A DNA stretch of 63,610 nucleotides, from NCBI GenBank assembly GCA_016875015.1, contig VGSJ01000007.1, positions 1 to 63,610 on the forward strand. The letters are read 5' to 3'. Positions within the stretch are counted from its first letter, which is position 1. Every line of letters starts with the position of its first letter. This document shows positions 1-63,610 of the stretch, one piece after another. This stretch comes from Deltaproteobacteria bacterium. Lineage in GTDB: Bacteria > Desulfobacterota > Desulfobaccia > Desulfobaccales > 0-14-0-80-60-11. The notes below the pieces were generated by a model. The model did no database searches, had not been told where the DNA came from, and was given only the letters and a program-made list of their open reading frames with translations. Position numbers and translations under genes: made by a program.

Positions 1-92
1 TCTTGCAGCTCAACCTGTTTCGTACCTGCTCCTTGCAGGAACTTTTTAATCCGCCAGGCCCGGTTCCGGATAATATGAATGTTAATAATCAG
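1..92. other. window edge, no supported gene
   Basis: A minus-strand frame is open here and runs off the left edge, but it shows no start codon, ribosome-binding site or recognisable motif. I cannot say whether it is the beginning of a truncated gene. Confidence 0.3.
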
Positions 93-632
93 TTAACCTT
101 GGCTTGGGCCTAGCCGGACAGAAATGTTATAATAACAAATTAGTTGCTCAAATTCGGCCAGAATCGCCTCGGCCGCCCGCCTGATTTCCAGATGGGGGCC
201 GGTTAAGGCCAGGACCTGCAGGCGGCCCTTGAAACCCTGCTGCTCCACCCGGCTGCGCCTTTCCACCTGACCCGCCATGGCCTGGAGCACCTCCGCCACT
301 GCAAGGGGATCGTCATAATCCAGGAGCCGGGTCAGGGCACCCCACTCTTCCGGCAACCCGTACTCCTCCAGAAATTTTTTCGCCAGCGCGGGAAATTTCT
401 TGCTGCCGTGGCCGGATTCCAGCTTTTTTAGATCGATTTGATATTCCGGCCGGCGGCGTTTGCCTTTAAACAGGGCCTCGGCCTGGGCCAGGGCCTGGGT
501 CCGGATCAACTCCGCCTGGGCTTTGGGCGCCGGGGGCGGTGTCTTTGCCCGGTGGCGACTGCCGTCCCGTCGCTGATCGATCTCCCGCCAGCTGGGCCGC
601 TCCCGGTCGTCATCATTCCTCTTGGGCGGCAT
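93..632 (-). CDS. conserved-looking hypothetical protein
   Basis: This encodes about 179 aa that I do not recognise. The N-terminal third is very charged and proline/arginine rich (it begins MPPKRNDDD) and is probably disordered. The rest is predicted helical, with no membrane segment or signal peptide. I chose the start at 632 rather than the longer frame from 722 because a strong Shine-Dalgarno (GAGGAGGG) lies about 7 nt upstream of it. It follows pth on the same strand after a 166-bp gap, so cotranscription is possible but not shown. The frame, GC-rich codon use and ribosome-binding site support a real gene; its function is unknown. Confidence 0.7.
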   Translation of the reverse strand: MPPKRNDDDRERPSWREIDQRRDGSRHRAKTPPPAPKAQAELIRTQALAQAEALFKGKRRRPEYQIDLKKLESGHGSKKFPALAKKFLEEYGLPEEWGALTRLLDYDDPLAVAEVLQAMAGQVERRSRVEQQGFKGRLQVLALTGPHLEIRRAAEAILAEFEQLICYYNISVRLGPSQG

Positions 633-798
633 GCTCCATCCCTCCTCAACCATCAATAAAAACCCCTGTTCCGAAAAGTTCCTCAGGATATGGAGGGCAG
701 CCGCCCTCGGCTGTCCAGACACAGCCTCGAAAGCCTGTGACCAGGAAGCAGATTAGTCGCGCCCAGCCTGGCTGGCCTGTACCATCAGCAACTAAATT

Positions 799-1380
799 CT
801 AGGCTCTTGAATCAGCCGGCTCGCCGTGGAAGCGGGTTTGGGCCGCGGCCAGTCCTTCCCCCAGCAGCGTCACCACCGCCTGGGCCGCCCGTTCGATCAA
901 CTGCGCCACGTTTTCGGCGTCCTCGGCCGGGAAGTGGGACAGCACATACTTTTCCGTGGGCAGGTGGGGGTGGGGCCGCCCTATGCCCAGCTTGACCCGG
1001 AGAAACTCCTCGGTGTTGAGGGTGGCGATGATGTCCAAAATCCCTCGATGGCCTCCGGGGCCGCCGCGTTCCGTGAGCTTGAGGCGCCAAAGCGGCACAT
1101 CCAGATCATCATGGACGACCATTAAATCCTGGGGGGTGAGCTTGAAATAAGACATGAGACTGGACACCGCCTGGCCGCTCAGATTCATATAGGTGGTGGG
1201 CTGCGCCAGGATGACGCCTTCTGGCCCTACCCGTCCCTGGCCCCAGAGAGCGCCGTGGCTGCGCCGGTTGAGCGGAATACTCCAGAGCTCCGACAGGTAC
1301 GCCGCCACTTGTGATCCCAGATTGTGCCGGGTCCAGGCGTACTCCCGGCCGGGATTCCCCAATCCCACGATCAATCGCAT
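799..1380 (-). CDS. pth: peptidyl-tRNA hydrolase
   Basis: Pth cleaves the ester bond of peptidyl-tRNAs that drop off stalled ribosomes and so recycles tRNA in the cytoplasm. The protein is 193 aa, the usual length. It opens with the family signature MRLIVGLGNPG, followed by the tRHNLG segment carrying the catalytic His (about residue 19), then the TYMNLSG motif with the conserved Asn, and the HDDLD and GGHRGI segments that line the active site. The C-terminus is helical as expected. The upstream region holds short repeats and no obvious partner gene, so it is probably transcribed alone or with the downstream hypothetical gene. Identification is secure. Confidence 0.97.
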   Translation of the reverse strand: MRLIVGLGNPGREYAWTRHNLGSQVAAYLSELWSIPLNRRSHGALWGQGRVGPEGVILAQPTTYMNLSGQAVSSLMSYFKLTPQDLMVVHDDLDVPLWRLKLTERGGPGGHRGILDIIATLNTEEFLRVKLGIGRPHPHLPTEKYVLSHFPAEDAENVAQLIERAAQAVVTLLGEGLAAAQTRFHGEPADSRA

Positions 1381-1434
1381 ATTAGCCTGCAGCTATCCGC
1401 AGTCAGCTATCAGCTAACCGCAATTTTAGCCTTG

Positions 1435-1487
1435 GTAGGCAGGACGCGTCTTAACGCGCCACGTATGGTGCGTAGGACGCACCAGAC
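1435..1487. repeat. GACGCGTC/GGTGCGT palindromic repeat
   Basis: Two adjacent inverted pairs (GACGCGTC-like and GGTGCGTAGGACGCACC) form a double hairpin. Related copies are at 15029-15077, 24141-24160 and 42340-42387. It lies in the 266-bp gap between pth and the transposase-like remnant, which otherwise shows no gene. Confidence 0.7.
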
Positions 1488-1591
1488 ATTTCTCTGGTGG
1501 TTCGAGAAAAACCCAACTCGATAAAAATTGGATTGCTATAAAAGCCTGTTACGATAAAAGCATATTATACAATAATATTATTGGGTTATGT

Positions 1592-1649
1592 ATGGAAAGC
1601 CTTATAATTGAGATAGTCGTCAAACAATCTCGATACAGGGCTTTCCATG
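1592..1649 (+). promoter_or_regulatory. hairpin covering the start codon of the transposase-like gene
   Basis: The arms are ATGGAAAGCC...GAGA (1592-1613) and its inexact inverse (about 1629-1649), with a loop of roughly 15 nt. The right arm contains the ATG at 1647, so read-through transcripts would hide the start. Such protective hairpins are known at transposase genes; this role is inferred here. Confidence 0.45.
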
Positions 1650-2180
1650 CCAGCAAAGTATATCAAACGACTGCTTATTAAGCAACTCAAAACCAACTTT
1701 CCTAACTGGCAGCGATTGACCAAGGGAGAAAAGAAATCCTTGGCCGAACAAACGCTTGCCGAAGTAATGGCCGACTATGAGGAAGAACAATGGAAACATG
1801 TTCCGTTGCATGAGCTAACCAATACGCCCGATGTGCCACCTGGCATCATCGCCTTGCATGAAATGAAGAAATTTATCGATAGCTATAATTATAATTTATT
1901 GCCATTTACTAAACAATCTCATCAACTCTACCTGAGCGATCACGAGTTACGTTTTATATATTCGTTGTTGGATGACCGGGTGCTCAATAGCCTCATAGCC
2001 CCACCGAGTTATACTCCGACGATGCGGCTAGTATAGCCGGCGCAATTATTCCGAGCTGAACTTTTGAAAGCCTGGCGCGATGGCGAGATGAGTTATCGCA
2101 AGTACTGCGATTTGATGATCAACAAACTGGAAAATAAAAGCGTCCGAGCCTTTTTACATCTGCCGTTGTATAATTTTTTA
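1647..2180 (+). pseudogene. remnant of a probable transposase N-terminus
   Basis: An open frame of 129 aa (MPAKYIKRLLIKQ...) ends at an in-frame TAG (2034-2036). The same frame then continues with coherent protein sequence (ELLKAWRDGEMSYRKYCD, then a KSVRAFLHLPLYNF segment) until about 2180, where the next gene begins. The SYRKYC...VRAFLHLP pattern resembles the N-terminal regions of some DDE transposases. That assignment is tentative, and no catalytic DDE part remains in the window. The segment is clearly more AT-rich than its neighbours, which fits imported DNA. It is most simply read as a decayed, 3'-truncated insertion-sequence gene. Confidence 0.5.
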
Positions 2181-2196
2181 AGGGAGGTAGTCAGTC

Positions 2197-2922
2197 GTGG
2201 CGGCAAAGAGCCTGTTGATCGTGCAGCACCTGGATTGGGAGGGTCCCGGCCAGCGCCTGTTAGCAGCGCTGCTGAAAGGGGGGATAGCCTGCCGGGTGGT
2301 GGAGGCCTGGCAGGAGTCCCTGCCCGCCTTGGACCCCTTTGGCGGCATGATTGTCTTGGGAGGGTCTCCCAATGTGGATGAAGAGGCGCAGTTCCCCTAC
2401 CTCATCCCGCTCAAGGCTCGCATCCGGGAGGGGATCGCGGCGGGGAAAGCCTATCTGGGATTTTGCCTGGGACACCAGTTGCTGGCCCATGTGCTGGGGT
2501 GCCGGGTCGGCCCCCTCCCCCAAAAATCCGTGGGCTTCACCACCGGGGAACTAACCCCCGCCGGTATGGCGCACCCGGTTTTTCAAGGGTTGCCGCCTAA
2601 GTTCAACCTGTTCAAGTGGCACGGCCAGGGAGTGCTGCCGCCCCTCCCGGCCGGGGTCAGTCTCTTGGCCAGGTCGGCCGCGGCGCCGGTGGAAGCTTTG
2701 GGTTTGGAGGACAACCCCAGGGTGGTGGGTCTGCAGTTCGATAATCATGCCGCCGCCCTGGATGTGGCCACCTGGCTCAAGCACGACGGCGAGTGGGCCC
2801 TGACGGGGTCAGGGGCCGACCCCGAAGCCCTGGCGGCTCGCGCCGTCGCCCAGGAGGCGGCCATGGGCCGGGAGTTTTCCCGTTTCATGGAAAATTTCTT
2901 TCACCTGATCTGGGGATCATAG
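2197..2922 (+). CDS. class I glutamine amidotransferase-like protein with altered triad
   Basis: This 241-aa cytoplasmic protein has the class I glutamine amidotransferase fold seen in stand-alone GMP-synthase-like proteins. The oxyanion strand MIVLGGSPNV (51-60) and the nucleophile elbow GFCLGHQLL (Cys90) are intact. In active members a downstream GxQFHxE segment supplies the catalytic His and Glu. Here the matching segment reads GLQFDNH (179-184), so both positions are changed, and a true glutaminase reaction is doubtful. The start is GTG with AGGGAGG 7 nt upstream. The closest functional annotation I can support is GATase-like; the substrate is unknown. It directly follows the transposase remnant. 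Confidence 0.8.
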   Translation: MAAKSLLIVQHLDWEGPGQRLLAALLKGGIACRVVEAWQESLPALDPFGGMIVLGGSPNVDEEAQFPYLIPLKARIREGIAAGKAYLGFCLGHQLLAHVLGCRVGPLPQKSVGFTTGELTPAGMAHPVFQGLPPKFNLFKWHGQGVLPPLPAGVSLLARSAAAPVEALGLEDNPRVVGLQFDNHAAALDVATWLKHDGEWALTGSGADPEALAARAVAQEAAMGREFSRFMENFFHLIWGS

Positions 2923-3069
2923 TTGTTCCGGGCAATGCCATAAACGGCCATAACTGGTTGACCCCTCGGGGGCAATCAGGTCAGGGGGCGCTGCTGGAAA
3001 AAATTTTCGTTGCTTGAACGTCTGGCATGAAAATTGAAATCATACTTAATAAAAATCTGAGAGCGTGCG

Positions 3070-3252
3070 ATGAAGCGAAACAAGCGCACCGAAACCATGG
3101 GCCACGAAGACTTGACCCCCCTGACGGAGTATATCCTGACCCAACTGGGTGACGAAGGGGCCGCAATTCGTGAGCGGTTAAAAATTTTTTATCGCCGCCA
3201 GTCCAAAAATAACCTCCCTTTGTTTCGGGAACATCTGGATAAAACCGCCTGA
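3070..3252 (+). CDS. small hypothetical protein
   Basis: This is a 60-aa charged frame (MKRNKRTETMGHEDLTP...) with no recognised domain. It is predicted helical and very basic at the N-terminus. The ribosome-binding site is weak, and the gene stands alone between the amidotransferase-like gene and a long non-coding stretch. Amino-acid composition is plausible for a real small protein, but support is modest. Confidence 0.4.
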   Translation: MKRNKRTETMGHEDLTPLTEYILTQLGDEGAAIRERLKIFYRRQSKNNLPLFREHLDKTA

Positions 3253-3602
3253 ATCTTAGGGTTGGGCAAAAAACCCGGTGTCTTGGCCCCGGTAAACTGT
3301 CAGGGGCTTCTGGACCCGAAAGCATGGTCGCCAGTTTGGGTGTCGGGGTGAGAGAAGTCTATACTTCGACGTCGGTCTGGAGGCCGCGAGACTCTCTATC
3401 TTCGAGCCGGCGGCGGGGTAATCCCGATTCGGGCGCCGGGAATTTGCCCCGGCTGAATTTCAACTTCCTGCCGACCGCCGGGTCGGGGTCCTGGGAAGCA
3501 GGGCCGCTCTGCCGCCGCCTGTCCCTCGGCCGGACGGGACCGAAACCCGCTCCCCGGCGATCTTGGCGCTTACCGCGGCGGTGAGTGATACCGATTAGCG
3601 AT
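3253..3602. other. GC-rich non-coding stretch, possible folded RNA
   Basis: There is no convincing coding frame. Several local inverted pairs are present, for example GCCGGGAATTTGCCCCGGC, and GAGAGAAG-type pairings around 3350-3410. I could not match it to tmRNA, RNase P RNA, SRP RNA or 6S RNA by their hallmark sequences. Confidence 0.3.
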
Positions 3603-3635
3603 CAAAGTCCCCTTTGAACAAGGGGATTTAGGGGC

Positions 3636-3891
3636 AATGCGGTTCACTTATACCGTGTTCGTTTTGTAGGGGCGGGTTTGAAACCCGCCCCTACGAGAGA
3701 TATCAATAGGTTATCTGGATGGTTTGTTTCATTTCAAAGGGAACACGGTATTAATCGTAGAGAGATCTGGGGAGTTCATCTCTCCTGTCATTCTGAGGGA
3801 GTGGAGCGACCGAAGAATCTCATAAATTACGAGATGCTTCGCTTTGCTCAGCATGACAAAAAATTTTTCTGCGCCTTAAGTGAACCGTATT
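3636..3891. mobile_element. outer MITE-like element containing a second one
   Basis: The ends are AATGCGGTTCACTTA (3636-3650) and TTAAGTGAACCGTATT (3876-3891), inverted with one mismatch. It appears inserted in a resident repeat, because GGATTTAGGGG occurs on both sides (3624-3634 and 3892-3902). Its interior holds the 100-bp element at 3651-3750 and a GTCATTCTGAGG-type repeat (about 3788-3857). Confidence 0.55.
3651..3750. mobile_element. 100-bp MITE-like element, copy 1
   Basis: The terminal inverted repeats are TACCGTGTTC and GAACACGGTA. The flanks are 3-bp direct repeats TTA (3648-3650 and 3751-3753). The interior has a palindrome of 14-bp arms around one base (GTAGGGGCGGGTTT and its inverse). 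It is base-for-base identical to the copy at 33598-33697. It has no coding capacity. Confidence 0.85.
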
Positions 3892-4094
3892 GGATTTAGG
3901 GGGATTTAAGAACCATCAGTGGGAAGGAGCTTTTGGCAAACGCTATAGTTACGGAATATCCTTCGGCGCCAGATTGATTCGTTTGATTTTTCGAGAAAAA
4001 CCGCCGATTCTTCTCGGGATGCATACCTTGGCTTGACGGTCAAGGCGTCGATGATTATAGTGGGGTTAGCGCGAATGAGGGCGGGGGAAAACGC

Positions 4095-4493
4095 ATGACT
4101 TGGTCATACCTGATACTGGCACTGGGGATATTGACGGCGGGCTGCGGCGAGCAGATTATGTATCAGCGCTTCGACAAAAGCATGTGGTCCAACTACGCCC
4201 ACATGAATGAATTGAAGACGGGGATGAGCAAGGCGGAAGTGCTGGGCATCATGGGACCGCCCGGGACCACGGAATCAGGCGATTACCGCGGCGGCCACTA
4301 CATCGTCTTTTTCTACCTGACCCACAGCATGGACTTCGAAGAGAGCAACACCGTCCGGAACGGCTACACCCCCCTGGTATTCAAAAATGACCGCCTGATC
4401 GGCATCGGCAAACGGGATTACCGTCAGGCGGTGGACCGCCCGGAAGCAGTGGGGGTTCCCGCCGGCAGCCTGCCCTGGAGTCGGACCCAATGA
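4095..4493 (+). CDS. small outer-membrane-type lipoprotein, BamE/SmpA-like
   Basis: This is a 132-aa protein with a short N-terminal hydrophobic stretch and the lipobox LTAGC, whose Cys (residue 17) would be lipidated after signal peptidase II cleavage. The mature part contains LKTGMSKAEVLGIMGPP, the small turn-helix pattern of BamE/SmpA-like domains, followed by beta strands that end in FKNDRLIGIGKRDY. BamE itself helps assemble outer-membrane proteins, but many paralogues with this pattern have other or unknown roles. It stands alone, about 90 bp ahead of the methyltransferase gene, which has a very different base composition. The lipoprotein call is firm; the role is not. Confidence 0.75.
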   Translation: MTWSYLILALGILTAGCGEQIMYQRFDKSMWSNYAHMNELKTGMSKAEVLGIMGPPGTTESGDYRGGHYIVFFYLTHSMDFEESNTVRNGYTPLVFKNDRLIGIGKRDYRQAVDRPEAVGVPAGSLPWSRTQ

Positions 4494-4583
4494 CCGGGGC
4501 CGGAAAACCCGGAATCTAACAAGCTGGAAATATTCATCTGGCTTGAAAAATGCATGTAAGGACTCATAAGAGAGGTAAATAAT

Positions 4584-6062
4584 ATGTCTCAAAATGTCCT
4601 TTATTATGGCGATAATTTAGATATTTTGCGTCGCTATATTAAGGATGAGACTATTGATCTTATATATCTCGACCCACCATTTAAAAGTAATCAAGACTAT
4701 AACATCCTTTTCCCTGAGAAGAATGGCTCTCGGTCCAAGGCACAAATAAAGGCTTTTGAAGACACCTGGGAATGGAATCAAGAATCCGTCGCGGCTTATC
4801 AAGATATCGTTGAAAACGGGCCGGAAAATATTTCCAGAACCATGCAAGCCTTACGATTAATCTTGAATGAAAACGATATGCTGGCTTATCTTTCTATGAT
4901 GGCGTTGCGGTTGATTGAATTACAACGTGTTCTAAAACCTACTGGAAGTATTTATCTCCATTGTGACCCAACTGCAAGCCATTACTTAAAGATACTGATG
5001 GATGCTGCAATGGGTCCAAATAATTTTCGAAATGAGGCCATTTGGCATTATAAGAGGTGGCCTGCTGGACGTTTTCAATTCCAACGGATGCATGATGTGA
5101 TTCTTTTCTACAGTAAAACGCCAGGAAAAAATGTATTCAATGTGTTGTTGGAACCATTAACCCCAGGCACTATGAAAAGATGGCGGGGATATAAAAGTCG
5201 AGTTGAGTTTGAAGAAGGCATTCGGCAGGTTACGAAAATAACTAATGATATGTCTCAAGGCACACCCATGGATGATGTTTGGGACATACCCGTTATAAAT
5301 TCACAAGCCAAAGAAAGATTAGGATATCCAACTCAGAAACCTGAAGCTCTATTGGAGCTTATAATAAAAGGAAGTAGCAACGAAGGGGATTTGGTGCTTG
5401 ACCCCTTCTGTGGCTGCGGCACAGCAATAGCTGTCGCCGAAAGGCTAAAAAGACGATGGATTGGCATAGACATTACCTGCTTGGCTACGGCGCTTATTAA
5501 AGACCGGTTACAAAAAGCCTTCGGTGATACTGTAGCCTACTCCGTTATTGGCGAACCTGTCTCTTTAACCGAAGCAAAAACATTAGCCCAACAAGACCCC
5601 TATCAATTCCAATGGTGGGCTTTGGGGTTAGTGGGTGCAAGACGAGCGGAACAAAAGAAGGGGGCGGATAAGGGGGTGGATGGTCGCTTATACTTTCACA
5701 TTGATCCCAAGGACAAGGAAGCTAAACAAATTATATTTTCTGTTAAAGCGGGAAAGTTAAGTGCAGTTCATCTCCGCGAATTGCGCGGGGTGGTAGAGCG
5801 GGAAAAGGCGGCAATTGGGGTGTTAATTTGCATGGAAGAGCCTACTGAGCATATGAGGCGTGAAGCTGCGACCGCGGGGTTCTTCATCTCTGCATGGGGG
5901 AAACATCCTAAGATTCAGATTCTAACGGTTGCTGACCTTCTTGAGAAAAAAGGGATTGATTATCCTCCTTCACAACAAGTTAACGTGACTTATCGGAAAG
6001 CCCAAAAAGCAGGAAATAGCTTAATCCCCCAGAAACTTCCCTACAAAGAAGAAGGCGAATAA
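4584..6062 (+). CDS. DNA methyltransferase fused to an Mrr-like nuclease domain
   Basis: This 492-aa protein appears to combine modification and cleavage. The N-terminal part is an amino-methyltransferase of permuted order: the catalytic DPPF motif (30-33) comes first, and the AdoMet-binding DPFCGCGT motif (273-280) follows. From about residue 340 a second domain begins. It contains KGVDG (363-367) and IIFSVKAGK (383-391), matching the D...(D/E/S)xK core of Mrr-type PD-(D/E)xK nucleases. No separate specificity or restriction gene is adjacent. AAGAGAGG precedes the ATG by about 8 nt. The gene is markedly AT-rich against its neighbours, which suggests acquisition. The target sequence and nuclease activity are unknown. 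Confidence 0.85.
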   Translation: MSQNVLYYGDNLDILRRYIKDETIDLIYLDPPFKSNQDYNILFPEKNGSRSKAQIKAFEDTWEWNQESVAAYQDIVENGPENISRTMQALRLILNENDMLAYLSMMALRLIELQRVLKPTGSIYLHCDPTASHYLKILMDAAMGPNNFRNEAIWHYKRWPAGRFQFQRMHDVILFYSKTPGKNVFNVLLEPLTPGTMKRWRGYKSRVEFEEGIRQVTKITNDMSQGTPMDDVWDIPVINSQAKERLGYPTQKPEALLELIIKGSSNEGDLVLDPFCGCGTAIAVAERLKRRWIGIDITCLATALIKDRLQKAFGDTVAYSVIGEPVSLTEAKTLAQQDPYQFQWWALGLVGARRAEQKKGADKGVDGRLYFHIDPKDKEAKQIIFSVKAGKLSAVHLRELRGVVEREKAAIGVLICMEEPTEHMRREAATAGFFISAWGKHPKIQILTVADLLEKKGIDYPPSQQVNVTYRKAQKAGNSLIPQKLPYKEEGE

Positions 6063-6136
6063 GAACTTGGGACACCAAGTATATAAACGCGTTTAGCAAG
6101 AGGGGATTCTCCAGCCAACTTAATCACTCGGCATAT

Positions 6137-7186
6137 TTATGCTGAGACAATAATCTCCCCGGTTTTCTCTCCTGCCAGTTGGCCGCAGGCGGCGTTGATC
6201 TCCTGCCCCCGGCTCTCCCTGATAAACACCGCATAATTGGCTTCCCGCAAAATTTCCTGGAATTCCAAAGTGCGCGCCTCGGGCGGCGGCTCATAGGGCA
6301 GACGTGGGTGGCGGTTGAAGGGGATCAGATTGATTTTGGCGCGAAAGCCCCGGAGCAGCCGGGCCAGTTGCCTGGCCTGGTCCAACGCGTCATTGATGCC
6401 GTGAAGGAGCACGTAGGCAAAAGTGATGCGCCGGTGATGGGGCAGGGGAAAAGCCCGGCAGGCGGCCAACAGCTCTTGAAGCGGATAGCGTCGGTTGATG
6501 GGCATAATCCGGGTCCGGGTCTCGTCATCCGGGGCATTGAGGGAGACGGTGAGGTTGGCCCGGGCCGCCAGACCCAGCCGCGGGATGAACGGGGCCAAAC
6601 CGACGGTGGAGACGGTGAGCCGCCGGGCGGAGAAGTTCAGCCCCCATGGGGCGCTGATCACGGTGAGGGCCCGCACCAGGGCTGGAAAATTGGCCAGGGG
6701 CTCCCCCATGCCCATAAAGACCAGGTTGGTGAGAGGCAGCCCGTCAGACAGTTCCCGGCGCACCGCCATGACTTGGTTGACGATTTCGCTGGCCTGCAAG
6801 TTGCGGATCAGACCCCGCCGGGCCGTCAGACAAAACCGGCACCCCTGGGCACATCCTACCTGGGTGGACAGACACAGGGTATAGTGGCCATCTTCCGGGA
6901 TGAGCACCGATTCAATCAGGTTGCCGTCTTCCAGGGCAAACAGGAATTTCCGGCAGCCGTCCGCCGCCGCCTGTACCTGCTCCACCTCAAGGCCGCTGAT
7001 CCGGGCCCGCGTGGACAGCTCGGCCCGGAACGATCGGGCGATGTCGGTCATGTCCTCGAATGTGCCGACGCCTTTGTAGAGCCACTTGACCAGCTGCCGG
7101 GCCCGGAAGGTCGGCTGGCCCCAGGCGGCCATGAGCTGCTCCAGTTCGGGGAGGGTGAATTCTTTGAGATCAATGGGGTGAGTCAT
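6137..7186 (-). CDS. rlmN: dual-specificity 23S rRNA/tRNA adenine C2-methyltransferase RlmN
   Basis: RlmN is a radical SAM enzyme that methylates C2 of A2503 in 23S rRNA and of A37 in some tRNAs. The 349-aa protein has the expected length and the cluster-binding motif CAQGCRFC (Cys112, 116, 119). It also carries the GMGEPLAN segment, the STVG segment, and a C-terminal NAACGQL stretch with the methyl-carrying cysteine (about 334). It is the last gene of a minus-strand run (TPR-like, dnaJ-like, moaC, dksA-like, rlmN), although the 108-bp gap before it would allow its own promoter. Assignment is secure. Confidence 0.96.
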   Translation of the reverse strand: MTHPIDLKEFTLPELEQLMAAWGQPTFRARQLVKWLYKGVGTFEDMTDIARSFRAELSTRARISGLEVEQVQAAADGCRKFLFALEDGNLIESVLIPEDGHYTLCLSTQVGCAQGCRFCLTARRGLIRNLQASEIVNQVMAVRRELSDGLPLTNLVFMGMGEPLANFPALVRALTVISAPWGLNFSARRLTVSTVGLAPFIPRLGLAARANLTVSLNAPDDETRTRIMPINRRYPLQELLAACRAFPLPHHRRITFAYVLLHGINDALDQARQLARLLRGFRAKINLIPFNRHPRLPYEPPPEARTLEFQEILREANYAVFIRESRGQEINAACGQLAGEKTGEIIVSA

Positions 7187-7294
7187 GGAAGGAATGGCGC
7201 CGCGGGTAGATGATGCTGTCTCGCTTTCCGGTTGAGGGCCGCGCCCCCTACCCGGTCGGCTGATGACCGGAGAGGATTGGCGCCAGGCAAACGC

Positions 7295-7657
7295 TTACTG
7301 GCCCCGGGACCGCTCCAGGGCTTCCGCACTGGATTTGCAGGCGATGCACATGGTGGTCACCGGGCGGGCGGTGAGACGCTTTTCGGCGATCTCGCCACCG
7401 CAGAGGTCGCAGTAACCGTAGGTGCCGGCATCGATCCGGTCCAGGGCTTCCCTGATTTTGCTGATTAATTTCCGTTCCCGGTCGCGCATCCTGAGGGTGA
7501 AGTTCCGATCCGTCTCCAGGGTGGCCCGGTCCGTAGGGTCCGGGAAGGGAGCGGTAACGCCGGTCATGTCAACCCGCGTTTTGTCGGATTCTCCTAAGAT
7601 TTCTTCCAGGCGTTCTTGCAAAAGGGTGCGAAAATATTCCAGTCGTTCAGGTTCCAT
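7295..7657 (-). CDS. dksA: DksA/TraR-family zinc-finger protein
   Basis: These proteins bind RNA polymerase in its secondary channel and, with ppGpp, adjust initiation at stable-RNA and amino-acid promoters. The protein is 120 aa, shorter than E. coli DksA (151 aa). A long N-terminal helical segment precedes the four-cysteine zinc site CDLC (83-86) and CIAC (104-107). The C-terminal helix is short. It lies 28 bp downstream of moaC on the same strand, so it is probably in the same transcript. Family membership is clear. Whether it is the main DksA or a shorter paralogue cannot be decided from this sequence. Confidence 0.88.
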   Translation of the reverse strand: MEPERLEYFRTLLQERLEEILGESDKTRVDMTGVTAPFPDPTDRATLETDRNFTLRMRDRERKLISKIREALDRIDAGTYGYCDLCGGEIAEKRLTARPVTTMCIACKSSAEALERSRGQ

Positions 7658-7685
7658 TACTCAACTCCAGCCTGCGCAAAATAAT

Positions 7686-8174
7686 TTAGGGGGTGGCCGC
7701 CACCCGGTGGTATTCACCACTGGCTCCCCCGCTCTTTTCCAGGAGCATAAGCCCGGTAATCATCAGCCCCCGGTCCACCGCCTTGCACATGTCGTATATA
7801 GTCAGAGCGGCTACCGCCGCGGCCGTCAGGGCCTCCATTTCCACCCCGGTGCGGCCGCGGGTGCTGACCTTCGCCCGGATGGCCACCGCCCAATCTTCGG
7901 GTTCCAGGATAAAATCCAGGTCAATGGCGGTCAGGGGCAGGGGATGGCACAGGGGGATGAGCCGGGAGGTGTTCTTGGCGGCCATGATGCCGGCCAGCCT
8001 CGCCGCGGCCCAGACGTCCCCCTTGGGGAGGCGGCCGGCCAGGAGCAGGGGGTACACCTTCGGACCCACCACAATCCGGCAGGCAGCCGTGGCCCGGCGC
8101 CGGGTCTCGGGCTTCTCCCCCACGTCCACCATGTGCATCTGCCCTTTCTCATCCAGATGGGTAAAACTATTCAT
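7686..8174 (-). CDS. moaC: cyclic pyranopterin monophosphate synthase MoaC
   Basis: MoaC converts the MoaA product (3',8-cyclo-7,8-dihydro-GTP) into cyclic pyranopterin monophosphate in molybdenum/tungsten cofactor synthesis. The 162-aa length is typical. Recognisable blocks are FTHLDEKGQMHMVDV at the N-terminus, the LIPLCHPLPL motif, and GVEMEALTAAAVAALTIYDM followed by CKAVDRG, which contain conserved active-site residues. Its start overlaps the end of the dnaJ-like gene by 8 bp, which points to translational coupling. No other moa gene is in the window. Confidence 0.96.
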   Translation of the reverse strand: MNSFTHLDEKGQMHMVDVGEKPETRRRATAACRIVVGPKVYPLLLAGRLPKGDVWAAARLAGIMAAKNTSRLIPLCHPLPLTAIDLDFILEPEDWAVAIRAKVSTRGRTGVEMEALTAAAVAALTIYDMCKAVDRGLMITGLMLLEKSGGASGEYHRVAATP

Positions 8175-9222
8175 GGCCGGCCCGGTCTAACTGCCCCAGC
8201 TCCAGGCGGTCCAACTCCCTCAGGAGCGACCGCTGCTGGAAACTGAGGTTTTGCGGGGTGGTGACGATAACCTCGTTTACCTGATCACCCGGCGGCTGTG
8301 TGGGGGTCCCCGGCGCCCCCGCCCCGGGAAACCGGCAAGACCAGCCGGTTGGGGCGCCCTGGGGAACATTGACCCACTGATAGCCATCCAGAGTGGGGAT
8401 GCGGATGGCACAGCCCAGAGCCGCCTCGGCAAAAGAAATCTCGACCTTACAGTGGATGTCGTTGCCCACCCGGGTGAAAAAATCATGCGGGGCTACACGG
8501 ATCAGCACCAACAGGTTCCCCCGGGGGCCATTCCGGAAACCTTCGCCACCCTCCCCCATAATGCGGAAACGGGCGCCATCCCGGGTGCCCGGAGGAATTT
8601 GCAGGCGGTATTCCTTTTGCTGGGAGCGCCAACCAAGACCGCCGCAGTGCCGGCAGGGAACGGCCACGATTTTCCCCCGGCCCCGGCAGCGCTCGCACAC
8701 GGGGCCGAACCGCAAGAGACCCGGCCCTCCGAAGCGGCGGCCTCGGCCCTGGCAATCCGGGCACTCCTGGTATGCCGCGCCCGCCGCCAACCCGGTGCCT
8801 CCGCAAGGCCGGCACGGCGGCTGATGGTCCACGGCAATGACGGTCCCCATGCCTTTGATGGCAGCCACCAGGGGGATTTCCAGATCATACCGGAAATCGG
8901 CCCCTGCCGACCATGACAGGGGGGAATCATCCTGGCAGATGCCGAAAAATTCTTCAAAGACCTCCTCTTTGCCGGTAAACCGTGGTTGCCGGTAATTAGC
9001 GGCATTTCTCCGGCTGCGGCCCCTAACCTCAGCCTGGGCCCTGGCCGCCTGGATGGCCTCAAATGCGGCCGCGATCAGGCGGAACCGGGCGGCAGCTTCC
9101 GGATCACCGGGGTTGTGGTCGGGGTGGTGCCGCCGCGCCAACAGGCGGTAACGCCGGCGCACTTCCTCCAGGGTGCAGTCGGGCTTCACCCCCAAGATAC
9201 GGTAGTAATCCAGAGCAGCCAT
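8167..9222 (-). CDS. DnaJ-type co-chaperone
   Basis: This is a 351-aa Hsp40. The J domain occupies about residues 1-70 with the HPD tripeptide at 33-35, which stimulates DnaK ATPase. A zinc domain with four CxxCxGxG-type repeats (CRPCGGTG, CPDCQGRG, CERCRGRG, CRHCGGLG) follows at about 136-200. Then comes the C-terminal substrate-binding region (LQIPPGTRDGARFR). The Gly/Phe linker is short and not obvious, so this may be a second DnaJ and not the one paired with dnaK, which is absent here. It sits 2 bp after the upstream hypothetical gene and overlaps moaC by 8 bp, so it is in an operon. Confidence 0.9.
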   Translation of the reverse strand: MAALDYYRILGVKPDCTLEEVRRRYRLLARRHHPDHNPGDPEAAARFRLIAAAFEAIQAARAQAEVRGRSRRNAANYRQPRFTGKEEVFEEFFGICQDDSPLSWSAGADFRYDLEIPLVAAIKGMGTVIAVDHQPPCRPCGGTGLAAGAAYQECPDCQGRGRRFGGPGLLRFGPVCERCRGRGKIVAVPCRHCGGLGWRSQQKEYRLQIPPGTRDGARFRIMGEGGEGFRNGPRGNLLVLIRVAPHDFFTRVGNDIHCKVEISFAEAALGCAIRIPTLDGYQWVNVPQGAPTGWSCRFPGAGAPGTPTQPPGDQVNEVIVTTPQNLSFQQRSLLRELDRLELGQLDRAGHE

Positions 9223-9224
9223 AA

Positions 9225-9626
9225 TTAACGGTCCGCGGGCGTGGCCTGTCCGGCTAGAAGGCCGGCAACCATGGCGGTGTTATCGTCATCGCCGGCGATC
9301 TCGAAGGCCCGCCGGGCAAAATGGAGCTTGCCCAGAACCAGAGCCCGCTCGCCCAGCCGGCGCCAGTCTTCCGGCGCCTGGTGGCCGAGGCGCCCCAGCA
9401 GAAAAGCATCTCCCGTTTCCAGGCAGTATGCCTTGAGCTTTTCCAGTTCGTCCGCCATGCCCCCTTTTTTAAAGAACGCCAGGGCATCTTCCCGCCAGCC
9501 CAACTCCAGGAACTTCTCGCCATACTCCCGGCATAAGTCAGGGCTCAACACCTTGTCGTTGAGCAGTTGCCTTTTCTTCAGGCAGTTAGGAATTCCTTTG
9601 GGCAACGCCGGGGGAGCTTGGCTCAC
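9225..9626 (-). CDS. TPR-like helical hypothetical protein
   Basis: This is a 133-aa soluble protein with helical-pair spacing reminiscent of TPR repeats (for example EKFLELGWREDALAFFKKGG and ALVLGKLHFARRAFEIAG). I do not recognise a named family. It ends 2 bp before the dnaJ-like gene and is the first gene of this minus-strand operon, so a chaperone-associated role is possible but only inferred from position. Confidence 0.65.
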   Translation of the reverse strand: MSQAPPALPKGIPNCLKKRQLLNDKVLSPDLCREYGEKFLELGWREDALAFFKKGGMADELEKLKAYCLETGDAFLLGRLGHQAPEDWRRLGERALVLGKLHFARRAFEIAGDDDNTAMVAGLLAGQATPADR

Positions 9627-9732
9627 GGCCTAATCCTCATTGTTTGGTTTATCTATTGTTTATAAAATATCTTGGAGGGTATGTAAACCGTAATTTTCCT
9701 GGGCCTAACGGTGACGGGAGCCGGAGAAAATA

Positions 9733-9761
9733 TTGACTTTCTCTCTGGCATTCGGTATGGT
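9733..9761 (+). promoter_or_regulatory. candidate sigma-70 promoter
   Basis: TTGACT and TATGGT are separated by 17 bp, about 160 bp upstream of the hypothetical gene at 9921. The 9627-9920 gap shows no gene. Confidence 0.4.
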
Positions 9762-9920
9762 AAACACGTCTTATAGATTTTACTTAATCATTTCGGGAGC
9801 TTCAGGCTGACGGCGCGGCAAGCCCCCAGGTGAGGCCGGTTCGTGGGCAGCCGCCAGGCACAGGAGGCTCTCGCGGTGCAGGTCCAAGCGCCACGCCATC
9901 GGCCATAAGATAGCGGACTC

Positions 9921-10553
9921 ATGTTTAAACGCCTGCTGGAGCGGTTTCGCCAGGATCGAGGTCTCCACAAGGCCACGGTGCGCGTCGACTTCTCCCCCCA
10001 GAACCAGGTTACCCCCCATATCTTGTGGTTGAGCAGCAACGCCCCCGAAGCCGATACCGTCCCCCTGATTCTCCTGGTTTATGCCCGCATCCTCTATGAA
10101 CTGGCGGAATTGAACGAAGGCCGGGTGGCCCGGGAACTGATCCGCTTCCTGGATCAGGTCTGCGACCGGGTGCTGGACAGCGACGGCCCGCCCCGGCGGC
10201 CCCGCCTGCCCCTGGGCCAATTGCAACTGGGGGCCGAGCCCGGCCAGCCCGCGACCAAGTCTTACCAAGCGGAATTCTACGAGTTCGCCGCGGGCGGCTT
10301 TCGCCTGGATTTCCAGGGGAGTATCGGGAAAGAGGGCTTTTTCCTGCCCGGGGCCTTTCTGGCCCTGCTGCAATCCTGCCTGGACCACCTGGGGGATGAC
10401 GCCCTGCGCCGCCTGACCCTGGGGCTGGTGCGCCTCCACCTCTACTACCGCTATCGCCGGGATTTCTGGGAAGGGGGCGCGCTCACGTCCGGCCCGGCCT
10501 TCGCCCTGGGCACCGAGGAAATCCGCCCCGAAGCGGCCACCCCGGAAGTTTGA
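9921..10553 (+). CDS. hypothetical protein
   Basis: This is a 210-aa predicted cytoplasmic protein without recognisable motifs. The N-terminus is basic (MFKRLLERFRQDRG). A helical middle (ILLVYARILYELAEL) follows, then a linker rich in Pro and Arg, then a second helical block near the end. There is no signal peptide. The ribosome-binding site is poor, and a slightly different start is possible. GC-rich codon use agrees with the surrounding chromosome. It is a single gene between a divergent operon and the mqsRA module. Confidence 0.6.
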   Translation: MFKRLLERFRQDRGLHKATVRVDFSPQNQVTPHILWLSSNAPEADTVPLILLVYARILYELAELNEGRVARELIRFLDQVCDRVLDSDGPPRRPRLPLGQLQLGAEPGQPATKSYQAEFYEFAAGGFRLDFQGSIGKEGFFLPGAFLALLQSCLDHLGDDALRRLTLGLVRLHLYYRYRRDFWEGGALTSGPAFALGTEEIRPEAATPEV

Positions 10554-10793
10554 GGCCGGGGAACTGAAACAATGTCGAAAGTTCCCCGTAGCATCACCGC
10601 AGCCGACCGGGCTAAAATCGCCGTCTGGGAAGTTTAAGGGCGATTTCGATTTTCGCGTTTACGGTTTACGGCGCCGGAACTGCGGTATTTGATCGGAGTT
10701 TTTCAGACTGTGCCACTCCAAGCCTGATTAAAAGGAATGTATCTGGAGCATTCAGCATATCGTAATTCCACGGACCTCCCCCCCAAAACCCAC

Positions 10794-10821
10794 TTGACAA
10801 TACACCACAAAGGTGTAAAAT
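10794..10821 (+). promoter_or_regulatory. mqsRA promoter with palindromic operator
   Basis: TTGACA (10794-10799) and TAAAAT (10816-10821) are 16 bp apart. The palindrome TACACC-ACAAA-GGTGTA (about 10801-10817) fills the spacer. A repressor bound there would block polymerase, as MqsA does at its own operon. A start site from this -10 would fall after the GTG at 10822, so either another -10 is used or translation starts later. Confidence 0.6.
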
Positions 10822-11142
10822 GTGACCGAGAAGCGCCAACCTACCTACGACCTGGCAGCCTTCAAGGCGGCGTTTAGCCGCATGGAAGGGCTGGCCGTTA
10901 CCGGCACGGCGCTAAGGAGTGCCGCCGCTCTGGGATTTGGGCGAGCCGAGATCGTGGCCACGATCCAGACCATGCAACGGGAGCACTTTTACAAGTCCAT
11001 GACGGCCTATGCCGATCACCGGCTTTGGCAGGACGTTTATCACGTACCCTCATCGGTTGGGGTGCTGTATGTCAAGTTTACCGCGGATGTGTTAACTGAG
11101 TTTTTGATGCTCTCGTTCAAGGAGAAAGACCATGAAGGCTAA
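10822..11142 (+). CDS. mqsR: MqsR-family mRNA interferase toxin
   Basis: MqsR is a RelE-fold endoribonuclease that cuts mRNA, mainly at GCU in E. coli, when its antitoxin is lost. The 106-aa frame matches the family length. It has the characteristic segment HFYKSMTAYADHRLWQDVY, and the C-terminus ends FLMLSFKEKDHEG, like the SFKEK end of E. coli MqsR. The GTG start gives VTEKRQPTYDL, which lines up with the usual MEKR beginning. It overlaps the antitoxin gene by 11 bp, in the unusual toxin-first order that is standard for mqsRA. Identification by motif and context is strong. Confidence 0.9.
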   Translation: MTEKRQPTYDLAAFKAAFSRMEGLAVTGTALRSAAALGFGRAEIVATIQTMQREHFYKSMTAYADHRLWQDVYHVPSSVGVLYVKFTADVLTEFLMLSFKEKDHEG

Positions 11143-11584
11143 TCCCGTCTGTCCGAAAACGGGTGTGCCGATGCACCGCGGGGTGCGCCCCATGACGTTG
11201 ACTTATAAAGCCGAGTCGATCACTTTTGAGATGCCCGGCTGGTATTGCGGCGAGTGCGAGGAGAGCGTGCACACCGGCAAGGACATGCAGGTATCCGACC
11301 GCAGGTTGAATCGGCTGAAAGCGCTGGGCGAAGGGTTGCTGACCCCGGAGAATATCCGGCGCATCCGTCAGAAACTTCGTCTTTCTCAGGAGGCTGCCGG
11401 GCTGCTGATTGGCGGCGGGCCGCGGGCCTTCCAGAAATACGAAAGCGGCGACCTGCTGCCGAGCCGGGCGATCAGCAGCGCCTTGGTTCTCCTCGATCAC
11501 GACCCGGACAGCCTATCGGTTCTGAAAGAATGGCAGGACGCGAGCCAGTCCCCTACCCCCCCACCCGCCGAACCTCAGCTTTGA
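11132..11584 (+). CDS. mqsA: MqsA-family antitoxin
   Basis: MqsA neutralises MqsR and represses the operon. The 150-aa protein has the two-domain layout: an N-terminal zinc domain with cysteines at CPKTG and WYCGECEE, and a C-terminal Xre-type helix-turn-helix (RIRQKLRLSQEAAGLLIGGG, then FQKYESGDLLPS). The latter would bind the palindrome ahead of mqsR. A proline-rich tail follows. Its 3' end overlaps the convergent higA gene by 10 bp, so transcription of the two could interfere. Confidence 0.92.
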   Translation: MKANPVCPKTGVPMHRGVRPMTLTYKAESITFEMPGWYCGECEESVHTGKDMQVSDRRLNRLKALGEGLLTPENIRRIRQKLRLSQEAAGLLIGGGPRAFQKYESGDLLPSRAISSALVLLDHDPDSLSVLKEWQDASQSPTPPPAEPQL

Positions 11585-11910
11585 GGTATTAAAGGCTCCA
11601 TATTCGGATCGTTTTTCGTCCTGGCGCCGCGGTGCGGCTGAGGGATTTTTTGCAGGGCATCGCCGATTGCCTGGGCCGCCAGCCGCAGCTCGTAGTTTTT
11701 TTGCAGGTTCATCCAGATATTCGGGCCCGTGCCGAACCACCGGCCGAGGCGCAAGGCCGTATCCCCCGAGATGCCACGCTTGCCGCGGATGATCTCGGTG
11801 ATCCGGTTCGTCGGCACCCCCAATTCTTTGGCCAGTTCGTTGGCACTCATGCCCAGCGCCTCCAACTCATCGGCCAGGTGCTCCCCTGGATGGATGATTA
11901 AGCGTGCCAT
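11575..11910 (-). CDS. higA: HigA-family antitoxin, no HigB partner
   Basis: This is a 111-aa Xre-family DNA-binding antitoxin. The N-terminus HPGEHLADELEALGMSANELA and the helix-turn-helix segment VPTNRITEIIRGKRGIS are diagnostic, and the conserved WFGTGPNIWMNLQKNYEL follows. HigA normally lies just downstream of higB, but the 250 bp upstream contain only repeats and no RelE-type toxin. A strong Shine-Dalgarno (AGGAGGTG) precedes the ATG. The gene is therefore either an orphan regulator or the survivor of a decayed module. Confidence 0.9.
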   Translation of the reverse strand: MARLIIHPGEHLADELEALGMSANELAKELGVPTNRITEIIRGKRGISGDTALRLGRWFGTGPNIWMNLQKNYELRLAAQAIGDALQKIPQPHRGARTKNDPNMEPLIPQS

Positions 11911-11923
11911 AAGTCACCTCCTA

Positions 11924-11943
11924 ATGATAGTGGTCCGTATCAT
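11924..11943 (-). promoter_or_regulatory. probable HigA operator
   Basis: ATGATA and TATCAT form a perfect inverted pair with an 8-bp spacer, 14 bp upstream of the higA start. Read on the minus strand it overlaps a TATGAT -10-like box. This is the arrangement expected for autorepression. Confidence 0.6.
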
Positions 11944-11956
11944 AATTAAGTGGCCG

Positions 11957-12059
11957 TACAATTCCCTCCCCCTTGATGGGGGAGGGTTAGGGTGGGGGTG
12001 GAGAAGTATTTCAGCCCCCCCTAACCCCCTCCCACCCGGGAAGGGAGGAAAAAATTGTC
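11957..12059. repeat. CCTCCCCC/GGGGGAGG repeat element
   Basis: The arms ACAATTCCCTCCC and GGGAGGAAAAAATTGT bracket a C/G-run palindrome. A stretch of about 35 bp (CCTCCCCCTTGATGGGGGAGG and following) recurs inverted at about 46150-46190. It sits where a higB gene would be expected. Confidence 0.65.
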
Positions 12060-12183
12060 TACCTCATTTATGAAATACTTTATGTTATACCAGATTATAT
12101 GTTATACGTACAGCGTATAATTTAAAGACCCTTTTAGGAAAATATCGGCAAGGATACCCGGTAAAGCGGACGGGCGCAGCTTT

Positions 12184-12768
12184 TCAGGCCGACAGGCGCT
12201 GGAGCAGGCTGGCTTTGATGCGGTCGAATTCTTCGGGGCTGATGACGCCTTCGTCCCTGAGACGGATGAACTCTCCCAGCTCCTCCCGGAGGCGTTCCGG
12301 CGGCAGCCAGGCGAGGGGTTCGGCGGCCTCGGCCGAAAGGGCGTCGGGGGACGCCAGGGCCAGGGGCTGGGGCCGCCCCGGGGGAAGGGTGGCCTGGGTC
12401 AGGCGGTGGGCCCCCGCGTAGCGCAGGGTGAAAATCCCGTTCATCAGGGAGATTTCCACGTCCTTGCCGCTCTGGGTGGCCTCCCGCATCAGGTCCTGAA
12501 AGTCGCCGGTCTGGGCCGCCATCCTGGCCTTGAGGCTGTTCCAGCGGCGGAAAAGGCGCCAGACGATGTAGGCGCACAGCCCCGCAAACCCTGCGAAAAT
12601 CCAGGCGCTGAAGCCCAGGACCCCGGTGAGCCACACCAGGCCGATGATGAGAATGAAGGGAATGGCGATGAGAAAGATCAGCAGGCTGTAAAAATTGGCC
12701 AGATTCCCCAGGGACGAGACCGCGGGGTCCGGCGGATCTTTCTTAAAGCGGGAGAAGAATTTGCCCAT
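12184..12768 (-). CDS. membrane protein with C-terminal SHOCT domain
   Basis: This is a 194-aa protein with two adjacent hydrophobic helices (about residues 26-50 and 52-71). A cytosolic charged region and a C-terminal SHOCT-type motif (LGEFIRLRDEGVISPEEFDRIK) follow. SHOCT is a short domain common at protein ends and linked to oligomerisation; the family function is unknown. The N-terminus MGKFFSRFKKDPPDP is basic, so the N-terminus is probably inside. The gene is monocistronic by spacing. Confidence 0.75.
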   Translation of the reverse strand: MGKFFSRFKKDPPDPAVSSLGNLANFYSLLIFLIAIPFILIIGLVWLTGVLGFSAWIFAGFAGLCAYIVWRLFRRWNSLKARMAAQTGDFQDLMREATQSGKDVEISLMNGIFTLRYAGAHRLTQATLPPGRPQPLALASPDALSAEAAEPLAWLPPERLREELGEFIRLRDEGVISPEEFDRIKASLLQRLSA

Positions 12769-12943
12769 GTTGTCGTTCCCGAGGCAGGTTTAAACCGAAG
12801 TACCTTAAGGGTACCATTTTTGCGCCAAGTTGCAAGCCGGGGGCCGGGGGTTCAGCCGGGGGTGGAGGCGCCCCGGTGGCCTTTTAATTCCGGTTTCCAA
12901 GCAGTAATACCTGTTCCATCGGAACACCCGAAACGATGAAAAG

Positions 12944-13067
12944 CCAGTGGGGCGGGCCTCCGTGCCCGCCGCGGCCATAAGCTCATGGTGCGTCGGATGC
13001 ACCCTCCAGAAGACTTTTTCCTATCCAGGGGTAGGGGCGGGGCGGGCACGGAGGCCCGCCCCACTGG
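12944..13067. repeat. 124-bp element with 27-bp perfect inverted ends
   Basis: The left arm (12944-12970) starts CCAGTGGGGCGGGCC and the right arm (13041-13067) is its exact inverse. A GGTGCGTC/GATGCACC pair lies between them. Together with simple sequence it fills most of the 312-bp gap (12769-13080), where I see no gene. Confidence 0.8.
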
Positions 13068-13080
13068 AACCCGGTGAGCT

Positions 13081-14493
13081 TCACCCCGCCTTGAAGAAGG
13101 CCTGATAGGCCTTGAAGGTCATGTACAGGTCGGCCTTGGAGGCCACCTCAAAGGGCGAGTGCATGGAGAGTAACGGGGTCCCGCAGTCGATGATCTCCAT
13201 GCCGTACACCGCCAGGAACTTGGCGATGGTGCCGCCGCCGCCTTCGTCCACCTTGCCCAACTCCCCCGCCTGCCAGACGACCCCGTGCTCATTGAAGATG
13301 CGGCGAATCCAGGCGACATATTCGGCATTGGCGTCGCTGGTGGAGTACTTGCCGCCGCTGCCGCCGTATTTGTGGAAGCAGACCCCGTAGCCCAGGCGGG
13401 CGGCGTTCCGCTTTTCGTGCACTTCGGGGAAATCCGGGTCCAATGCCCCGGTGACGTCGGCCGACAGGGCCTTGCTGGCCATGAGCACCCGGCGCCGGGC
13501 CTGGGGGCTTTCGCCCTGGCGTTCCAGGAGGATCTCCACCATCTCGTTCAAAAGGAAGCTCCTGGCCCCGGTGTTGCCTTCGCTGCCGATTTCCTCTTTG
13601 TCGTAGAACAGGGCCAGGCAGGTGTGCTCCGGCTCCTTCAGGTCCAGAAGGGCGGCCAGGGCGGCATAGGCGCAGGACCGGTCATCCTGGCCGTACCCCC
13701 CCACCAGGCTGCGGTCCCAGCCCAGGTCCCGGGCGGGCCCGGCCGGCACCACCTCGAGTTCGGCGCTGATCAGGTCCTCCTCCTGGATGCCGTAATGGTC
13801 TTCCAGGTACTTTAAGAGGTGGAGCTTGACGCGCTCCTTGGTGTCGGCGTCTCCCAGGGGGAGGGACCCCACCAAAACATTAAGCTTTTCCCCCTCGAAG
13901 GCGTCGGTCACTTTCTTGTCCATCTGGGTTTTGCGGGCCAGGTGGGGCAAGAGGTCCAGCACGGAAAAGACCGGGTCATGGGGGTCCTCGCCGATGCTGA
14001 ACTGCACCCGGCTGCCGTCGGCCTTGATGACCACCCCGTGGATGGCCAGGGGCCGGGCCAGCCACTGGTATTTCTTGATGCCGCCGTAGTAGTGGGTCTT
14101 TAAAAAGGCCAGGTCCGTGTCTTCATACAGGGGGTACTGTTTCAGGTCCAGGCGGGGCGAGTCGATGTGGGAGGCCACCAGGCGGAGCCCCTCGGTAAGG
14201 GGCCGGCGGCCCTGAACCACTAAAACGATGTTCTTGCCCCGGTAATTATAATAACCCCGGGGACCGATTTCCTTTCCGGCCAGGTCCACAAAGCCCAAGG
14301 CCTTGGCCTGGCGTTCGATCTCCACCACCGCCTCCCGTTCCGTCTTGGCCCGGTCCAAAAAAGTCTTGTAATGCTCGCCATAGGCGAAGATGGCCGCCCG
14401 TTCGGCCTGATCCACCTGGTCCCACACCAGTTTGGGGGTTACGGCCAGGCGGTCCCGCAGTTGTTTCAGTTCGTCTTTTTCCTGGACCTCCAT
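13081..14493 (-). CDS. M18-family aminopeptidase
   Basis: M18 enzymes are dodecameric dizinc aminopeptidases, often acting on acidic N-terminal residues in the cytoplasm. The 470-aa protein has the family blocks in order. These are SHIDSPRLDLK (first metal His/Asp region), the GEDPHDPVFSVLDLLPHLA segment, YGQDDRSCAYAAL (bridging Asp), YDKEEIGSEGNTGA (catalytic Glu pair), SADVTGALDPDF, and a C-terminal SMHSPFEV with the last metal ligand. The long N-terminal helix and lack of a signal peptide fit an intracellular enzyme. A bacterial name (apeA/apeB type) cannot be fixed, so no symbol is given. Confidence 0.93.
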   Translation of the reverse strand: MEVQEKDELKQLRDRLAVTPKLVWDQVDQAERAAIFAYGEHYKTFLDRAKTEREAVVEIERQAKALGFVDLAGKEIGPRGYYNYRGKNIVLVVQGRRPLTEGLRLVASHIDSPRLDLKQYPLYEDTDLAFLKTHYYGGIKKYQWLARPLAIHGVVIKADGSRVQFSIGEDPHDPVFSVLDLLPHLARKTQMDKKVTDAFEGEKLNVLVGSLPLGDADTKERVKLHLLKYLEDHYGIQEEDLISAELEVVPAGPARDLGWDRSLVGGYGQDDRSCAYAALAALLDLKEPEHTCLALFYDKEEIGSEGNTGARSFLLNEMVEILLERQGESPQARRRVLMASKALSADVTGALDPDFPEVHEKRNAARLGYGVCFHKYGGSGGKYSTSDANAEYVAWIRRIFNEHGVVWQAGELGKVDEGGGGTIAKFLAVYGMEIIDCGTPLLSMHSPFEVASKADLYMTFKAYQAFFKAG

Positions 14494-14522
14494 ATTTTAG
14501 TACGCCCTCCTATATTTTCTCT

Positions 14523-14906
14523 TTAAATCCGAAAGACTTTCCCGACCCACTCGTCATATTCTTCAGTATGTTCAGAATGGTATGGGCCATGAATAGTCCC
14601 GTAACATCCCTTGCTTTCGACTATACGATCCATTCCTTTAGATATCCATTGCACATAAACACGCCCATCTTCTCCGTCAACCTCTTTTATTTTTCCTATT
14701 GCCTTTATCCGAATATTTGGTGAACCTTGTCCAAGCATAGATTTTATGGCGATCCTATCATTTTTCTTCATCTGACGACGCATTTCCGCAAGGCCCGGCT
14801 GGTCCTTATCGCTATATCCCATTTCCCAGTAGCCACGTTTCACAAAAGTATCATACATGTCGTCTCCTGCCCAATTAGCTCCTACCACCCAATAATTTCT
14901 GTTCAT
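14523..14906 (-). CDS. AT-rich hypothetical protein, possible PUA/EVE-like fold
   Basis: This is a 127-aa protein beginning NRNYWVVGANWAGDDMYDTF, with KNDRIAIKS in the middle and IKAIGKIKEV after it. The alternation of strands and the WVVGANW start recall the EVE/PUA-like modules found alone or at the N-terminus of McrB-type restriction proteins. This is a fold guess only. AAGGAG lies 9 nt before the ATG. Base composition is distinctly more AT-rich than the aminopeptidase gene next to it, suggesting a foreign origin. Confidence 0.55.
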   Translation of the reverse strand: MNRNYWVVGANWAGDDMYDTFVKRGYWEMGYSDKDQPGLAEMRRQMKKNDRIAIKSMLGQGSPNIRIKAIGKIKEVDGEDGRVYVQWISKGMDRIVESKGCYGTIHGPYHSEHTEEYDEWVGKVFRI

Positions 14907-15028
14907 GTTTGCAATCTCCTTTTATGGGTTTAACATGGCTAATGAATAATGAGGCTTTTTGACAATTCCCCCCTAATATGTATTATTCATGAGGAGCCTT
15001 TAAAAGGGAATGTGCAACCGCAGTAACC

Positions 15029-15077
15029 GTAGGGCGCGTCTTACGCGCCGCTTTATGGTGCGTAAGACGCACCCTAC
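15029..15077. repeat. GTAGGGCGCGTC...GACGCACCCTAC palindromic repeat
   Basis: This 49-bp double palindrome has matching GTAGGG/CCCTAC ends. It is the same family as 42340-42387 and the degenerate copy at 1435-1487. Confidence 0.8.
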
Positions 15078-15163
15078 TTTGGTCTCGACAATGTTCCAGA
15101 TTATATTTTCTTCATTGCCCTTATTTGGCCCAAAGGCCATGTGCTGTGGGTAGGAAAAACGCC

Positions 15164-15229
15164 AAGCGGCCAGGGACGGCCGCTCCACCACGTTTATTAT
15201 TCTGGTGGGGCGGGCCTCTGTGCCCGCCA
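15164..15229. repeat. GGCCAGGGACGGCC and GGGCGGGCCTC repeat pair
   Basis: Two palindromic modules recur in the same combination, in the opposite order, at 32691-32747. Confidence 0.65.
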
Positions 15230-15349
15230 TCACGCCTTAAATGCATTTTTCAGGTTTACGTTATGTTCTTTTCCGTATGACCTTGGCTAGTAAATAACAT
15301 GATTCTCCCCAAGAAACAACGGTGTGGGACGATTTTAGCCCGGAGACGG

Positions 15350-15378
15350 TTGACTTAAGCAGGGAAAGTTAATAGATT
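15350..15378 (+). promoter_or_regulatory. promoter for tRNA-Leu
   Basis: TTGACT and TAGATT are spaced by 17 bp, ending 22 bp before the tRNA. Confidence 0.55.
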
Positions 15379-15400
15379 TATTAGATGAATCGGCAACGTT

Positions 15401-15482
15401 GCGAGAGTGGCGGAATTTGGCAGACGCACTGGGTTTAGGGTCCAGCGGGTAAACCGTGGGGGTTCGAGTCCCCCCTCTCGCA
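15401..15482 (+). tRNA. tRNA-Leu (anticodon TAG)
   Basis: The acceptor stem GCGAGAG pairs with CTCTCGC. The anticodon stem CTGGG/TCCAG holds the loop TTTAGGG with anticodon TAG. A long variable arm fits class II tRNA-Leu. The T-arm is GGGGGTTCGAGTCCCCC. CCA is not encoded; the sequence reads ACA after the acceptor stem. Confidence 0.95.
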
Positions 15483-15566
15483 CACCTGAACCGGGGAAAG
15501 CCGGATCAGGGGTATTTACTCCTGAATAATGTTGTTAAATTAACTGAAAGATTGTGAGCTAAGAAA

Positions 15567-16925
15567 ATGACCGAAAGCGCCTTAAGGGTGGAGATCGAGA
15601 ATCTCAGCGAAGTCAAAAGGAAATTAAAGATTGAGGTCCCCTCCACCGAGGTGACCCAGGAAGTGGACCGGGCCTACCGGGAATTGGGGAAGCAGGCCAA
15701 AGTCAAAGGCTTCCGGCCGGGCAAGGTGCCGCGGTCCGTCCTTGAAATGTATTACCGTAAAGAGATAGACCATGATGTGTCCGAAATCCTGGTGCGCCGT
15801 TCCCTGGCAGAGGCCCTGAAGGACAAGGGTCTGGAAGCCATCAACCTGAGTTGGCCGGAGCCTGCGCCCCCGGTGGTGACCGGGGAGGATTACTGCTATA
15901 GTGTGGAGTTGGAGGTCGCCCCCGAGTTTACCGCCGAGGACTATCTGGCCCTGACGCTGGAGGCGCCGGAAGTGGTGGTGGACGACGCGGAGGTGGAGGC
16001 CCGCCTGGAGGAGATCCGGCAGGCCAACGCCCTCTTGAAACCCCCGGCGGACGACCGGGGCGCCCGGGAGGGGGACTTCGTGGTCCTGGACCACCAGGCC
16101 CACTTCGCGGGGCAGCCGGTGGAAGGCGGCAAGTCGGAAGGCGCCTACCTGGAGGTGGGGAGCGGCCAGTTCAACGCCGAGTTCGAGGGCAACCTGGTGG
16201 GGCTTAAGGCCGGAGCCGAAGCGCGCTTCCCCGTGTCCCTGCCGGATGATTTCGCCAATCCCCTCATCGCCGGCAAGGTGATCGACTTCCAGGTGAAGGT
16301 CCATGAAGTGAAGGAGAAAGTGGTGCCTGAACTGGACGACACCTTCGCCCGGAACCTGGGGGGCAACTTTCAAACCTTGGCTGACTTGCGCACCGCCGTG
16401 CGAGAGGATATTATTAAGACAAAGGAACGGGAGCGGCAGGCCTCCCTGGAAAATCAGGTGGCGGATCGGTTGCTGGCCCGCCATCAATTCGAGGCGCCGC
16501 CCTCCCTGGTCACCCAGGAACAAGCGAACATGTTGCGGGACCAAATGGACCGCTTCAGCCAGCACGGCATGAACACGGCCAAGATGGACACGACCAGGAT
16601 GCTGGAGGTCATGAAACCCATGGCCGAGCGCCGGGTGCGGGTCAGGCTGGTGCTGTCCCGCATCGCCGACCAGGAGAACCTGGCGGTGGACGAAGCCGAA
16701 ATGGATGCCGCCCTGGCCCGGATCGCGGTCAACAACCGCCGGGACGTGGCCGAAATCAAGAAGTTTTATGAGGAACACGATCTGCTGGGGGCCCTCCGGC
16801 GGACGCTCTTAGACGAAAAGACCATGAAACTGTTGCTGGATAAAGCTGAGATCAGCACGGTTTTTCGCCCTGCCGGAACCGAGGGGGCCACAGAGGCGGA
16901 GGAACTTGAACTTGAAAAGGAGTAG
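15567..16925 (+). CDS. tig: trigger factor
   Basis: Trigger factor is the ribosome-docked chaperone and peptidyl-prolyl isomerase that meets nascent chains. The 452-aa protein has the ribosome-binding N-terminal domain with the signature loop GFRPGKVPR (about 48-56). An FKBP-type isomerase domain (about 160-245, [16 protein letters not shown] and [12 protein letters not shown]) follows, then the long helical C-terminal cradle. It is the first gene of tig-clpP-clpX-lon. clpP starts 1 bp after its stop, so chaperone and protease subunits are made from one transcript. Confidence 0.97.
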
Positions 16926-16926
16926 C

Positions 16927-17544
16927 ATGCAGTTAATTCCCATCGTAGTGGAGCAGAGCAGCCGGGGGGAACGGGCTTACGACATCTATTCCCGGCTTCT
17001 GAGAGACCGGATCATCTTTTTGGGGACGGCCATCAACGATGATGTCGCCAACCTGGTGATCGCCCAACTGCTGTTTCTGGAGGCAGAGGATCCTGACAAG
17101 GAAATCAACTTTTACATCAACTCCCCCGGCGGTCTGGTGACCTCGGGGATGGCAATATACGACACCATGCAGTACATCAAGAGCCCGGTGGCCACCCTGT
17201 GCATGGGCCAGGGGGCGTCCATGGCGGCGCTGCTGTTGGCCGCGGGCGCCAAGGGCAAGCGGTTTGCCCTGCCCCACGCCCGGATCTTGATTCACCAACC
17301 CCTGGGCGGCTTTCAGGGGCAGGCCACGGACGTGGACATCCAGGCCCGGGAGATCTTGCGCCTCAGAGAAGAGTTGAACGGTCTTATGGCCGAACACACG
17401 GGCCAATCCATGGAACGCATCAATCACGATACGGAGCGGGACTTTTATATGTCCGGCCAGCAGGCCAAGGAATATGGCCTGATTGACGACGTCATTGCCC
17501 GCCGGGAACCGGGAATTCTCTTTCCCGCCCGGCACCAGGATTAG
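16927..17544 (+). CDS. clpP: ATP-dependent Clp protease proteolytic subunit
   Basis: ClpP forms the double heptameric serine-protease barrel fed by ClpX or ClpA. The 205-aa protein shows the catalytic triad in context: Ser98 in GQGASMAA, His123 in ARILIHQP and Asp172 in TERDFYMS. The start at 16927 ([10 protein letters not shown]) has AAGGAGT immediately upstream at good spacing, so the seven extra codons open upstream are unlikely to be used. It lies one base after tig and ahead of clpX. Confidence 0.97.
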
Positions 17545-17676
17545 GCGCCTGATAAGAACTGAAGAAACCGCCGCCCGGAGCCGACATCATAAGACAAGGC
17601 ATGCAGGGCGGTAACGAAGCAGACCAGCCAAACCCTCGAATCGGTTTCTTTTCAGGGTTTGGGGAGGACGATTCTT

Positions 17677-18956
17677 ATGAGTAAACGCGGTACCGATAAG
17701 AGTGCCGATCTGTTGTGTTCTTTTTGCGGCAAAAGCCAGGGCGAAGTGAAGAAGCTCATCGCCGGCCCCGGCGTCTATATCTGTGATGAGTGCATCGAAC
17801 TGTGCAACGACATCATCGCCGAAGAGTACGAAAAGGACGAAGCCAAACACGCCCGGCTGTCGATTCCCGAGCCGGCGGCCATCAAGAAACAGATCGATGA
17901 ATACGTCATCGGCCAGGAACGGGCCAAGAAGATCCTGTCGGTGGCGGTCTACAATCACTATAAGCGCATCAATGCCGGGGTGGACCTGGACGGGGTGGAA
18001 CTCCAGAAGAGCAACATCCTGCTGATCGGCCCCACCGGCTCCGGCAAGACCCTGCTGGCCCAGACCCTGGCCCGCATCTTGAACGTGCCGTTCACCATCG
18101 CCGACGCCACCACCCTGACGGAGGCCGGCTACGTGGGCGAGGATGTGGAAAACATCATCCTCAACCTCCTGCAATCTGCGGACTACGATGTGGAAAAGGC
18201 TTCCCGGGGCATCGTCTACATCGACGAAGTGGACAAGATCGCCCGCAAAACCGACAGCCCCTCCATCACCCGGGACGTCTCCGGCGAAGGGGTGCAGCAA
18301 GCCCTGCTCAAGATCATCGAGGGCACCATGGCCTCGGTGCCTCCCAAAGGCGGCCGCAAGCACCCCCAGCAGGAGTTTATCAAGGTGGACACCACCAACA
18401 TCCTGTTCATCTGCGGCGGCACCTTCAACGGCCTGGAGGACATCATCGGGGCCCGCATCGGCCGCAAGTCCATGGGGTTCGGGGCCGACATCCAGAGCCG
18501 GATCCAGCGTCCCCTGGGGGAAACTCTGGTCCAGGTGCAGCCCCAGGATCTGTTGAAGTTCGGGCTTATCCCTGAGTTCGTGGGGCGCCTGCCGGTGCTC
18601 GCCACCCTGGATGAGCTGAATGAAGATGCCCTGATGCGCATCCTCAAGGAACCCAAGAACGCTTTGGTGAAGCAGTATCAGAAACTCCTGGATCTGGACC
18701 GGGTCGCCCTGAAATTCTCCGACGGCGCCCTGGAGGCGGTGGCCAAAGAGGCCCTGAAGCGCAAGTCCGGGGCCCGGGGGCTGAGAGCCATCCTCGAACG
18801 GGCCATGTTGGACCTCATGTATGAACTGCCCTCCCTCAAAGACGTGCAGGAATGCCTGATCAATGAGGACTTCATCATCAAACATGCCGCGCCGATTTTC
18901 ACCTACCGGACCGCGGAGGACGTTTCCTGGGATAAGCCCGGGATGGCGGTGCAACA

Positions 18957-18960
<4 letters not shown>
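17677..18960 (+). CDS. clpX: ClpX unfoldase ATPase subunit
   Basis: ClpX recognises tagged substrates, unfolds them and threads them into ClpP. The 427-aa protein has the N-terminal zinc-binding domain (CSFC and CDEC, about 13-40) and an AAA+ module with Walker A GPTGSGKT and Walker [10 protein letters not shown]. The ClpP-docking loop region and the sensor-2 stretch [12 protein letters not shown] also match. The start at 17677 is preceded by GGGGAGG at 9 nt. Its stop overlaps the lon start (ATGA), and the 132-bp gap after clpP could hold an extra promoter. Confidence 0.97.
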
Positions 18961-21413
<2,453 letters not shown>

Positions 21414-21597
21414 ATAATCAAGGGGAAAAGGGTAAAAGGCGAAATGGCCTTACCCTATCCTCCCCTGGGAAAATGTGGGTGGGCCCGGCCCGCCAAGTGT
21501 AGGGGTGTGCTCTGCGCACCATTTCTCCTCATAGCGTAAAAAAAGGCGGAACTACCGGTTTGGGCTTCCCGCCAGGTCGGTGGAGGGCATAAACCCC

Positions 21598-21627
21598 TTG
21601 ACAGCAGGGCCTTCATAAGCGAATATT
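21598..21627 (+). promoter_or_regulatory. promoter for the tRNA-Val/tRNA-Asp pair
   Basis: TTGACA (21598-21603) and AATATT (21622-21627) are 18 bp apart, ending 8 bp before tRNA-Val. Confidence 0.5.
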
Positions 21628-21635
21628 ACGGGGGC

Positions 21636-21711
21636 GGGCGGATAGCTCAGCTGGGAGAGCATCGGCCTTACAAGCCGGGGGTCACAGGTTCGAGCCCTGT
21701 TCCGCCTACCA
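21636..21711 (+). tRNA. tRNA-Val (anticodon TAC)
   Basis: This is a 76-nt cloverleaf. Acceptor GGGCGGA pairs with TCCGCCT, the anticodon loop is CTTACAA with TAC, and the T-arm is ACAGGTTCGAGCCCTGT. CCA is encoded. Its acceptor ends form one G-U pair. Confidence 0.96.
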
Positions 21712-21793
21712 GTTTTTGGGGTTCGAGGTTCAAGGCTTTTGCCCTTAACTTTTAACTTTGAACTTTTAACCTTGAACATTGAACTTACAATTT

Positions 21794-21870
<77 letters not shown>

Positions 21871-21878
21871 AGTAAATC

Positions 21879-21911
21879 AAGGGGTTGGGCTCATGGCCTG
21901 ACCCTTTTTTT
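21879..21911 (+). terminator. terminator after tRNA-Asp
   Basis: An imperfect hairpin (GGGGTTGGGC with GGCCTGACCC) is followed by seven T residues. Confidence 0.65.
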
Positions 21912-22017
21912 GCAGTAAACCGCTTTTTCTCTTGGAAACTTCACTGCCACCTCGTTTCAACCGAAGCCGCCATGAGGCTCTCCCCATAACCGTGGCGAAC
22001 TTTCTCTAGGAGACGAC

Positions 22018-23109
22018 ATGTCCAACCTGCAGCTGGTTACCGCTTGCGAAGGCCCCCTGGCCCTCAATGACAACGCCTTTGAGCTGTGCCGGGAGTTTAT
22101 CAAACCCCAGGGGGACCGATTTTTTCAGCAGGTGAGCCGCTACGACGATTACCTGGCGGGGGTGGCCAAGAGGCCGGGGTACAAATCCGGCGACACCCTC
22201 AAGCTCATCCTGCCCTTCTTTAAGGCCCACGGTCTCACCAATGCCCGGATCGAGGCTTATTCCCGCCAAACCGTGACGCTGGCGCCGGGAGCGGAGGAGG
22301 CCTTCAAGTTCCTCCACAGCCGCAATTTTCCCATCTTTGCGATCAGCACCGGCTGCCGGCAATTTGCCGAGGCCGTCGGCCTGAAGCTGGGCTTTAAAAA
22401 GGATCACATCTTTTGCACTGAGCTCAACCTGGACCGCTACACCCTGTCTTCCGCCGAGGCCGCGGAATTGCTGCGCCTGCAAGGAGAAATCGCCGGGGCG
22501 CCGGCAATCGAACTCCCCCCCGACGCCGCCTCGGCCGCGGATTTGCCGGCCCCGGCGGCCGAGGCCATCGCGGCGCTGGACCGCATCTTCTGGGAGCGTT
22601 TGCCGGCCATGGAGATCGGCGCCCTCTATCAGGAAGCGAACCCCATCGGCGGCCCCGAGAAGGCCAAGGCCGTGTCCGACAGCCTGGCGCAAACCGGCCT
22701 GTCCCTGGCGGGCACCATCTACGTGGGGGACAGCCTCACCGATGTTCAAGCCTTTGAGGCGGTGCGGGCCGGGGGCGGGCTGGCCATCTCGTTCAACGGC
22801 AACCGAGACGCGGTGGCTGCCGCGGAAGTGATCGTGGTGTCGGACAGCGCCTGGTCCATGGCGCTGTTGACCGCCATCTTTCAGTTGTGGGGTAAGGAGG
22901 GGGTGCTGGAGGTGGCATCCCCGGAGACCCGGGACAAGTCCAGAAGCCTGGTGCTGCCGGAAAACGTGATCGAACCTGTTTTTTCGGGTCTCGATGGCCG
23001 CGTGTTGAACATCTACCTGTCCAAGGGCGCCAACCTGGACAAAATTGCCCACGAGGGCGCCGCCATGCGGGCCAAACTCCGGGGGGAGGCCGTCGCCGCC
23101 CTGGGGTAA
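22018..23109 (+). CDS. HAD-superfamily-like protein of the archaeal-type phosphohydrolase group
   Basis: This is a 363-aa soluble protein. The opening LVTACEGPLALNDNAFELC, the KRPGYKSGDTLKLILPFFKA block and the later YVGDSLTDVQAF segment resemble the archaeal-type HAD family that includes EhaR-like proteins. The last block is the acidic metal-binding motif IV, and FAISTG is a motif II-like Ser/Thr segment. The first motif should offer an Asp nucleophile, but the aligned position is Ala9 (TACEG), with Glu11 kept. It may therefore be catalytically altered. AGGAGACGAC precedes the ATG, and a clear terminator follows. Function is unknown; only the family is supported, moderately. Confidence 0.7.
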   Translation: MSNLQLVTACEGPLALNDNAFELCREFIKPQGDRFFQQVSRYDDYLAGVAKRPGYKSGDTLKLILPFFKAHGLTNARIEAYSRQTVTLAPGAEEAFKFLHSRNFPIFAISTGCRQFAEAVGLKLGFKKDHIFCTELNLDRYTLSSAEAAELLRLQGEIAGAPAIELPPDAASAADLPAPAAEAIAALDRIFWERLPAMEIGALYQEANPIGGPEKAKAVSDSLAQTGLSLAGTIYVGDSLTDVQAFEAVRAGGGLAISFNGNRDAVAAAEVIVVSDSAWSMALLTAIFQLWGKEGVLEVASPETRDKSRSLVLPENVIEPVFSGLDGRVLNIYLSKGANLDKIAHEGAAMRAKLRGEAVAALG

Positions 23110-23140
23110 GTTTTTCTAAGAGCACAGAAGTAGATATAGG

Positions 23141-23165
23141 GGGTGACCCGTTGGGTCACCCTTTT
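23141..23165 (+). terminator. rho-independent terminator after the HAD-like gene
   Basis: A perfect GGGTGACCC / GGGTCACCC stem with a 3-nt loop is followed by TTTT. Confidence 0.8.
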
Positions 23166-23233
23166 ACGCGACGCCCCATCTTTGCAGGCAGCCGGGATTG
23201 AGGGACAAGGGCCGGTGAGGGGGGCGGGGTGCA

Positions 23234-24130
23234 TCACGCTCCTGCTTTTGCTGCTCTCCGGCTGAGTTCCCGGAAATCGGTAAGCCTTACCCCGGCCGCG
23301 GCCAGGGTTGCCTTGAGGCGGGGGCTCAGGAGCGCGGCCAGTTCCTCCTGGCGCTGGTACCGGGGGGCCCAGCGCGTGAGCTCCGGGTCGGCGTAGAGCC
23401 CCGGGTGGCAGTAGATCTCGGTCACGCCCGGCTTGAGCCGGGGCGCCAGGCCCGTCAGGTAGGCTTCGGTCATCCGCCCGTCGTTCGTCAGCCCGAAGAT
23501 ATGGTCGTTAAAGACCAAACCCGCGGCCCGGGCCCGGCGCGCCGCCCGGCGGCAAAGCCACGCAAAAATGAGGCCCTGGGCGATCTTAGGAACCGGATGG
23601 TCCGGGGCCAGGGCCAGGGTGGTGCGCCAGTCTTCCCGGGCCAGGCGCACTGCGGGGATGCCGTATTCCCGGGCCAGGTCCGCCACCACGGGGAAGATGC
23701 GGGGGTGGAGGTGGAGATTGACGTGGCCGTTCAGGTGCCAGACCGGCAGGCCGGCTTCAAGGACCACTTCGATCTGGGCCGCCAACTCCCGGCGGATTTC
23801 CGGGAGGAGGCGGGATTGGCAAAAGTACCGCCAGCCGGTGGCCACGGGGCCGTTGGGGAAAAACCCCCGGGAATCGACCAGTAGAGGCACTGCCTCAGGC
23901 GGCAGGACGGCTTGCCCCTGGATCAGGGTGAGGTGGACCCCCAGGCAGAGGCGGGGCAGAGTCCTGGCCAGGCTCAGGGCCGCCTGGGTCCGGGGGCCGG
24001 CGGCCATCAGGCTGGCGCACGAAAGCAGCCCCTGCCGGTGGGACAAAACCACCGCGCCGTTAAGGGTGTCGGCGAGCCCGAAGTCGTCGGCGGTGAAGAT
24101 GACGGATTTGTCAGGTAAGGTGGTAGACAT
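23234..24130 (-). CDS. hpnK: hopanoid-associated deacetylase HpnK
   Basis: HpnK belongs to the ChbG/YdjC carbohydrate deacetylases. In hopanoid producers it removes the acetyl group from bacteriohopanetetrol-N-acetylglucosamine before HpnJ acts. The 298-aa protein has the metal-binding TADDFGL motif (13-19), GVHLTLIQG, and HLNGHVNLHLHP with the His residues of the site. It lies on the same strand as hpnJ and a second radical SAM gene but is separated from them by 409 bp of repeats. HpnI, HpnG and squalene-hopene cyclase are not in the window. The YdjC-family call is firm; HpnK specifically rests on the neighbours. Confidence 0.85.
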   Translation of the reverse strand: MSTTLPDKSVIFTADDFGLADTLNGAVVLSHRQGLLSCASLMAAGPRTQAALSLARTLPRLCLGVHLTLIQGQAVLPPEAVPLLVDSRGFFPNGPVATGWRYFCQSRLLPEIRRELAAQIEVVLEAGLPVWHLNGHVNLHLHPRIFPVVADLAREYGIPAVRLAREDWRTTLALAPDHPVPKIAQGLIFAWLCRRAARRARAAGLVFNDHIFGLTNDGRMTEAYLTGLAPRLKPGVTEIYCHPGLYADPELTRWAPRYQRQEELAALLSPRLKATLAAAGVRLTDFRELSRRAAKAGA

Positions 24131-24140
24131 AACCGGTTAA

Positions 24141-24400
24141 GTGGTGCGTAAGGTGCACCCGACGGTTGTGGTTGGGCAATGGTGGCACAGGTTTTTAGTC
24201 TGTGCGCCGGCACCGGCAAGATGCCGGTGCCACCAAAAACTTTTCAAGACAGTTTCTCATGGGCCTTTGGCCCACCCATAAACCATGAAAAGCTGGTATT
24301 GACTAGTGGCACAGCCTTTCCAGGCTGTGCACGACTAACCTGCTTACTTGGCACAGGCTGGAAAGCCTGTGCCACCAATTTAAAGAACTTTTCGAAGCAG
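24141..24400. repeat. cluster of palindromic repeat modules
   Basis: This cluster contains several modules: GGTGCGTAAGGTGCACC; GTGGCACAGG with a TCTGTGC partner; GCACCGGCAAGATGCCGGTGC; a GGGCCTTTGGCCC module; and a large inverted pair of GGCACAGGCT-type arms (about 24306-24384). It separates hpnK from the upstream radical SAM gene; the 409-bp gap contains no gene. Confidence 0.75.
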
Positions 24401-24539
24401 GTAATTCTGCTCAACTTTAAGGGCGCAGCAAATCTCGTCCAAGCAGTTGAAGCCTCAATTCCCGACAAAACCTCAGCCCCTGGCGGGTCCAGTAAAGACC
24501 CGGCCCCCCTCCCTTTCCCCTCCCCACGTTCGCCACGGC

Positions 24540-25613
24540 TCAGCCTCGCAGCCAGTGGCGGCCCTCCAGCAGGGCGGCCAGGGAGAGAAAGTTGTAGGGG
24601 TGCAGCAAAGCGCCCAGGCCCGCGAGCCAGTTGCCCCGGCGGAGGGCGGCCAGGGAATCGGCCACCGACACCGCCAGGTACTGATAGACGCTGGGGTCGC
24701 GGTAGCAGTCGATGGCGCAGGCGTTACAGCCGTTCCTTATGGGCGGAATTTGGCAGAACTCTTCCAGGGGCCCCAGGGGTTCGCCCAGATAATGGCAGCG
24801 AAAAACCTGCAGATCCCAGTCCACGAACCAATACTTATACCCCGCCAGGCAGGGAAAACGGGGGGGGTGGCCCCTAAGCCGCCGCTGGAGTTCACTCAAG
24901 GCCAGTCGGGGGTTGAGGATATGGAGAGAGGTCGCGGCCTTCAGCTCCTTTACCCGGCTGAACCACCCATAGAGCTCGGCGGGGGTAAAGTCAACGGAAT
25001 AGTGGTCGGCAAACCCCAGATAAGAAGAGTTCAGCCGGGTGATGGGGTAGGAAAAAGTGACCCGGCGAAACCCCAGCTCTTCCAGGAACCGGAGCATCTC
25101 CCCTAAATCAATGATCAGGCGGCTCAAAGTCACTGAGGCCACGGGGTCCAGCCCGGCCCGGCGCAGCTCCGGCACCAGTTCCCGGATATGGCCGGTGAGC
25201 CCCGGCAGCCCCCGGTGGGCGTCATGGACGGCAGCCGTTGGCCCGTCGATGGAAATAATCAGGGTCGAAAGGCCCGCAATCTTAAGATCGCGGATATACG
25301 CCGGGGTGAGCAGCCAGCCATTGCTGCACAGGAGAGTATGGATCGCCAGGTCCCGGGCCCGGCCCAGGGCCGGGAGCAGCGCGGGATAGAGCAAGGGTTC
25401 GCCGCCGGTGAGGCAAAGATAGTTAACGCCCTGGTCTCTGAGAACCTTAAGCCCCCGGCAGAGCCGCGCCGGATCGGCCATCACCCGTTCCCCCGGCGCC
25501 ACCCGGGGAAAACTGCAGAAATGGCAATGGGCATTGCAGGCGTTGGTGACGGCAATTTGGCAAAAACCCGGCCCCCCCTGAAGCATCAGGCGGAGAAGCT
25601 CCTTGCCGGTCAT
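24540..25613 (-). CDS. radical SAM protein coupled to hpnJ
   Basis: This is a 357-aa radical SAM enzyme. The cluster motif is CNAHCHFC (Cys26, 30, 33), followed by the glycine-rich TGGEPLLYP and the strand ISIDGPTAAVHD. A cysteine-containing C-terminal region (CLAGYKYW, FRCHYLG, CNACAIDC) is reminiscent of SPASM/twitch auxiliary-cluster domains. I chose the ATG at 25613, which overlaps the hpnJ stop by 4 bp (ATGA), and rejected the longer frame that would run deep into hpnJ. It is not HpnH by sequence pattern. Tight coupling to hpnJ suggests a step in modifying the hopanoid side chain, but this is inference. Confidence 0.82.
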   Translation of the reverse strand: MTGKELLRLMLQGGPGFCQIAVTNACNAHCHFCSFPRVAPGERVMADPARLCRGLKVLRDQGVNYLCLTGGEPLLYPALLPALGRARDLAIHTLLCSNGWLLTPAYIRDLKIAGLSTLIISIDGPTAAVHDAHRGLPGLTGHIRELVPELRRAGLDPVASVTLSRLIIDLGEMLRFLEELGFRRVTFSYPITRLNSSYLGFADHYSVDFTPAELYGWFSRVKELKAATSLHILNPRLALSELQRRLRGHPPRFPCLAGYKYWFVDWDLQVFRCHYLGEPLGPLEEFCQIPPIRNGCNACAIDCYRDPSVYQYLAVSVADSLAALRRGNWLAGLGALLHPYNFLSLAALLEGRHWLRG

Positions 25614-27064
25614 GGACCGCGATTGCCCTGGGCCACCGGGGTTTGTTGACCTTGACGCCGCTTGAACATGAAGCTCAGAAACTGGCGGCCTTCCTTGAGC
25701 AAGCGGCGGCGCTCCACCGGGTCGCGCATCATCACCAGGGCCGCCCGGGCCATGTAACGGGGCCGGAAGTAAAACCGGCGGTAGAATTGGGGCAGTGCCT
25801 GAAAAATGTCGGCCGCGGCCAGGCCGGGATAATCCACCACGCACTGCTGGTAGCCGGTGGCGCCGTTGACCAGGGCGTCATCCTGGAGGAAGCCCTGCTC
25901 CCGGCAGAAATCATAGAATTCCGTGCCCGGGTAAGGGGTGGCCAGAGAGACCTGGATGGTGTCCGGGTCCAATTCGCAGGCGAAGCGGATGGAGGCCTCG
26001 ATGGACTCTTTGGTCTCTCCCGGCAACCCCACCATGAACGTCCCGTGGATCTGGATGCCCAGTTCCCGGCACCATTTGGCCAGGCGGCGCCCCAGGTCCA
26101 GGGTGGCGCCTTTGCGGATATTTTTCAAAACCTGGGGGTCGCCGGTTTCAAAACCCACCACCAGCAGGCGCAGCCCCCCCTCCTTCATGGCCTTGAGGGT
26201 CTCGTAGGAGGTGTTGGCCCGGGCGGTGGCGGACCAGACGAACTTGAGGCGGCGGAATTCCCGGCTGAGCTGCCGGGCCCGCTCGCCGTCGGCGGTGAAG
26301 GTGTCGTCGTCAAAGAAGATCTCCGCCGCCTGGGGGAAAAGTTCCAGGGAACGGCGGACCTCGGCCACCACGTTGGCCACGCTCCGCACCCGGTAACGCC
26401 GGCCGGTGAAAGTCTGGGGCCAGAGGCAGTAAACGCAATGCCCCGGGCAGCCCCGGCCGGTATAGAAAGACACGTACGGGTAGCGCAGATAAGGAATCTG
26501 ATAGTGCTCCATGGTCAGGTCCCGGTGGTAGATCTCCGTGACCATGGGCAGGGCATCCAGATCCTCGATAAAGGGCCGGTCCGGGTTGTGATGGATGCGG
26601 CCGTCGGCGCGATAGCTGAGCCCCTTAATCTCGCCCCAGGGCCGGGCCTGGGCCAAATCGAGGACAGTATAATCGAACTCCCGGCGGACGACAAAATCCA
26701 ACTGGGGACCGGCCGCCAGGGATTCCTGGGCCAGGACGCTCACCTGGGGCCCCGCCATCCCCACCAGGAGCCTGGGGTTTTTGGCCTTGAGCCGGCTGAC
26801 GGTGGCCAGATCATGCGCAAATGACGGCTGGGAGGTGAAAAGCACGGCCAACTCGAAATCCGGGGCCAGGTCCGCGACCTGTTCGACCGTCAAATTCTCC
26901 GGGGGGGCGTCCACCACCCGGGACCCCGGGATGAGACCCGCGGGGTAGCACAGCCAGGTGGGATACCAGAAAGACGTGACTTCACGGGTGGCCTGATAGC
27001 GCGAGCCGGCGCCGCCATCAAAATCCTGGAAAGATGGCGGGTTGAGGAACAGGGTGCGTTTCAT
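25610..27064 (-). CDS. hpnJ: hopanoid biosynthesis radical SAM protein HpnJ
   Basis: HpnJ is a B12-binding-type radical SAM enzyme required to form the cyclitol ether of bacteriohopanetetrol from its glucosamine precursor. The 484-aa protein begins MKRTLFLNPPSFQDFDGGAG, the recognisable HpnJ start, and continues with a cobalamin-type Rossmann domain (to about 180). The radical SAM core has CPGHCVYC (Cys206, 210, 213), and a C-terminal helical region follows. It is the first gene of the minus-strand hpnJ / radical SAM / hpnK group. Assignment rests on N-terminal sequence and hpnK proximity and is strong. Confidence 0.9.
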   Translation of the reverse strand: MKRTLFLNPPSFQDFDGGAGSRYQATREVTSFWYPTWLCYPAGLIPGSRVVDAPPENLTVEQVADLAPDFELAVLFTSQPSFAHDLATVSRLKAKNPRLLVGMAGPQVSVLAQESLAAGPQLDFVVRREFDYTVLDLAQARPWGEIKGLSYRADGRIHHNPDRPFIEDLDALPMVTEIYHRDLTMEHYQIPYLRYPYVSFYTGRGCPGHCVYCLWPQTFTGRRYRVRSVANVVAEVRRSLELFPQAAEIFFDDDTFTADGERARQLSREFRRLKFVWSATARANTSYETLKAMKEGGLRLLVVGFETGDPQVLKNIRKGATLDLGRRLAKWCRELGIQIHGTFMVGLPGETKESIEASIRFACELDPDTIQVSLATPYPGTEFYDFCREQGFLQDDALVNGATGYQQCVVDYPGLAAADIFQALPQFYRRFYFRPRYMARAALVMMRDPVERRRLLKEGRQFLSFMFKRRQGQQTPVAQGNRGP

Positions 27065-27725
27065 AGTTTGCCTTAACCTCTAAGGGGCAGTCCTCTAAGG
27101 CCGGATCGGCCCCGGCCCGGCCCGCCGGCCCGAGGGAACCCCTGCATATAATAGGGGGATTTTATCCGAGGTTGGCGCCTTTGTCCAGGGAATAGCCGGA
27201 GTTAAGGGAGGGAGACCAATCGGGGGGCGCGGCCGGGGCGGATGACATTTCCTGGACAGCAGCTAAGCTAACCGTCAAAGCGCAATCCGGTTTGCCCTGA
27301 TTTGCCTAAGCGGAATCTTCCGGCAGGGTCGCCGTTACAGCTATGATAACCATATAGAATAGTTAGTTTTATTAGTTAAATCGCGCCTAGATAGCAGTTA
27401 GGTTGAATGTAGAGGAACATCGTAAAACCTGGAAAAAGCATATGGCCGATCTCTATACCCGGGCAGAGCACTAATCTGTCCATGATATTGCAGGATTGGC
27501 TGACTTCGCGGACTTTTGGGTGATTCTGAGATTAATAATAGCTTTTTCAGACCCGGTTATCTCGGCCTCCTCTTCACCTCCTCCCAATCAGGATCAACCG
27601 GCACGTTTTTTCTTGGCAACCCCGTCCGGGGATTTTGCGGTAATTGTATAAGGTAGCGTGCCTTCAGTGATAGAAATAAATTTAAAGCACTATCTTTTGA
27701 ACTCCGGAGTCCAGCCCCAAAATTT
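27065..27725. other. gene-free stretch
   Basis: I found no supported gene. Short open stretches on the plus strand around 27410-27640 are broken by a stop and match nothing I know. It may be decayed coding DNA. Confidence 0.5.
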
Positions 27726-28113
27726 CTAACGCTTGGCGCAAGATTGGCACACGGAGGCCGGCCTCTCTTCATAAAAAGACCTCCGGAAATTGCGGTAAGC
27801 AATTTGACCCCAGATGCTCGGAAGAGAACGGTCCCGAACGTTTCCAAAGGTTAAACGCCGGTAAGGGCGTTCAACCCCGTCGGCAACCAGGGTCACTCCG
27901 GTCACCGGTAAGTTGGTAAAGACACAAGGCGACACCTCGCCGTCGGCGGAGACTAACAAAGCCCGCGCTACGTTTTCGGTGCAGACCTGACGCCTCCGGC
28001 CCGGGCTCTGGAGTTGATAATAGATATTTAGACCGTTTGCAAAAAGTACTTACCGCCACCTGAATCCAATCTAACCGCGGCATCAAGAGAGAATTGATCC
28101 TACTCCAAACCAC
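27726..28113 (-). pseudogene. 3' remnant of a radical SAM/SPASM protein gene
   Basis: The last 78 codons read as a SPASM-like C-terminus: LVSADGEVSPCVFTNLPVTG, then FGNVRDRSLPSIWGQ and a final ASVCQSCAKR, with the expected Cys spacing. Upstream in the same frame the sequence stays meaningful (NIYYQLQSPGRRRQVCTENV) but then meets a stop. A neighbouring frame supplies PRLDWIQV just before it, so at least one frameshift has occurred. The radical SAM core itself is missing. It is a decayed gene. Confidence 0.7.
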
Positions 28114-28243
28114 GCCCCATCTATCCTCGGGCCAACCCCACCCAGATTTGATATTTTAAATCAGACCTCAGGCATGGCTGCAACGCTTGTTTTATCAAGC
28201 GGTTATTTATGCAACACTATGCCCCCCGACAAAAATTGTCTAT

Positions 28244-28284
28244 TGACCCCTCGTTAGGGGGAGAGGGTCAGGGTGAGGGGTGGT
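28244..28284. repeat. CCCCTC/GAGGGG repeat
   Basis: A C-run/G-run palindrome followed by GGGTCAGGGTGAGGGG belongs to the same family as 11957-12059. Confidence 0.5.
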
Positions 28285-28327
28285 TATTGATCCCCTCGAA
28301 AACGCTCTATTTGACCCACATTCGGTC

Positions 28328-30751
28328 TCAGTAGAGCAGATACCTGGCGCGCAGCCGGCCGAAGGCTTCCAATCCGGGCTGCCACCGGCGTTCTATGACT
28401 CGCGGATCATCGCCGTTCTTGATGGCCTGGAGAACCTGGCGGGACCCGATCATGCCCACCGTTTTGTCTATCAGGAACTTCCCGGGATAGAGCCGGTAAA
28501 GCGCGGCCGCCAACTCTATCCCCAGGGCCGCGACATCCAGGGCGCCCCGGTCCACCACCTTCAGGCGGACGCCTTCGCACCGGTGATGGGCGTAGGGGCG
28601 GGCCGCCGGGGTGAAGGTCACGGGCTCGAACCCGACCCCGGGGAGGCGCCGCCCGCTCAAATAGCGGGCCAGCCGATCGCCCGAAATCCAGGGAGCGCCG
28701 ATGATTTCAAACGGCGTGGCGGTTCCCCGGCCGACGCTCACGTTGGCGGACTCGATCATGCCCACCCCGGGATAGAGGATCGCCTGGGTCAGGGACCGGA
28801 GGTTCGGCGACGGATTGACCCAACGCAAGCCGGTCTGGTCGAACCAGATCTGCCGCCGATACCCCTCCATGGGCACCACGTGCAATTTGGCCCCGATGGC
28901 CCTCTCTTTATTAAAGAGCTGGGCCAGTTCCCCCGCGGTCATGCCGTAGCGCACCGGCAGCGGGAAATAACCGATAAACGACTTCAAATCGGGGTCCAGC
29001 ACGGGTCCCTGCACCATAGAGGCCGTGATCGGGTCGGGGCGGTCCAGCACATAGAAGTCGAGGCCGGCGCCGGCCGCGGCCTCCATGGCATAGGCCATGG
29101 TGGTAATGTAGGTATAGAAGCGGGCGCCCACATCCTGGATGTCATAAACCAGGGCGTCCAGCCCCCGGAGCATCTCAGCCGTCGGCCGGGTGACTTTGCC
29201 GTAGAGGCTGTGGACGGGCAGGCCGGTAGCCGGGTCCTTCCCGGAGGCGACCTTCTCGTCGAGCTGGCCGGATAAGCCGTGCTCCGGGCTGAAAATGGCC
29301 TGCACCTTGACCCCGGGAGCCCGGAGCAACAACTGGAGGGTCGAGCGGCCGGACGCATCGATGCCCGTGTGATTGGTGATCACCCCGATCCTTTTGCCGA
29401 CGAGGGGGGCGAAACCGGACGCGGCCAGGACCTCGATCCCCGGCCGGACCCGGTCAGGCCTGTCGCTGGCGCCATGCCCCGTCATCGCCGGCTCGAGGCC
29501 GGCGTCACCCCAGGCGGCCACCGCCGGCGGCCCCATGGGCACGGCTTCGGCCACGGCCGCCGCGGTCTTGGCCCGCAAGGGTTTGACATTGCCTTTGCCG
29601 TTGGGGTGCAGGCGGGAGGTGAGAATGATCATAAACGTCTGCGAGCCGGGATCGATCCACATGGCGGTGCCGGTATAGCCCGTGTGCCCGAAGGAACCTT
29701 TCGGGAACGCGGCGTTGAAGACCCGGCTGTGAGTCGACCGGATGTCCCAGCCGAGGCCGCGCTGCGTGGAGATGCCCGGGAGGCGCTGCGCTTTGGTCGT
29801 GGCCGCGACCGCGGCGGGACTGAGAATACGCCGGCCCTGACTCTCGCCCCCATTGACGAGCATCTGGGCCAGGAGGGCCAGGTCGTCGGCGGTGGAAAAG
29901 ACGCCGGCATGACCGGCCACCCCGCCCATGCGATATGCGGTGGGGTCGGACACCACGCCCCAGCGCAGCCCGCTCCCCTGGTAGTCGGTGGGCGCGATGC
30001 GGGGTTTAAGCGCCGGCGACGGTCTAAACGACGTGTCCTTCATGCCCAGGGGTCCGAAGATCTCGCGTTTGCAGAAAACGTTCAGCGGCATGTGCGAGAC
30101 CCGGTGCACGATCTCGCCCAGCGCGATAAAATTGACATCGCTGTAATTGAACTGCGTACCCGGCGCCTTGACCGGGTGATCCTGGACAATAGCCGCCATC
30201 GCCCCGTCGTAATCCGACCAGGGGGGCCGGGAACTCACCCCGGCGCGCAAACCGGACGTGTGGGTCAGGAGTTGCCGGATGGTGATCGCCTCCTTGCCGT
30301 TGGCGGCAAAGGCCGGCCAATAGGCAGCCGCGGGTTTGTCGAGATGGATGAGGCCGCGATCGACAAGTTCCATGATCGCCGTGGCGGTGGCCACCACCTT
30401 GGTCAGAGAGGCGAGATCGAAGATGGTGTCCACCTTCATGGGCTGGGACCGGGGCGTAAGGGCGCTCTGGCCGAAGGCCTTGCGGTACACGGTCTTGCCG
30501 CGGTGGCCCACCAGGATGACGGCCCCGGGGACGTGCCCGGCGGCGACCTCCTGCTTGGCCACCTGGTCGATCTTGGCGAAGCGCCGGGCGTCCACTTCGG
30601 GGGGGGCCGGCGGCGCCGGTGGCTGCGGCTCCACGATGACCGGCGGCAGCGGCGGCGGCGCCGTGGCGCACCCGGCCAGACCTCCCAGGATGAGCGCCGC
30701 GGCGATAACGATATACGCAGCAAGAGACTTGGCGGAAGGCATCTGGGGCAT
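28328..30751 (-). CDS. lipoprotein fusing a beta-lactamase-fold hydrolase to NamZ-type exo-N-acetylmuramidase
   Basis: This 807-aa protein combines two cell-wall-related domains. Residues 1-28 are a lipoprotein signal with lipobox LAGC (Cys28), followed by a proline-rich linker. About residues 55-400 form a class C beta-lactamase-like serine hydrolase with SLTK (Ser115, Lys118), YSD (203-205) and HTG (356-358). From about 438 to the end runs a DUF1343/NamZ domain (RIGVITNHTG, FSPEHGL, YDIQDVGARFYTY). The founding NamZ removes terminal MurNAc from peptidoglycan fragments. In Bacillus subtilis the separate genes ybbC (namZ) and ybbE (beta-lactamase-like) are neighbours, so the fusion fits a muropeptide-salvage role. 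It should be anchored in the periplasm. Confidence 0.88.
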   Translation of the reverse strand: MPQMPSAKSLAAYIVIAAALILGGLAGCATAPPPLPPVIVEPQPPAPPAPPEVDARRFAKIDQVAKQEVAAGHVPGAVILVGHRGKTVYRKAFGQSALTPRSQPMKVDTIFDLASLTKVVATATAIMELVDRGLIHLDKPAAAYWPAFAANGKEAITIRQLLTHTSGLRAGVSSRPPWSDYDGAMAAIVQDHPVKAPGTQFNYSDVNFIALGEIVHRVSHMPLNVFCKREIFGPLGMKDTSFRPSPALKPRIAPTDYQGSGLRWGVVSDPTAYRMGGVAGHAGVFSTADDLALLAQMLVNGGESQGRRILSPAAVAATTKAQRLPGISTQRGLGWDIRSTHSRVFNAAFPKGSFGHTGYTGTAMWIDPGSQTFMIILTSRLHPNGKGNVKPLRAKTAAAVAEAVPMGPPAVAAWGDAGLEPAMTGHGASDRPDRVRPGIEVLAASGFAPLVGKRIGVITNHTGIDASGRSTLQLLLRAPGVKVQAIFSPEHGLSGQLDEKVASGKDPATGLPVHSLYGKVTRPTAEMLRGLDALVYDIQDVGARFYTYITTMAYAMEAAAGAGLDFYVLDRPDPITASMVQGPVLDPDLKSFIGYFPLPVRYGMTAGELAQLFNKERAIGAKLHVVPMEGYRRQIWFDQTGLRWVNPSPNLRSLTQAILYPGVGMIESANVSVGRGTATPFEIIGAPWISGDRLARYLSGRRLPGVGFEPVTFTPAARPYAHHRCEGVRLKVVDRGALDVAALGIELAAALYRLYPGKFLIDKTVGMIGSRQVLQAIKNGDDPRVIERRWQPGLEAFGRLRARYLLY

Positions 30752-31002
30752 AGTTTATTATAGAGAGCCAGACCCGGCCTGTCGATGAGAAAGAGGTCCC
30801 GGCAGGGTTATGATTTGCCGGGGCAATCAATCATCCGATCCTCCCCCCGGTGAGGGCAGGAGAAAATCGCCACGGGCCGGTTAAGCCCGGCTTTGATGAT
30901 TTACCATGCTGCGGCGTTTTTTAGATAGCGCTTTTTATTTGCGAACCTCCATGGTATATTTTTAGATTATACTTTGGCAAATTATCGTAAAGGAGACTCA
31001 TC

Positions 31003-31464
31003 ATGAAGTTTGAACACGTTCCTGAACACATTCTGGAAATGTATGAAAAAATAAGATCTCAACATTTTCCTCATTTGGCTAATGCGAAGATTCTTTTCCT
31101 GCTTAATAAAAAGAAGATGATAAATAAAGGTAATATAACTCTTAGCAAAATAGTTAAACCTTCTGATCTGGTTAAATTTTTGTCCAAGGATGAAGCGCCA
31201 GAATATGGATATGATTATATCATACTATTAGATCAAAAATTGATTGCGCATTGCGATGATACGGATATTAAAAGAGTGTTGAGGCATGAATTGCGACATA
31301 CATTCTTTGATTCAGATAGTCTTAAAAATCCATACAAATTAGTAGATCATGACTTTAGTGATTTTTATGATGAAGTTGAATTAAATAAAGATGATCCAAC
31401 CTGGTCCAAGAGGGTATCTCAAACTGTGTCTCTCATGTATGACCAGGAAAAAGATGAGAAATAA
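31003..31464 (+). CDS. putative metallopeptidase, AT-rich
   Basis: This is a 153-aa protein with the zinc-peptidase motif RHELRHTFFD (HExxH variant reading HELRH), followed by LVDHDFSDFYDEVE, which could supply the third ligand. The arrangement resembles a group of small phage-linked putative metallopeptidases. The catalytic Glu is present in HELRH. AAGGAGA stands 8 nt before the ATG. The gene is strikingly AT-rich (Lys and Ile codons) beside a GC-rich genome, suggesting import from a phage or plasmid. No partner gene is adjacent. The substrate is unknown. Confidence 0.6.
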   Translation: MKFEHVPEHILEMYEKIRSQHFPHLANAKILFLLNKKKMINKGNITLSKIVKPSDLVKFLSKDEAPEYGYDYIILLDQKLIAHCDDTDIKRVLRHELRHTFFDSDSLKNPYKLVDHDFSDFYDEVELNKDDPTWSKRVSQTVSLMYDQEKDEK

Positions 31465-31561
31465 TCGGTAAAGCTCTCCTAAAGCCGAGACATTTTTGCG
31501 GCTCACAATGTTAGGCGTCCGGCCGCGTTCTTGAAGTCCTCAAAATTCCGGCCTGAAAAGT

Positions 31562-31830
31562 TCTTTGGTAGCACCGGTATCTTACCGGTGCGGGTGCACA
31601 GGTTGAAAACCTGTGCCACCAAGGGGGGCGGGCACGGAGGCCCGCCCCACCATCTTTTTCATGCTTTACGGGTGGGCCGATAGGCCCATGGGCAACTGCC
31701 TTGAAAAGTTCCATATCATGGTGCGCACCGCGCACCATGAGCTTATGGCAGCGGCGGGCGAGGACGCCCGCCCCACCGGATGTCGCATGATTTACCCGTG
31801 GGCCCAGGGCCCAGGCATGACTGCTCCGAA
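31562..31830. repeat. composite of several palindromic modules
   Basis: The order is GCACCGG/CCGGTGC, GCACAGG/CCTGTGC, GGCGGGCACGG/GGCCCGCC, then a GGGTGGGCC...GGCCCATG module, GGTGCGCACCGCGCACC, another GCGGGCG module and a second GGGCCC module. The first modules recur in a similar order at 47469-47610. With 31831-32024 it forms a long gene-free stretch. Confidence 0.75.
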
Positions 31831-32024
31831 ACTTTAACCAGGCTGCGATTCCTCCAGGTATAAGCGTCACTTCCTCCCCGGAGATCCTCATCCCCACTAG
31901 TCCAAAAACTTGGGAACCCCCGCCGCCCCGGGGGGCCAGAAATCCCGGCGGGGTGATTCTCCTCCCCCATCCCAACGATTCTTAAAGTTTTCGCTGAAGG
32001 CGCCGATACATACATCAGATAATT

Positions 32025-32120
32025 CCACGCCACCGACAAAGGCAAACTCCACCGAAAGGGGAGGACGCAAAGTCTCCGACCTACCGCCTGCGGGCTAAGG
32101 TAGCGGGATTACCGAAGTGG
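32025..32120 (+). promoter_or_regulatory. c-di-GMP-I (GEMM) riboswitch
   Basis: The aptamer features are present in order. P1 is CCAC/GTGG. The conserved GGCAAAC is followed by a GAAA-tetraloop stem (TCCACCGAAAGGGGA) and the tetraloop receptor-side sequence GGACGCAAAGTCTCC. P2 is CTACCGCC...GGTAG, and GGGATTACCGA closes it. These are the hallmarks of the GEMM-I class that binds cyclic di-GMP. It lies 173 nt upstream of the flp pilin gene and reads the same way, so it should control the Flp/Tad pilus operon. I see no clear U-tract terminator downstream, so the on/off mechanism is undetermined. Confidence 0.92.
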
Positions 32121-32293
32121 TGAAGGTGAGACTGCCCAATGGCAATCACCCATTGCAGAGCCCCTGACCGGTGAGCGGCGTGGATTCGCACCATAGCACA
32201 GGAGGTGGGAATCAAGAGCATCATCATCAGGACCGGCATGGGTAACAAACATTGGAGTGCAATTCTTAACCTTCAAAGTAAAGGAGAAGTAAC

Positions 32294-32467
32294 ATGAAAA
32301 CTTACCTGCGGAAAATCATGGCGTTCATCAATGATGAGGAAGGCGCTTCGGCCATCGAATATGCCCTTTTAGTCGCGTTGATCGCTTTGGCGATCACGGT
32401 GGGGGCGACGACCCTTGGCGGCAAGATCAATAATATGTTCACTAACGCCGCGGGCAAGCTGCCTTAG
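32294..32467 (+). CDS. flp: Flp-family type IVb pilin
   Basis: This 57-aa prepilin subunit of the Tad pilus was too short for a standard gene-length cut-off. The sequence MKTYLRKIMAFINDEEGASA is a basic leader ending in the prepilin peptidase site: cleavage is expected after the Gly in EEGASAIEY, leaving a mature protein that starts ASAIEYALL. The Glu at mature position 5 and the following Tyr are the Flp signature. A single hydrophobic helix and a short tail (NMFTNAAGKLP) complete it. AAGGAG lies 8 nt before the ATG. It is first in the tad operon, downstream of the c-di-GMP riboswitch and followed by a strong hairpin. Confidence 0.93.
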   Translation: MKTYLRKIMAFINDEEGASAIEYALLVALIALAITVGATTLGGKINNMFTNAAGKLP

Positions 32468-32494
32468 AGTTAACGGGCTGCCGGCTTGGCGGGT

Positions 32495-32526
32495 CCGGGG
32501 CCGAAGCCTCAGGGCTTCGGCCCCGG
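32495..32526 (+). terminator. 14-bp hairpin after flp
   Basis: A perfect stem CCGGGGCCGAAGCC / GGCTTCGGCCCCGG has a 4-nt loop and no T-run. It may act as an mRNA stabiliser or partial terminator giving more pilin than assembly proteins. Confidence 0.6.
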
Positions 32527-32690
32527 CCTTACCTGGAAAACCAGTCTTGCCAAACGGGGGACAGATGCCGGGTTGCCATCAGAGAGTTTTTTCTGGAGCC
32601 GCAGGCGAAAGCCTGGGCCCGCACCGGCGAGAGGCGCGGGCCACTTGTTTGAAGGCCCCTTATGAAAATATGAAAATATGAAAATAATCC

Positions 32691-32747
32691 GGTGGGGCGG
32701 GCCTCCGTGCCCGCCACCTCAAGGCGGCCAGGGACGGCCGCCCCACC
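32691..32747. repeat. palindromic repeat pair before cpaB
   Basis: GGTGGGGCGGGCCTCCGTGC with its inverse and GGCCAGGGACGGCC are the modules also found at 15164-15229. A three-fold TATGAAAA tandem (32661-32685) precedes it. Confidence 0.7.
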
Positions 32748-32777
32748 CGCGACTAATTTTTATGGAGTGACCACACG

Positions 32778-33593
32778 ATGCCTCGTTTACCCGGCTGGGC
32801 CTGGCTGCTTTTGGCCATTGGTTTCGCCACCCTGGCTTCTTATATGGCCCTGGGATGGCTAAAACGGCAAGCCGCCGTTCAACCTTCGGTCAAAGAGAAA
32901 ATCTATGTGGTGCGGGCCAGCGCCAAGGCGGAGAAGGACAGACCTCTTGCCGAGGCGCAACCCCAGCGCGTCGCCTGGGATAAGGATTATCCTCCCGAAG
33001 ATTTCTTTTCCGACCTAAAGCAGGTGGTAGGGCGGGAGACTGCGAAATCTCTGACGTCCGGTGATCTGATTACGCGAGAAAACACCAGAGAAAAACGGAC
33101 TGGGATCACTGCCGAGTTGAGCCCCAACCAGCGGGCCATGACCGTGAAGGTGGACGAAGCCTCCGGGGTGGCCGGCTTCCTGACCCCCGGAAACCGGGTG
33201 GACGTGGTGGTGGTCGTGGACAAGGGAGAATTCGACAAAGACCCGCTCGCCAAGCTCCTCTTGCAGAACCTGAAAGTTTTGGGCACCGGTCAAAATTTGG
33301 AAAATCGTCCGGGCGACAAACCCCAGATTGTGCCCACGGTTACGCTGGAAGTATCCCCCGAACAAGGAGAAAGTCTGGCCCTGGCTGCCCAGGAAGGGCG
33401 AATTTCGTTGGTGCTGCGGGGCAAGGGAGACCAACAACTGGTGGAAACCCAGGGGGCGGACGCCAGCAAGTTATTTGGCAGACCGAAGAAGGCAATCTCT
33501 CAGGCTCCCCCCGCCGCGGCCACTGTTGCTCCGCCGGCCCGGACGGTGGAGATGATCCGAGGATTGGAACTGGCGCCGGTGAACTTCCGGTAG
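32778..33593 (+). CDS. cpaB: Flp pilus assembly protein CpaB/RcpC
   Basis: CpaB is an envelope protein of Tad systems thought to stabilise the outer-membrane secretin. The 271-aa protein has one N-terminal membrane helix (about 6-25). A SAF-like region is followed by the typical block RAMTVKVDEASGVAGFLTPG, then RVDVVVVVD, and EVSPEQGESLALAAQEGRISLVLR, all characteristic of CpaB. The C-terminus is proline/alanine rich. No secretin gene (cpaC/rcpA) follows as would be usual; instead a 100-bp mobile element and cpaE come next. Confidence 0.92.
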   Translation: MPRLPGWAWLLLAIGFATLASYMALGWLKRQAAVQPSVKEKIYVVRASAKAEKDRPLAEAQPQRVAWDKDYPPEDFFSDLKQVVGRETAKSLTSGDLITRENTREKRTGITAELSPNQRAMTVKVDEASGVAGFLTPGNRVDVVVVVDKGEFDKDPLAKLLLQNLKVLGTGQNLENRPGDKPQIVPTVTLEVSPEQGESLALAAQEGRISLVLRGKGDQQLVETQGADASKLFGRPKKAISQAPPAAATVAPPARTVEMIRGLELAPVNFR

Positions 33594-33597
33594 CTAA

Positions 33598-33697
33598 TAC
33601 CGTGTTCGTTTTGTAGGGGCGGGTTTGAAACCCGCCCCTACGAGAGATATCAATAGGTTATCTGGATGGTTTGTTTCATTTCAAAGGGAACACGGTA
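33598..33697. mobile_element. 100-bp MITE-like element, copy 2
   Basis: This copy is identical to 3651-3750. It is flanked by 3-bp direct repeats TAA (33595-33597 and 33698-33700). It is inserted between cpaB and cpaE, so it is transcribed as part of the Tad operon, and its GTAGGGGCGGG palindrome would form a strong mRNA hairpin. Confidence 0.88.
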
Positions 33698-33736
33698 TAA
33701 GAACCTAACCCGCTCAGGCTGAGGATCATAAACCGA

Positions 33737-34927
33737 ATGTCCACCCAATTCAGCATCTATTATAGTTCCCTGGAAAACAAGGAATACCTCCGGCAAATTG
33801 TCGAAGCCTCCGGTACCGGGAAGTTAGTGGAGAGCAACGATCTGGCCCATTTGCCTTCCCAGGCGGTGAATGGCAGCGATGTGGTCTTTTTGGAATATCA
33901 GGAAAACAATCCTGAATTGGACCTCTGGATCGAGAGAATTGCGGCCAACCCCAGGAGTCCCGCCATCTTCCTTTACTTTAAGGAGATCTCCACCAACAAC
34001 TTGTGGAAGGCGATTCGCCTGGGAGCTAAGGAATGCTTTACCTTCCCTATCCAGGAGGAAGATTTTCAACAAGCGGTAAAGCGCATCTGGGCCCGGACCG
34101 AAGTCAGGAAAGGTTCGGCAAAACCCACCCAAATCATATCTTTTCTCGGGTGTAAGGGAGGAGTAGGGACCACCTTCCTGGTCGCCAATCTTGCCAGCCT
34201 CCTGGCGCAGGAGCGCCGCGGCAAGGTGCTGTTAGTGGACTTGGATCTGGGATTTGGCCAGCTTAACTATTTTTTCGATGTCCATCCTGAACACACCTTG
34301 ACCGAAGTAATCGAAAATCTGGAACGATTAGACAATAATTATTTACAAAATATCTTCTGCCACATCGGTGATAATTGTTATTTGCTTCCGGCTCCGGCCC
34401 GTTTGGAAGAAGCCGAGATCATTAAAGCCGACCACCTGGAGAAGATTATCAGCTACCTCAAGGAAAACCTGGGGTTCCGGTGGATATTGATCGACTGTTG
34501 TCATCAACTTGATGAAATAACCATGAAGGCCCTGGAGCTCTCCGAATCCTTGATGCTGGTGACCGCGCAATCAATTCCGGCCCTTTCCAACGCCAAGAAA
34601 ATGCTGGACATCCTTAACCTCCTGGAATTGAGGGAACTCGAAGTTGAGGTCTTGGTAAATTGCTGGAACCGCCAAAATGAATTGAGCGTTGCTGACGTGG
34701 AAAACTTTTTAGGGAAGACGATTGCGGGCACCATAACGTGTGATTACCAACAGGCAAGTTTAAGCGTCAACGAAGGCAAACTCCTGGTTTCGACCTCTCC
34801 CCGCCATCCCATATCCGGAGACCTGAAATTGATAGCCGGAAAAATCAGCCCGGAGGACACGCCGGAGGAAACCAACCACTCGGGGTGGAAATGGCTTCAG
34901 CGTCTCTGGAGCAAGAAAAAACCATGA
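33737..34927 (+). CDS. cpaE: Tad pilus localisation ATPase CpaE/TadZ
   Basis: TadZ proteins combine an atypical receiver domain with a MinD/ParA-like ATPase and place the pilus machine at the cell pole. The 396-aa protein has an N-terminal receiver-like region (1-120). The deviant Walker A motif CKGGVGTTF follows (about 139-147), then [10 protein letters not shown] as Walker A' partner, and [10 protein letters not shown] as the Walker B region, where the usual DTP is replaced. The C-terminus is Trp/Lys rich. Its TGA overlaps the cpaF ATG (ATGA). Confidence 0.92.
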
Positions 34928-36294
34928 GCCTCCTGGACCGCATCCGCCAACGGCAATTAGAGGAGCAAACGGGCCAGTCCGCGACCTATGGCCAAGACCA
35001 GAAAAAAGATCGGGAGCGGCAAAAGAAAGACGATGTCTTCAATGAATTGAAGGCGAAGATCCACATGAAGCTCCTGGGCTTGCTGGACCTCACCCGCCTG
35101 ACGGCAGCCTCAGAGGGTGCGATCCAAGAAGACTTGCGCCGGGGGGTCGAGATGATCCTGGCGGAAGAGAAGATACCCCTCGCCTCGACTGAAAAGGACA
35201 GGCTCTGTCGGGAGATCCGGCATGAGCTTTTGGGGTATGGGCCCCTGGAACCCCTCCTGGCGGATTCCAGCATTAACGATATTCTGGTGAACAGCTACAG
35301 CAAGGTGTTCGTGGAACGTCGCGGCAAGCTGGAACCCTCGATCATCCGATTTACCGACAACGCCCATTTGCTCAAAATCATTGAAAAGATCGCTTCCGGG
35401 GTGGGACGCCGCATCGATGAATCCTCTCCCATGGTGGATGCCCGACTGCCGGACGGCTCCCGGGTCAATGCCATCATCCCCCCCCTGGCCCTGGATGGAC
35501 CGGCCCTCTCCATCCGCAAATTTGCCCGGGACCCCATAAAAGTAGAAGACTTGATCGGTTTCGGAGCCATCACCGAGGACATGGCCGAGGTCCTCCACGG
35601 CATGGTGCAGGCCCGTCTTAACATCCTGATCTCCGGCGGCACCGGCACCGGGAAAACCACTTTCCTCAATGTCTTGTCCAGTTTCATCCCCAACGATGAA
35701 CGCATCATCACCATTGAAGATTCCGCCGAACTCCAGTTGCAGCAGGACCATGTGGTTCGACTGGAAACCCGCCCCCCCAACCTGGAGGGTCAAGGAGAGG
35801 TCGATCAGCGTGATCTGGTCCGGAATGCCTTGCGCATGCGGCCCGATCGCATCATCCTGGGTGAGGTGAGAAGCGGCGAGGCCCTGGACATGCTCCAGGC
35901 TATGAATACCGGTCACGACGGTTCCCTGGCCACCATTCATGCCAACTCCGCCCGGGATGCCCTCACCCGTCTGGAAACCATGGTTTCCATGGCCGGCCTC
36001 AATATCCCCGAGCGGGCCATCCGGCATCAGATAACCTCTGCCATCAATGTCGTGCTGCAACTGGCCCGGTTGAGCGACGGCAGTCGCAAGATGATGAACC
36101 TCTTTGAGATCGTCGGCATGGAAGGTGACATGATTACCATGCAGGAGATCTTTGCTTACAACCTGATGGGGCTCACCGAGGATAAGAAAGTGCTGGGCCG
36201 CTTTATGGCCACCGGCATCCGTCCCAAGTTTATGAAACGCCTGGAATCTATGGGCCTCAAGTTGCCCAGCAGTCTCTTCAAGGAGCATGCCTAA
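34924..36294 (+). CDS. cpaF: Tad pilus assembly ATPase CpaF/TadA
   Basis: CpaF/TadA is the hexameric secretion ATPase that powers Flp pilus extension. The 456-aa protein has the N-terminal helical domain, the conserved [19 protein letters not shown] segment, Walker [10 protein letters not shown] (about 238-246) and the Asp box [29 protein letters not shown] (Walker B) and the His box [12 protein letters not shown] complete the set. I set the start at 34924, translationally coupled to cpaE, because the upstream in-frame ATGs lie inside that gene. Identification is certain. Confidence 0.96.
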
Positions 36295-36391
36295 GCTGAT
36301 GATGGCGGGAGATGTCCCTTAAACCATACTTCTAAACCTGGCGTCAACCCCGCCCTGGACCCCGGGGGAGATGTCCGCCAGGGAGGCATTG

Positions 36392-37384
36392 ATGGCCGGT
36401 GAATTGTTTCACTCCCTAGATTATTCTCTCCTGATTCTGATTTGCTTGATCTTCCTCAGCTTTTTTTTCCTCATAAGGGGCATCTTCTTGTTCCTGGCGA
36501 ACCCGGAACGGCTTCACCAGCGACGGTTAAAGAAGAGACTCAGAGAAATGGAGGGCCTACAGTCGTCCCTCAACGCCAGCACCCTCCTTAAAAAGGCCAG
36601 CCTGGAAAAATCCGCTCTCGACCGGATACTGAGTAAATTCAGTTTAGTTAACCAGATTCAGACCATGATGCTTCAGGCGAACCTGCACTGGAAAATGGGA
36701 ACCTTTCTGGTTCTCGTCGCTTTCTCCGGGCTGGCGATGGGGGGGGTGGGACTGGTGAAATGGGGTGTTTGGGGGGGCCTGGCCGGCGGCGGGCTGGGTT
36801 TGCTCCTGCCCTATAAGATTTTGGCCCGCAAAAGGAATCGGCGGCTCAAAAAGTTTGAAAAGCAACTGCCGGATGCCTTGGACCTGCTGGCCCGGGGACT
36901 CAGGGCCGGCCATGCCTTTCCTACGGGGTTGCAGCAGGTGGCCAAAGAGATGGCCGATCCCCTGGGAACGGAGTTTTTCGAAACCTTCAGGGAATTTAAC
37001 CATGGTTTGGACCTGAATACCGCCTTGCTCAACCTTTGTCATCGCATCAAACTGCAGGATCTGAACTTTTTTACGACAGCAGTTTTGATCCAGAGGGAAA
37101 CCGGAGGCAACCTCACGGAGATTTTAGAGAAGATCTCAATCCTCATTCGGGAACGATTCAAGTTGCGCAATCAGGTTAAAGCGTTAACCGCGGAGGGCCG
37201 ACTGTCAGGGCTTATCCTCCTCCTCCTGCCACCGGTGCTGGCCGTTCTTCTGATGGCGGTCAACCCGGAGTACGGATCACAACTGTTTACGCATCCGACG
37301 GGTCAGATCATGTGTGGGGTGGCGGTGGGATTTCAGCTGTTGGGCATGTGGGCTATCCACAAGATTGTCAACATCAAGGTGTAA
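36392..37384 (+). CDS. tadB: Tad inner-membrane platform protein TadB
   Basis: TadB and TadC together form the inner-membrane platform that the ATPase drives. The 330-aa protein has an N-terminal membrane helix (about 12-34), paired helices in the middle (LVLVAFSGLAMGGVGLVKW), a type II secretion F-like cytosolic domain with LPDALDLLARGLRAGHAF, and membrane helices at the end. The ATG at 36392 has AGGGAGG at good spacing; the one at 36371 is too close to its purine run. It follows cpaF after 97 bp. Confidence 0.93.
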   Translation: MAGELFHSLDYSLLILICLIFLSFFFLIRGIFLFLANPERLHQRRLKKRLREMEGLQSSLNASTLLKKASLEKSALDRILSKFSLVNQIQTMMLQANLHWKMGTFLVLVAFSGLAMGGVGLVKWGVWGGLAGGGLGLLLPYKILARKRNRRLKKFEKQLPDALDLLARGLRAGHAFPTGLQQVAKEMADPLGTEFFETFREFNHGLDLNTALLNLCHRIKLQDLNFFTTAVLIQRETGGNLTEILEKISILIRERFKLRNQVKALTAEGRLSGLILLLLPPVLAVLLMAVNPEYGSQLFTHPTGQIMCGVAVGFQLLGMWAIHKIVNIKV

Positions 37385-37385
37385 C

Positions 37386-38315
37386 GTGGAAATCTTACAG
37401 GCGGTTCTCTTTGGACTCTTGATCGGCGGCATGATCACCTTCCTGGGCTTTTTTCTTCAGCAGCGCTACTCCGCGGTGCGGCGGCGGCTTCAGTCTGGCC
37501 CACGCTTAAAAACCGATTTAATGCGGCCTCAAATGGAAGACAAACCTGCCTTCATAAGTTCCAACCTGGCCGAAAAGCTTGAAAAGAAACTCGATCTGAG
37601 AAAAGACGGGCCCACGATCAAACGACTCCAGGCAAAGCTCATCCAGGCCGGAATTTACACTGAACGGGCCATCCCGCTGTTTCTCGGGGTCAAAATGGGG
37701 GGACTGCTGGTTCTGCCGTTATTGGTCTTATTCATACTGTGGGGGAGCACCAGCGAGCGCAGCCTGTTGATGGGGATTCCCATCATCCTTTGCACCTTAG
37801 GATATGTTCTCCCGAATTTCATCCTGAACCGGATGATAAGTTCCCGGCATAAAAAAATTCGGGAGGCGCTCCCCGATGCCTTGGACCTGCTGGTGGTCTG
37901 CGTCGAAGCCGGCCAGGGTCTGGACGCCGCCATCAAGCGGGTGTCGGACGATTTGCAGGAAAGCAGTCCCATCATTGCCCAGGAATTGATCCTGGTGAAT
38001 CTGGAGACCATGGCCGGGCTGGACCGCCAGCAGGCCTTGAAGAACCTGGGGGACCGGACCGGGGTGGAAGAGTTGGTTTCCCTGTGCAATGTCCTCATCC
38101 AGAGCGAACGCTTCGGGACCAGTATCGCTCAGGCCCTCAAAACCCAATCAGATTATTTACGCACCGCCCGGCGTCAGAGACTGGAGGGCTTGGCTGCCAA
38201 GACCCCGGTCAAACTGGTTTTCCCGATGCTGCTCTTCATTTTTCCGGCCATCATGGTAGTTCTCTTGGGACCGGCGATTATCCGGCTCTCGGAATTCTTC
38301 AACAAGGGCGGGTAA
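37386..38315 (+). CDS. tadC: Tad inner-membrane platform protein TadC
   Basis: This is the second T2SF-like platform protein, 309 aa. It begins with GTG one base after the tadB stop, with AAGGTG upstream. It has an N-terminal helix (VEILQAVLFGLLIGGMITFL), two central helices, the cytosolic domain with ALPDALDLLVVCVEAGQGLD, and a C-terminal helix (FPMLLFIFPAIMVVLLGPAI). It is the last gene of the cluster. A strong terminator follows, and TadD, TadE/F and TadV homologues are not present nearby. Confidence 0.93.
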   Translation: MEILQAVLFGLLIGGMITFLGFFLQQRYSAVRRRLQSGPRLKTDLMRPQMEDKPAFISSNLAEKLEKKLDLRKDGPTIKRLQAKLIQAGIYTERAIPLFLGVKMGGLLVLPLLVLFILWGSTSERSLLMGIPIILCTLGYVLPNFILNRMISSRHKKIREALPDALDLLVVCVEAGQGLDAAIKRVSDDLQESSPIIAQELILVNLETMAGLDRQQALKNLGDRTGVEELVSLCNVLIQSERFGTSIAQALKTQSDYLRTARRQRLEGLAAKTPVKLVFPMLLFIFPAIMVVLLGPAIIRLSEFFNKGG

Positions 38316-38338
38316 ACCGGGAAACGTGCCGGCCGGAT

Positions 38339-38381
38339 GGGGGGGAGGGCTCAGGTGGGGCCAAGACCTCCCCCCTTTTTT
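38339..38381 (+). terminator. terminator at the end of the tad operon
   Basis: GGGGGGGAGG pairs with CCTCCCCCC, followed by six T. mdh converges from the other side. Confidence 0.8.
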
Positions 38382-38384
38382 ACG

Positions 38385-39317
<933 letters not shown>

Positions 39318-39497
39318 CTACCTCCTCATGAAATGTTATTGGGGATGGGGGACATGGGTCGTCCCGGCCTCCCCGGCAATGCTATTTGTCAACCTTAACT
39401 TATTAACCCGTTTACGTTTATCCTGCAACGAAAATCTCTCGACCTGACGTTGACAGCCCGAAGCCTTGCGCCTATAATTCCGTACTGGATAATGCGT

Positions 39498-40406
39498 ATG
39501 GGGATTTTTGTCTATCTGCGGGCCTCCCGGCTCCCCTTTCTCACCGGCTCTCTCTTTCCGGTGGCTGCGGCCACGGCCCTGGCCTGTTTGACGGACCACG
39601 CCTGGAACTTCCGCTTTTTCGGGCTTACGGCTCTGGGAGTGGCGGCCCTGCACCTGGGAGCCAACCTGATCAACGATTACTACGACTCCTTCGGCAGCGA
39701 TCCCTTGAACCGCAATTTCACCCCCTTCAGCGGCGGCAGCCGGGTGATTCAGAACCGGGAACTGAGCCCGGAAAGCGTCAAGCTCCTGGCCTACCTGCTG
39801 TTGGGCCTGGGAGTGGGGTGCGGCCTCATCCTGATTTACCTGGGACGTCCCTGGGCGGCCCTGGTGGGTCTGCTGGGTTTGGCGGCGGCCTGGTTCTATT
39901 CCGCCGCGCCGCTCCAACTCATGAGCATCGGCCTGGGGGAGATCATCATTTTCCTGGCCTTCGGGCCTCTCCTCTCCTGGGGGGCTTATTACGTCCAGAC
40001 GGGGAAACTCAGCCTGGTGGGGGCTGCCGTCAGCCTGCCCCTGGCCTTCCTCATCACCGCCATCATCTGGATCAACGAATTTCCCGATATGGAGGCGGAC
40101 CTGGCCGCCGGCAAGCGCCACCTGGTGGCCCGCCTGGGGCTGCAGGTCTCCCGCTGGGTCTATGCCGCCCTCATGGCCGCCCCGTTTATCAGTTTGTTCA
40201 TACTTATAGAAATATTTCGCCTGCCCGATCTCATCGTGGCGGGGCTCTTGCCCCTGCCCCTGGCCTTCAGGGCCGTGCGCCTGGCCTTCCGCACCCCGCC
40301 CACGGACCCGGAGTTTGTGCCCATCCAGGCCCTCACCATCCAGACCCACTTCTTCACGGGCCTGACCCTCACCCTGGCCCTGCTGTATGCGGCCTGGTGG
40401 CGGTGA
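39498..40406 (+). CDS. menA: UbiA-family prenyltransferase, MenA-like
   Basis: MenA attaches a polyprenyl chain to 1,4-dihydroxy-2-naphthoate in menaquinone synthesis. The integral membrane protein (about 302 aa) has around nine hydrophobic helices and the allylic diphosphate-binding motif NDYYDSFGSD. This is followed by FTPFSGGSRVIQ, which is typical of MenA rather than UbiA. The second Asp-rich loop is NEFPDMEADLAAGKRHLVARLG. Start choice is uncertain (39492 or 39498 are both possible; no clear ribosome-binding site). Menaquinone fits an anaerobic respirer. The other men genes are not here. Confidence 0.85.
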   Translation: MGIFVYLRASRLPFLTGSLFPVAAATALACLTDHAWNFRFFGLTALGVAALHLGANLINDYYDSFGSDPLNRNFTPFSGGSRVIQNRELSPESVKLLAYLLLGLGVGCGLILIYLGRPWAALVGLLGLAAAWFYSAAPLQLMSIGLGEIIIFLAFGPLLSWGAYYVQTGKLSLVGAAVSLPLAFLITAIIWINEFPDMEADLAAGKRHLVARLGLQVSRWVYAALMAAPFISLFILIEIFRLPDLIVAGLLPLPLAFRAVRLAFRTPPTDPEFVPIQALTIQTHFFTGLTLTLALLYAAWWR

Positions 40407-40471
40407 TAAGATCTGTCAGCTTTTAACTATCAGCTTTCAGTTAAAGCTGTGGTTGGTTAAGGCGACAAAAT

Positions 40472-40555
40472 GTAGGGCGGGCACTGCCCGCCGTAACTTC
40501 TGACACGATCCGGATTTCAGATTTAAACAAACATGGCGGGCAGTGCCCGCCCTAC
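40472..40555. repeat. 84-bp element with 21-bp perfect inverted ends
   Basis: The ends GTAGGGCGGGCACTGCCCGCC (40472-40492) and the exact inverse (40535-40555) enclose 42 bp. Each arm is itself palindromic. It appears to have replaced or displaced the start of the damaged gene that follows. Confidence 0.85.
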
Positions 40556-40556
40556 G

Positions 40557-41091
40557 AATGTTGATAGGACCGAGTTTCTGGAAATGCTTGAAGACAAATA
40601 TGATGGTTCCGTAAAAAGTAAGAATTTTCAAAAAACCTGGTTGTAACTCATTGATTTTATTGAAAGCGAATTCCATAAATAGAGCCTTTTCTGACTTTTT
40701 ACGAATCCATCAAATATTGGTACGCGTATGAAAAGTTTTCCAGAGCAATTTACACTCTTGCGACCGGGGCCGGAGACGTGCGCTCAAGATTGCATGAAGT
40801 CTTTTTTGATCCACTGTTGGTTATTCAACCTAAGCATTTGCCAGAGGACTTACGAGAAGACTTCCTATGGATTAAGAAAAGGATAACAAAATACAAAGAA
40901 AAATGGACGGGGCAACTTGAGGAATTGAGGGGTTACGAAAAAAAGACCCCACGTTTAAAGAAAAGCTCCCTTATCTTTATCCAAATCCGATTAAAGCGAC
41001 GCTGAGTAGAATTCGTAGGAATACGGGTGTGGAGATTGCCAAGCGAATATTCAAAATATATGATTCTCTTGATTCACGAGCAAGAGATTAG
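40557..41091 (+). pseudogene. triply damaged small gene of unknown function
   Basis: The reconstructed protein reads NVDRTEFLEMLEDKY, then WYAYEKFSRAIYTLATGAGD, VRSRLHEVFF, LPEDLREDFLWIKKRITKYK, and after a frameshift DPTFKEKLPYLYPNPIKATL, ending at TAG (41089-41091). The LATGxGDVRSRL...LPEDLREDF...NTGxxIA pattern is one I associate with a common small hypothetical protein found in integrons and elsewhere. The damage is of three kinds: no start codon after the palindromic repeat, a 110-bp insertion at 40602-40711, and one base missing from an A-run (about 40936-40944). The AT-rich composition suggests it arrived by transfer before decaying. Confidence 0.75.
40602..40711. mobile_element. 110-bp MITE-like element with 6-bp target duplication
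   Basis: The terminal repeats are 23 bp (GATGGTTCCGTAAAAAGT... and inverse) with 3 mismatches. The direct repeat AAATAT flanks it (40596-40601 and 40712-40717). Taking the element and one duplicate out rejoins the reading frame GAC AAA TAT TGG TAC of the surrounding gene. Confidence 0.85.
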
Positions 41092-41099
41092 GAATATAG

Positions 41100-41146
41100 G
41101 GCGTGCCGTGCACGCCGATTTATGGCGGCTATGAGCCGCCCTATGT
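41100..41146. repeat. GGCGTGCCGTGCACGCC / GGCGGCTATGAGCCGCC repeat
   Basis: Two palindromic modules stand back to back, between the damaged gene and the next element. Confidence 0.6.
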
Positions 41147-41148
41147 CA

Positions 41149-41284
41149 TACCAATCTGCGATCAAACAGGTAATTTATCGGTTGTAGGGGCGGACCCATG
41201 TGTCCGCCCTCAGGTTGGGCGCACAAATGGGTGCGCCCCTACGGAAAAGAAGCTTCTCTTACTTCGTATGAGCACAACCTGGTA
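41149..41284. mobile_element. 136-bp MITE-like element with TCA target duplication
   Basis: The ends are TACCA...TGGTA, with weak similarity continuing inward. The direct repeat TCA is at 41146-41148 and 41285-41287. The core holds GGGGCGGACCCATGTGTCCGCCC and GGGCGCACAAATGGGTGCGCCC palindromes. Its right end is 15 bp from the asparaginase start codon, directly beside that gene's AAAGGA site. Confidence 0.7.
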
Positions 41285-41299
41285 TCAAAGGAAAAAACT

Positions 41300-42304
41300 A
41301 TGCCAAGCCAAAAACCCCCACCGGTCTTAATCGAAGTAACCCGGGGCCCCCGAGTCGAGAGCTCTCACCGGGGCCACATTGTAGTGGTGGACGCCGCCGG
41401 CGCCCTGGTTCGGCATCTGGGCGATGCCGAGGCCTGGGTCTGTATGCGTTCCCTGGCCAAGCCCTTTCAGGCCCTGGCCGTCCTCACCACCGGCGCGGCG
41501 GCGGCCTTCGGGTTCGGGGCGGAGGAACTGGCCCTGTTTTCCGGGTCCCTCTCCGGCCAGAACTTCCAGGTGGAACTGGCCACCCGCATCCTGGACCGTT
41601 TAGGACTCAAACCTGACGCCCTCCAGTGCGGGGTCCATCCGCCCCTGCACCGCCCCACGGCCCAGGCCCTGGTGCAGGCCGGGTTAAAACCCACCCCCCT
41701 CCACAACACCTGCACCGGCAAGCACGCGGCCATGCTGACCCTGTGCGTCCACCACGGCTGGCCCCTCGCGGACTACCTGAATCCGGCCCACCCGGGGCAG
41801 GATCTGATTTTGGGCACCGTGGCCCGGATGGTGGGGTTTCCCAAAGGGCAAATCCAGGTGGCCATCGACGGCTGCGGCGCGCCGGTTTTCTACGTGCCTT
41901 TGAAAAACATCGCCATGGGATATGCCCGCCTGGCGGGGGCGCAGCCGGGGTCGCCGGCGGGAACCCTCATGGCGGCGATCCTGGCCCATCCCCGGCACAT
42001 CGCCGGGGACGGCCGCCTGGAGACCACGGTCATGGAGGCCTTGCCGGGCACAATCTTCGCCAAGTCCGGCGCCGAAGGAGGCTATGGCCTGAGCCTCACC
42101 GAAGGCGGCCTGGGGGTGGCCTTCAAGATCGAAGACGGCAGCCAACGGGCCCTCAACCCCACTGTGGTGGCCATCCTGGAACAGATGGGAGTGCTCACCC
42201 CGGCGGCCCAGGAAGCCCTGGCCGCGTTCCGGCAGCCGCCCATCCTCAACCATCGCCAAGAGGAGGTGGGCCGAATCCGGCCGGCCTTGGCGCTCCAGCC
42301 CTAA
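41300..42304 (+). CDS. asparaginase II family protein
   Basis: This 334-aa protein belongs to the rhizobial-type asparaginase II family, unrelated to E. coli AnsA/AnsB. Key blocks are the N-terminal RGPRVESSHRGHIVVVD, the catalytic Ser in MRSLAKPFQALA (an SxxK motif), LFSGSLSGQ, and NTCTGKHAAML with the Cys and Lys found at the active site of this family. AIDGCGAPVF follows. It would hydrolyse L-asparagine to aspartate and ammonia in the cytoplasm. The start at 41300 has AAAGGA 7 nt upstream; longer open frame upstream lies in a mobile element. The next gene is 205 bp away. Confidence 0.9.
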   Translation: MPSQKPPPVLIEVTRGPRVESSHRGHIVVVDAAGALVRHLGDAEAWVCMRSLAKPFQALAVLTTGAAAAFGFGAEELALFSGSLSGQNFQVELATRILDRLGLKPDALQCGVHPPLHRPTAQALVQAGLKPTPLHNTCTGKHAAMLTLCVHHGWPLADYLNPAHPGQDLILGTVARMVGFPKGQIQVAIDGCGAPVFYVPLKNIAMGYARLAGAQPGSPAGTLMAAILAHPRHIAGDGRLETTVMEALPGTIFAKSGAEGGYGLSLTEGGLGVAFKIEDGSQRALNPTVVAILEQMGVLTPAAQEALAAFRQPPILNHRQEEVGRIRPALALQP

Positions 42305-42339
42305 CCCCAAGTTGGCCCCCCAAAAGGTAATTTTCCGAT

Positions 42340-42387
42340 GTAGGGCGCGTCCTACGCACCAGAAATGGCGCGTGAGACGCGCCCTAC
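42340..42387. repeat. GTAGGGCGCGTC...GCGCCCTAC palindromic repeat
   Basis: This 48-bp double palindrome is a sibling of 15029-15077. Confidence 0.8.
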
Positions 42388-42509
42388 GGGTTTTAGCCGG
42401 GGGAATCCATCCTCTTCTCCTCATAAAACCCCTTGAATCTCTCCACATTCATGCTATATTTCAACAATATGGTTAGCCGTGGACCATCTACAAATCGGGT
42501 GGGGCGGTC

Positions 42510-43025
42510 ATGAAAGTGTTGTGGGCCCCGTGGCGCATGGAATATATCCTGGGGGAGGATAAGCCCCCGGGCTGCATCTTCTGCCCCGAACCCGGGGAAA
42601 ACCTGGCGGCGCGCCTGGTGTTGTTCAGCGGCAACCTCACCCGGATCATGATGAACAAGTATCCCTATATCAACGGTCATCTGCTGGTTTCCCCCATCCG
42701 CCACCTTCCCGGGCTGGACGACCTGACCCCGGCGGAGACGCTGGACCTCATGGACAAGGTCCGGGAGTCCATCGCCATCTTGAAACAAGTCATGCACCCC
42801 GACGGTTTCAATGTGGGCCTTAACCTGGGGCTGGTCGCCGGGGCCGGGGTGGAAAGCCATCTCCATTTTCATATCGTCCCCCGGTGGGCCGGCGACACCA
42901 ACTTCATCCCGGTTTTTGCCGAGGTTCGGGTGATTCCAGAACATTTCCGTCAGACTTACGAACGCCTGGCGCCCCTATTCCAGGCCCTGCCAGATGAGGA
43001 TCAGACATGCGTTTCGTTAAAGTAA
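42510..43025 (+). CDS. HIT-family nucleotide hydrolase/transferase
   Basis: This is a 171-aa histidine-triad protein. The triad HLHFHIVPRW (His117, 119, 121) and an N-terminal CIFC zinc pair (22-25) place it with the bacterial HIT branch resembling Ap4A phosphorylase and galactose-1-phosphate uridylyltransferase relatives. The MEYILGEDKPPGCIFC start is common in Desulfobacterota copies. It likely acts on dinucleoside polyphosphates or nucleotidyl compounds, but the substrate cannot be set. It overlaps the following membrane-protein gene by 19 bp, so the two are cotranslated. Confidence 0.9.
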   Translation: MKVLWAPWRMEYILGEDKPPGCIFCPEPGENLAARLVLFSGNLTRIMMNKYPYINGHLLVSPIRHLPGLDDLTPAETLDLMDKVRESIAILKQVMHPDGFNVGLNLGLVAGAGVESHLHFHIVPRWAGDTNFIPVFAEVRVIPEHFRQTYERLAPLFQALPDEDQTCVSLK

Positions 43026-43357
43026 TCTTCTCCACCGTTATCGTCCTCCTGGGTATCGTCTTCATTATCGAAAACCTGGACGTCCTGAAGCATGCGGTGC
43101 GCCTCAAGCTGGACCTCTACTTCATCACCTTCCAGAGCCCCGACATCCACCTCTGGATACTCGTCCTGTTCACTTTTTTTCTGGGGGTGTTCACTGCTTC
43201 CCTGTATGGCCTCTACGAACTCTACCAGCAGCGCCGGACCATCCGCCAGCTCCGGCACAATCTGGAGATCCTGGCCAAGGAACTGAAACAGGCCGGCGCC
43301 TCTGCTCAGGCCTCGGCGGCGTCCTCCGAACCCCAGATTGTCCCCCGGTCGGAGTAA
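43007..43357 (+). CDS. LapA-like (DUF1049) membrane protein
   Basis: This 116-aa protein has two membrane helices (about 4-22 and 47-68) with the short polar turn between them. An amphipathic coiled segment (QQRRTIRQLRHNLEILAKEL) and a low-complexity Ala/Ser tail follow. This is the LapA/DUF1049 layout, which in E. coli takes part in regulating lipopolysaccharide synthesis with LapB. No lapB is adjacent, so the role is uncertain. It overlaps the HIT gene and precedes mutS by 81 bp. Confidence 0.8.
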   Translation: MRFVKVIFSTVIVLLGIVFIIENLDVLKHAVRLKLDLYFITFQSPDIHLWILVLFTFFLGVFTASLYGLYELYQQRRTIRQLRHNLEILAKELKQAGASAQASAASSEPQIVPRSE

Positions 43358-43438
43358 TCCGGGGGCGCCCCAGTTTCCCGGGAGGGCGGTGGACCCCTTA
43401 GATATCTTTCGCTCTCCGCTTGACTTGCCCTAGGCGCC

Positions 43439-45979
43439 ATGACCGGCCCCCCATCCGACAGAATCACCCCCATGTTGCGGCAGTACCTGGATCTGAAGGA
43501 GCGGTACGCCGACGCCCTGGTGCTTTTCCAGATGGGCGATTTTTACGAGACCTTCTTCGGCGACGCCGAGACGGCCGCGCACGCCCTGAATATCACCCTC
43601 ACTTCGCGCTCCCGCCAGGGGGACGAGCGCATCCCCATGGCCGGCTTTCCCATCCACGCGGCCGCCAGCTACATCCCGCGCCTGTTGGAGCAGGGGTTCA
43701 AGGTGGTGGTGTGCGACCAGACGGAGGACCCGGCCCAGGCCAAGGGCCTGGTGCGCCGGGAAGTCACCCGCATCCTCACCCGGGGCACCGTGGTGGACCC
43801 CGCCGCCCTGGACGCCCGCACCGACAACTACCTGGCCGCCGTGACTTTTAAGGGGCGAAGGTGGGGCCTGGCTTTTCTGGAGTTGTCCACGGGGGAATTT
43901 CGCCTCACCGAAGGCAAGGGACCCGATGCCCTGGGCGATGAACTGTGGCGGCTAAAACCTGCGGAGTTGGTGATCCCGGAAAATCTGGACCCCGCCCTCC
44001 TGTCCCAGGCCCTGGTCTCCTTCGACACCCCGCCCACCCAGCGGCGGATATCGCCCTATGCCTTCGAACCCGAGGCGGCCCGGCGGGAAGTGGGACGGGC
44101 CCTGGGCACCCTTTTCCTGGAAGGCTTCGGGGTGGACGCCTTTCTTCTGGGGGTGGCCGCGGCCGGGGCCATTCTCCGGTATCTGAAGGATTCCCACACC
44201 CCTGATCTCCCCCACCTGGACCGCCTGCTAGCCTTTCGCCGGGACGACTTTCTGGACCTGGATGAGGCCACCTTGCGGCACCTGGAGATCTTCGAAACCT
44301 GGCGCAGTCGGTCACGCCAGGGGTCCTTGCTGGACACCTTGGACCACACCGTCACCCCCATGGGAGCCCGGCGTCTGAGCCAGTGGCTGCGCTATCCCCT
44401 CAAAGATCAGGCCCAGATCGACGCCCGTCTGGACGCGGTGGAGTTTTTTAAGGACAACGGCCTCCTGCGCCAGCGCTGGCGCCAGACCCTGAAAGGGCTG
44501 GGGGACCTGGAACGCCTCACCGCCCGGGTGGCCTTGGAGCAGGCCACCCCCCGGGAGGTGGCGGCCGTGAAAGAGGCCCTGGCCCGGGTGCCCCGGCTGC
44601 AGGCGTTATTGTCCGGGGAACTCCCGGCCCTGGTGTCCGAGGTGGCGGACGACCTGGACGGGCTGCCCGAACTTCAGGACCTGATCGGCCGGGCCCTGGT
44701 GGAAGACCCCCCGGCCAGCCTGGCGGCCGGCGGCATCATCCGGGAGGGGTACGACCCCGAGTTGGACGAACTCATCGGGCTCAACCGGGAGGGGAAAGAC
44801 TGGATCATCCGCCTGGAGGCGCAAGAGCGGGCCAGGACCGGCATCAACGCGCTGAAGGTGCGCTACAACAAGGTCTTCGGCTACTATCTGGAGGTGTCCC
44901 GGGCTAACCTGCATCTGGTGCCCGCGGACTACACCCGCAAGCAGACCCTGGTGAATGCCGAGCGCTTTATCACCGCGGACTTGAAGGAGCATGAGTCCCG
45001 GGTCCTGGGGGCGGAAGAGGCGCGCCTCAAACGGGAAACCGCGCTGTTTCAGGAATTGCGCCGGCAGGTGCGGGCGGAGACCCCCCGCCTCAAGCAGGTG
45101 GCCCGGGCCCTGGGGATTCTGGACGTCGGCGCCGCCCTGGCTGAATTGGCCGCCCTGCACCGGTATAATCGGCCCCGGGTAGTGGCCGAACCGGTGCTCC
45201 TGATCAGGCAGGGGAGGCACCCGGTCATCGAGCGGGTTTTAGCCTCCGGCAGCTTTGTGCCCAACGATATCGCCATGGACGCGGACTCCCAGGTGCTCAT
45301 CGTCACCGGACCCAACATGAGCGGCAAGTCCACCATTCTGCGCCAGGTGGCCCTGATAACGCTCCTGGCCCACCTGGGCAGTTTCGTCCCCGCCGCCGAG
45401 GCGGTGATCGGGCTCACCGACCGCATCTTCACCCGGGTGGGGGCGGTGGACGATATCGGCCGGGGCCAGAGCACTTTTCTGGTGGAGATGCATGAAACCG
45501 CCCGCATCCTCCACCAGGCTACGCCCCGGAGCCTGGTGATTTTAGACGAGATCGGCCGGGGCACCTCCACCTTCGACGGCCTGGCCCTGGCCTGGGCCGT
45601 GGCCGAACACCTCCACGACCTTAAAGGCGCGGGGGTCAAGACCCTGTTTGCCACCCACTATCAGGAACTCACGGAACTCAGTCTGCTTAAGCCCCGGGTG
45701 CGCAACTTCCAGGTGCTGGTAACGGAATCGGCGGGGGATATCGTGTTTCTCCACCGTTTGGCTCCCGGCGCCGCCTCCCAGAGTTACGGCATCCAGGTGG
45801 CCCGGCTGGCCGGGGTTCCCCGGGAAGTCATCGCCCGGGCCCAGGAAGTCCTGGAAAACCTGGAGGCCGGCAGCCTGGACCCCATGGGGCTGCCCCGCCT
45901 GGCCCGCTCCCGGCGGCGCCCGACCCGGGAGACGCCCCAACCCACTCTGTTCGACCCGCCCCCGGAAGAGCCTCAATGA
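43439..45979 (+). CDS. mutS: DNA mismatch repair protein MutS
   Basis: MutS binds mismatches and small loops and recruits MutL. The 846-aa protein starts with the mismatch-recognition domain, including the ALVLFQMGDFYETFF segment whose Phe-x-Glu inserts at mismatches. Connector, lever and clamp domains follow. The ATPase domain contains Walker A GPNMSGKST (about 624), DIGRGQSTF, Walker B LVILDEIGRGTSTFDG (about 702) and FATHYQEL. A short C-terminal tail (TPQPTLFDPPPEEPQ) resembles a beta-clamp-binding peptide (QxTLF). It is the last gene of the HIT-lapA-like-mutS run. Confidence 0.97.
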   Translation: MTGPPSDRITPMLRQYLDLKERYADALVLFQMGDFYETFFGDAETAAHALNITLTSRSRQGDERIPMAGFPIHAAASYIPRLLEQGFKVVVCDQTEDPAQAKGLVRREVTRILTRGTVVDPAALDARTDNYLAAVTFKGRRWGLAFLELSTGEFRLTEGKGPDALGDELWRLKPAELVIPENLDPALLSQALVSFDTPPTQRRISPYAFEPEAARREVGRALGTLFLEGFGVDAFLLGVAAAGAILRYLKDSHTPDLPHLDRLLAFRRDDFLDLDEATLRHLEIFETWRSRSRQGSLLDTLDHTVTPMGARRLSQWLRYPLKDQAQIDARLDAVEFFKDNGLLRQRWRQTLKGLGDLERLTARVALEQATPREVAAVKEALARVPRLQALLSGELPALVSEVADDLDGLPELQDLIGRALVEDPPASLAAGGIIREGYDPELDELIGLNREGKDWIIRLEAQERARTGINALKVRYNKVFGYYLEVSRANLHLVPADYTRKQTLVNAERFITADLKEHESRVLGAEEARLKRETALFQELRRQVRAETPRLKQVARALGILDVGAALAELAALHRYNRPRVVAEPVLLIRQGRHPVIERVLASGSFVPNDIAMDADSQVLIVTGPNMSGKSTILRQVALITLLAHLGSFVPAAEAVIGLTDRIFTRVGAVDDIGRGQSTFLVEMHETARILHQATPRSLVILDEIGRGTSTFDGLALAWAVAEHLHDLKGAGVKTLFATHYQELTELSLLKPRVRNFQVLVTESAGDIVFLHRLAPGAASQSYGIQVARLAGVPREVIARAQEVLENLEAGSLDPMGLPRLARSRRRPTRETPQPTLFDPPPEEPQ

Positions 45980-46076
45980 GAAATTAAATAATGGGGCTAT
46001 CCGGTTGACTCTCCCGGCCACTATATATGTGATGAACGGAAGCCTGAACTTCCATCAGATCAGCCTGATTCGGAAA

Positions 46077-46193
46077 CTCCCCCTCCCCTGGTGGGAGGGG
46101 GTTGGGGGGAGGGGGTGTCTGGGCAACACCCCTGTAGAACATAGCATTCCCACCCCCACCCTAACCCTCCCCCATCAAGGGGGAGGAAATAAA
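46077..46193. repeat. large CCCCTCCCC/GGGGAGGGGG repeat
   Basis: Two C/G-run palindromes flank a GGTGTCTGGGCAACACC hairpin. The right half is an inverted copy of the repeat at 11963-12000. Confidence 0.7.
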
Positions 46194-46204
46194 GACGAGC
46201 ATTT

Positions 46205-47356
46205 TTACAGGTACTTCCGGGACACAACACTAGGCCACCGCGGTTCCCACCAGGTCTTGATCATCTCCACCACGTCCGCAACCGAGATCGCCTCCATACA
46301 GAGGTTCTTCGGACATTTTTTCAGCAGGCAGGGTTCCTGGGTGCAGACTTCTTGCCGTTTATGGAGGGCGACGCCCCAGTCCACGCCATAAGGCCCTACC
46401 CGCCGGGGGTCGTCGGCGCCGATGAGGGCGATGGTGGGCGCCCTGAGGGCCAGGCCCATGTGCAGGGGGCCGCTGTCGTTGGCCACCAGGAGACGGCAAT
46501 GGCTGAGCAGGGCCGCCACGGTGAGCAGAGGGAAGCGCCCGCCGGTGACCAGGGTGGGGCCGGCAAGTCGGGCGGCGATGGCCTCGGCCTGCTCCCGGTC
46601 GCCGGCGCCGCTGATGATAAGGAGCGGGGCGCGATATGACTCATATAAAAAATTCCCCAGTTCGATGAATGAGGCCGCCGGCCACCACTTGTAGGGATCG
46701 GAGCCGGTGGGGTGGAGGGCCATCAGGCGGGGTGGCACGTGGCCGAAATTTTCCGTCAGGATGGCCGCGGCCTGCTCTGATTCCTCCGGCGGTAAAAAGA
46801 GGTCCATGCGCTTGTCGGCCGTGTCGGCGCCAACGAGGCGGACGAAATTGAGGCGCCGCTCGATGGCGTGCTCATAGGGGTCGGTGGGCGCCACCGTGGC
46901 GGCATAGGCGAAAGCCAAGGGGCTCTTGGCCGAACCGATGATATAAGGACTCCCGGTCAGGGAGGCCAGGAGGGTGGCTTCGGGGTCGTTGCCGTGGAGG
47001 ATGACAACCAGGTCGTAGGCTCGGAGGCGCAGGTCCCGGGCCAGGGTCAAGAGGCGCCGGTTGCGGCCGGGGTAGGTAAAAATCCGGCCCACGTGAGGAT
47101 TATGGGCCAGGAGGGCCCCGAACACCCGGTGGGCCAGGACCTCCAGTTCCCAGGCCGGGAACCGCTCCTTCAAGGCCCGGATGGCCGGGGTGGAAAACAG
47201 CGTGTCCCCCAAAGCGGTGGCGCTGATGAGCAAGACCCGCCGAACCTCCCCGGTGTCCAGGTCGGTGGTGTCCAGGTCGGTTAGGGGCCGGGGCGGCCGC
47301 CGCCTGACTCGGCGGGCCAGATAGGTGTAGGCCAGTTTCATGAATAATTTGTGCAT
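46205..47356 (-). CDS. family 9 glycosyltransferase (heptosyltransferase type)
   Basis: This 383-aa GT9 protein resembles ADP-heptose:LPS heptosyltransferases that extend the inner core on the cytoplasmic face. It shows LLISATALGDTLFSTPAI near residue 40, the usual start of the N-terminal Rossmann domain. MALHPTGSDPYKWWPAASF is the nucleotide-sugar loop, and VANDSGPLHMGLALRAPT is the acceptor/donor site motif. The basic N-terminus (YLARRVRRRPPRP) could tether it to the membrane. It lies on the same strand as the GT4 gene but is separated by 369 bp of repeats. Confidence 0.9.
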   Translation of the reverse strand: MHKLFMKLAYTYLARRVRRRPPRPLTDLDTTDLDTGEVRRVLLISATALGDTLFSTPAIRALKERFPAWELEVLAHRVFGALLAHNPHVGRIFTYPGRNRRLLTLARDLRLRAYDLVVILHGNDPEATLLASLTGSPYIIGSAKSPLAFAYAATVAPTDPYEHAIERRLNFVRLVGADTADKRMDLFLPPEESEQAAAILTENFGHVPPRLMALHPTGSDPYKWWPAASFIELGNFLYESYRAPLLIISGAGDREQAEAIAARLAGPTLVTGGRFPLLTVAALLSHCRLLVANDSGPLHMGLALRAPTIALIGADDPRRVGPYGVDWGVALHKRQEVCTQEPCLLKKCPKNLCMEAISVADVVEMIKTWWEPRWPSVVSRKYL

Positions 47357-47409
47357 GCGAGCTCAGTCGGTAATCAGTAGCCAGTGGTCAGTGGTCAGTG
47401 ATCTAGAAA

Positions 47410-47725
47410 AAATATCAGGGTGGGCACTGCCCACCATCCTCATTATCCGTGCTGTTCTGAAAGGTTTTGGTGGCACAGGCTTCCAGCCTGTGCGCCGCAC
47501 CGGCAAGATGCCGGCGCCACCAAAGGCGGCGGCACGGAGGCCCGCCCCACCAACCTTTTCATGTTCATGCTTTACGGTTGAGCCGAAGGCTCATGTTCAA
47601 CTGCTGCGCTCACCGCGCATTCAGCCATGACCTATCGATTCCGCCAAGCAAAGCCTGGCGGGCAATTCGTTCCCAAGCGCAGCTTGGGAACGAAGGTTGA
47701 AAAGAGATGGTGCGCCGGGCGCACC
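47410..47725. repeat. palindromic repeat cluster between glycosyltransferase genes
   Basis: The modules GGTGGGCACTGCCCACC, GGTGGCACAGGCTTCCAGCC, GCACCGG...CCGGCGC, GGCACGGAGGCCCGCC, GGTTGAGCCGAAGGCTCAT and GGTGCGCCGGGCGCACC stand in series. The middle ones repeat the order seen at 31562-31710. No gene is seen in 47357-47725. Confidence 0.75.
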
Positions 47726-48937
47726 CTAGATTTTCGATTGGCCATGCTGGTTTAGTTCCATAACCTCATCGTAAAATTCTTCGAGGGTCCGGGCAATGCG
47801 CTCCCAGGAGAACTCGGTGCGCACCCAGTCACGGCCCTGCTGGCCCAGGCGTTGGCGCCGAGGCGGATCGCTGAGGAGCCCGATGATCTTCTCCGCCAGT
47901 TCGGAGGCGTCGTCCTTTTGCCGGAGCAGCAGGCCGTTAAAGTCCTCCCGCACCACTTCGGGGATGCCGCCCATCCGGGTGGCGATGATGGGGAGCCCGG
48001 CGGCGGCGGCCTCCAGAAAAACCAGCCCGAGGCCTTCCTCGATCTGGGACGGGCCCACAAAGACGTCGCCCAGGAGATAGGCCCGGGGCATGTCCGTCGG
48101 TGGGATAAACCCGGTGAGCACCACCCGGCCCGGCGCCCGGGCCAGGTCCCGGCGCAACTGGCTCATAAACGGGGTCTCCCGCATGGTGCGGTTTCGTCCG
48201 TATTCGGTGCCGCCCACCAGCACCAGCACCGCCCGGGGCGCAATTTCCCAGACCCGGGTCATGGCTCGAAGCAGAATATGGACCCCCTTGCTCTCCCTGA
48301 GCTTCCCGGCAAAGAGGACAGTGGGTTCACTCTCAATGCCATACTGGCGGCGCACCTCCTGGACCCCGGCGGCCTGGTCCCAGCGCGGGACAAAGGCATC
48401 GGTCTCCACCCCATTATAGATCACCCGAGAGAGGCCGGCTCCCAGCCCCAGCCGGGACCGTTCCCGCTCCAGCACGAAGTTGCTGCACGCGGCAAACCCC
48501 GCCACCGGGATGGGAGTGCCGGGGAGGGGTCGTTCGCGTTTCCCCAGGGACGCATAGAGGTTGTGCATGTGCAGGATGATGGGGAGTTCCCCGCGAGAGC
48601 GGCGCGCCAGGGACAGGGCCAGCAGCGGCCGGTTGTGGACGTGAATGAGGTCGGGCCGGACCCGGCGGATGATCCGGGCCACGGCGCGGTCATAGAGGGG
48701 GAAATAATTGCGGTAGCGGCAGTAGAGCCACCGGCGCCAGCCATCCAGGGGAACGCGGTGGTACTCGGCCTGGCCCCGGGTTTCATAGACCGGCAATTCG
48801 GGATCGGACACCCCGATGACCAGCGGTCGCCAGCCCGTGAAATGGTCCACCACCTTTTCGATGAACAACTCCGCCGCCCCGCCCCGGATGGGCGGGATGG
48901 GGTAGAGTTCGGGGCCGATCAGGGCTACGGTGGGCAT
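47726..48937 (-). CDS. family 4 glycosyltransferase
   Basis: This 403-aa GT-B fold enzyme has a glycine-rich N-terminal loop (PIRGGAAELFIEKVV). VLFAGKLRESKGVHILLRAM is the GT4 C-domain signature, and VFVGPSQIEEGLGLVFLEAAAAGLPIIA follows, with the E(x)7E motif that contacts the donor sugar nucleotide. It is likely cytoplasmic and involved in cell-surface polysaccharide or LPS. The donor and acceptor cannot be read from the sequence. Confidence 0.9.
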   Translation of the reverse strand: MPTVALIGPELYPIPPIRGGAAELFIEKVVDHFTGWRPLVIGVSDPELPVYETRGQAEYHRVPLDGWRRWLYCRYRNYFPLYDRAVARIIRRVRPDLIHVHNRPLLALSLARRSRGELPIILHMHNLYASLGKRERPLPGTPIPVAGFAACSNFVLERERSRLGLGAGLSRVIYNGVETDAFVPRWDQAAGVQEVRRQYGIESEPTVLFAGKLRESKGVHILLRAMTRVWEIAPRAVLVLVGGTEYGRNRTMRETPFMSQLRRDLARAPGRVVLTGFIPPTDMPRAYLLGDVFVGPSQIEEGLGLVFLEAAAAGLPIIATRMGGIPEVVREDFNGLLLRQKDDASELAEKIIGLLSDPPRRQRLGQQGRDWVRTEFSWERIARTLEEFYDEVMELNQHGQSKI

Positions 48938-49241
48938 GGGCGCCGGCCTTTAATGCCGTTTCCGGTTTTTGGTTTTTGGTCAAAAACCATTCAAAAAATT
49001 ATAAGATGTTATAGTTATATTTTGTCGCGTTTGAAAGCGTACCTGGTATAAGGGGTGGATGGTCCGTCCCGGGGATCGCCACTGCCGTCGGCTGAGAGAA
49101 CCCCAACCACGGGAGACTTAAGCGAACCCGATATGCACCTTATATCACCAAAATGAACTAATTTTTAGCACTTTCGGCCGGCGGGCCCAAATGCTCCGGT
49201 GCAGAGCCAGCCGCAAGGAAGCTAATCTTTTCATAAATTTC
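48938..49241. other. gene-free upstream region of the CoA ligase
   Basis: There is no gene. A GC-rich patch (about 49055-49130) contains GGCTGAGAG but lacks the rest of a TPP aptamer. The remainder is AT-rich and leads into a promoter. Confidence 0.5.
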
Positions 49242-49269
49242 TTGACACTTGGGACAGACTTTGTAATAT
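49242..49269 (+). promoter_or_regulatory. strong sigma-70-type promoter of the CoA ligase
   Basis: A perfect TTGACA and TAATAT are separated by 16 bp, with a leader of about 70 nt ending in GGAGG before the ATG at 49346. Confidence 0.7.
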
Positions 49270-49345
49270 GCTTCACATAGTTGTATTTCCGGGTATGGAC
49301 CGAAAGACCGTGAGAATTACCAATATCTGAAGGAGGTAGCAGTAC

Positions 49346-51031
49346 ATGAGTAAGATTCCAGCTGATTATTTACCACCCAAAGAACTCTGGGCCCATTATA
49401 CGGTGCCCGAGGAGTTCAAACAGTTTGCCTCAGGATCGTGGAATATTGCGGAAGAATTGCTTGACCGGCACATCAAAGAAGGTAGGGGCGACAACGTCGC
49501 CGTCTACTTCGGAGACCAGAAGATCACCTATAAAGAACTGCTGGTCATGTCCAACAAGTTCGCCAACGTCCTCACCAAGCAGGGCGTCGTGGCCCAGGAC
49601 CGGGTGGGGCTCCGCCTGACCAACATGCCGGAAGCCGTGGCCATCAATTTCGGCATCATGAAGTGCGGCGCCATCCCGGTGCCCATATCCCCCCTGTGGG
49701 CCAAGGAAGAAGTGGCCTTTGTGCTCAACAACGCCGAATTCAAGGCCTTTGCGGTAAGCTTCCCTCTGATGGGCGCGGTGGAAGAAGCCAGGCACGAATT
49801 CGAGTTCCCCACCAAGCTCATCGTGGTGGGCGGCAAGCCCGAAGACTGGGAAGCCAAGGGCTGCGTCTCCTTCGGCAAAGAGATGGCCGCGGCGTCGGAC
49901 CAGTTCGCCAACGTCAAACTGGGCGCCGACGACATCGGGGTCATCCTGTTCACCTCGGGCACCACCGGCCAGCCCAAGGGCTGCGTCCACTTCGTCAAAG
50001 AGGTGCTGATCGAGTCCCACCTGGTTAACAAGTACGTTTGGAAGCTGGCTCCCGGGGAAGTGCTGGGCGGCTCCGCGCCGGTGTCCTTCGCGGCGGGTTA
50101 CGGCACCTTCTGCATGATCCCCTTTGCCGGCGGCGGCGCCATCTCCCTGTTGCCCAAGTTCACCCCGGACGACATGATGGGCACCATCGTCAAACACAAG
50201 ATCACGGTAGTCACCGGTCTGCCCACCGCCTACCGGAAACTTTTGGAAATGCCCAACTTCAACGACTACGACGTCTCCTGCGTCCGCATGTACACCACCG
50301 GCGGCGACGCCTTGACCGGCAAGACCCTGGCCATGTGGCAGGCCAAAACCGGCAAACCCATCTGGGAAGGCCTGGGCGGCACCGAGATGATGCACCTGGT
50401 GACCAGTAACACCATGAGCGACATCCCCATGCCCGATTCCATCGGCCGCGCCCTACCCGGCTTCGAGATCAAGGTGGTCCGGGAAGACGGCACCACCGCG
50501 GGCCCCGGCGAAGTGGGCAGCATGCTGATCAAGGGCCCCACCGCCACCCTGTACTGGAAGCCCTACATCCAGGACAACAAGCTCCTGAAAACCATGAAGA
50601 AGGGCATCAAGGACGGCTACAACATGATGGGCGACGCCGTCATGATGGATAAAGACGGCTTTATCTTCTTCCAGGCCCGGGAAGACGACATGATCAAGTC
50701 CTCCGGCTTCCGCCTGGCCCCCTCGGAGATCGAAGACGCCATCCTCCGGCATCCGGCGGTCCGGGACGACGCGGTAGTGGGGATCCCCGACGAGGTCCTG
50801 GGCCAGAAAGTCGTGGCCATGGTGGAACTGGAGCCCGGTCACGTTGCCTCCCAGGAGCTGGCCAGCGACATCATCAAATCCTGCCTGGACGTGCTGGGCA
50901 TGTACAAGCTGCCCCGGGAAGTGGTGTTCATGGATGCCATCCCCCGGACGCCCACCGGCAAGATCCTCAAGAAGGTGCTGCGGAAGGACTATCCGGAGTA
51001 CCCCACTAAGTATGTACCTAAGGTAAAGTAG
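49346..51031 (+). CDS. benzoate/aminobenzoate-CoA-ligase-like acyl-CoA synthetase
   Basis: This 561-aa ANL-superfamily enzyme activates a carboxylate with ATP and joins it to CoA. Core motifs are FTSGTTGQPKG (about 202-212), the A5 region GLGGTEMMHLVT, MGDAVMMDKDGFIFFQAREDDMIKSSGFRLAPSEIE (A7-A8, given here in outline), and the C-terminal TPTGKILKKVLRK with the catalytic Lys. The overall pattern is nearest to benzoate- and 2-aminobenzoate-CoA ligases, but the acid used cannot be settled by eye. It has its own strong promoter and double terminator and very uniform codon use, which suggests high expression as a single gene. Confidence 0.85.
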   Translation: MSKIPADYLPPKELWAHYTVPEEFKQFASGSWNIAEELLDRHIKEGRGDNVAVYFGDQKITYKELLVMSNKFANVLTKQGVVAQDRVGLRLTNMPEAVAINFGIMKCGAIPVPISPLWAKEEVAFVLNNAEFKAFAVSFPLMGAVEEARHEFEFPTKLIVVGGKPEDWEAKGCVSFGKEMAAASDQFANVKLGADDIGVILFTSGTTGQPKGCVHFVKEVLIESHLVNKYVWKLAPGEVLGGSAPVSFAAGYGTFCMIPFAGGGAISLLPKFTPDDMMGTIVKHKITVVTGLPTAYRKLLEMPNFNDYDVSCVRMYTTGGDALTGKTLAMWQAKTGKPIWEGLGGTEMMHLVTSNTMSDIPMPDSIGRALPGFEIKVVREDGTTAGPGEVGSMLIKGPTATLYWKPYIQDNKLLKTMKKGIKDGYNMMGDAVMMDKDGFIFFQAREDDMIKSSGFRLAPSEIEDAILRHPAVRDDAVVGIPDEVLGQKVVAMVELEPGHVASQELASDIIKSCLDVLGMYKLPREVVFMDAIPRTPTGKILKKVLRKDYPEYPTKYVPKVK

Positions 51032-52483
<1,452 letters not shown>

Positions 52484-52526
52484 GCCGGCGCTGAAGGCGG
52501 CTCTGCCGCAACGCTAAGTACAGTGG

Positions 52527-52728
52527 TTCATAAATACGGCAACGTATTTCTTAACTCCGTGAAGATCACTTCCCCCCACCCTGACCCTCAACCCCCATTG
52601 GGGGAGCGGGAAAAAGACGGGACCGATTTGACACTCTGCCATCATAAAAAACCCGGCGGCCTAACCTACCCCCTCTCCATCCGCTTCAAGGGTTGGGGGG
52701 CGATATATGACGCGAACGTATTTATGAA
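52527..52728. mobile_element. 202-bp MITE-like element
   Basis: The ends TTCATAAATACG (52527-52538) and CGTATTTATGAA (52717-52728) are a perfect 12-bp inverted pair. The interior carries a CCCCCATTGGGGG-type repeat (about 52570-52617). I could not define a clean target duplication. The 467-bp gap from purA to thrS otherwise holds the thrS leader. Confidence 0.65.
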
Positions 52729-52759
52729 ACCCGGTAGTTAGCCGCCCCACGAAAATTTC

Positions 52760-52790
52760 TTGACATCCACAGGTATTTATGAGACATAGA
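52760..52790 (+). promoter_or_regulatory. candidate thrS promoter
   Basis: TTGACA (52760-52765) is followed at 17-19 bp by a weak -10 (GACATA/CATAGA). It would give a leader of about 150 nt. A second TTGACA at 52820 is an alternative. Confidence 0.4.
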
Positions 52791-52895
52791 TGAGTGGATT
52801 TTGGTTCAATCAGATGGCCTTGACACCGGAGATTGAGAAATTTAACGGCAACCCTGTTGAATTTTAAACGTATGTAACATCATTGTGTATTTGAC

Positions 52896-52938
52896 GGCAT
52901 CTAAGAAGGCGTCTGGGGACGCCTGAGATGCCTTTTTT
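52896..52938 (+). terminator. terminator-like attenuator just upstream of thrS
   Basis: The outer stem GGCATCT/AGATGCC and inner stem GGCGTC/GACGCC are followed by TTTTTT, ending 12 nt before the thrS ATG. Its position means thrS needs read-through, so it is probably an attenuator. Confidence 0.75.
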
Positions 52939-52950
52939 ATTGAGGCAGGC

Positions 52951-54882
52951 ATGATCAAAGTTACCCTGGATCACGGTTCCACCGTCACCCTGCCGCAGGG
53001 GGCGACGCTAGCCCAGGCCTTGCAGGCCCTGGGCGTGGCTGGCGACCGGGAGGTGGTGGCGGCCAGGATCGACGGGGATTTGTTGGACCTGTCCGGCGTG
53101 CTCTCGGCCGATTGCACCATCGCCCCCATTCGCCTGGACAGTTCCGAGGGTCTGGAGATCATGCGCCATTCCGCCGCGCACCTGATGGCTGAAGCGGTGC
53201 GGAACCTGTTTCCCGGGGTCAAAGTGGCCATCGGCCCGGCCATCGAAGCGGGCTTTTACTATGACTTTGGCGTGCCCGAGCCCTTTACCCCGGAAGACCT
53301 GGCGAAAATAGAAACCCACATGGCCGAGTTGACGGCCCAGGATCAGCCCTTCCGGCGCGACGACATGAGCCGGGAGCAGGCGATCAACTATTTCCGGGGC
53401 GAAGGCGAAGCCTACAAGGTGGAACTCCTGGAGGAGATCCCCCAGGATACGGTGAGCCTCTATCAACAGGGAAATTTCATCGATCTTTGCCGGGGGCCCC
53501 ACATCCCGTCCACCGGGTATATCAAGGCCTTCAAGCTCACCGCCACTTCCGGGGCTTACTGGCGGGGGGACGAACGCCGGCCCATGCTCCAGCGTATTTA
53601 CGGCACCGCCTTCCCCACCAAAGAGGATATGGCGCGCCACCTGGAACTCCTGGAGGAAGCCAAACGCCGGGACCACCGCCGCCTGGGCCGGGAGTTGGAG
53701 TTGTTCAGCATCGAAGAGGACGCGGGGCCGGGGCTGGTGATCTACCACCCCAAGGGCGCCCTGCTCCGGAGCCTCATCGAGAATTTCGAGCGCCGGGAGC
53801 ACCTCAAGCGGGGCTATCAGATGGTCATGGGGCCCCAGATGCTCAAGGCCGACCTGTGGAAACGCTCCGGCCATTGGGACAACTACCGGGATCACATGTA
53901 CTTCACCGAGGTGGAAGGCCAGGGCTACGGCATCAAGCCCATGAACTGCCTGGCCCACATGCTGATCTACAAATCCAAGGTGAGGAGCTACCGGGAGCTG
54001 CCGCTGCGCCTGTTCGAGTTGGGCACCGTGCTGCGCCACGAGCGTTCCGGGGTGTTGCACGGCCTCATCCGGGTGCGCCAGTTCACCCAGGACGATGCCC
54101 ATATCCTGTGCATGCCGGAGCAGGTGGAAAGCGAAATCCTGGGGGTGCTTAAGTTCGTGGCCGAGGTCATGGCAATTTTCGGGTTCGACTACGAAGTGGA
54201 ACTGTCCACCCGGCCGGAGAAATCCATCGGCACCGACGCGGAGTGGGACCTGGCCACCAACGCCCTCGTCGGGGCGCTTGCGACCAGGGGGCTGCCCTAC
54301 GACATCTGCGCCGGGGAAGGGGCCTTCTACGGGCCCAAAATTGACATCAAGCTCAAGGACGCCCTGCAGCGCCGCTGGCAATGCGCCACCATCCAGTGCG
54401 ATTTCACTCTGCCGGAGCGCTTTGATCTCGCTTACATCGGCCCGGATGGGGAACGCCACCGCCCGGTGATGCTGCACCGGGTGATCCTGGGCTCCCTGGA
54501 GCGCTTCATGGGAGTCCTGATAGAGCACTTCGCCGGGGCCTTCCCGGTCTGGCTGGCCCCGGTGCAGGCTATCCTTTTGCCCATCACCGACCGGGTCCAT
54601 GCCTACGCCCAGGAGGTGGCAGGTTTGCTGTTGGATGCGGACTTGCGGGTCGAAGTGGATACCCGGCAGGAAACCTTGCGCTACAAGATCAGAGAAGCCC
54701 AGGGACAGAAAATACCATACATGGTTATCATGGGGGACCGGGAGGCGGCTGACCGCACCCTGGCGCCCCGCTTGCGGGACGGCACGGAGTTGAAGGGCGT
54801 CTCCCTGGAGGCGTTTATCCAGCGCCTTCAGGAGGAGTCCCGGACTCCCCCCCCGCCCACTCTGCATAATTTCAGGAGGTGA
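52951..54882 (+). CDS. thrS: threonyl-tRNA synthetase
   Basis: ThrRS charges tRNA-Thr and edits mis-made Ser-tRNA. The 643-aa protein has the N-terminal TGS domain (1-62) and the editing domain with HSAAH and later Cys/His ligands. The class II catalytic domain follows, with motif 2 around [20 protein letters not shown], zinc ligands including CLAH, and motif 3 [18 protein letters not shown]. The C-terminal anticodon-binding domain ends the protein. GAGG lies upstream of the ATG. It starts the thrS-infC-rpmI-rplT-pheS cluster and overlaps the untranslated frame of infC. Confidence 0.97.
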
Positions 54883-54887
54883 CGGCC

Positions 54888-55400
54888 ATCCAGAAGCAGC
54901 AAAGAGTGAGAATTAACGAGCAGATCAGGGTGCCGGAGGTGCGGCTTATCAGCGCCGACGGGCAACAGGTCGGGGTTATGCCCATCAAAGAGGCGTTAGC
55001 GCTGGCAACCGAGGCGCACCTGGACCTGGTGGAGGTTGCCCCCCAGGCCGCCCCGCCGGTTTGCCGCATCATGGATTACGGCAAGTTCAAGTATGAGCAG
55101 AGCAAGAAACTGCAAGAAGCCCGGCGTAAGGCGACCACGATCCAGGTAAAGGAGATCAAGGTCCGGCCCAAGATCGAAGAGCACGACATGAACTTCAAAT
55201 TGAAGAATACCCGGCGCTTTTTAGGAGAGGGCGACAAGGTCAAGATCTCAGTGATTTTTCGGGGCCGGGAGATCGCCCACACGGACCGAGGGTTTCGCCT
55301 TCTGTCCCAGATGGTCGAAGCCCTGGCGGATGTGGGAACTGTGGAGACGAATCCCAAGCTGGAAGGCCGGAACCTCTCCATGATCGTTACCCCCAAGTAG
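54888..55400 (+). CDS. infC: translation initiation factor IF-3
   Basis: IF-3 keeps 30S subunits free and checks initiation codons. The product is 170 aa with both halves: N-domain NEQIRVPEVRLISADGQQVG and the linker and C-domain IKVRPKIEEHDMNFKLKN. I place the start at ATC (54888), not the in-frame GTG at 54879. That GTG overlaps the Shine-Dalgarno AGGAGGT (54874-54880), whereas the ATC lies 7 nt beyond it. infC genes typically use AUU or a similar poor codon so that IF-3 limits its own synthesis. The gene starts 5 bp after the thrS stop. Confidence 0.93.
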   Translation: MQKQQRVRINEQIRVPEVRLISADGQQVGVMPIKEALALATEAHLDLVEVAPQAAPPVCRIMDYGKFKYEQSKKLQEARRKATTIQVKEIKVRPKIEEHDMNFKLKNTRRFLGEGDKVKISVIFRGREIAHTDRGFRLLSQMVEALADVGTVETNPKLEGRNLSMIVTPK

Positions 55401-55473
55401 TCCTGAGCTATTTCCGGTGTAACCGCGGAACCACCTCCCGGGTGGGATAGGAAAGGATTTTTTTGCAAACACA

Positions 55474-55502
55474 TTGTTAAAATGTGACGAATAGAGTATA
55501 AA
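55474..55502 (+). promoter_or_regulatory. internal promoter before rpmI
   Basis: TTGTTA and TATAAA have a 17-bp spacer inside the 204-bp infC-rpmI gap. Confidence 0.55.
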
Positions 55503-55554
55503 ATGTAAGTTTGCCTGTTAGCGGAATATAAGCTCCAGGAACCGGATAATCCAC

Positions 55555-55577
55555 CCGGCCGCCTGTCTGGCGGCCGG
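55555..55577 (+). promoter_or_regulatory. leader hairpin upstream of rpmI
   Basis: CCGGCCGCC and GGCGGCCGG form a stem with a 5-nt loop, 27 nt before the rpmI start. It is a possible L20 autoregulatory or stabilising structure. Confidence 0.4.
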
Positions 55578-55604
55578 CAGTGTTAGCACCATGTGAGGTT
55601 AACC

Positions 55605-55802
55605 ATGCCCAAGATAAAAACCCATCGGGGCGCAGCTAAACGCTTCAAGGCCACGGGCAAGGGCCGTCTGAAGCACAAGCAGCCCTACCACAGCCACATT
55701 CTGACCAGCAAGACCGCCAAGCGCAAGCGGCAGCTGCGGCAGGCGGCCTACCTGTCCGGGGCCGAGACCAAAAGCCTCAGGCGCCTGCTGCCTTATCTCT
55801 GA
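55605..55802 (+). CDS. rpmI: 50S ribosomal protein L35
   Basis: This is a 65-aa, very basic ribosomal protein. MPKIKTHRGAAKRFKATGKG is the standard L35 opening, and HILTSKTAKRKRQLRQAAYL follows as in other bacteria. The start at 55605 is preferred over an in-frame ATG four codons earlier because of the GAGGT site and family alignment. rplT follows after 15 bp. Confidence 0.97.
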   Translation: MPKIKTHRGAAKRFKATGKGRLKHKQPYHSHILTSKTAKRKRQLRQAAYLSGAETKSLRRLLPYL

Positions 55803-55817
55803 GATTAGGAGTTCGTT

Positions 55818-56171
55818 ATGCCACGCGTCAAAAAAAGCGTTGCCTCAAGGGCGCGCCGGAAAAAATGGCTGGGGATGGCCAAGGGGTTCCGCAGCGGCCG
55901 GCGCCGGCTTTACCGTTCCGCCCGGGAGGCCGTGGAGCGGGCCCTGACCTTCGCCTACCGGGACCGCAAAGTGCGGAAACGGGAGTTCCGAGGCCTGTGG
56001 ATCGTCCGCATCAACGCGGCGCTGCGGCCGCTGGGCATGTCCTACAGCAAATTCATCGGCGGGCTGAAAAAGGCCGAGATCAACCTGGACCGCAAGGTCC
56101 TGGCCGATATGGCGATCTTCGATCCCCAGGGGTTCGCCAAGGTGGCCGACCTCTCTCGCCAGGCGCTGTAA
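55818..56171 (+). CDS. rplT: 50S ribosomal protein L20
   Basis: This is a 117-aa basic protein of the usual length. It opens [18 protein letters not shown], then [20 protein letters not shown] and [21 protein letters not shown], all typical of L20. L20 is needed early in 50S assembly and in many bacteria represses the rpmI-rplT message. TTAGGAG precedes the ATG. Confidence 0.97.
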
Positions 56172-56193
56172 AGGTACTTTCCGGTTTTCTGTC

Positions 56194-56226
56194 AGTGGCG
56201 CAGGCGTTTCGCCTGTGCCACTTTTT
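56194..56226 (+). terminator. palindromic repeat acting as a terminator between rplT and pheS
   Basis: AGTGGCGCAGGCG and CGCCTGTGCCACT with a TTT loop are followed by four T. It is a member of the GTGGCACAGG repeat family. A GTCATTCTG-type repeat follows to about 56310. Confidence 0.6.
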
Positions 56227-56334
56227 GGCCCGAGATCAGCCCGTTGTCATTCTGCGCGCAGCGAATTCTCTAGATGCTTCACTTCACTCTGCTCCGTTAG
56301 GATGACCTGAAGACCCGATAGGACGCCACCCGGG

Positions 56335-57348
56335 ATGACCATAAACCAGGTCAAAAGCCTCGAGAGCCTCGCACTGCAAAACATCCGGCACGCCCGGACC
56401 CCTGAGGAACTGGAACTGCTGCGGGTCAAACATTTGGGTCGCAAAGGGGATTTGACCGCGGTCCTGCGGAGTCTCGGAAAATTGGACCCGGAGGTTAGGC
56501 GGCACGTCGGCCAGGAAGCCAACCGGGCCAAAGAGGCCCTGGAAGCAGCCCTGGACGAAGCCCTGGGCGCCCTGAAGGCCGCGGCCCGCCTGGCGGGAAC
56601 CCCCGCCGCCGACGTCACCCTGCCGGGACGGCGCCTCCCCCGGGGCCGGCTCCACCCGTTGAACCGCATCATGGCGGAGGTCTGCGACATCTTTCTGCAC
56701 CTGGGCTTTGAGACGGTGGAAGGTCCCGAGGTGGAACTGGACTGGTATAACTTCGAGGCCCTCAACCTGCCCCCGGACCACCCGGCCCGGGACATGCAGG
56801 ACACGTTTTACTTCAACGACAAGGTGCTGCTCCGGACTCACACCTCCCCCATGCAGATTCGCACCATGGAAGTCCGCCAGCCCCCGGTGCGCATCATCGC
56901 CCCGGGCAAGGTCTATCGCCGGGACTCGGACATCACCCACTCCCCCATGTTTCACCAGGTGGAAGGCCTGCTGGTGGACAAAGGGGTGACCTTTGCCGAC
57001 CTCAAGGGGGTCCTGACCGCCTTCGTCCACCAGATGTTCGGCCCGGAGTTGGGCGTCCGCTTCCGCCCCAGCTACTTTCCCTTCACCGAACCCAGCGCCG
57101 AAGTGGACATCGAATGCGTCATGTGCGGGGGCCGCGGCTGCCGGGTCTGCAAGGCCACCGGCTGGCTGGAGGTCCTGGGTTCCGGCATGGTCCACCCCGC
57201 GGTCTTCGAGGCCGTGGGCTACGACCCGGAAACCTACACCGGCTTCGCCTTCGGGCTGGGCATCGAACGCATCGCCATGCTGAAGTACGGGGTTGACGAC
57301 ATCCGCCTTTTCTTCGACAACGACCTGCGGTTTCTGCGCCAATTCTGA
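56335..57348 (+). CDS. pheS: phenylalanyl-tRNA synthetase alpha subunit
   Basis: This 337-aa catalytic subunit needs PheT to form the active (alpha-beta)2 enzyme. An N-terminal coiled coil is followed by the class II core. Motif 2 is the [12 protein letters not shown] region, then [20 protein letters not shown] and [16 protein letters not shown]. Motif 3 is [19 protein letters not shown]. Unusually, no pheT follows: the next 494 bp are non-coding, then an unrelated gene. The start has only weak ribosome-binding sequence and may depend on coupling or another signal. Confidence 0.96.
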
Positions 57349-57842
57349 GCCAACCGTCGCCGGTGGCTGCACCTTTCTGCCCCGGCGCGCCTGCTGCCTC
57401 TATCCCCTAAATTCCGGCATCGCCTTAAATCTCCCTGACCAAACCCGGCCATGTCGTTATGCCGGCCATAGCTACAACTCTTCAGATTTCCCGGGCATTT
57501 GTGACAGTGGCAGGATAGGGCGCCAGGGGATGGAGCCGGAGTCTCTTGCCCATGCGGCCTCAGCGCTTCATCTGACACGCCGCTACCGAGCCGTGCCGGC
57601 CTGGGATTCTTAAACTCCTCAGCAGTGAAGTATCCGGGTTCTGAAAGTTTGCTTTGCCCAGATTTATGAAACCGTCTTTTTTTGCCGAAAACAATTTTAT
57701 CAGGCAATCTAAGCGGGGATTCGCCTTCCAGAAGAGGAGTTTTTGGGGGGGCGCCGGGCCTGGAGGTTTCAAAAACCATTTATTGACAGAGGCGGCCAAG
57801 CTGCCGCATAATGGCGCCTGAGCTCCTCAACCAGAGACCGCT
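57349..57842. other. gene-free stretch where pheT would be expected
   Basis: There is no PheT-like N-terminus, no repeat family member and no clear terminator. The last 100 bp are more AT-rich and probably hold the promoter of the HD-domain gene. Confidence 0.6.
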
Positions 57843-58901
57843 ATGGGCTTCAATGAAAAATTCATTAAGGAGATCGGCCCCCCTGCCGCGGCCGCGGCCG
57901 GCCAGCGCGCCCCATCCCCCTCTCCTACCTCCGCCGACCCGCCCCTAACTCCGGGAACGGGACCCGGCACGCCCGAATTCCTGAGATTCGAGGACCTGGT
58001 AGCCATGGGGGATCCTCAGAAAATCCTGGAGGAGGTTACCAAGATTGTCCGCTTGATGTATCCGGCCGCCAATTTCAACCCGGTGCAAGATGTCTTTAAA
58101 GACGTGGTAAAACTATTTCGCGGGGAATACCCGGGGTACCGCGCCTGCAACACCTGGTACCATAACTTGAGGCATACCACCGACTGTCTGCTGGCCATGG
58201 CCAGACTCATACACGGCGGTTTTATCCAGGGGATGGTGATGGAGGCAAGGGACGTGGCCCTGGGGTTGATCGCCGCTCTCCTGCACGATACCGGCTATAT
58301 TCAAACCGCGGAGGATGATTACGGCACCGGCGCCAAGTACACTATGGTTCATGTGGAGCGCAGCATAGAGTTTATGAAAATATATTTCGCCCAGCATGGA
58401 TACGCTTCGGAGGATTTTCTCTTCTGCAGTAAATGTCTGGAATGTACCGGCCTGGAGGTAAAAATCGGGGAATTGGCATTTATCTCCCGCCACCATGAAA
58501 CCTTGGGGCAGATGCTGGGAACCGCGGACCTGCTGGGACAAATGGCGGATCGGACCTACCTGGAAAGACTTCCCTTTCTTTACCATGAATTTAAGGAAGG
58601 CGGCGTTCAGGGTTTTGCCGATGAACTAGATTTGCTGCAAAAAACCCCAGCTTTCTGGGAGTTTACCCAAAAGCGGCTTGCCGGCGAATTGGGAGGGGTG
58701 GACCGTTTCATGCGAGGCCATTTCCGGGTCCGTTGGGGCATCGACCTGGACATGGGCCGGGAGGCTGTGGAAAAAAATATCGCGTACTTACAGTTTATCC
58801 TGGCAAATCACGGCGACGATTATCAAAGATACTTAAGACGCGACGGCTTGATACAAATCTTTCAGGAAATGAGGCGGCAGCAAGGAAGTGGGGAGTTTTG
58901 A
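57843..58901 (+). CDS. HD-domain phosphohydrolase
   Basis: This 352-aa soluble protein has a Pro/Ala/Ser-rich N-terminus (about 12-45, probably disordered). A helical metal-dependent phosphohydrolase domain follows, with WYHNLRHTTDCL (His107, His111) and LIAALLHDTGY (His148-Asp149), and a later ISRHHETLGQML. The YHNxxH...HD arrangement is like class I cyclic-nucleotide phosphodiesterases more than standard HD-GYP proteins, but identity to that class is not demonstrated. No sensor domain is attached. It stands alone. Confidence 0.8.
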   Translation: MGFNEKFIKEIGPPAAAAAGQRAPSPSPTSADPPLTPGTGPGTPEFLRFEDLVAMGDPQKILEEVTKIVRLMYPAANFNPVQDVFKDVVKLFRGEYPGYRACNTWYHNLRHTTDCLLAMARLIHGGFIQGMVMEARDVALGLIAALLHDTGYIQTAEDDYGTGAKYTMVHVERSIEFMKIYFAQHGYASEDFLFCSKCLECTGLEVKIGELAFISRHHETLGQMLGTADLLGQMADRTYLERLPFLYHEFKEGGVQGFADELDLLQKTPAFWEFTQKRLAGELGGVDRFMRGHFRVRWGIDLDMGREAVEKNIAYLQFILANHGDDYQRYLRRDGLIQIFQEMRRQQGSGEF

Positions 58902-59100
58902 GTTTTTCTCATATCGAGTTGTCCTGTTTGCGGCCGATTCAGCCTCCTGATTGACGAGATATAAGTTTGAAGGATGGGAGAGCTTGCTTGAACGTTTGCC
59001 TGAGGCCCCCGATTGCCTTAATGTGAACCATCTTCAGGAATTTGCGGACCATAATGTGGTTTTTTGGGTGCCCGGGGCCGACCCTGCGGTATAATCCGGT

Positions 59101-59952
59101 ATGGAGAACCTGGTGCTCTCACCCCACCTTGACCGCCTCATCGACCTGGCCCTGGAAGAGGACCTGGGGCCGGGGGATGTCACCACCCAGGCCCTTGTGC
59201 CCCCGGAGTTGCAGGGGGAAGCCCATATCCGGGCCAAGGCCGCCCTGGTGGTGGCGGGTCTGCCCGTCGCGGCCCGGGTTTTTCGTAAGCTGGATGCGGG
59301 CCTAGTCTTCGCCGCGGCAGTGGCCGACGGCCAGACAGTGGCCGAAGGCCAGATCCTGGCCCGCCTCACCGGCCCCGTGGCCTCGATCCTCACCGGCGAG
59401 CGGGTCGCCCTCAATTTTCTCCAGCGCCTCTCGGGCATCGCCACCTTCACCCGGGCCATGGTGGCCCAGGTCGGGGGCGAAACCGCCCTGGTGGACACCC
59501 GGAAAACCACCCCGGGCTGGCGGGTTCTGGAAAAATACGCGGTGCGTTTGGGCGGCGGCCGCAACCACCGCCTGGGGCTCTACGACGGGGTGCTCATCAA
59601 GAACAACCACCTGACCGCGGTGGGCTCAATCAGCGAGGCCGTGCGGCAGGCCAAAGCCACGGTCCACCACCTGCTCAGGATCGAAGTGGAAGTGACGGAC
59701 TTAAACGGCTTGGCAGAGGCCCTGAACGCCGGCGCCGACCTCATCCTGCTGGACAACCTGGACGACGCCGCCCTGCGCCAGGCCGTGGAGCTTACCCGGG
59801 GCCGGGCCATACTCGAAGCCTCCGGCTCCATGACCGCAGAGCGCCTGCCCCAGGTGGCGGCCACCGGGGTCAACCTCATCTCCATGGGCGCCCTGACCCA
59901 CAGCGCCCCGGCCGTGGATATCCACCTGCGGTTGATTAAGGTCTGGCGGTAG
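59101..59952 (+). CDS. nadC: nicotinate-nucleotide pyrophosphorylase (carboxylating)
   Basis: NadC converts quinolinate and PRPP to nicotinate mononucleotide in de novo NAD synthesis. The 283-aa protein shows LALEEDLGPGDVTTQAL at the N-terminus, ERVALNFLQRLSGIATFTR, and the active-site blocks VDTRKTTPGWRVLEKYAVR and GGGRNHRLGLYDGVLIKNNH. Near the end are LDNLDDAALRQAV and EASGSM. nadA and nadB are not nearby. G/C-run repeats follow. Confidence 0.97.
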   Translation: MENLVLSPHLDRLIDLALEEDLGPGDVTTQALVPPELQGEAHIRAKAALVVAGLPVAARVFRKLDAGLVFAAAVADGQTVAEGQILARLTGPVASILTGERVALNFLQRLSGIATFTRAMVAQVGGETALVDTRKTTPGWRVLEKYAVRLGGGRNHRLGLYDGVLIKNNHLTAVGSISEAVRQAKATVHHLLRIEVEVTDLNGLAEALNAGADLILLDNLDDAALRQAVELTRGRAILEASGSMTAERLPQVAATGVNLISMGALTHSAPAVDIHLRLIKVWR

Positions 59953-59953
59953 T

Positions 59954-60060
59954 TTTTTGGGGGAGGGGGCAAAGGACACCCGCCCTTTCCCCCTCCCCCA
60001 AACCCCCACCCCCAATCCCTTCCAGGGGGTTGGGAGGGGAGTTTGAGGGGAGGGTGAGGG
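59954..60060. repeat. GGGGGAGGGGG/CCCCCTCCCCC repeats
   Basis: G-run and C-run inverted pairs could form a hairpin after nadC. proC converges from the right. Confidence 0.6.
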
Positions 60061-60093
60061 ACTTGACTTACGCCAAATCCCCCGGTCCTCCCC

Positions 60094-60930
60094 TCAACCC
60101 GTTTTCCCCAATTCCTTCGACCGCGCCGCCGCGGCGGCCACCGCGTCCATGACTGCGCCCCTAAAGCCGCGCTTCTCCAGGGCATGGAGGCCGGCGATGG
60201 TGGTCCCTCCCGGGGAGGTCACCATGTCCTTCAGGAGCGCCGGGGGCATCTGCTCCTCATGGCAGAGGCGGGCCGTGCCCAGGACCGTCTGGGTGGCCAG
60301 GGTCAGGGCCAGGGGGCGGGGCAGCCCCATTTGCACCCCGCCGTCCGCCAGGGCCTCGATGAACACGGCCACAAAGGCCGGGCCGCTGCCGCTTAAGCCG
60401 GTGACCGCATCCATGAGTCTTTCCTCCACCACCACGGCCTGTCCCACGGCCCGGAACAGATCCAGGGCCAGGGCCAGGTCTTCCGGGGTGACGCCGCGGC
60501 CCGGGGCCAGGGCCGCGATCCCGGCCCCTACGAGGGTGGGGGTATTGGGCATGACCCGGACCACCCGGGAATCGGGGCAGGCCCCTTCCAGAACCTCCAG
60601 GGGGACTCCCGCGGCGATGGAAATGATGAGATGCCAGGGCCGGGCGAATTCTTTGACGCCGGCCAGGACGCCGGGCAGCACCTGCGGTTTGACCCCCAGC
60701 ACCACCACCTTGGCGTGCATCACCTCGGGGTTGTCCAAAGCGGCCGAAACCCCCAGCTCATCCATCTGGGCCTGCCGGGCCGGGTCCGGGTCGTAGTAGA
60801 TCAGGTTTTCCCGGGGAACCAAGCCCCCCGCCAGCAACCCCCGGATGATGGCCCCGCCCATGCTGCCGGCGCCGATGAACCCCAGCTTTATTTCCGCCAA
60901 CCGGCCTTTTCCCGGTTCTATCATTGACAT
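60094..60930 (-). CDS. proC: pyrroline-5-carboxylate reductase
   Basis: ProC carries out the last step of proline synthesis using NAD(P)H. The 278-aa protein has the dinucleotide-binding LGFIGAGSMGGAIIRGL, VVVLGVKPQVLPGVL, VRVMPNTPTLVGAG, and the C-terminal signature DAVTGLSGSGPAFV followed by MVTSPGGTTIAGLHALEKRGF. About 14 residues before the first strand may not all be translated; a later start is possible. It is convergent with nadC. Confidence 0.96.
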   Translation of the reverse strand: MSMIEPGKGRLAEIKLGFIGAGSMGGAIIRGLLAGGLVPRENLIYYDPDPARQAQMDELGVSAALDNPEVMHAKVVVLGVKPQVLPGVLAGVKEFARPWHLIISIAAGVPLEVLEGACPDSRVVRVMPNTPTLVGAGIAALAPGRGVTPEDLALALDLFRAVGQAVVVEERLMDAVTGLSGSGPAFVAVFIEALADGGVQMGLPRPLALTLATQTVLGTARLCHEEQMPPALLKDMVTSPGGTTIAGLHALEKRGFRGAVMDAVAAAAARSKELGKTG

Positions 60931-61063
60931 GGACCCTATCTCCCGTCATAGTTTCAGGTAATAGCTATTGTGGCATACCTGCCGGGCTGATTGCATGGAA
61001 AAAGTGCCGGGAAAATCTCAATTCCCCGGCGGCGGGGGTCATGGAGCCAAAGGGGGGGACCTG

Positions 61064-61939
61064 ATGATGATGTTTAAAAACCGCTTACAAAGACTTCCCG
61101 CGGTCAGACTCGGCCTCATCCTCCTGTGGCTTCTGGCCTGGACTGGAGGGGGTCTGGCCGCTGACTCCGCGCCGTTGCCCGCGCAGGCTTGGAACCTCCG
61201 CCAGGTGGAGCGACTCAAGACTGCCGGCGAAGGCGCCCTGACCTTTGCGGTCCTGGGAGACAGCCGCAGCAACCCGCCGGTCTTTGCCCAGGTGCTTAAA
61301 AGCATAGCCCGCGACCCCGGCCTGGCCTTCGCCATAGAGGTTGGGGATATGGTGGAGCAGGGCACCTTGGAGCAATTCGACGCTTTCTTCAAACAAATCC
61401 GGTCAGCCGTCCGGCTCCCGTTTCTCGCGGTGGTGGGCAATCACGATCTGGGGAAGGACCATGACCTGACCCTCTACCGGGAGATTTTCGGACCCGATTA
61501 CTATGCCTTCCAGATCAAGGGCAACTACTTCATCATGGTCAATGACACGGAGGTGGGCGGGGTCGGCGAGCCGCAGTGGCGCTGGCTGGAAGACGAGCTG
61601 AAAAAATCCCGGGCTTACAAGACCCGCCTGGTGTTTCTCCATATTCCCCTCTTTGACCCCCGGGGAGGCGAAAATCGCCACTGCCTGCCGGAAACAACCG
61701 GACGCCGTCTGGCCGCCCTTTTTCGTCAATATCACGTGACCCATATCTTTGCCGGCCATATCCACAGCTACTTTTCCGGCCACTGGGACGGCGTCCCCTT
61801 TACCATCACCGGCGGGGCCGGGGCGCCCCTCTACGGGACCGATCCCGAGCATTTTTTTTATCACTATCTCAAGGTCACCCTAAAAGAGGGTGCGGTTCAG
61901 GTCGAGGTGCAGCGGATCAAAGCGGAAGGGGATCACTAG
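61064..61939 (+). CDS. secreted metallophosphoesterase
   Basis: This 291-aa calcineurin-like phosphoesterase has an N-terminal signal peptide (basic MMMFKNRLQRLPAVR, then a hydrophobic helix ending near GGGLAAD), so it acts outside the cytoplasm. Metal-binding blocks are in order: LGDSRSN (about 61), VGDMVEQG, VGNHDLGKDH, FLHIPLF and FAGHIHSYF. The GDSR variant replaces the usual DxH opening of the family but is common in secreted members. The substrate is unknown. AGGGGGGG lies before the ATG cluster, and pdxA starts 4 bp after its stop, so the two are cotranscribed. Confidence 0.85.
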   Translation: MMMFKNRLQRLPAVRLGLILLWLLAWTGGGLAADSAPLPAQAWNLRQVERLKTAGEGALTFAVLGDSRSNPPVFAQVLKSIARDPGLAFAIEVGDMVEQGTLEQFDAFFKQIRSAVRLPFLAVVGNHDLGKDHDLTLYREIFGPDYYAFQIKGNYFIMVNDTEVGGVGEPQWRWLEDELKKSRAYKTRLVFLHIPLFDPRGGENRHCLPETTGRRLAALFRQYHVTHIFAGHIHSYFSGHWDGVPFTITGGAGAPLYGTDPEHFFYHYLKVTLKEGAVQVEVQRIKAEGDH

Positions 61940-61943
61940 CCTG

Positions 61944-62960
61944 ATGACCGTATCGATGGATAGACCCATTCTGGCCCTGACCATGGGCGACCCGGTGGGG
62001 GTGGGGCCCGAGATCATGGTCAAGGCCCTGGTTGACGCCCGGATTTACCAGGTGTGCCGGCCTCTGGTCCTCGGCGACCGGAGCGCCCTGGAGCTGGCCC
62101 GCCTGGCCCTGGACCCGGCCCTCAAAATCCATGTGGCCGACCGCCCGGCCGCAGGACGTTACCAGCACGGGACCCTGGACCTCATGCCCCTGTCCCAGCT
62201 GGCGCCCCGGGACCTGAAGTACGGCCGCCCCACCTCGGCATCCGGGGCGGCCATGGTCGGCTACATCCTCACCGCCATTGATCTGGCCCTGGCGGAAAAA
62301 GTGGCGGGCCTGGTCACCGCCCCCATCAGTAAGATTTCTATGAAGCTCTCGGGCTACAATTATCCTGGGCACACCGAACTTTTGGCGGAAAAGACCAATA
62401 CCTCTGAATTTGCCATGATGCTGGCCGGGGGGGAATTCCGGGTGGTCCTGGCCACCATCCACTGCGCCCTGGCCGAGGTGCCCAAACGGCTCACCCAGGA
62501 GGGGCTGGTGCGGCTCTTTGCCCTCACCGCCCGGGCCTTGGACCGGGACTTCGGCCTGGCCGGCGCGCCCCTGGGGGTGGCGGCCCTCAACCCCCACGCC
62601 AGCGAAGACGGCATGTTCGGCCACGAAGAAGAGGAAATCATCATCCCCGCGGTCAAGGAAGCCCAGGCCGCGGGCCTGCCGGTGGAAGGCCCCTTTCCCG
62701 CCGACACGTTGTTCTGGCGCCATAACCAGGGGGAGTTCGCCGCCATCATCTGCATGTACCACGACCAGGGGCTCATCCCCCTGAAACTTTTGCACTTCAT
62801 GGACGGGGTGAACGTCACCCTGGGGCTGCCCATCATCCGCACTTCGGTGGACCACGGCACCGCCTACGACCTGGCGGGGACCGGCAAGGCCGCGCCGGAT
62901 TCCCTCAAGGCCGCGATCGTGATGGCCGCGGAAATGGCGCAGCGGCGCTCGGGGGAGTAG
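61944..62960 (+). CDS. pdxA: 4-hydroxythreonine-4-phosphate dehydrogenase
   Basis: PdxA oxidises 4-phosphohydroxy-L-threonine in the DXP-dependent pyridoxal phosphate route. The 338-aa protein opens LALTMGDPVGVGPEIMVKAL. The zinc-site histidines lie in YPGHTELLA, TIHCALAEVP and ICMYHDQGLIPLK, and NPHASEDGMFGHEE and RTSVDHGTAYDLAG are further family blocks. The ATG at 61944 is preferred; 61956 is an alternative. It directly follows the metallophosphoesterase gene. Confidence 0.96.
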   Translation: MTVSMDRPILALTMGDPVGVGPEIMVKALVDARIYQVCRPLVLGDRSALELARLALDPALKIHVADRPAAGRYQHGTLDLMPLSQLAPRDLKYGRPTSASGAAMVGYILTAIDLALAEKVAGLVTAPISKISMKLSGYNYPGHTELLAEKTNTSEFAMMLAGGEFRVVLATIHCALAEVPKRLTQEGLVRLFALTARALDRDFGLAGAPLGVAALNPHASEDGMFGHEEEEIIIPAVKEAQAAGLPVEGPFPADTLFWRHNQGEFAAIICMYHDQGLIPLKLLHFMDGVNVTLGLPIIRTSVDHGTAYDLAGTGKAAPDSLKAAIVMAAEMAQRRSGE

Positions 62961-62989
62961 GGGTAAGAGTTGGAGGGAGGGGGTGTGGG

Positions 62990-63056
62990 TGAGGCGGGCA
63001 CGGAGGCCCGCCCTGCCATCAACGAGCGTAAGGGCGGGTTTTAAACCCGCCCCTAC
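62990..63056. repeat. palindromic repeats after pdxA
   Basis: GGCGGGCACGGAGGCCCGCC is followed by AAGGGCGGGTTTTAAACCCGCCCCTA, the latter related to the core of the 100-bp element. Confidence 0.7.
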
Positions 63057-63062
63057 CGCCAG

Positions 63063-63481
63063 CTATCCCCCTAAGCTCCTGTCCCGGTTTCGGACTTCCC
63101 GGGTAATCCGCTCCACCAGGCGAGTTTCTTGAGCCATCTCCAATTCATAACGCGATTGGAGATTGAGCCAGAATTGCGGCGTGGTTTGGAAATCGCGGGC
63201 CAGGCGCAAGGCGGTATCCACGGTGATGGACCTCTGACCCCGGACAATTTCATTGATCCTCTGGGCCGGCACTCCCAAATCGCGGCCGAGCTTGTTCTGG
63301 CTGATACCCAGAGGTTTGATACTGAGTTGCACTCAAAAGGTTATTTTCTGTAGCCGCAGGCTTTAGCCTGCGCCTGCACAGGCTGGAAAGCCTGTGCCAC
63401 CCTTTGACTGCAATCTGGTATGAGGTATTCCTCCAAGAGAATTTCTCCCAGGTGCACCGGAGGCAGTTTCTTTAACGTCAT
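63063..63481 (-). pseudogene. higA: higA-type antitoxin gene interrupted by a mobile element
   Basis: The N-terminal piece starts at 63481 (MTLKKLPPVHLGEILLEEYL, with GAGG upstream). The rest is in another frame on the far side of an insertion (KPLGISQNKLGRDLGVPAQR, INEIVRGQRSITVDTALRLA, then FWLNLQSRYELEMA). Taking out 63320-63420 plus one TCA copy rejoins EEYL to KPLGIS, exactly the continuous HigA family sequence, and gives a 104-aa protein. The insertion of 104 bp shifts the frame. No higB is seen in the remaining 130 bp of the window. Confidence 0.9.
63320..63420. mobile_element. 101-bp MITE-like element inside higA
   Basis: The terminal repeats are TACTGAGTTGCACTCAAA and TTTGACTGCAATCTGGTA (inverted, imperfect). 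Target duplication is TGA on the plus strand (63317-63319 and 63421-63423), which reads TCA in the gene. The core carries GCAGGCTTTAGCCTGC and GCACAGGCTGGAAAGCCTGTGC palindromes, the same modules that are scattered elsewhere in the window. Confidence 0.9.
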
Positions 63482-63540
63482 AGTCTTATCCTCAATGATA
63501 TAGCGATTGCCAAAAGTTTTTTCCGATAGCGGAATCATTC

Positions 63541-63610
63541 TAATCCCCCCTAACCCCCCTTTAGAAAAGGGGGGAACTACAGAGAATTGCTGGGAAAGTC
63601 CCCCTTTGAA
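63541..63610. repeat. CCCCCCTAACCCCCC...AAAGGGGGG repeat at window edge
   Basis: This is the same family as the resident repeat split at 3603-3910 (CCCCTTTGAACAAGGGG plus ATTTAGGGGG). It continues beyond the window. Confidence 0.6.

Follow-up and report, generated by a model that had tools for sequence, protein, structure and literature searches.

A c-di-GMP-I riboswitch very likely controls the Tad pilin gene of the Deltaproteobacteria genome analyzed here, because the pairing of its aptamer with flp recurs across the family: 18 of 22 genomes, with 19 such leaders between them, have the aptamer no more than 400 nt ahead of flp, and the pair occurs in seven of nine genera. An earlier note on this DNA had placed such a riboswitch in control of the Tad/Flp operon. 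That proposal is well supported: the covariance match is strong, the pocket residues are present, and the linkage to flp is conserved. In the window, that is, the whole stretch of 63,610 nucleotides that was analyzed, the pilin gene is preceded by a c-di-GMP aptamer and, ahead of that, by a promoter of the flagellar sigma type, so that the motile-to-sessile decision would be laid out within approximately 300 nt. We assign a probability of roughly 0.6 to the whole model, in which flp-tad is expressed through FliA and a c-di-GMP aptamer is coupled to a P1/anti-P1 switch that, in this genus, involves no intrinsic terminator.

The aptamer, its ligand, and the Tad/Flp operon

The covariance search (cmscan, Rfam) that the earlier note had proposed gave a significant match to RF01051 at positions 32,031–32,116 of the plus strand (86 nt), covering the full model (1–87) with 73.7 bits and an E-value of 1.4e-12 against a gathering score of 35; the window aptamer was the top scorer among the 12 RF01051 matches in the genome. 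The hallmarks of GEMM-I previously read from the leader were all found in place, namely GGCAAAC at 32,041–32,047, a GNRA tetraloop (GAAA) capping P2, GGACGCAAAG at 32,063–32,072, and TACCGA at 32,110–32,115. The leader had been described as 96 nt long from position 32,025; the aptamer itself was confirmed, and its size and start were revised to an 86-nt aptamer in an RNA probably beginning near 32,015. The flp start codon is 177 nt past the aptamer end.

The pocket residues G20, A47, and C92 (numbering from PMC3764141) were present at 32,041, 32,069, and 32,112, respectively. The ligand might instead be cGAMP, as in Geobacter, where GEMM-Ib riboswitches serve many pilus and cytochrome genes and precede those for pilus assembly (PMC6456294), and position 20 was described as a selectivity factor and not a hard filter (PMC9262584). 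The A at position 20 that marks GEMM-Ib was, however, not found in the window, where 32,041 is G, and the remaining flp leaders also carry G20; the mutant reported as cGAMP-binding is G20A (PMC7288161). G20 therefore disfavors cGAMP, which we consider a very improbable ligand.

Behind the aptamer, Pfam and NCBIfam matches supported the gene identities given previously (flp-cpaB-cpaE-cpaF-tadB-tadC, all on the same strand), with the order flp, cpaB, cpaE/tadZ, tadA, tadB, and tadC on the plus strand from 32,294 to 38,315. The flp gene (32,294–32,467) encodes a Flp/Fap pilin of 57 aa (PF04964, 57.2 bits) and is directly followed by a perfect 14-bp hairpin without a U-tract (32,495–32,526; −38.2 kcal/mol, z −7.3), which might serve to separate the pilin mRNA or to protect it. 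Downstream are cpaB/rcpC (32,778–33,593; TIGR03177, 191.7 bits with a cut-off of 71; PF16976), a cpaE/tadZ-type ATPase gene (33,737–34,927), for which the TadZ call rests on ATPase-family matches (AAA_31/MinD-like, of the MinD/ParA type) and synteny, the tadA/cpaF ATPase gene (34,885–36,294; T2SSE, 242.7 bits; TIGR03819, 344 bits, under its cut-off of 373), tadB (36,371–37,384; T2SSF, 62.1 bits), and tadC (37,314–38,315; T2SSF, 62.0 bits). The real start of tadA is probably near 34,927 rather than at the listed 34,885, and the listed tadC start (37,314) overlaps tadB, the real one probably lying further down. The Flp pilin, CpaB, a TadZ-like protein, TadA, TadB, and TadC are thus encoded together; no secretin, prepilin peptidase, or TadE/F/G was found within the Tad cluster of the window. 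Tad pili are widespread attachment organelles. A second Tad cluster, without a riboswitch, was observed on contig C17, with a weak preflagellin-peptidase match nearby.

A sigma-28-type promoter and FliA

A sigma-28 (FliA)-type promoter motif, TAAAGTTT-n11-GCCGATAC, lies on the plus strand at 31,983–32,009, and 21 nt separate its end from the aptamer. Scored against the consensus TAAAGTTT-n11-GCCGATAA (PMC2859248), it agreed at 15 of 16 positions with an 11-nt spacer, which was equaled by none of 300 shuffles; the motif would place the transcription start probably at approximately 32,014–32,018. The score was 16 of 16 in a congener (G002) and ranged from 12 to 16 across all 21 Tad-linked leaders, with shuffles averaging approximately 9. 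A motif of this type preceded every one of the 19 flp leaders, and its CCGATA core was invariant among them in flagellate and flagella-less genomes alike.

The genome encodes FliA (TIGR02479, 261 bits; cut-off 189.6) in a gene adjoining that of an FlhG-like ATPase, and neither flagellin nor FlhA was found in this genome, which is 99.96% complete. Congeners likewise have FliA and lack flagellin and FlhA. This bacterium seems to have lost flagella and kept the flagellar sigma factor. The suggestion in the earlier note that the pilus would be controlled without a protein regulator was not supported: because the sigma-28 promoter precedes the aptamer and FliA is encoded, a second input probably comes from a dedicated sigma factor.

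The other 11 aptamers in the genome carry a swapped pair, C21–G46 in place of G21–C46, and have no sigma-28 motif; CCGATA/T was found upstream of 28 of 37 G21–C46 aptamers versus none of 47 C21–G46 aptamers. Among those checked, swapped-pair aptamers were located ahead of exosortase-type secreted proteins, and part of the swapped-pair motif is widespread. Altered ligand specificity of these 11 aptamers was considered and rejected, since the changed base is 21, and G20 and A47 are kept (numbering of PMC3764141). One genome would hold two separate sets of c-di-GMP-I riboswitches, one associated with sigma-28 and Tad and the other with sigma-70-like promoters and secreted surface proteins.

It is conceivable that the aptamer controls flp from an ordinary sigma-70-type or activator-dependent promoter and that the sigma-28 motif is there by chance or as a conserved DNA site of an unrelated kind. 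The exact sigma-28 pattern does occur once more in the genome (C32:19224), and this second candidate promoter was rejected as a chance occurrence because it is inside an ORF. The correct spacer and invariant core throughout the 19 flp leaders argue against this explanation, as does the absence of the motif upstream of the 47 swapped-pair aptamers, which often carry TTGAC instead, and we regard it as unlikely.

P1/anti-P1 pairing and the direction of control

The P1 helix is formed by 32,030–32,035 with 32,113–32,114 and 32,117–32,120, leaving 32,115–32,116 bulged (all six pairs were checked), and it covaries in the leaders of three genomes (G010, G025, and G028). Downstream, an anti-P1 segment (32,169–32,184) excludes P1 by pairing 32,169–32,173 with 32,031–32,035 and 32,178–32,184 with 32,024–32,030 (pairs checked). 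In 18 of the 19 flp leaders, anti-P1 complementarity was better than in shuffled sequences, the segment forms a conserved block in the leader alignment, and all three strands changed jointly in both leaders of G010. The core helices were identical in 13 of the 19 leaders, and anti-P1 was almost unchanged in most of them, so that true covariation amounts to few events. Fold prediction for the apo RNA ending at 32,190 preferred anti-P1 to the P1 state by approximately 13 kcal/mol; in the full-length window fold, other long-range pairs outcompeted anti-P1. The conserved anti-P1 segment, by capturing the 5′ strand of the aptamer, is likely to be the switch.

In agreement with the earlier note, no terminator (hairpin plus U-tract) was found between the aptamer and flp on the plus strand of 31,900–32,800. 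Attenuation by intrinsic terminators is common among GEMM-I RNAs, and a real riboswitch could act here by such plain transcription attenuation with anti-P1 secondary, given that strong terminators lie behind the aptamer in G014, G020, G025, and G028 as well as behind nearly all swapped-pair aptamers. However, terminator-like sites are missing on the plus strand in both the window and its congeners, and the conservation of anti-P1 is wider than that of any terminator, which makes attenuation of this kind an improbable account of the window. As the read-out of the switch, sequestration of the Shine–Dalgarno (SD) sequence was rejected, as the two-state difference was too small to decide. Inspection by eye showed no reading frame common to the leaders at the mid-leader GGAGGUG, so a leader peptide beginning there was also rejected. 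A predicted hairpin (32,183–32,192/32,204–32,213) carries the SD-like AGGAGGTG in its loop and 3′ arm and is confined to this genus, being present by sequence in G001–G003.

Our guess is that the switch is ON at high c-di-GMP, which we consider reasonably likely. c-di-GMP usually favors attachment, and in 15 of 19 leaders P1 formation left the flp ribosome site a little more accessible, albeit with a small difference between the two states. Conversely, c-di-GMP binding could repress the pilin, with anti-P1 stabilizing the expressed state. The terminators of G014 and G020 would fit such an OFF switch, as an open P1 could leave the stretch directly after it free to pair with the 5′ arm of the terminator, so that the ligand-bound form would be the one to terminate; terminators of this type are missing in the window, and we treat repression as possible but doubtful.

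Proposed model and comparison with known systems

We propose that RNA polymerase with FliA would transcribe the flp-tad operon from the promoter ahead of the canonical aptamer. c-di-GMP bound while the leader is being made would lock the 5′ strand of the aptamer into P1; without ligand, anti-P1, approximately 55 nt past the aptamer, would capture the same strand and unfold the binding site. The read-out would occur further down, at translation or elongation, with no intrinsic terminator in this genus. Sigma-28 activity and c-di-GMP would converge as two inputs on one pilin gene. The aptamer, its conserved flp linkage, the promoter motif, FliA without flagellin or FlhA, and the conserved anti-P1 complementarity were established computationally; ligand binding, transcription from this promoter by FliA, a real P1/anti-P1 switch, the read-out, and the ON direction are inferred.

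Because a flagellar-type promoter, an aptamer, and pili occur together and FliA is kept without flagella, the arrangement suggests reuse for attachment of a control that once governed swimming. In this genus, FliA seems to have persisted beyond the flagellum, perhaps because the attachment operon still uses it, which offers a concrete reason for the survival of a flagellar sigma factor. More tentatively, and at slightly less than even odds, FliA would have been kept after flagellum loss because it had come to act as transcription factor for an attachment operon, the mRNA of which is also gated by a terminator-free P1/anti-P1 c-di-GMP riboswitch.

Vc2 is the structural prototype of c-di-GMP-I riboswitches (GEMM-I, RF01051). 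The window aptamer resembles this class in sequence, three-helix architecture, GNRA tetraloop, and G20/A47/C92, whereas its expression platform has a conserved anti-P1 segment and no terminator. The GEMM-Ib cGAMP riboswitches of Geobacter pilus and cytochrome genes (PMC6456294; PMC9262584) share a related aptamer architecture, pilus-related targets, and a related phylum, and the window differs from them in its ligand-selecting G20, Tad/Flp target, and sigma-28 promoter. In Clostridium difficile, a c-di-GMP-II riboswitch likewise precedes a pilin gene, pilA1, and high c-di-GMP favors pili (PMC6366702), but there the aptamer belongs to an unrelated class, the pili are type IVa-like, regulation works by transcription read-through, and the host is Gram-positive. 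The consensus octamers and spacer are those of sigma-28 (FliA) class 3 flagellar promoters, although the promoter in the window would serve the leader RNA of a pilus operon, and the genome lacks both flagellin and FlhA. The order flp, cpaB, tadZ, tadA, tadB, tadC is that of a Tad/Flp (type IVb) operon. In the literature searched, which covered only a minority of subscription papers, no Tad operon was reported to carry a class I c-di-GMP riboswitch. The aptamer and the pilus are each of a known kind, and what is new is the combination of sigma-28, a c-di-GMP riboswitch, and a Tad pilus in a flagella-less lineage.

A c-di-GMP-I aptamer in the flp leader

The earlier note had placed a c-di-GMP-I riboswitch ahead of flp-cpaB-cpaE-cpaF-tadB-tadC, and the Rfam scan of the window bore this out with a full-length match to RF01051 at 32031-32116 on the forward strand (73.7 bits; E = 1.4e-12); all six pilus genes are present downstream. 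The note had also seen no obvious terminator between aptamer and pilin, in agreement with the lack of any terminator-like site on the forward strand between 31900 and 32800. In the numbering of PMC3764141, the pocket residues G20, A47, and C92 correspond to 32041, 32069, and 32112, and the pairs G14-C93 and G21-C46 to 32035-32113 and 32042-32068 (all forward strand). Because the window aptamer carries G20 and the reported cGAMP-binding mutant is G20A (PMC7288161), c-di-GMP is its predicted preferred ligand; the base at position 20 is described as contributing to selectivity without strictly fixing it (PMC9262584).

We searched 40 genomes, that of the window and its relatives, with RF01051 and the Flp family PF04964, and then paired the coordinates. 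Within the family-level group in which the window's genome was placed (f1), 18 of 22 genomes and 7 of 9 genera had an Flp gene preceded on the same strand, at a distance of no more than 400 nt, by an aptamer, giving 19 flp leaders, as one genome (G010) has two. In two genomes of the sister family, G025 and G028, a TadE-like gene approximately 2 kb away from Flp follows the aptamer, and a strong terminator is present.

REP-like GC-rich repeats (GGTGGGGCGGGC...GCCCGCC) occur in direct and inverted copies on either side of the leader and in the flp-cpaB intergenic region (31624-31651, 31753-31781, 32687-32718, and 32723-32747). Directly upstream of the leader lies an ORF (31003-31464, +) whose product matches PF18894, a putative phage metallopeptidase domain, at 71 bits. 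A single 807-aa ORF at 28328-30751 (-) fuses the two NamZ domains (exo-beta-N-acetylmuramidase) with a serine hydrolase of the beta-lactamase type.

A sigma-28-type promoter motif and FliA without a flagellum

Upstream of the aptamer, 31983-31990 and 32002-32009 (+), separated by an 11-nt spacer, match 15 of 16 positions of the E. coli sigma-28 consensus, TAAAGTTT-n11-GCCGATAA (PMC2859248); a congener (G002) matches all 16. In the alignment, every flp leader carries TTaAaG ahead of its aptamer, together with a CCGATA that never varies, and all 21 Tad-linked leaders scored 12-16 against the consensus, shuffles averaging approximately 9. Among classified aptamers, CCGAT[A/T] occurred within 45 nt upstream of 28/37 with G21-C46 versus 0/47 with C21-G46, TTGAC was present for 2/37 versus 30/47, and a U-tract directly after 7/37 versus 42/47, p values for these related sequences being indicative only.

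FliA is encoded in the window's genome (C53:3526-4206; 261 bits, above the curated cut-off) beside a gene for a MinD/FlhG-like ATPase, and the same pair is adjacent in flagellate relatives. Neither flagellin (PF00669) nor FlhA (PF00771) was found in this 99.96% complete genome; both searches were positive in control genomes. FliA was likewise kept and FlhA not found in f1 members G001-G003, G007, G010, G011, and G015 (G001 and G003 only approximately 72% complete), and in flagellate f1 members FlhA and FliA share a contig, 2-3 kb apart. The sigma-28/aptamer/flp unit is present in both flagellate and flagella-less genomes; the simplest reading is that it arose in flagellate ancestors, and we infer that it may be the reason FliA remains under selection in genomes that have lost the flagellum.

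A predicted alternative pairing of the aptamer's 5' strand

The P1 helix pairs 32030-32035 with 32113-32114 and 32117-32120 (+). A downstream segment, anti-P1 (32169-32173 and 32178-32184, +; 53-68 nt past the aptamer), can instead pair with 32024-32035 through 12 bp with a 4-nt bulge, mutually exclusive with P1. In most relatives it contains CUCGGUG, which is perfectly complementary to nucleotides 1-7 of the aptamer (CACCGAG); the window's genus retains the pairing, offset by a few bases. The complementarity exceeded that of dinucleotide shuffles (p ≤ 0.05) in 18 of the 19 flp leaders, the remaining one being a G010 leader (p = 0.17). Both G010 leaders are jointly altered in the 5' strand (CAUCG), the P1 3' strand (AUGG), and the anti-P1 region (GAUG). 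Covariation in the aligned leaders gives modest evidence for anti-P1, because its core is nearly invariant.

For an RNA ending at 32190, the free, anti-P1-rich ensemble was predicted to be more stable than the ensemble constrained to P1, by approximately 13 kcal/mol. In full-length folds the two states were near-equal in energy on average. As other long-range pairs dominate the full-length window fold, a co-transcriptional decision would be more plausible than an equilibrium one. The terminators of G014 and G020 would be consistent with an OFF switch; against it, the predicted accessibility of the flp ribosome site rose slightly when P1 was formed in 15 of the 19 leaders. We favor ON at high c-di-GMP as the direction, with a probability of about 60 to 65%.

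An extended Shine-Dalgarno-like block, AGGAGGTG (32200-32207), has no start codon behind it and is conserved in most flp leaders, where approximately 75-90 nt separate it from the start of flp; it is perhaps a ribosome standby site.

Other aptamers of the genome and known riboswitch-controlled pili

The genome search found eleven further RF01051 matches, all with C21-G46 and retaining G20 and A47; C92 is kept in the ten complete ones. RF03167 (c-di-GMP-I-GGC) was the best-scoring model for ten, although these carry A47 where its consensus shows G47. A U-tract lies close behind 10 of the 11, and in several the aptamer's own 3' strand doubles as the 5' arm of a terminator; these are therefore predicted from sequence to be ON switches. 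Of the downstream proteins, five were examined, and their similarity to exosortase, PEP-CTERM, or VPLPA-CTERM families ranged from weak to clear.

Ten of these swapped-pair aptamers (loci L009-L017; contigs C15, C16, C24, C32, C41, C64, C88, C90, and C92) mostly abut terminators and lie upstream of genes for signal-peptide proteins, several of which end in the exosortase-type VPLPxxxxLLGSGLLGL. Two stand in tandem on C15, 281 nt apart, and C64 also carries a Group II intron D1-D4 match (L016, 62-232, -; 137.5 bits). In another (L018; C33:10769-10846 and approximately 110 nt downstream), a long inserted hairpin splits P3; beyond it lie GGTCGGGTTGCC, which is the 3' half, and a terminator. A second Tad cluster (L271; C17:1-14000) contains two Flp pilins, CpaB, CpaE-like, TadA, and TadB/C-like genes, a possible prepilin peptidase, and a two-component system; it has no GEMM riboswitch.

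In the literature searched, no description of FliA-driven Tad operons was found among the papers listed, and nothing matched GEMM, riboswitch, and Flp pilus together; key early GEMM literature lay outside this search, and an earlier mention of Flp/Tad genes behind GEMM is possible. Three of the papers searched mention c-di-GMP riboswitches as well as Tad pili, in a few places each. Riboswitch control of pili as such is already known: C. difficile pilA1 has a class II c-di-GMP riboswitch (PMC6366702), and in Geobacter GEMM-Ib cGAMP riboswitches lie upstream of pilus assembly genes (PMC6456294).
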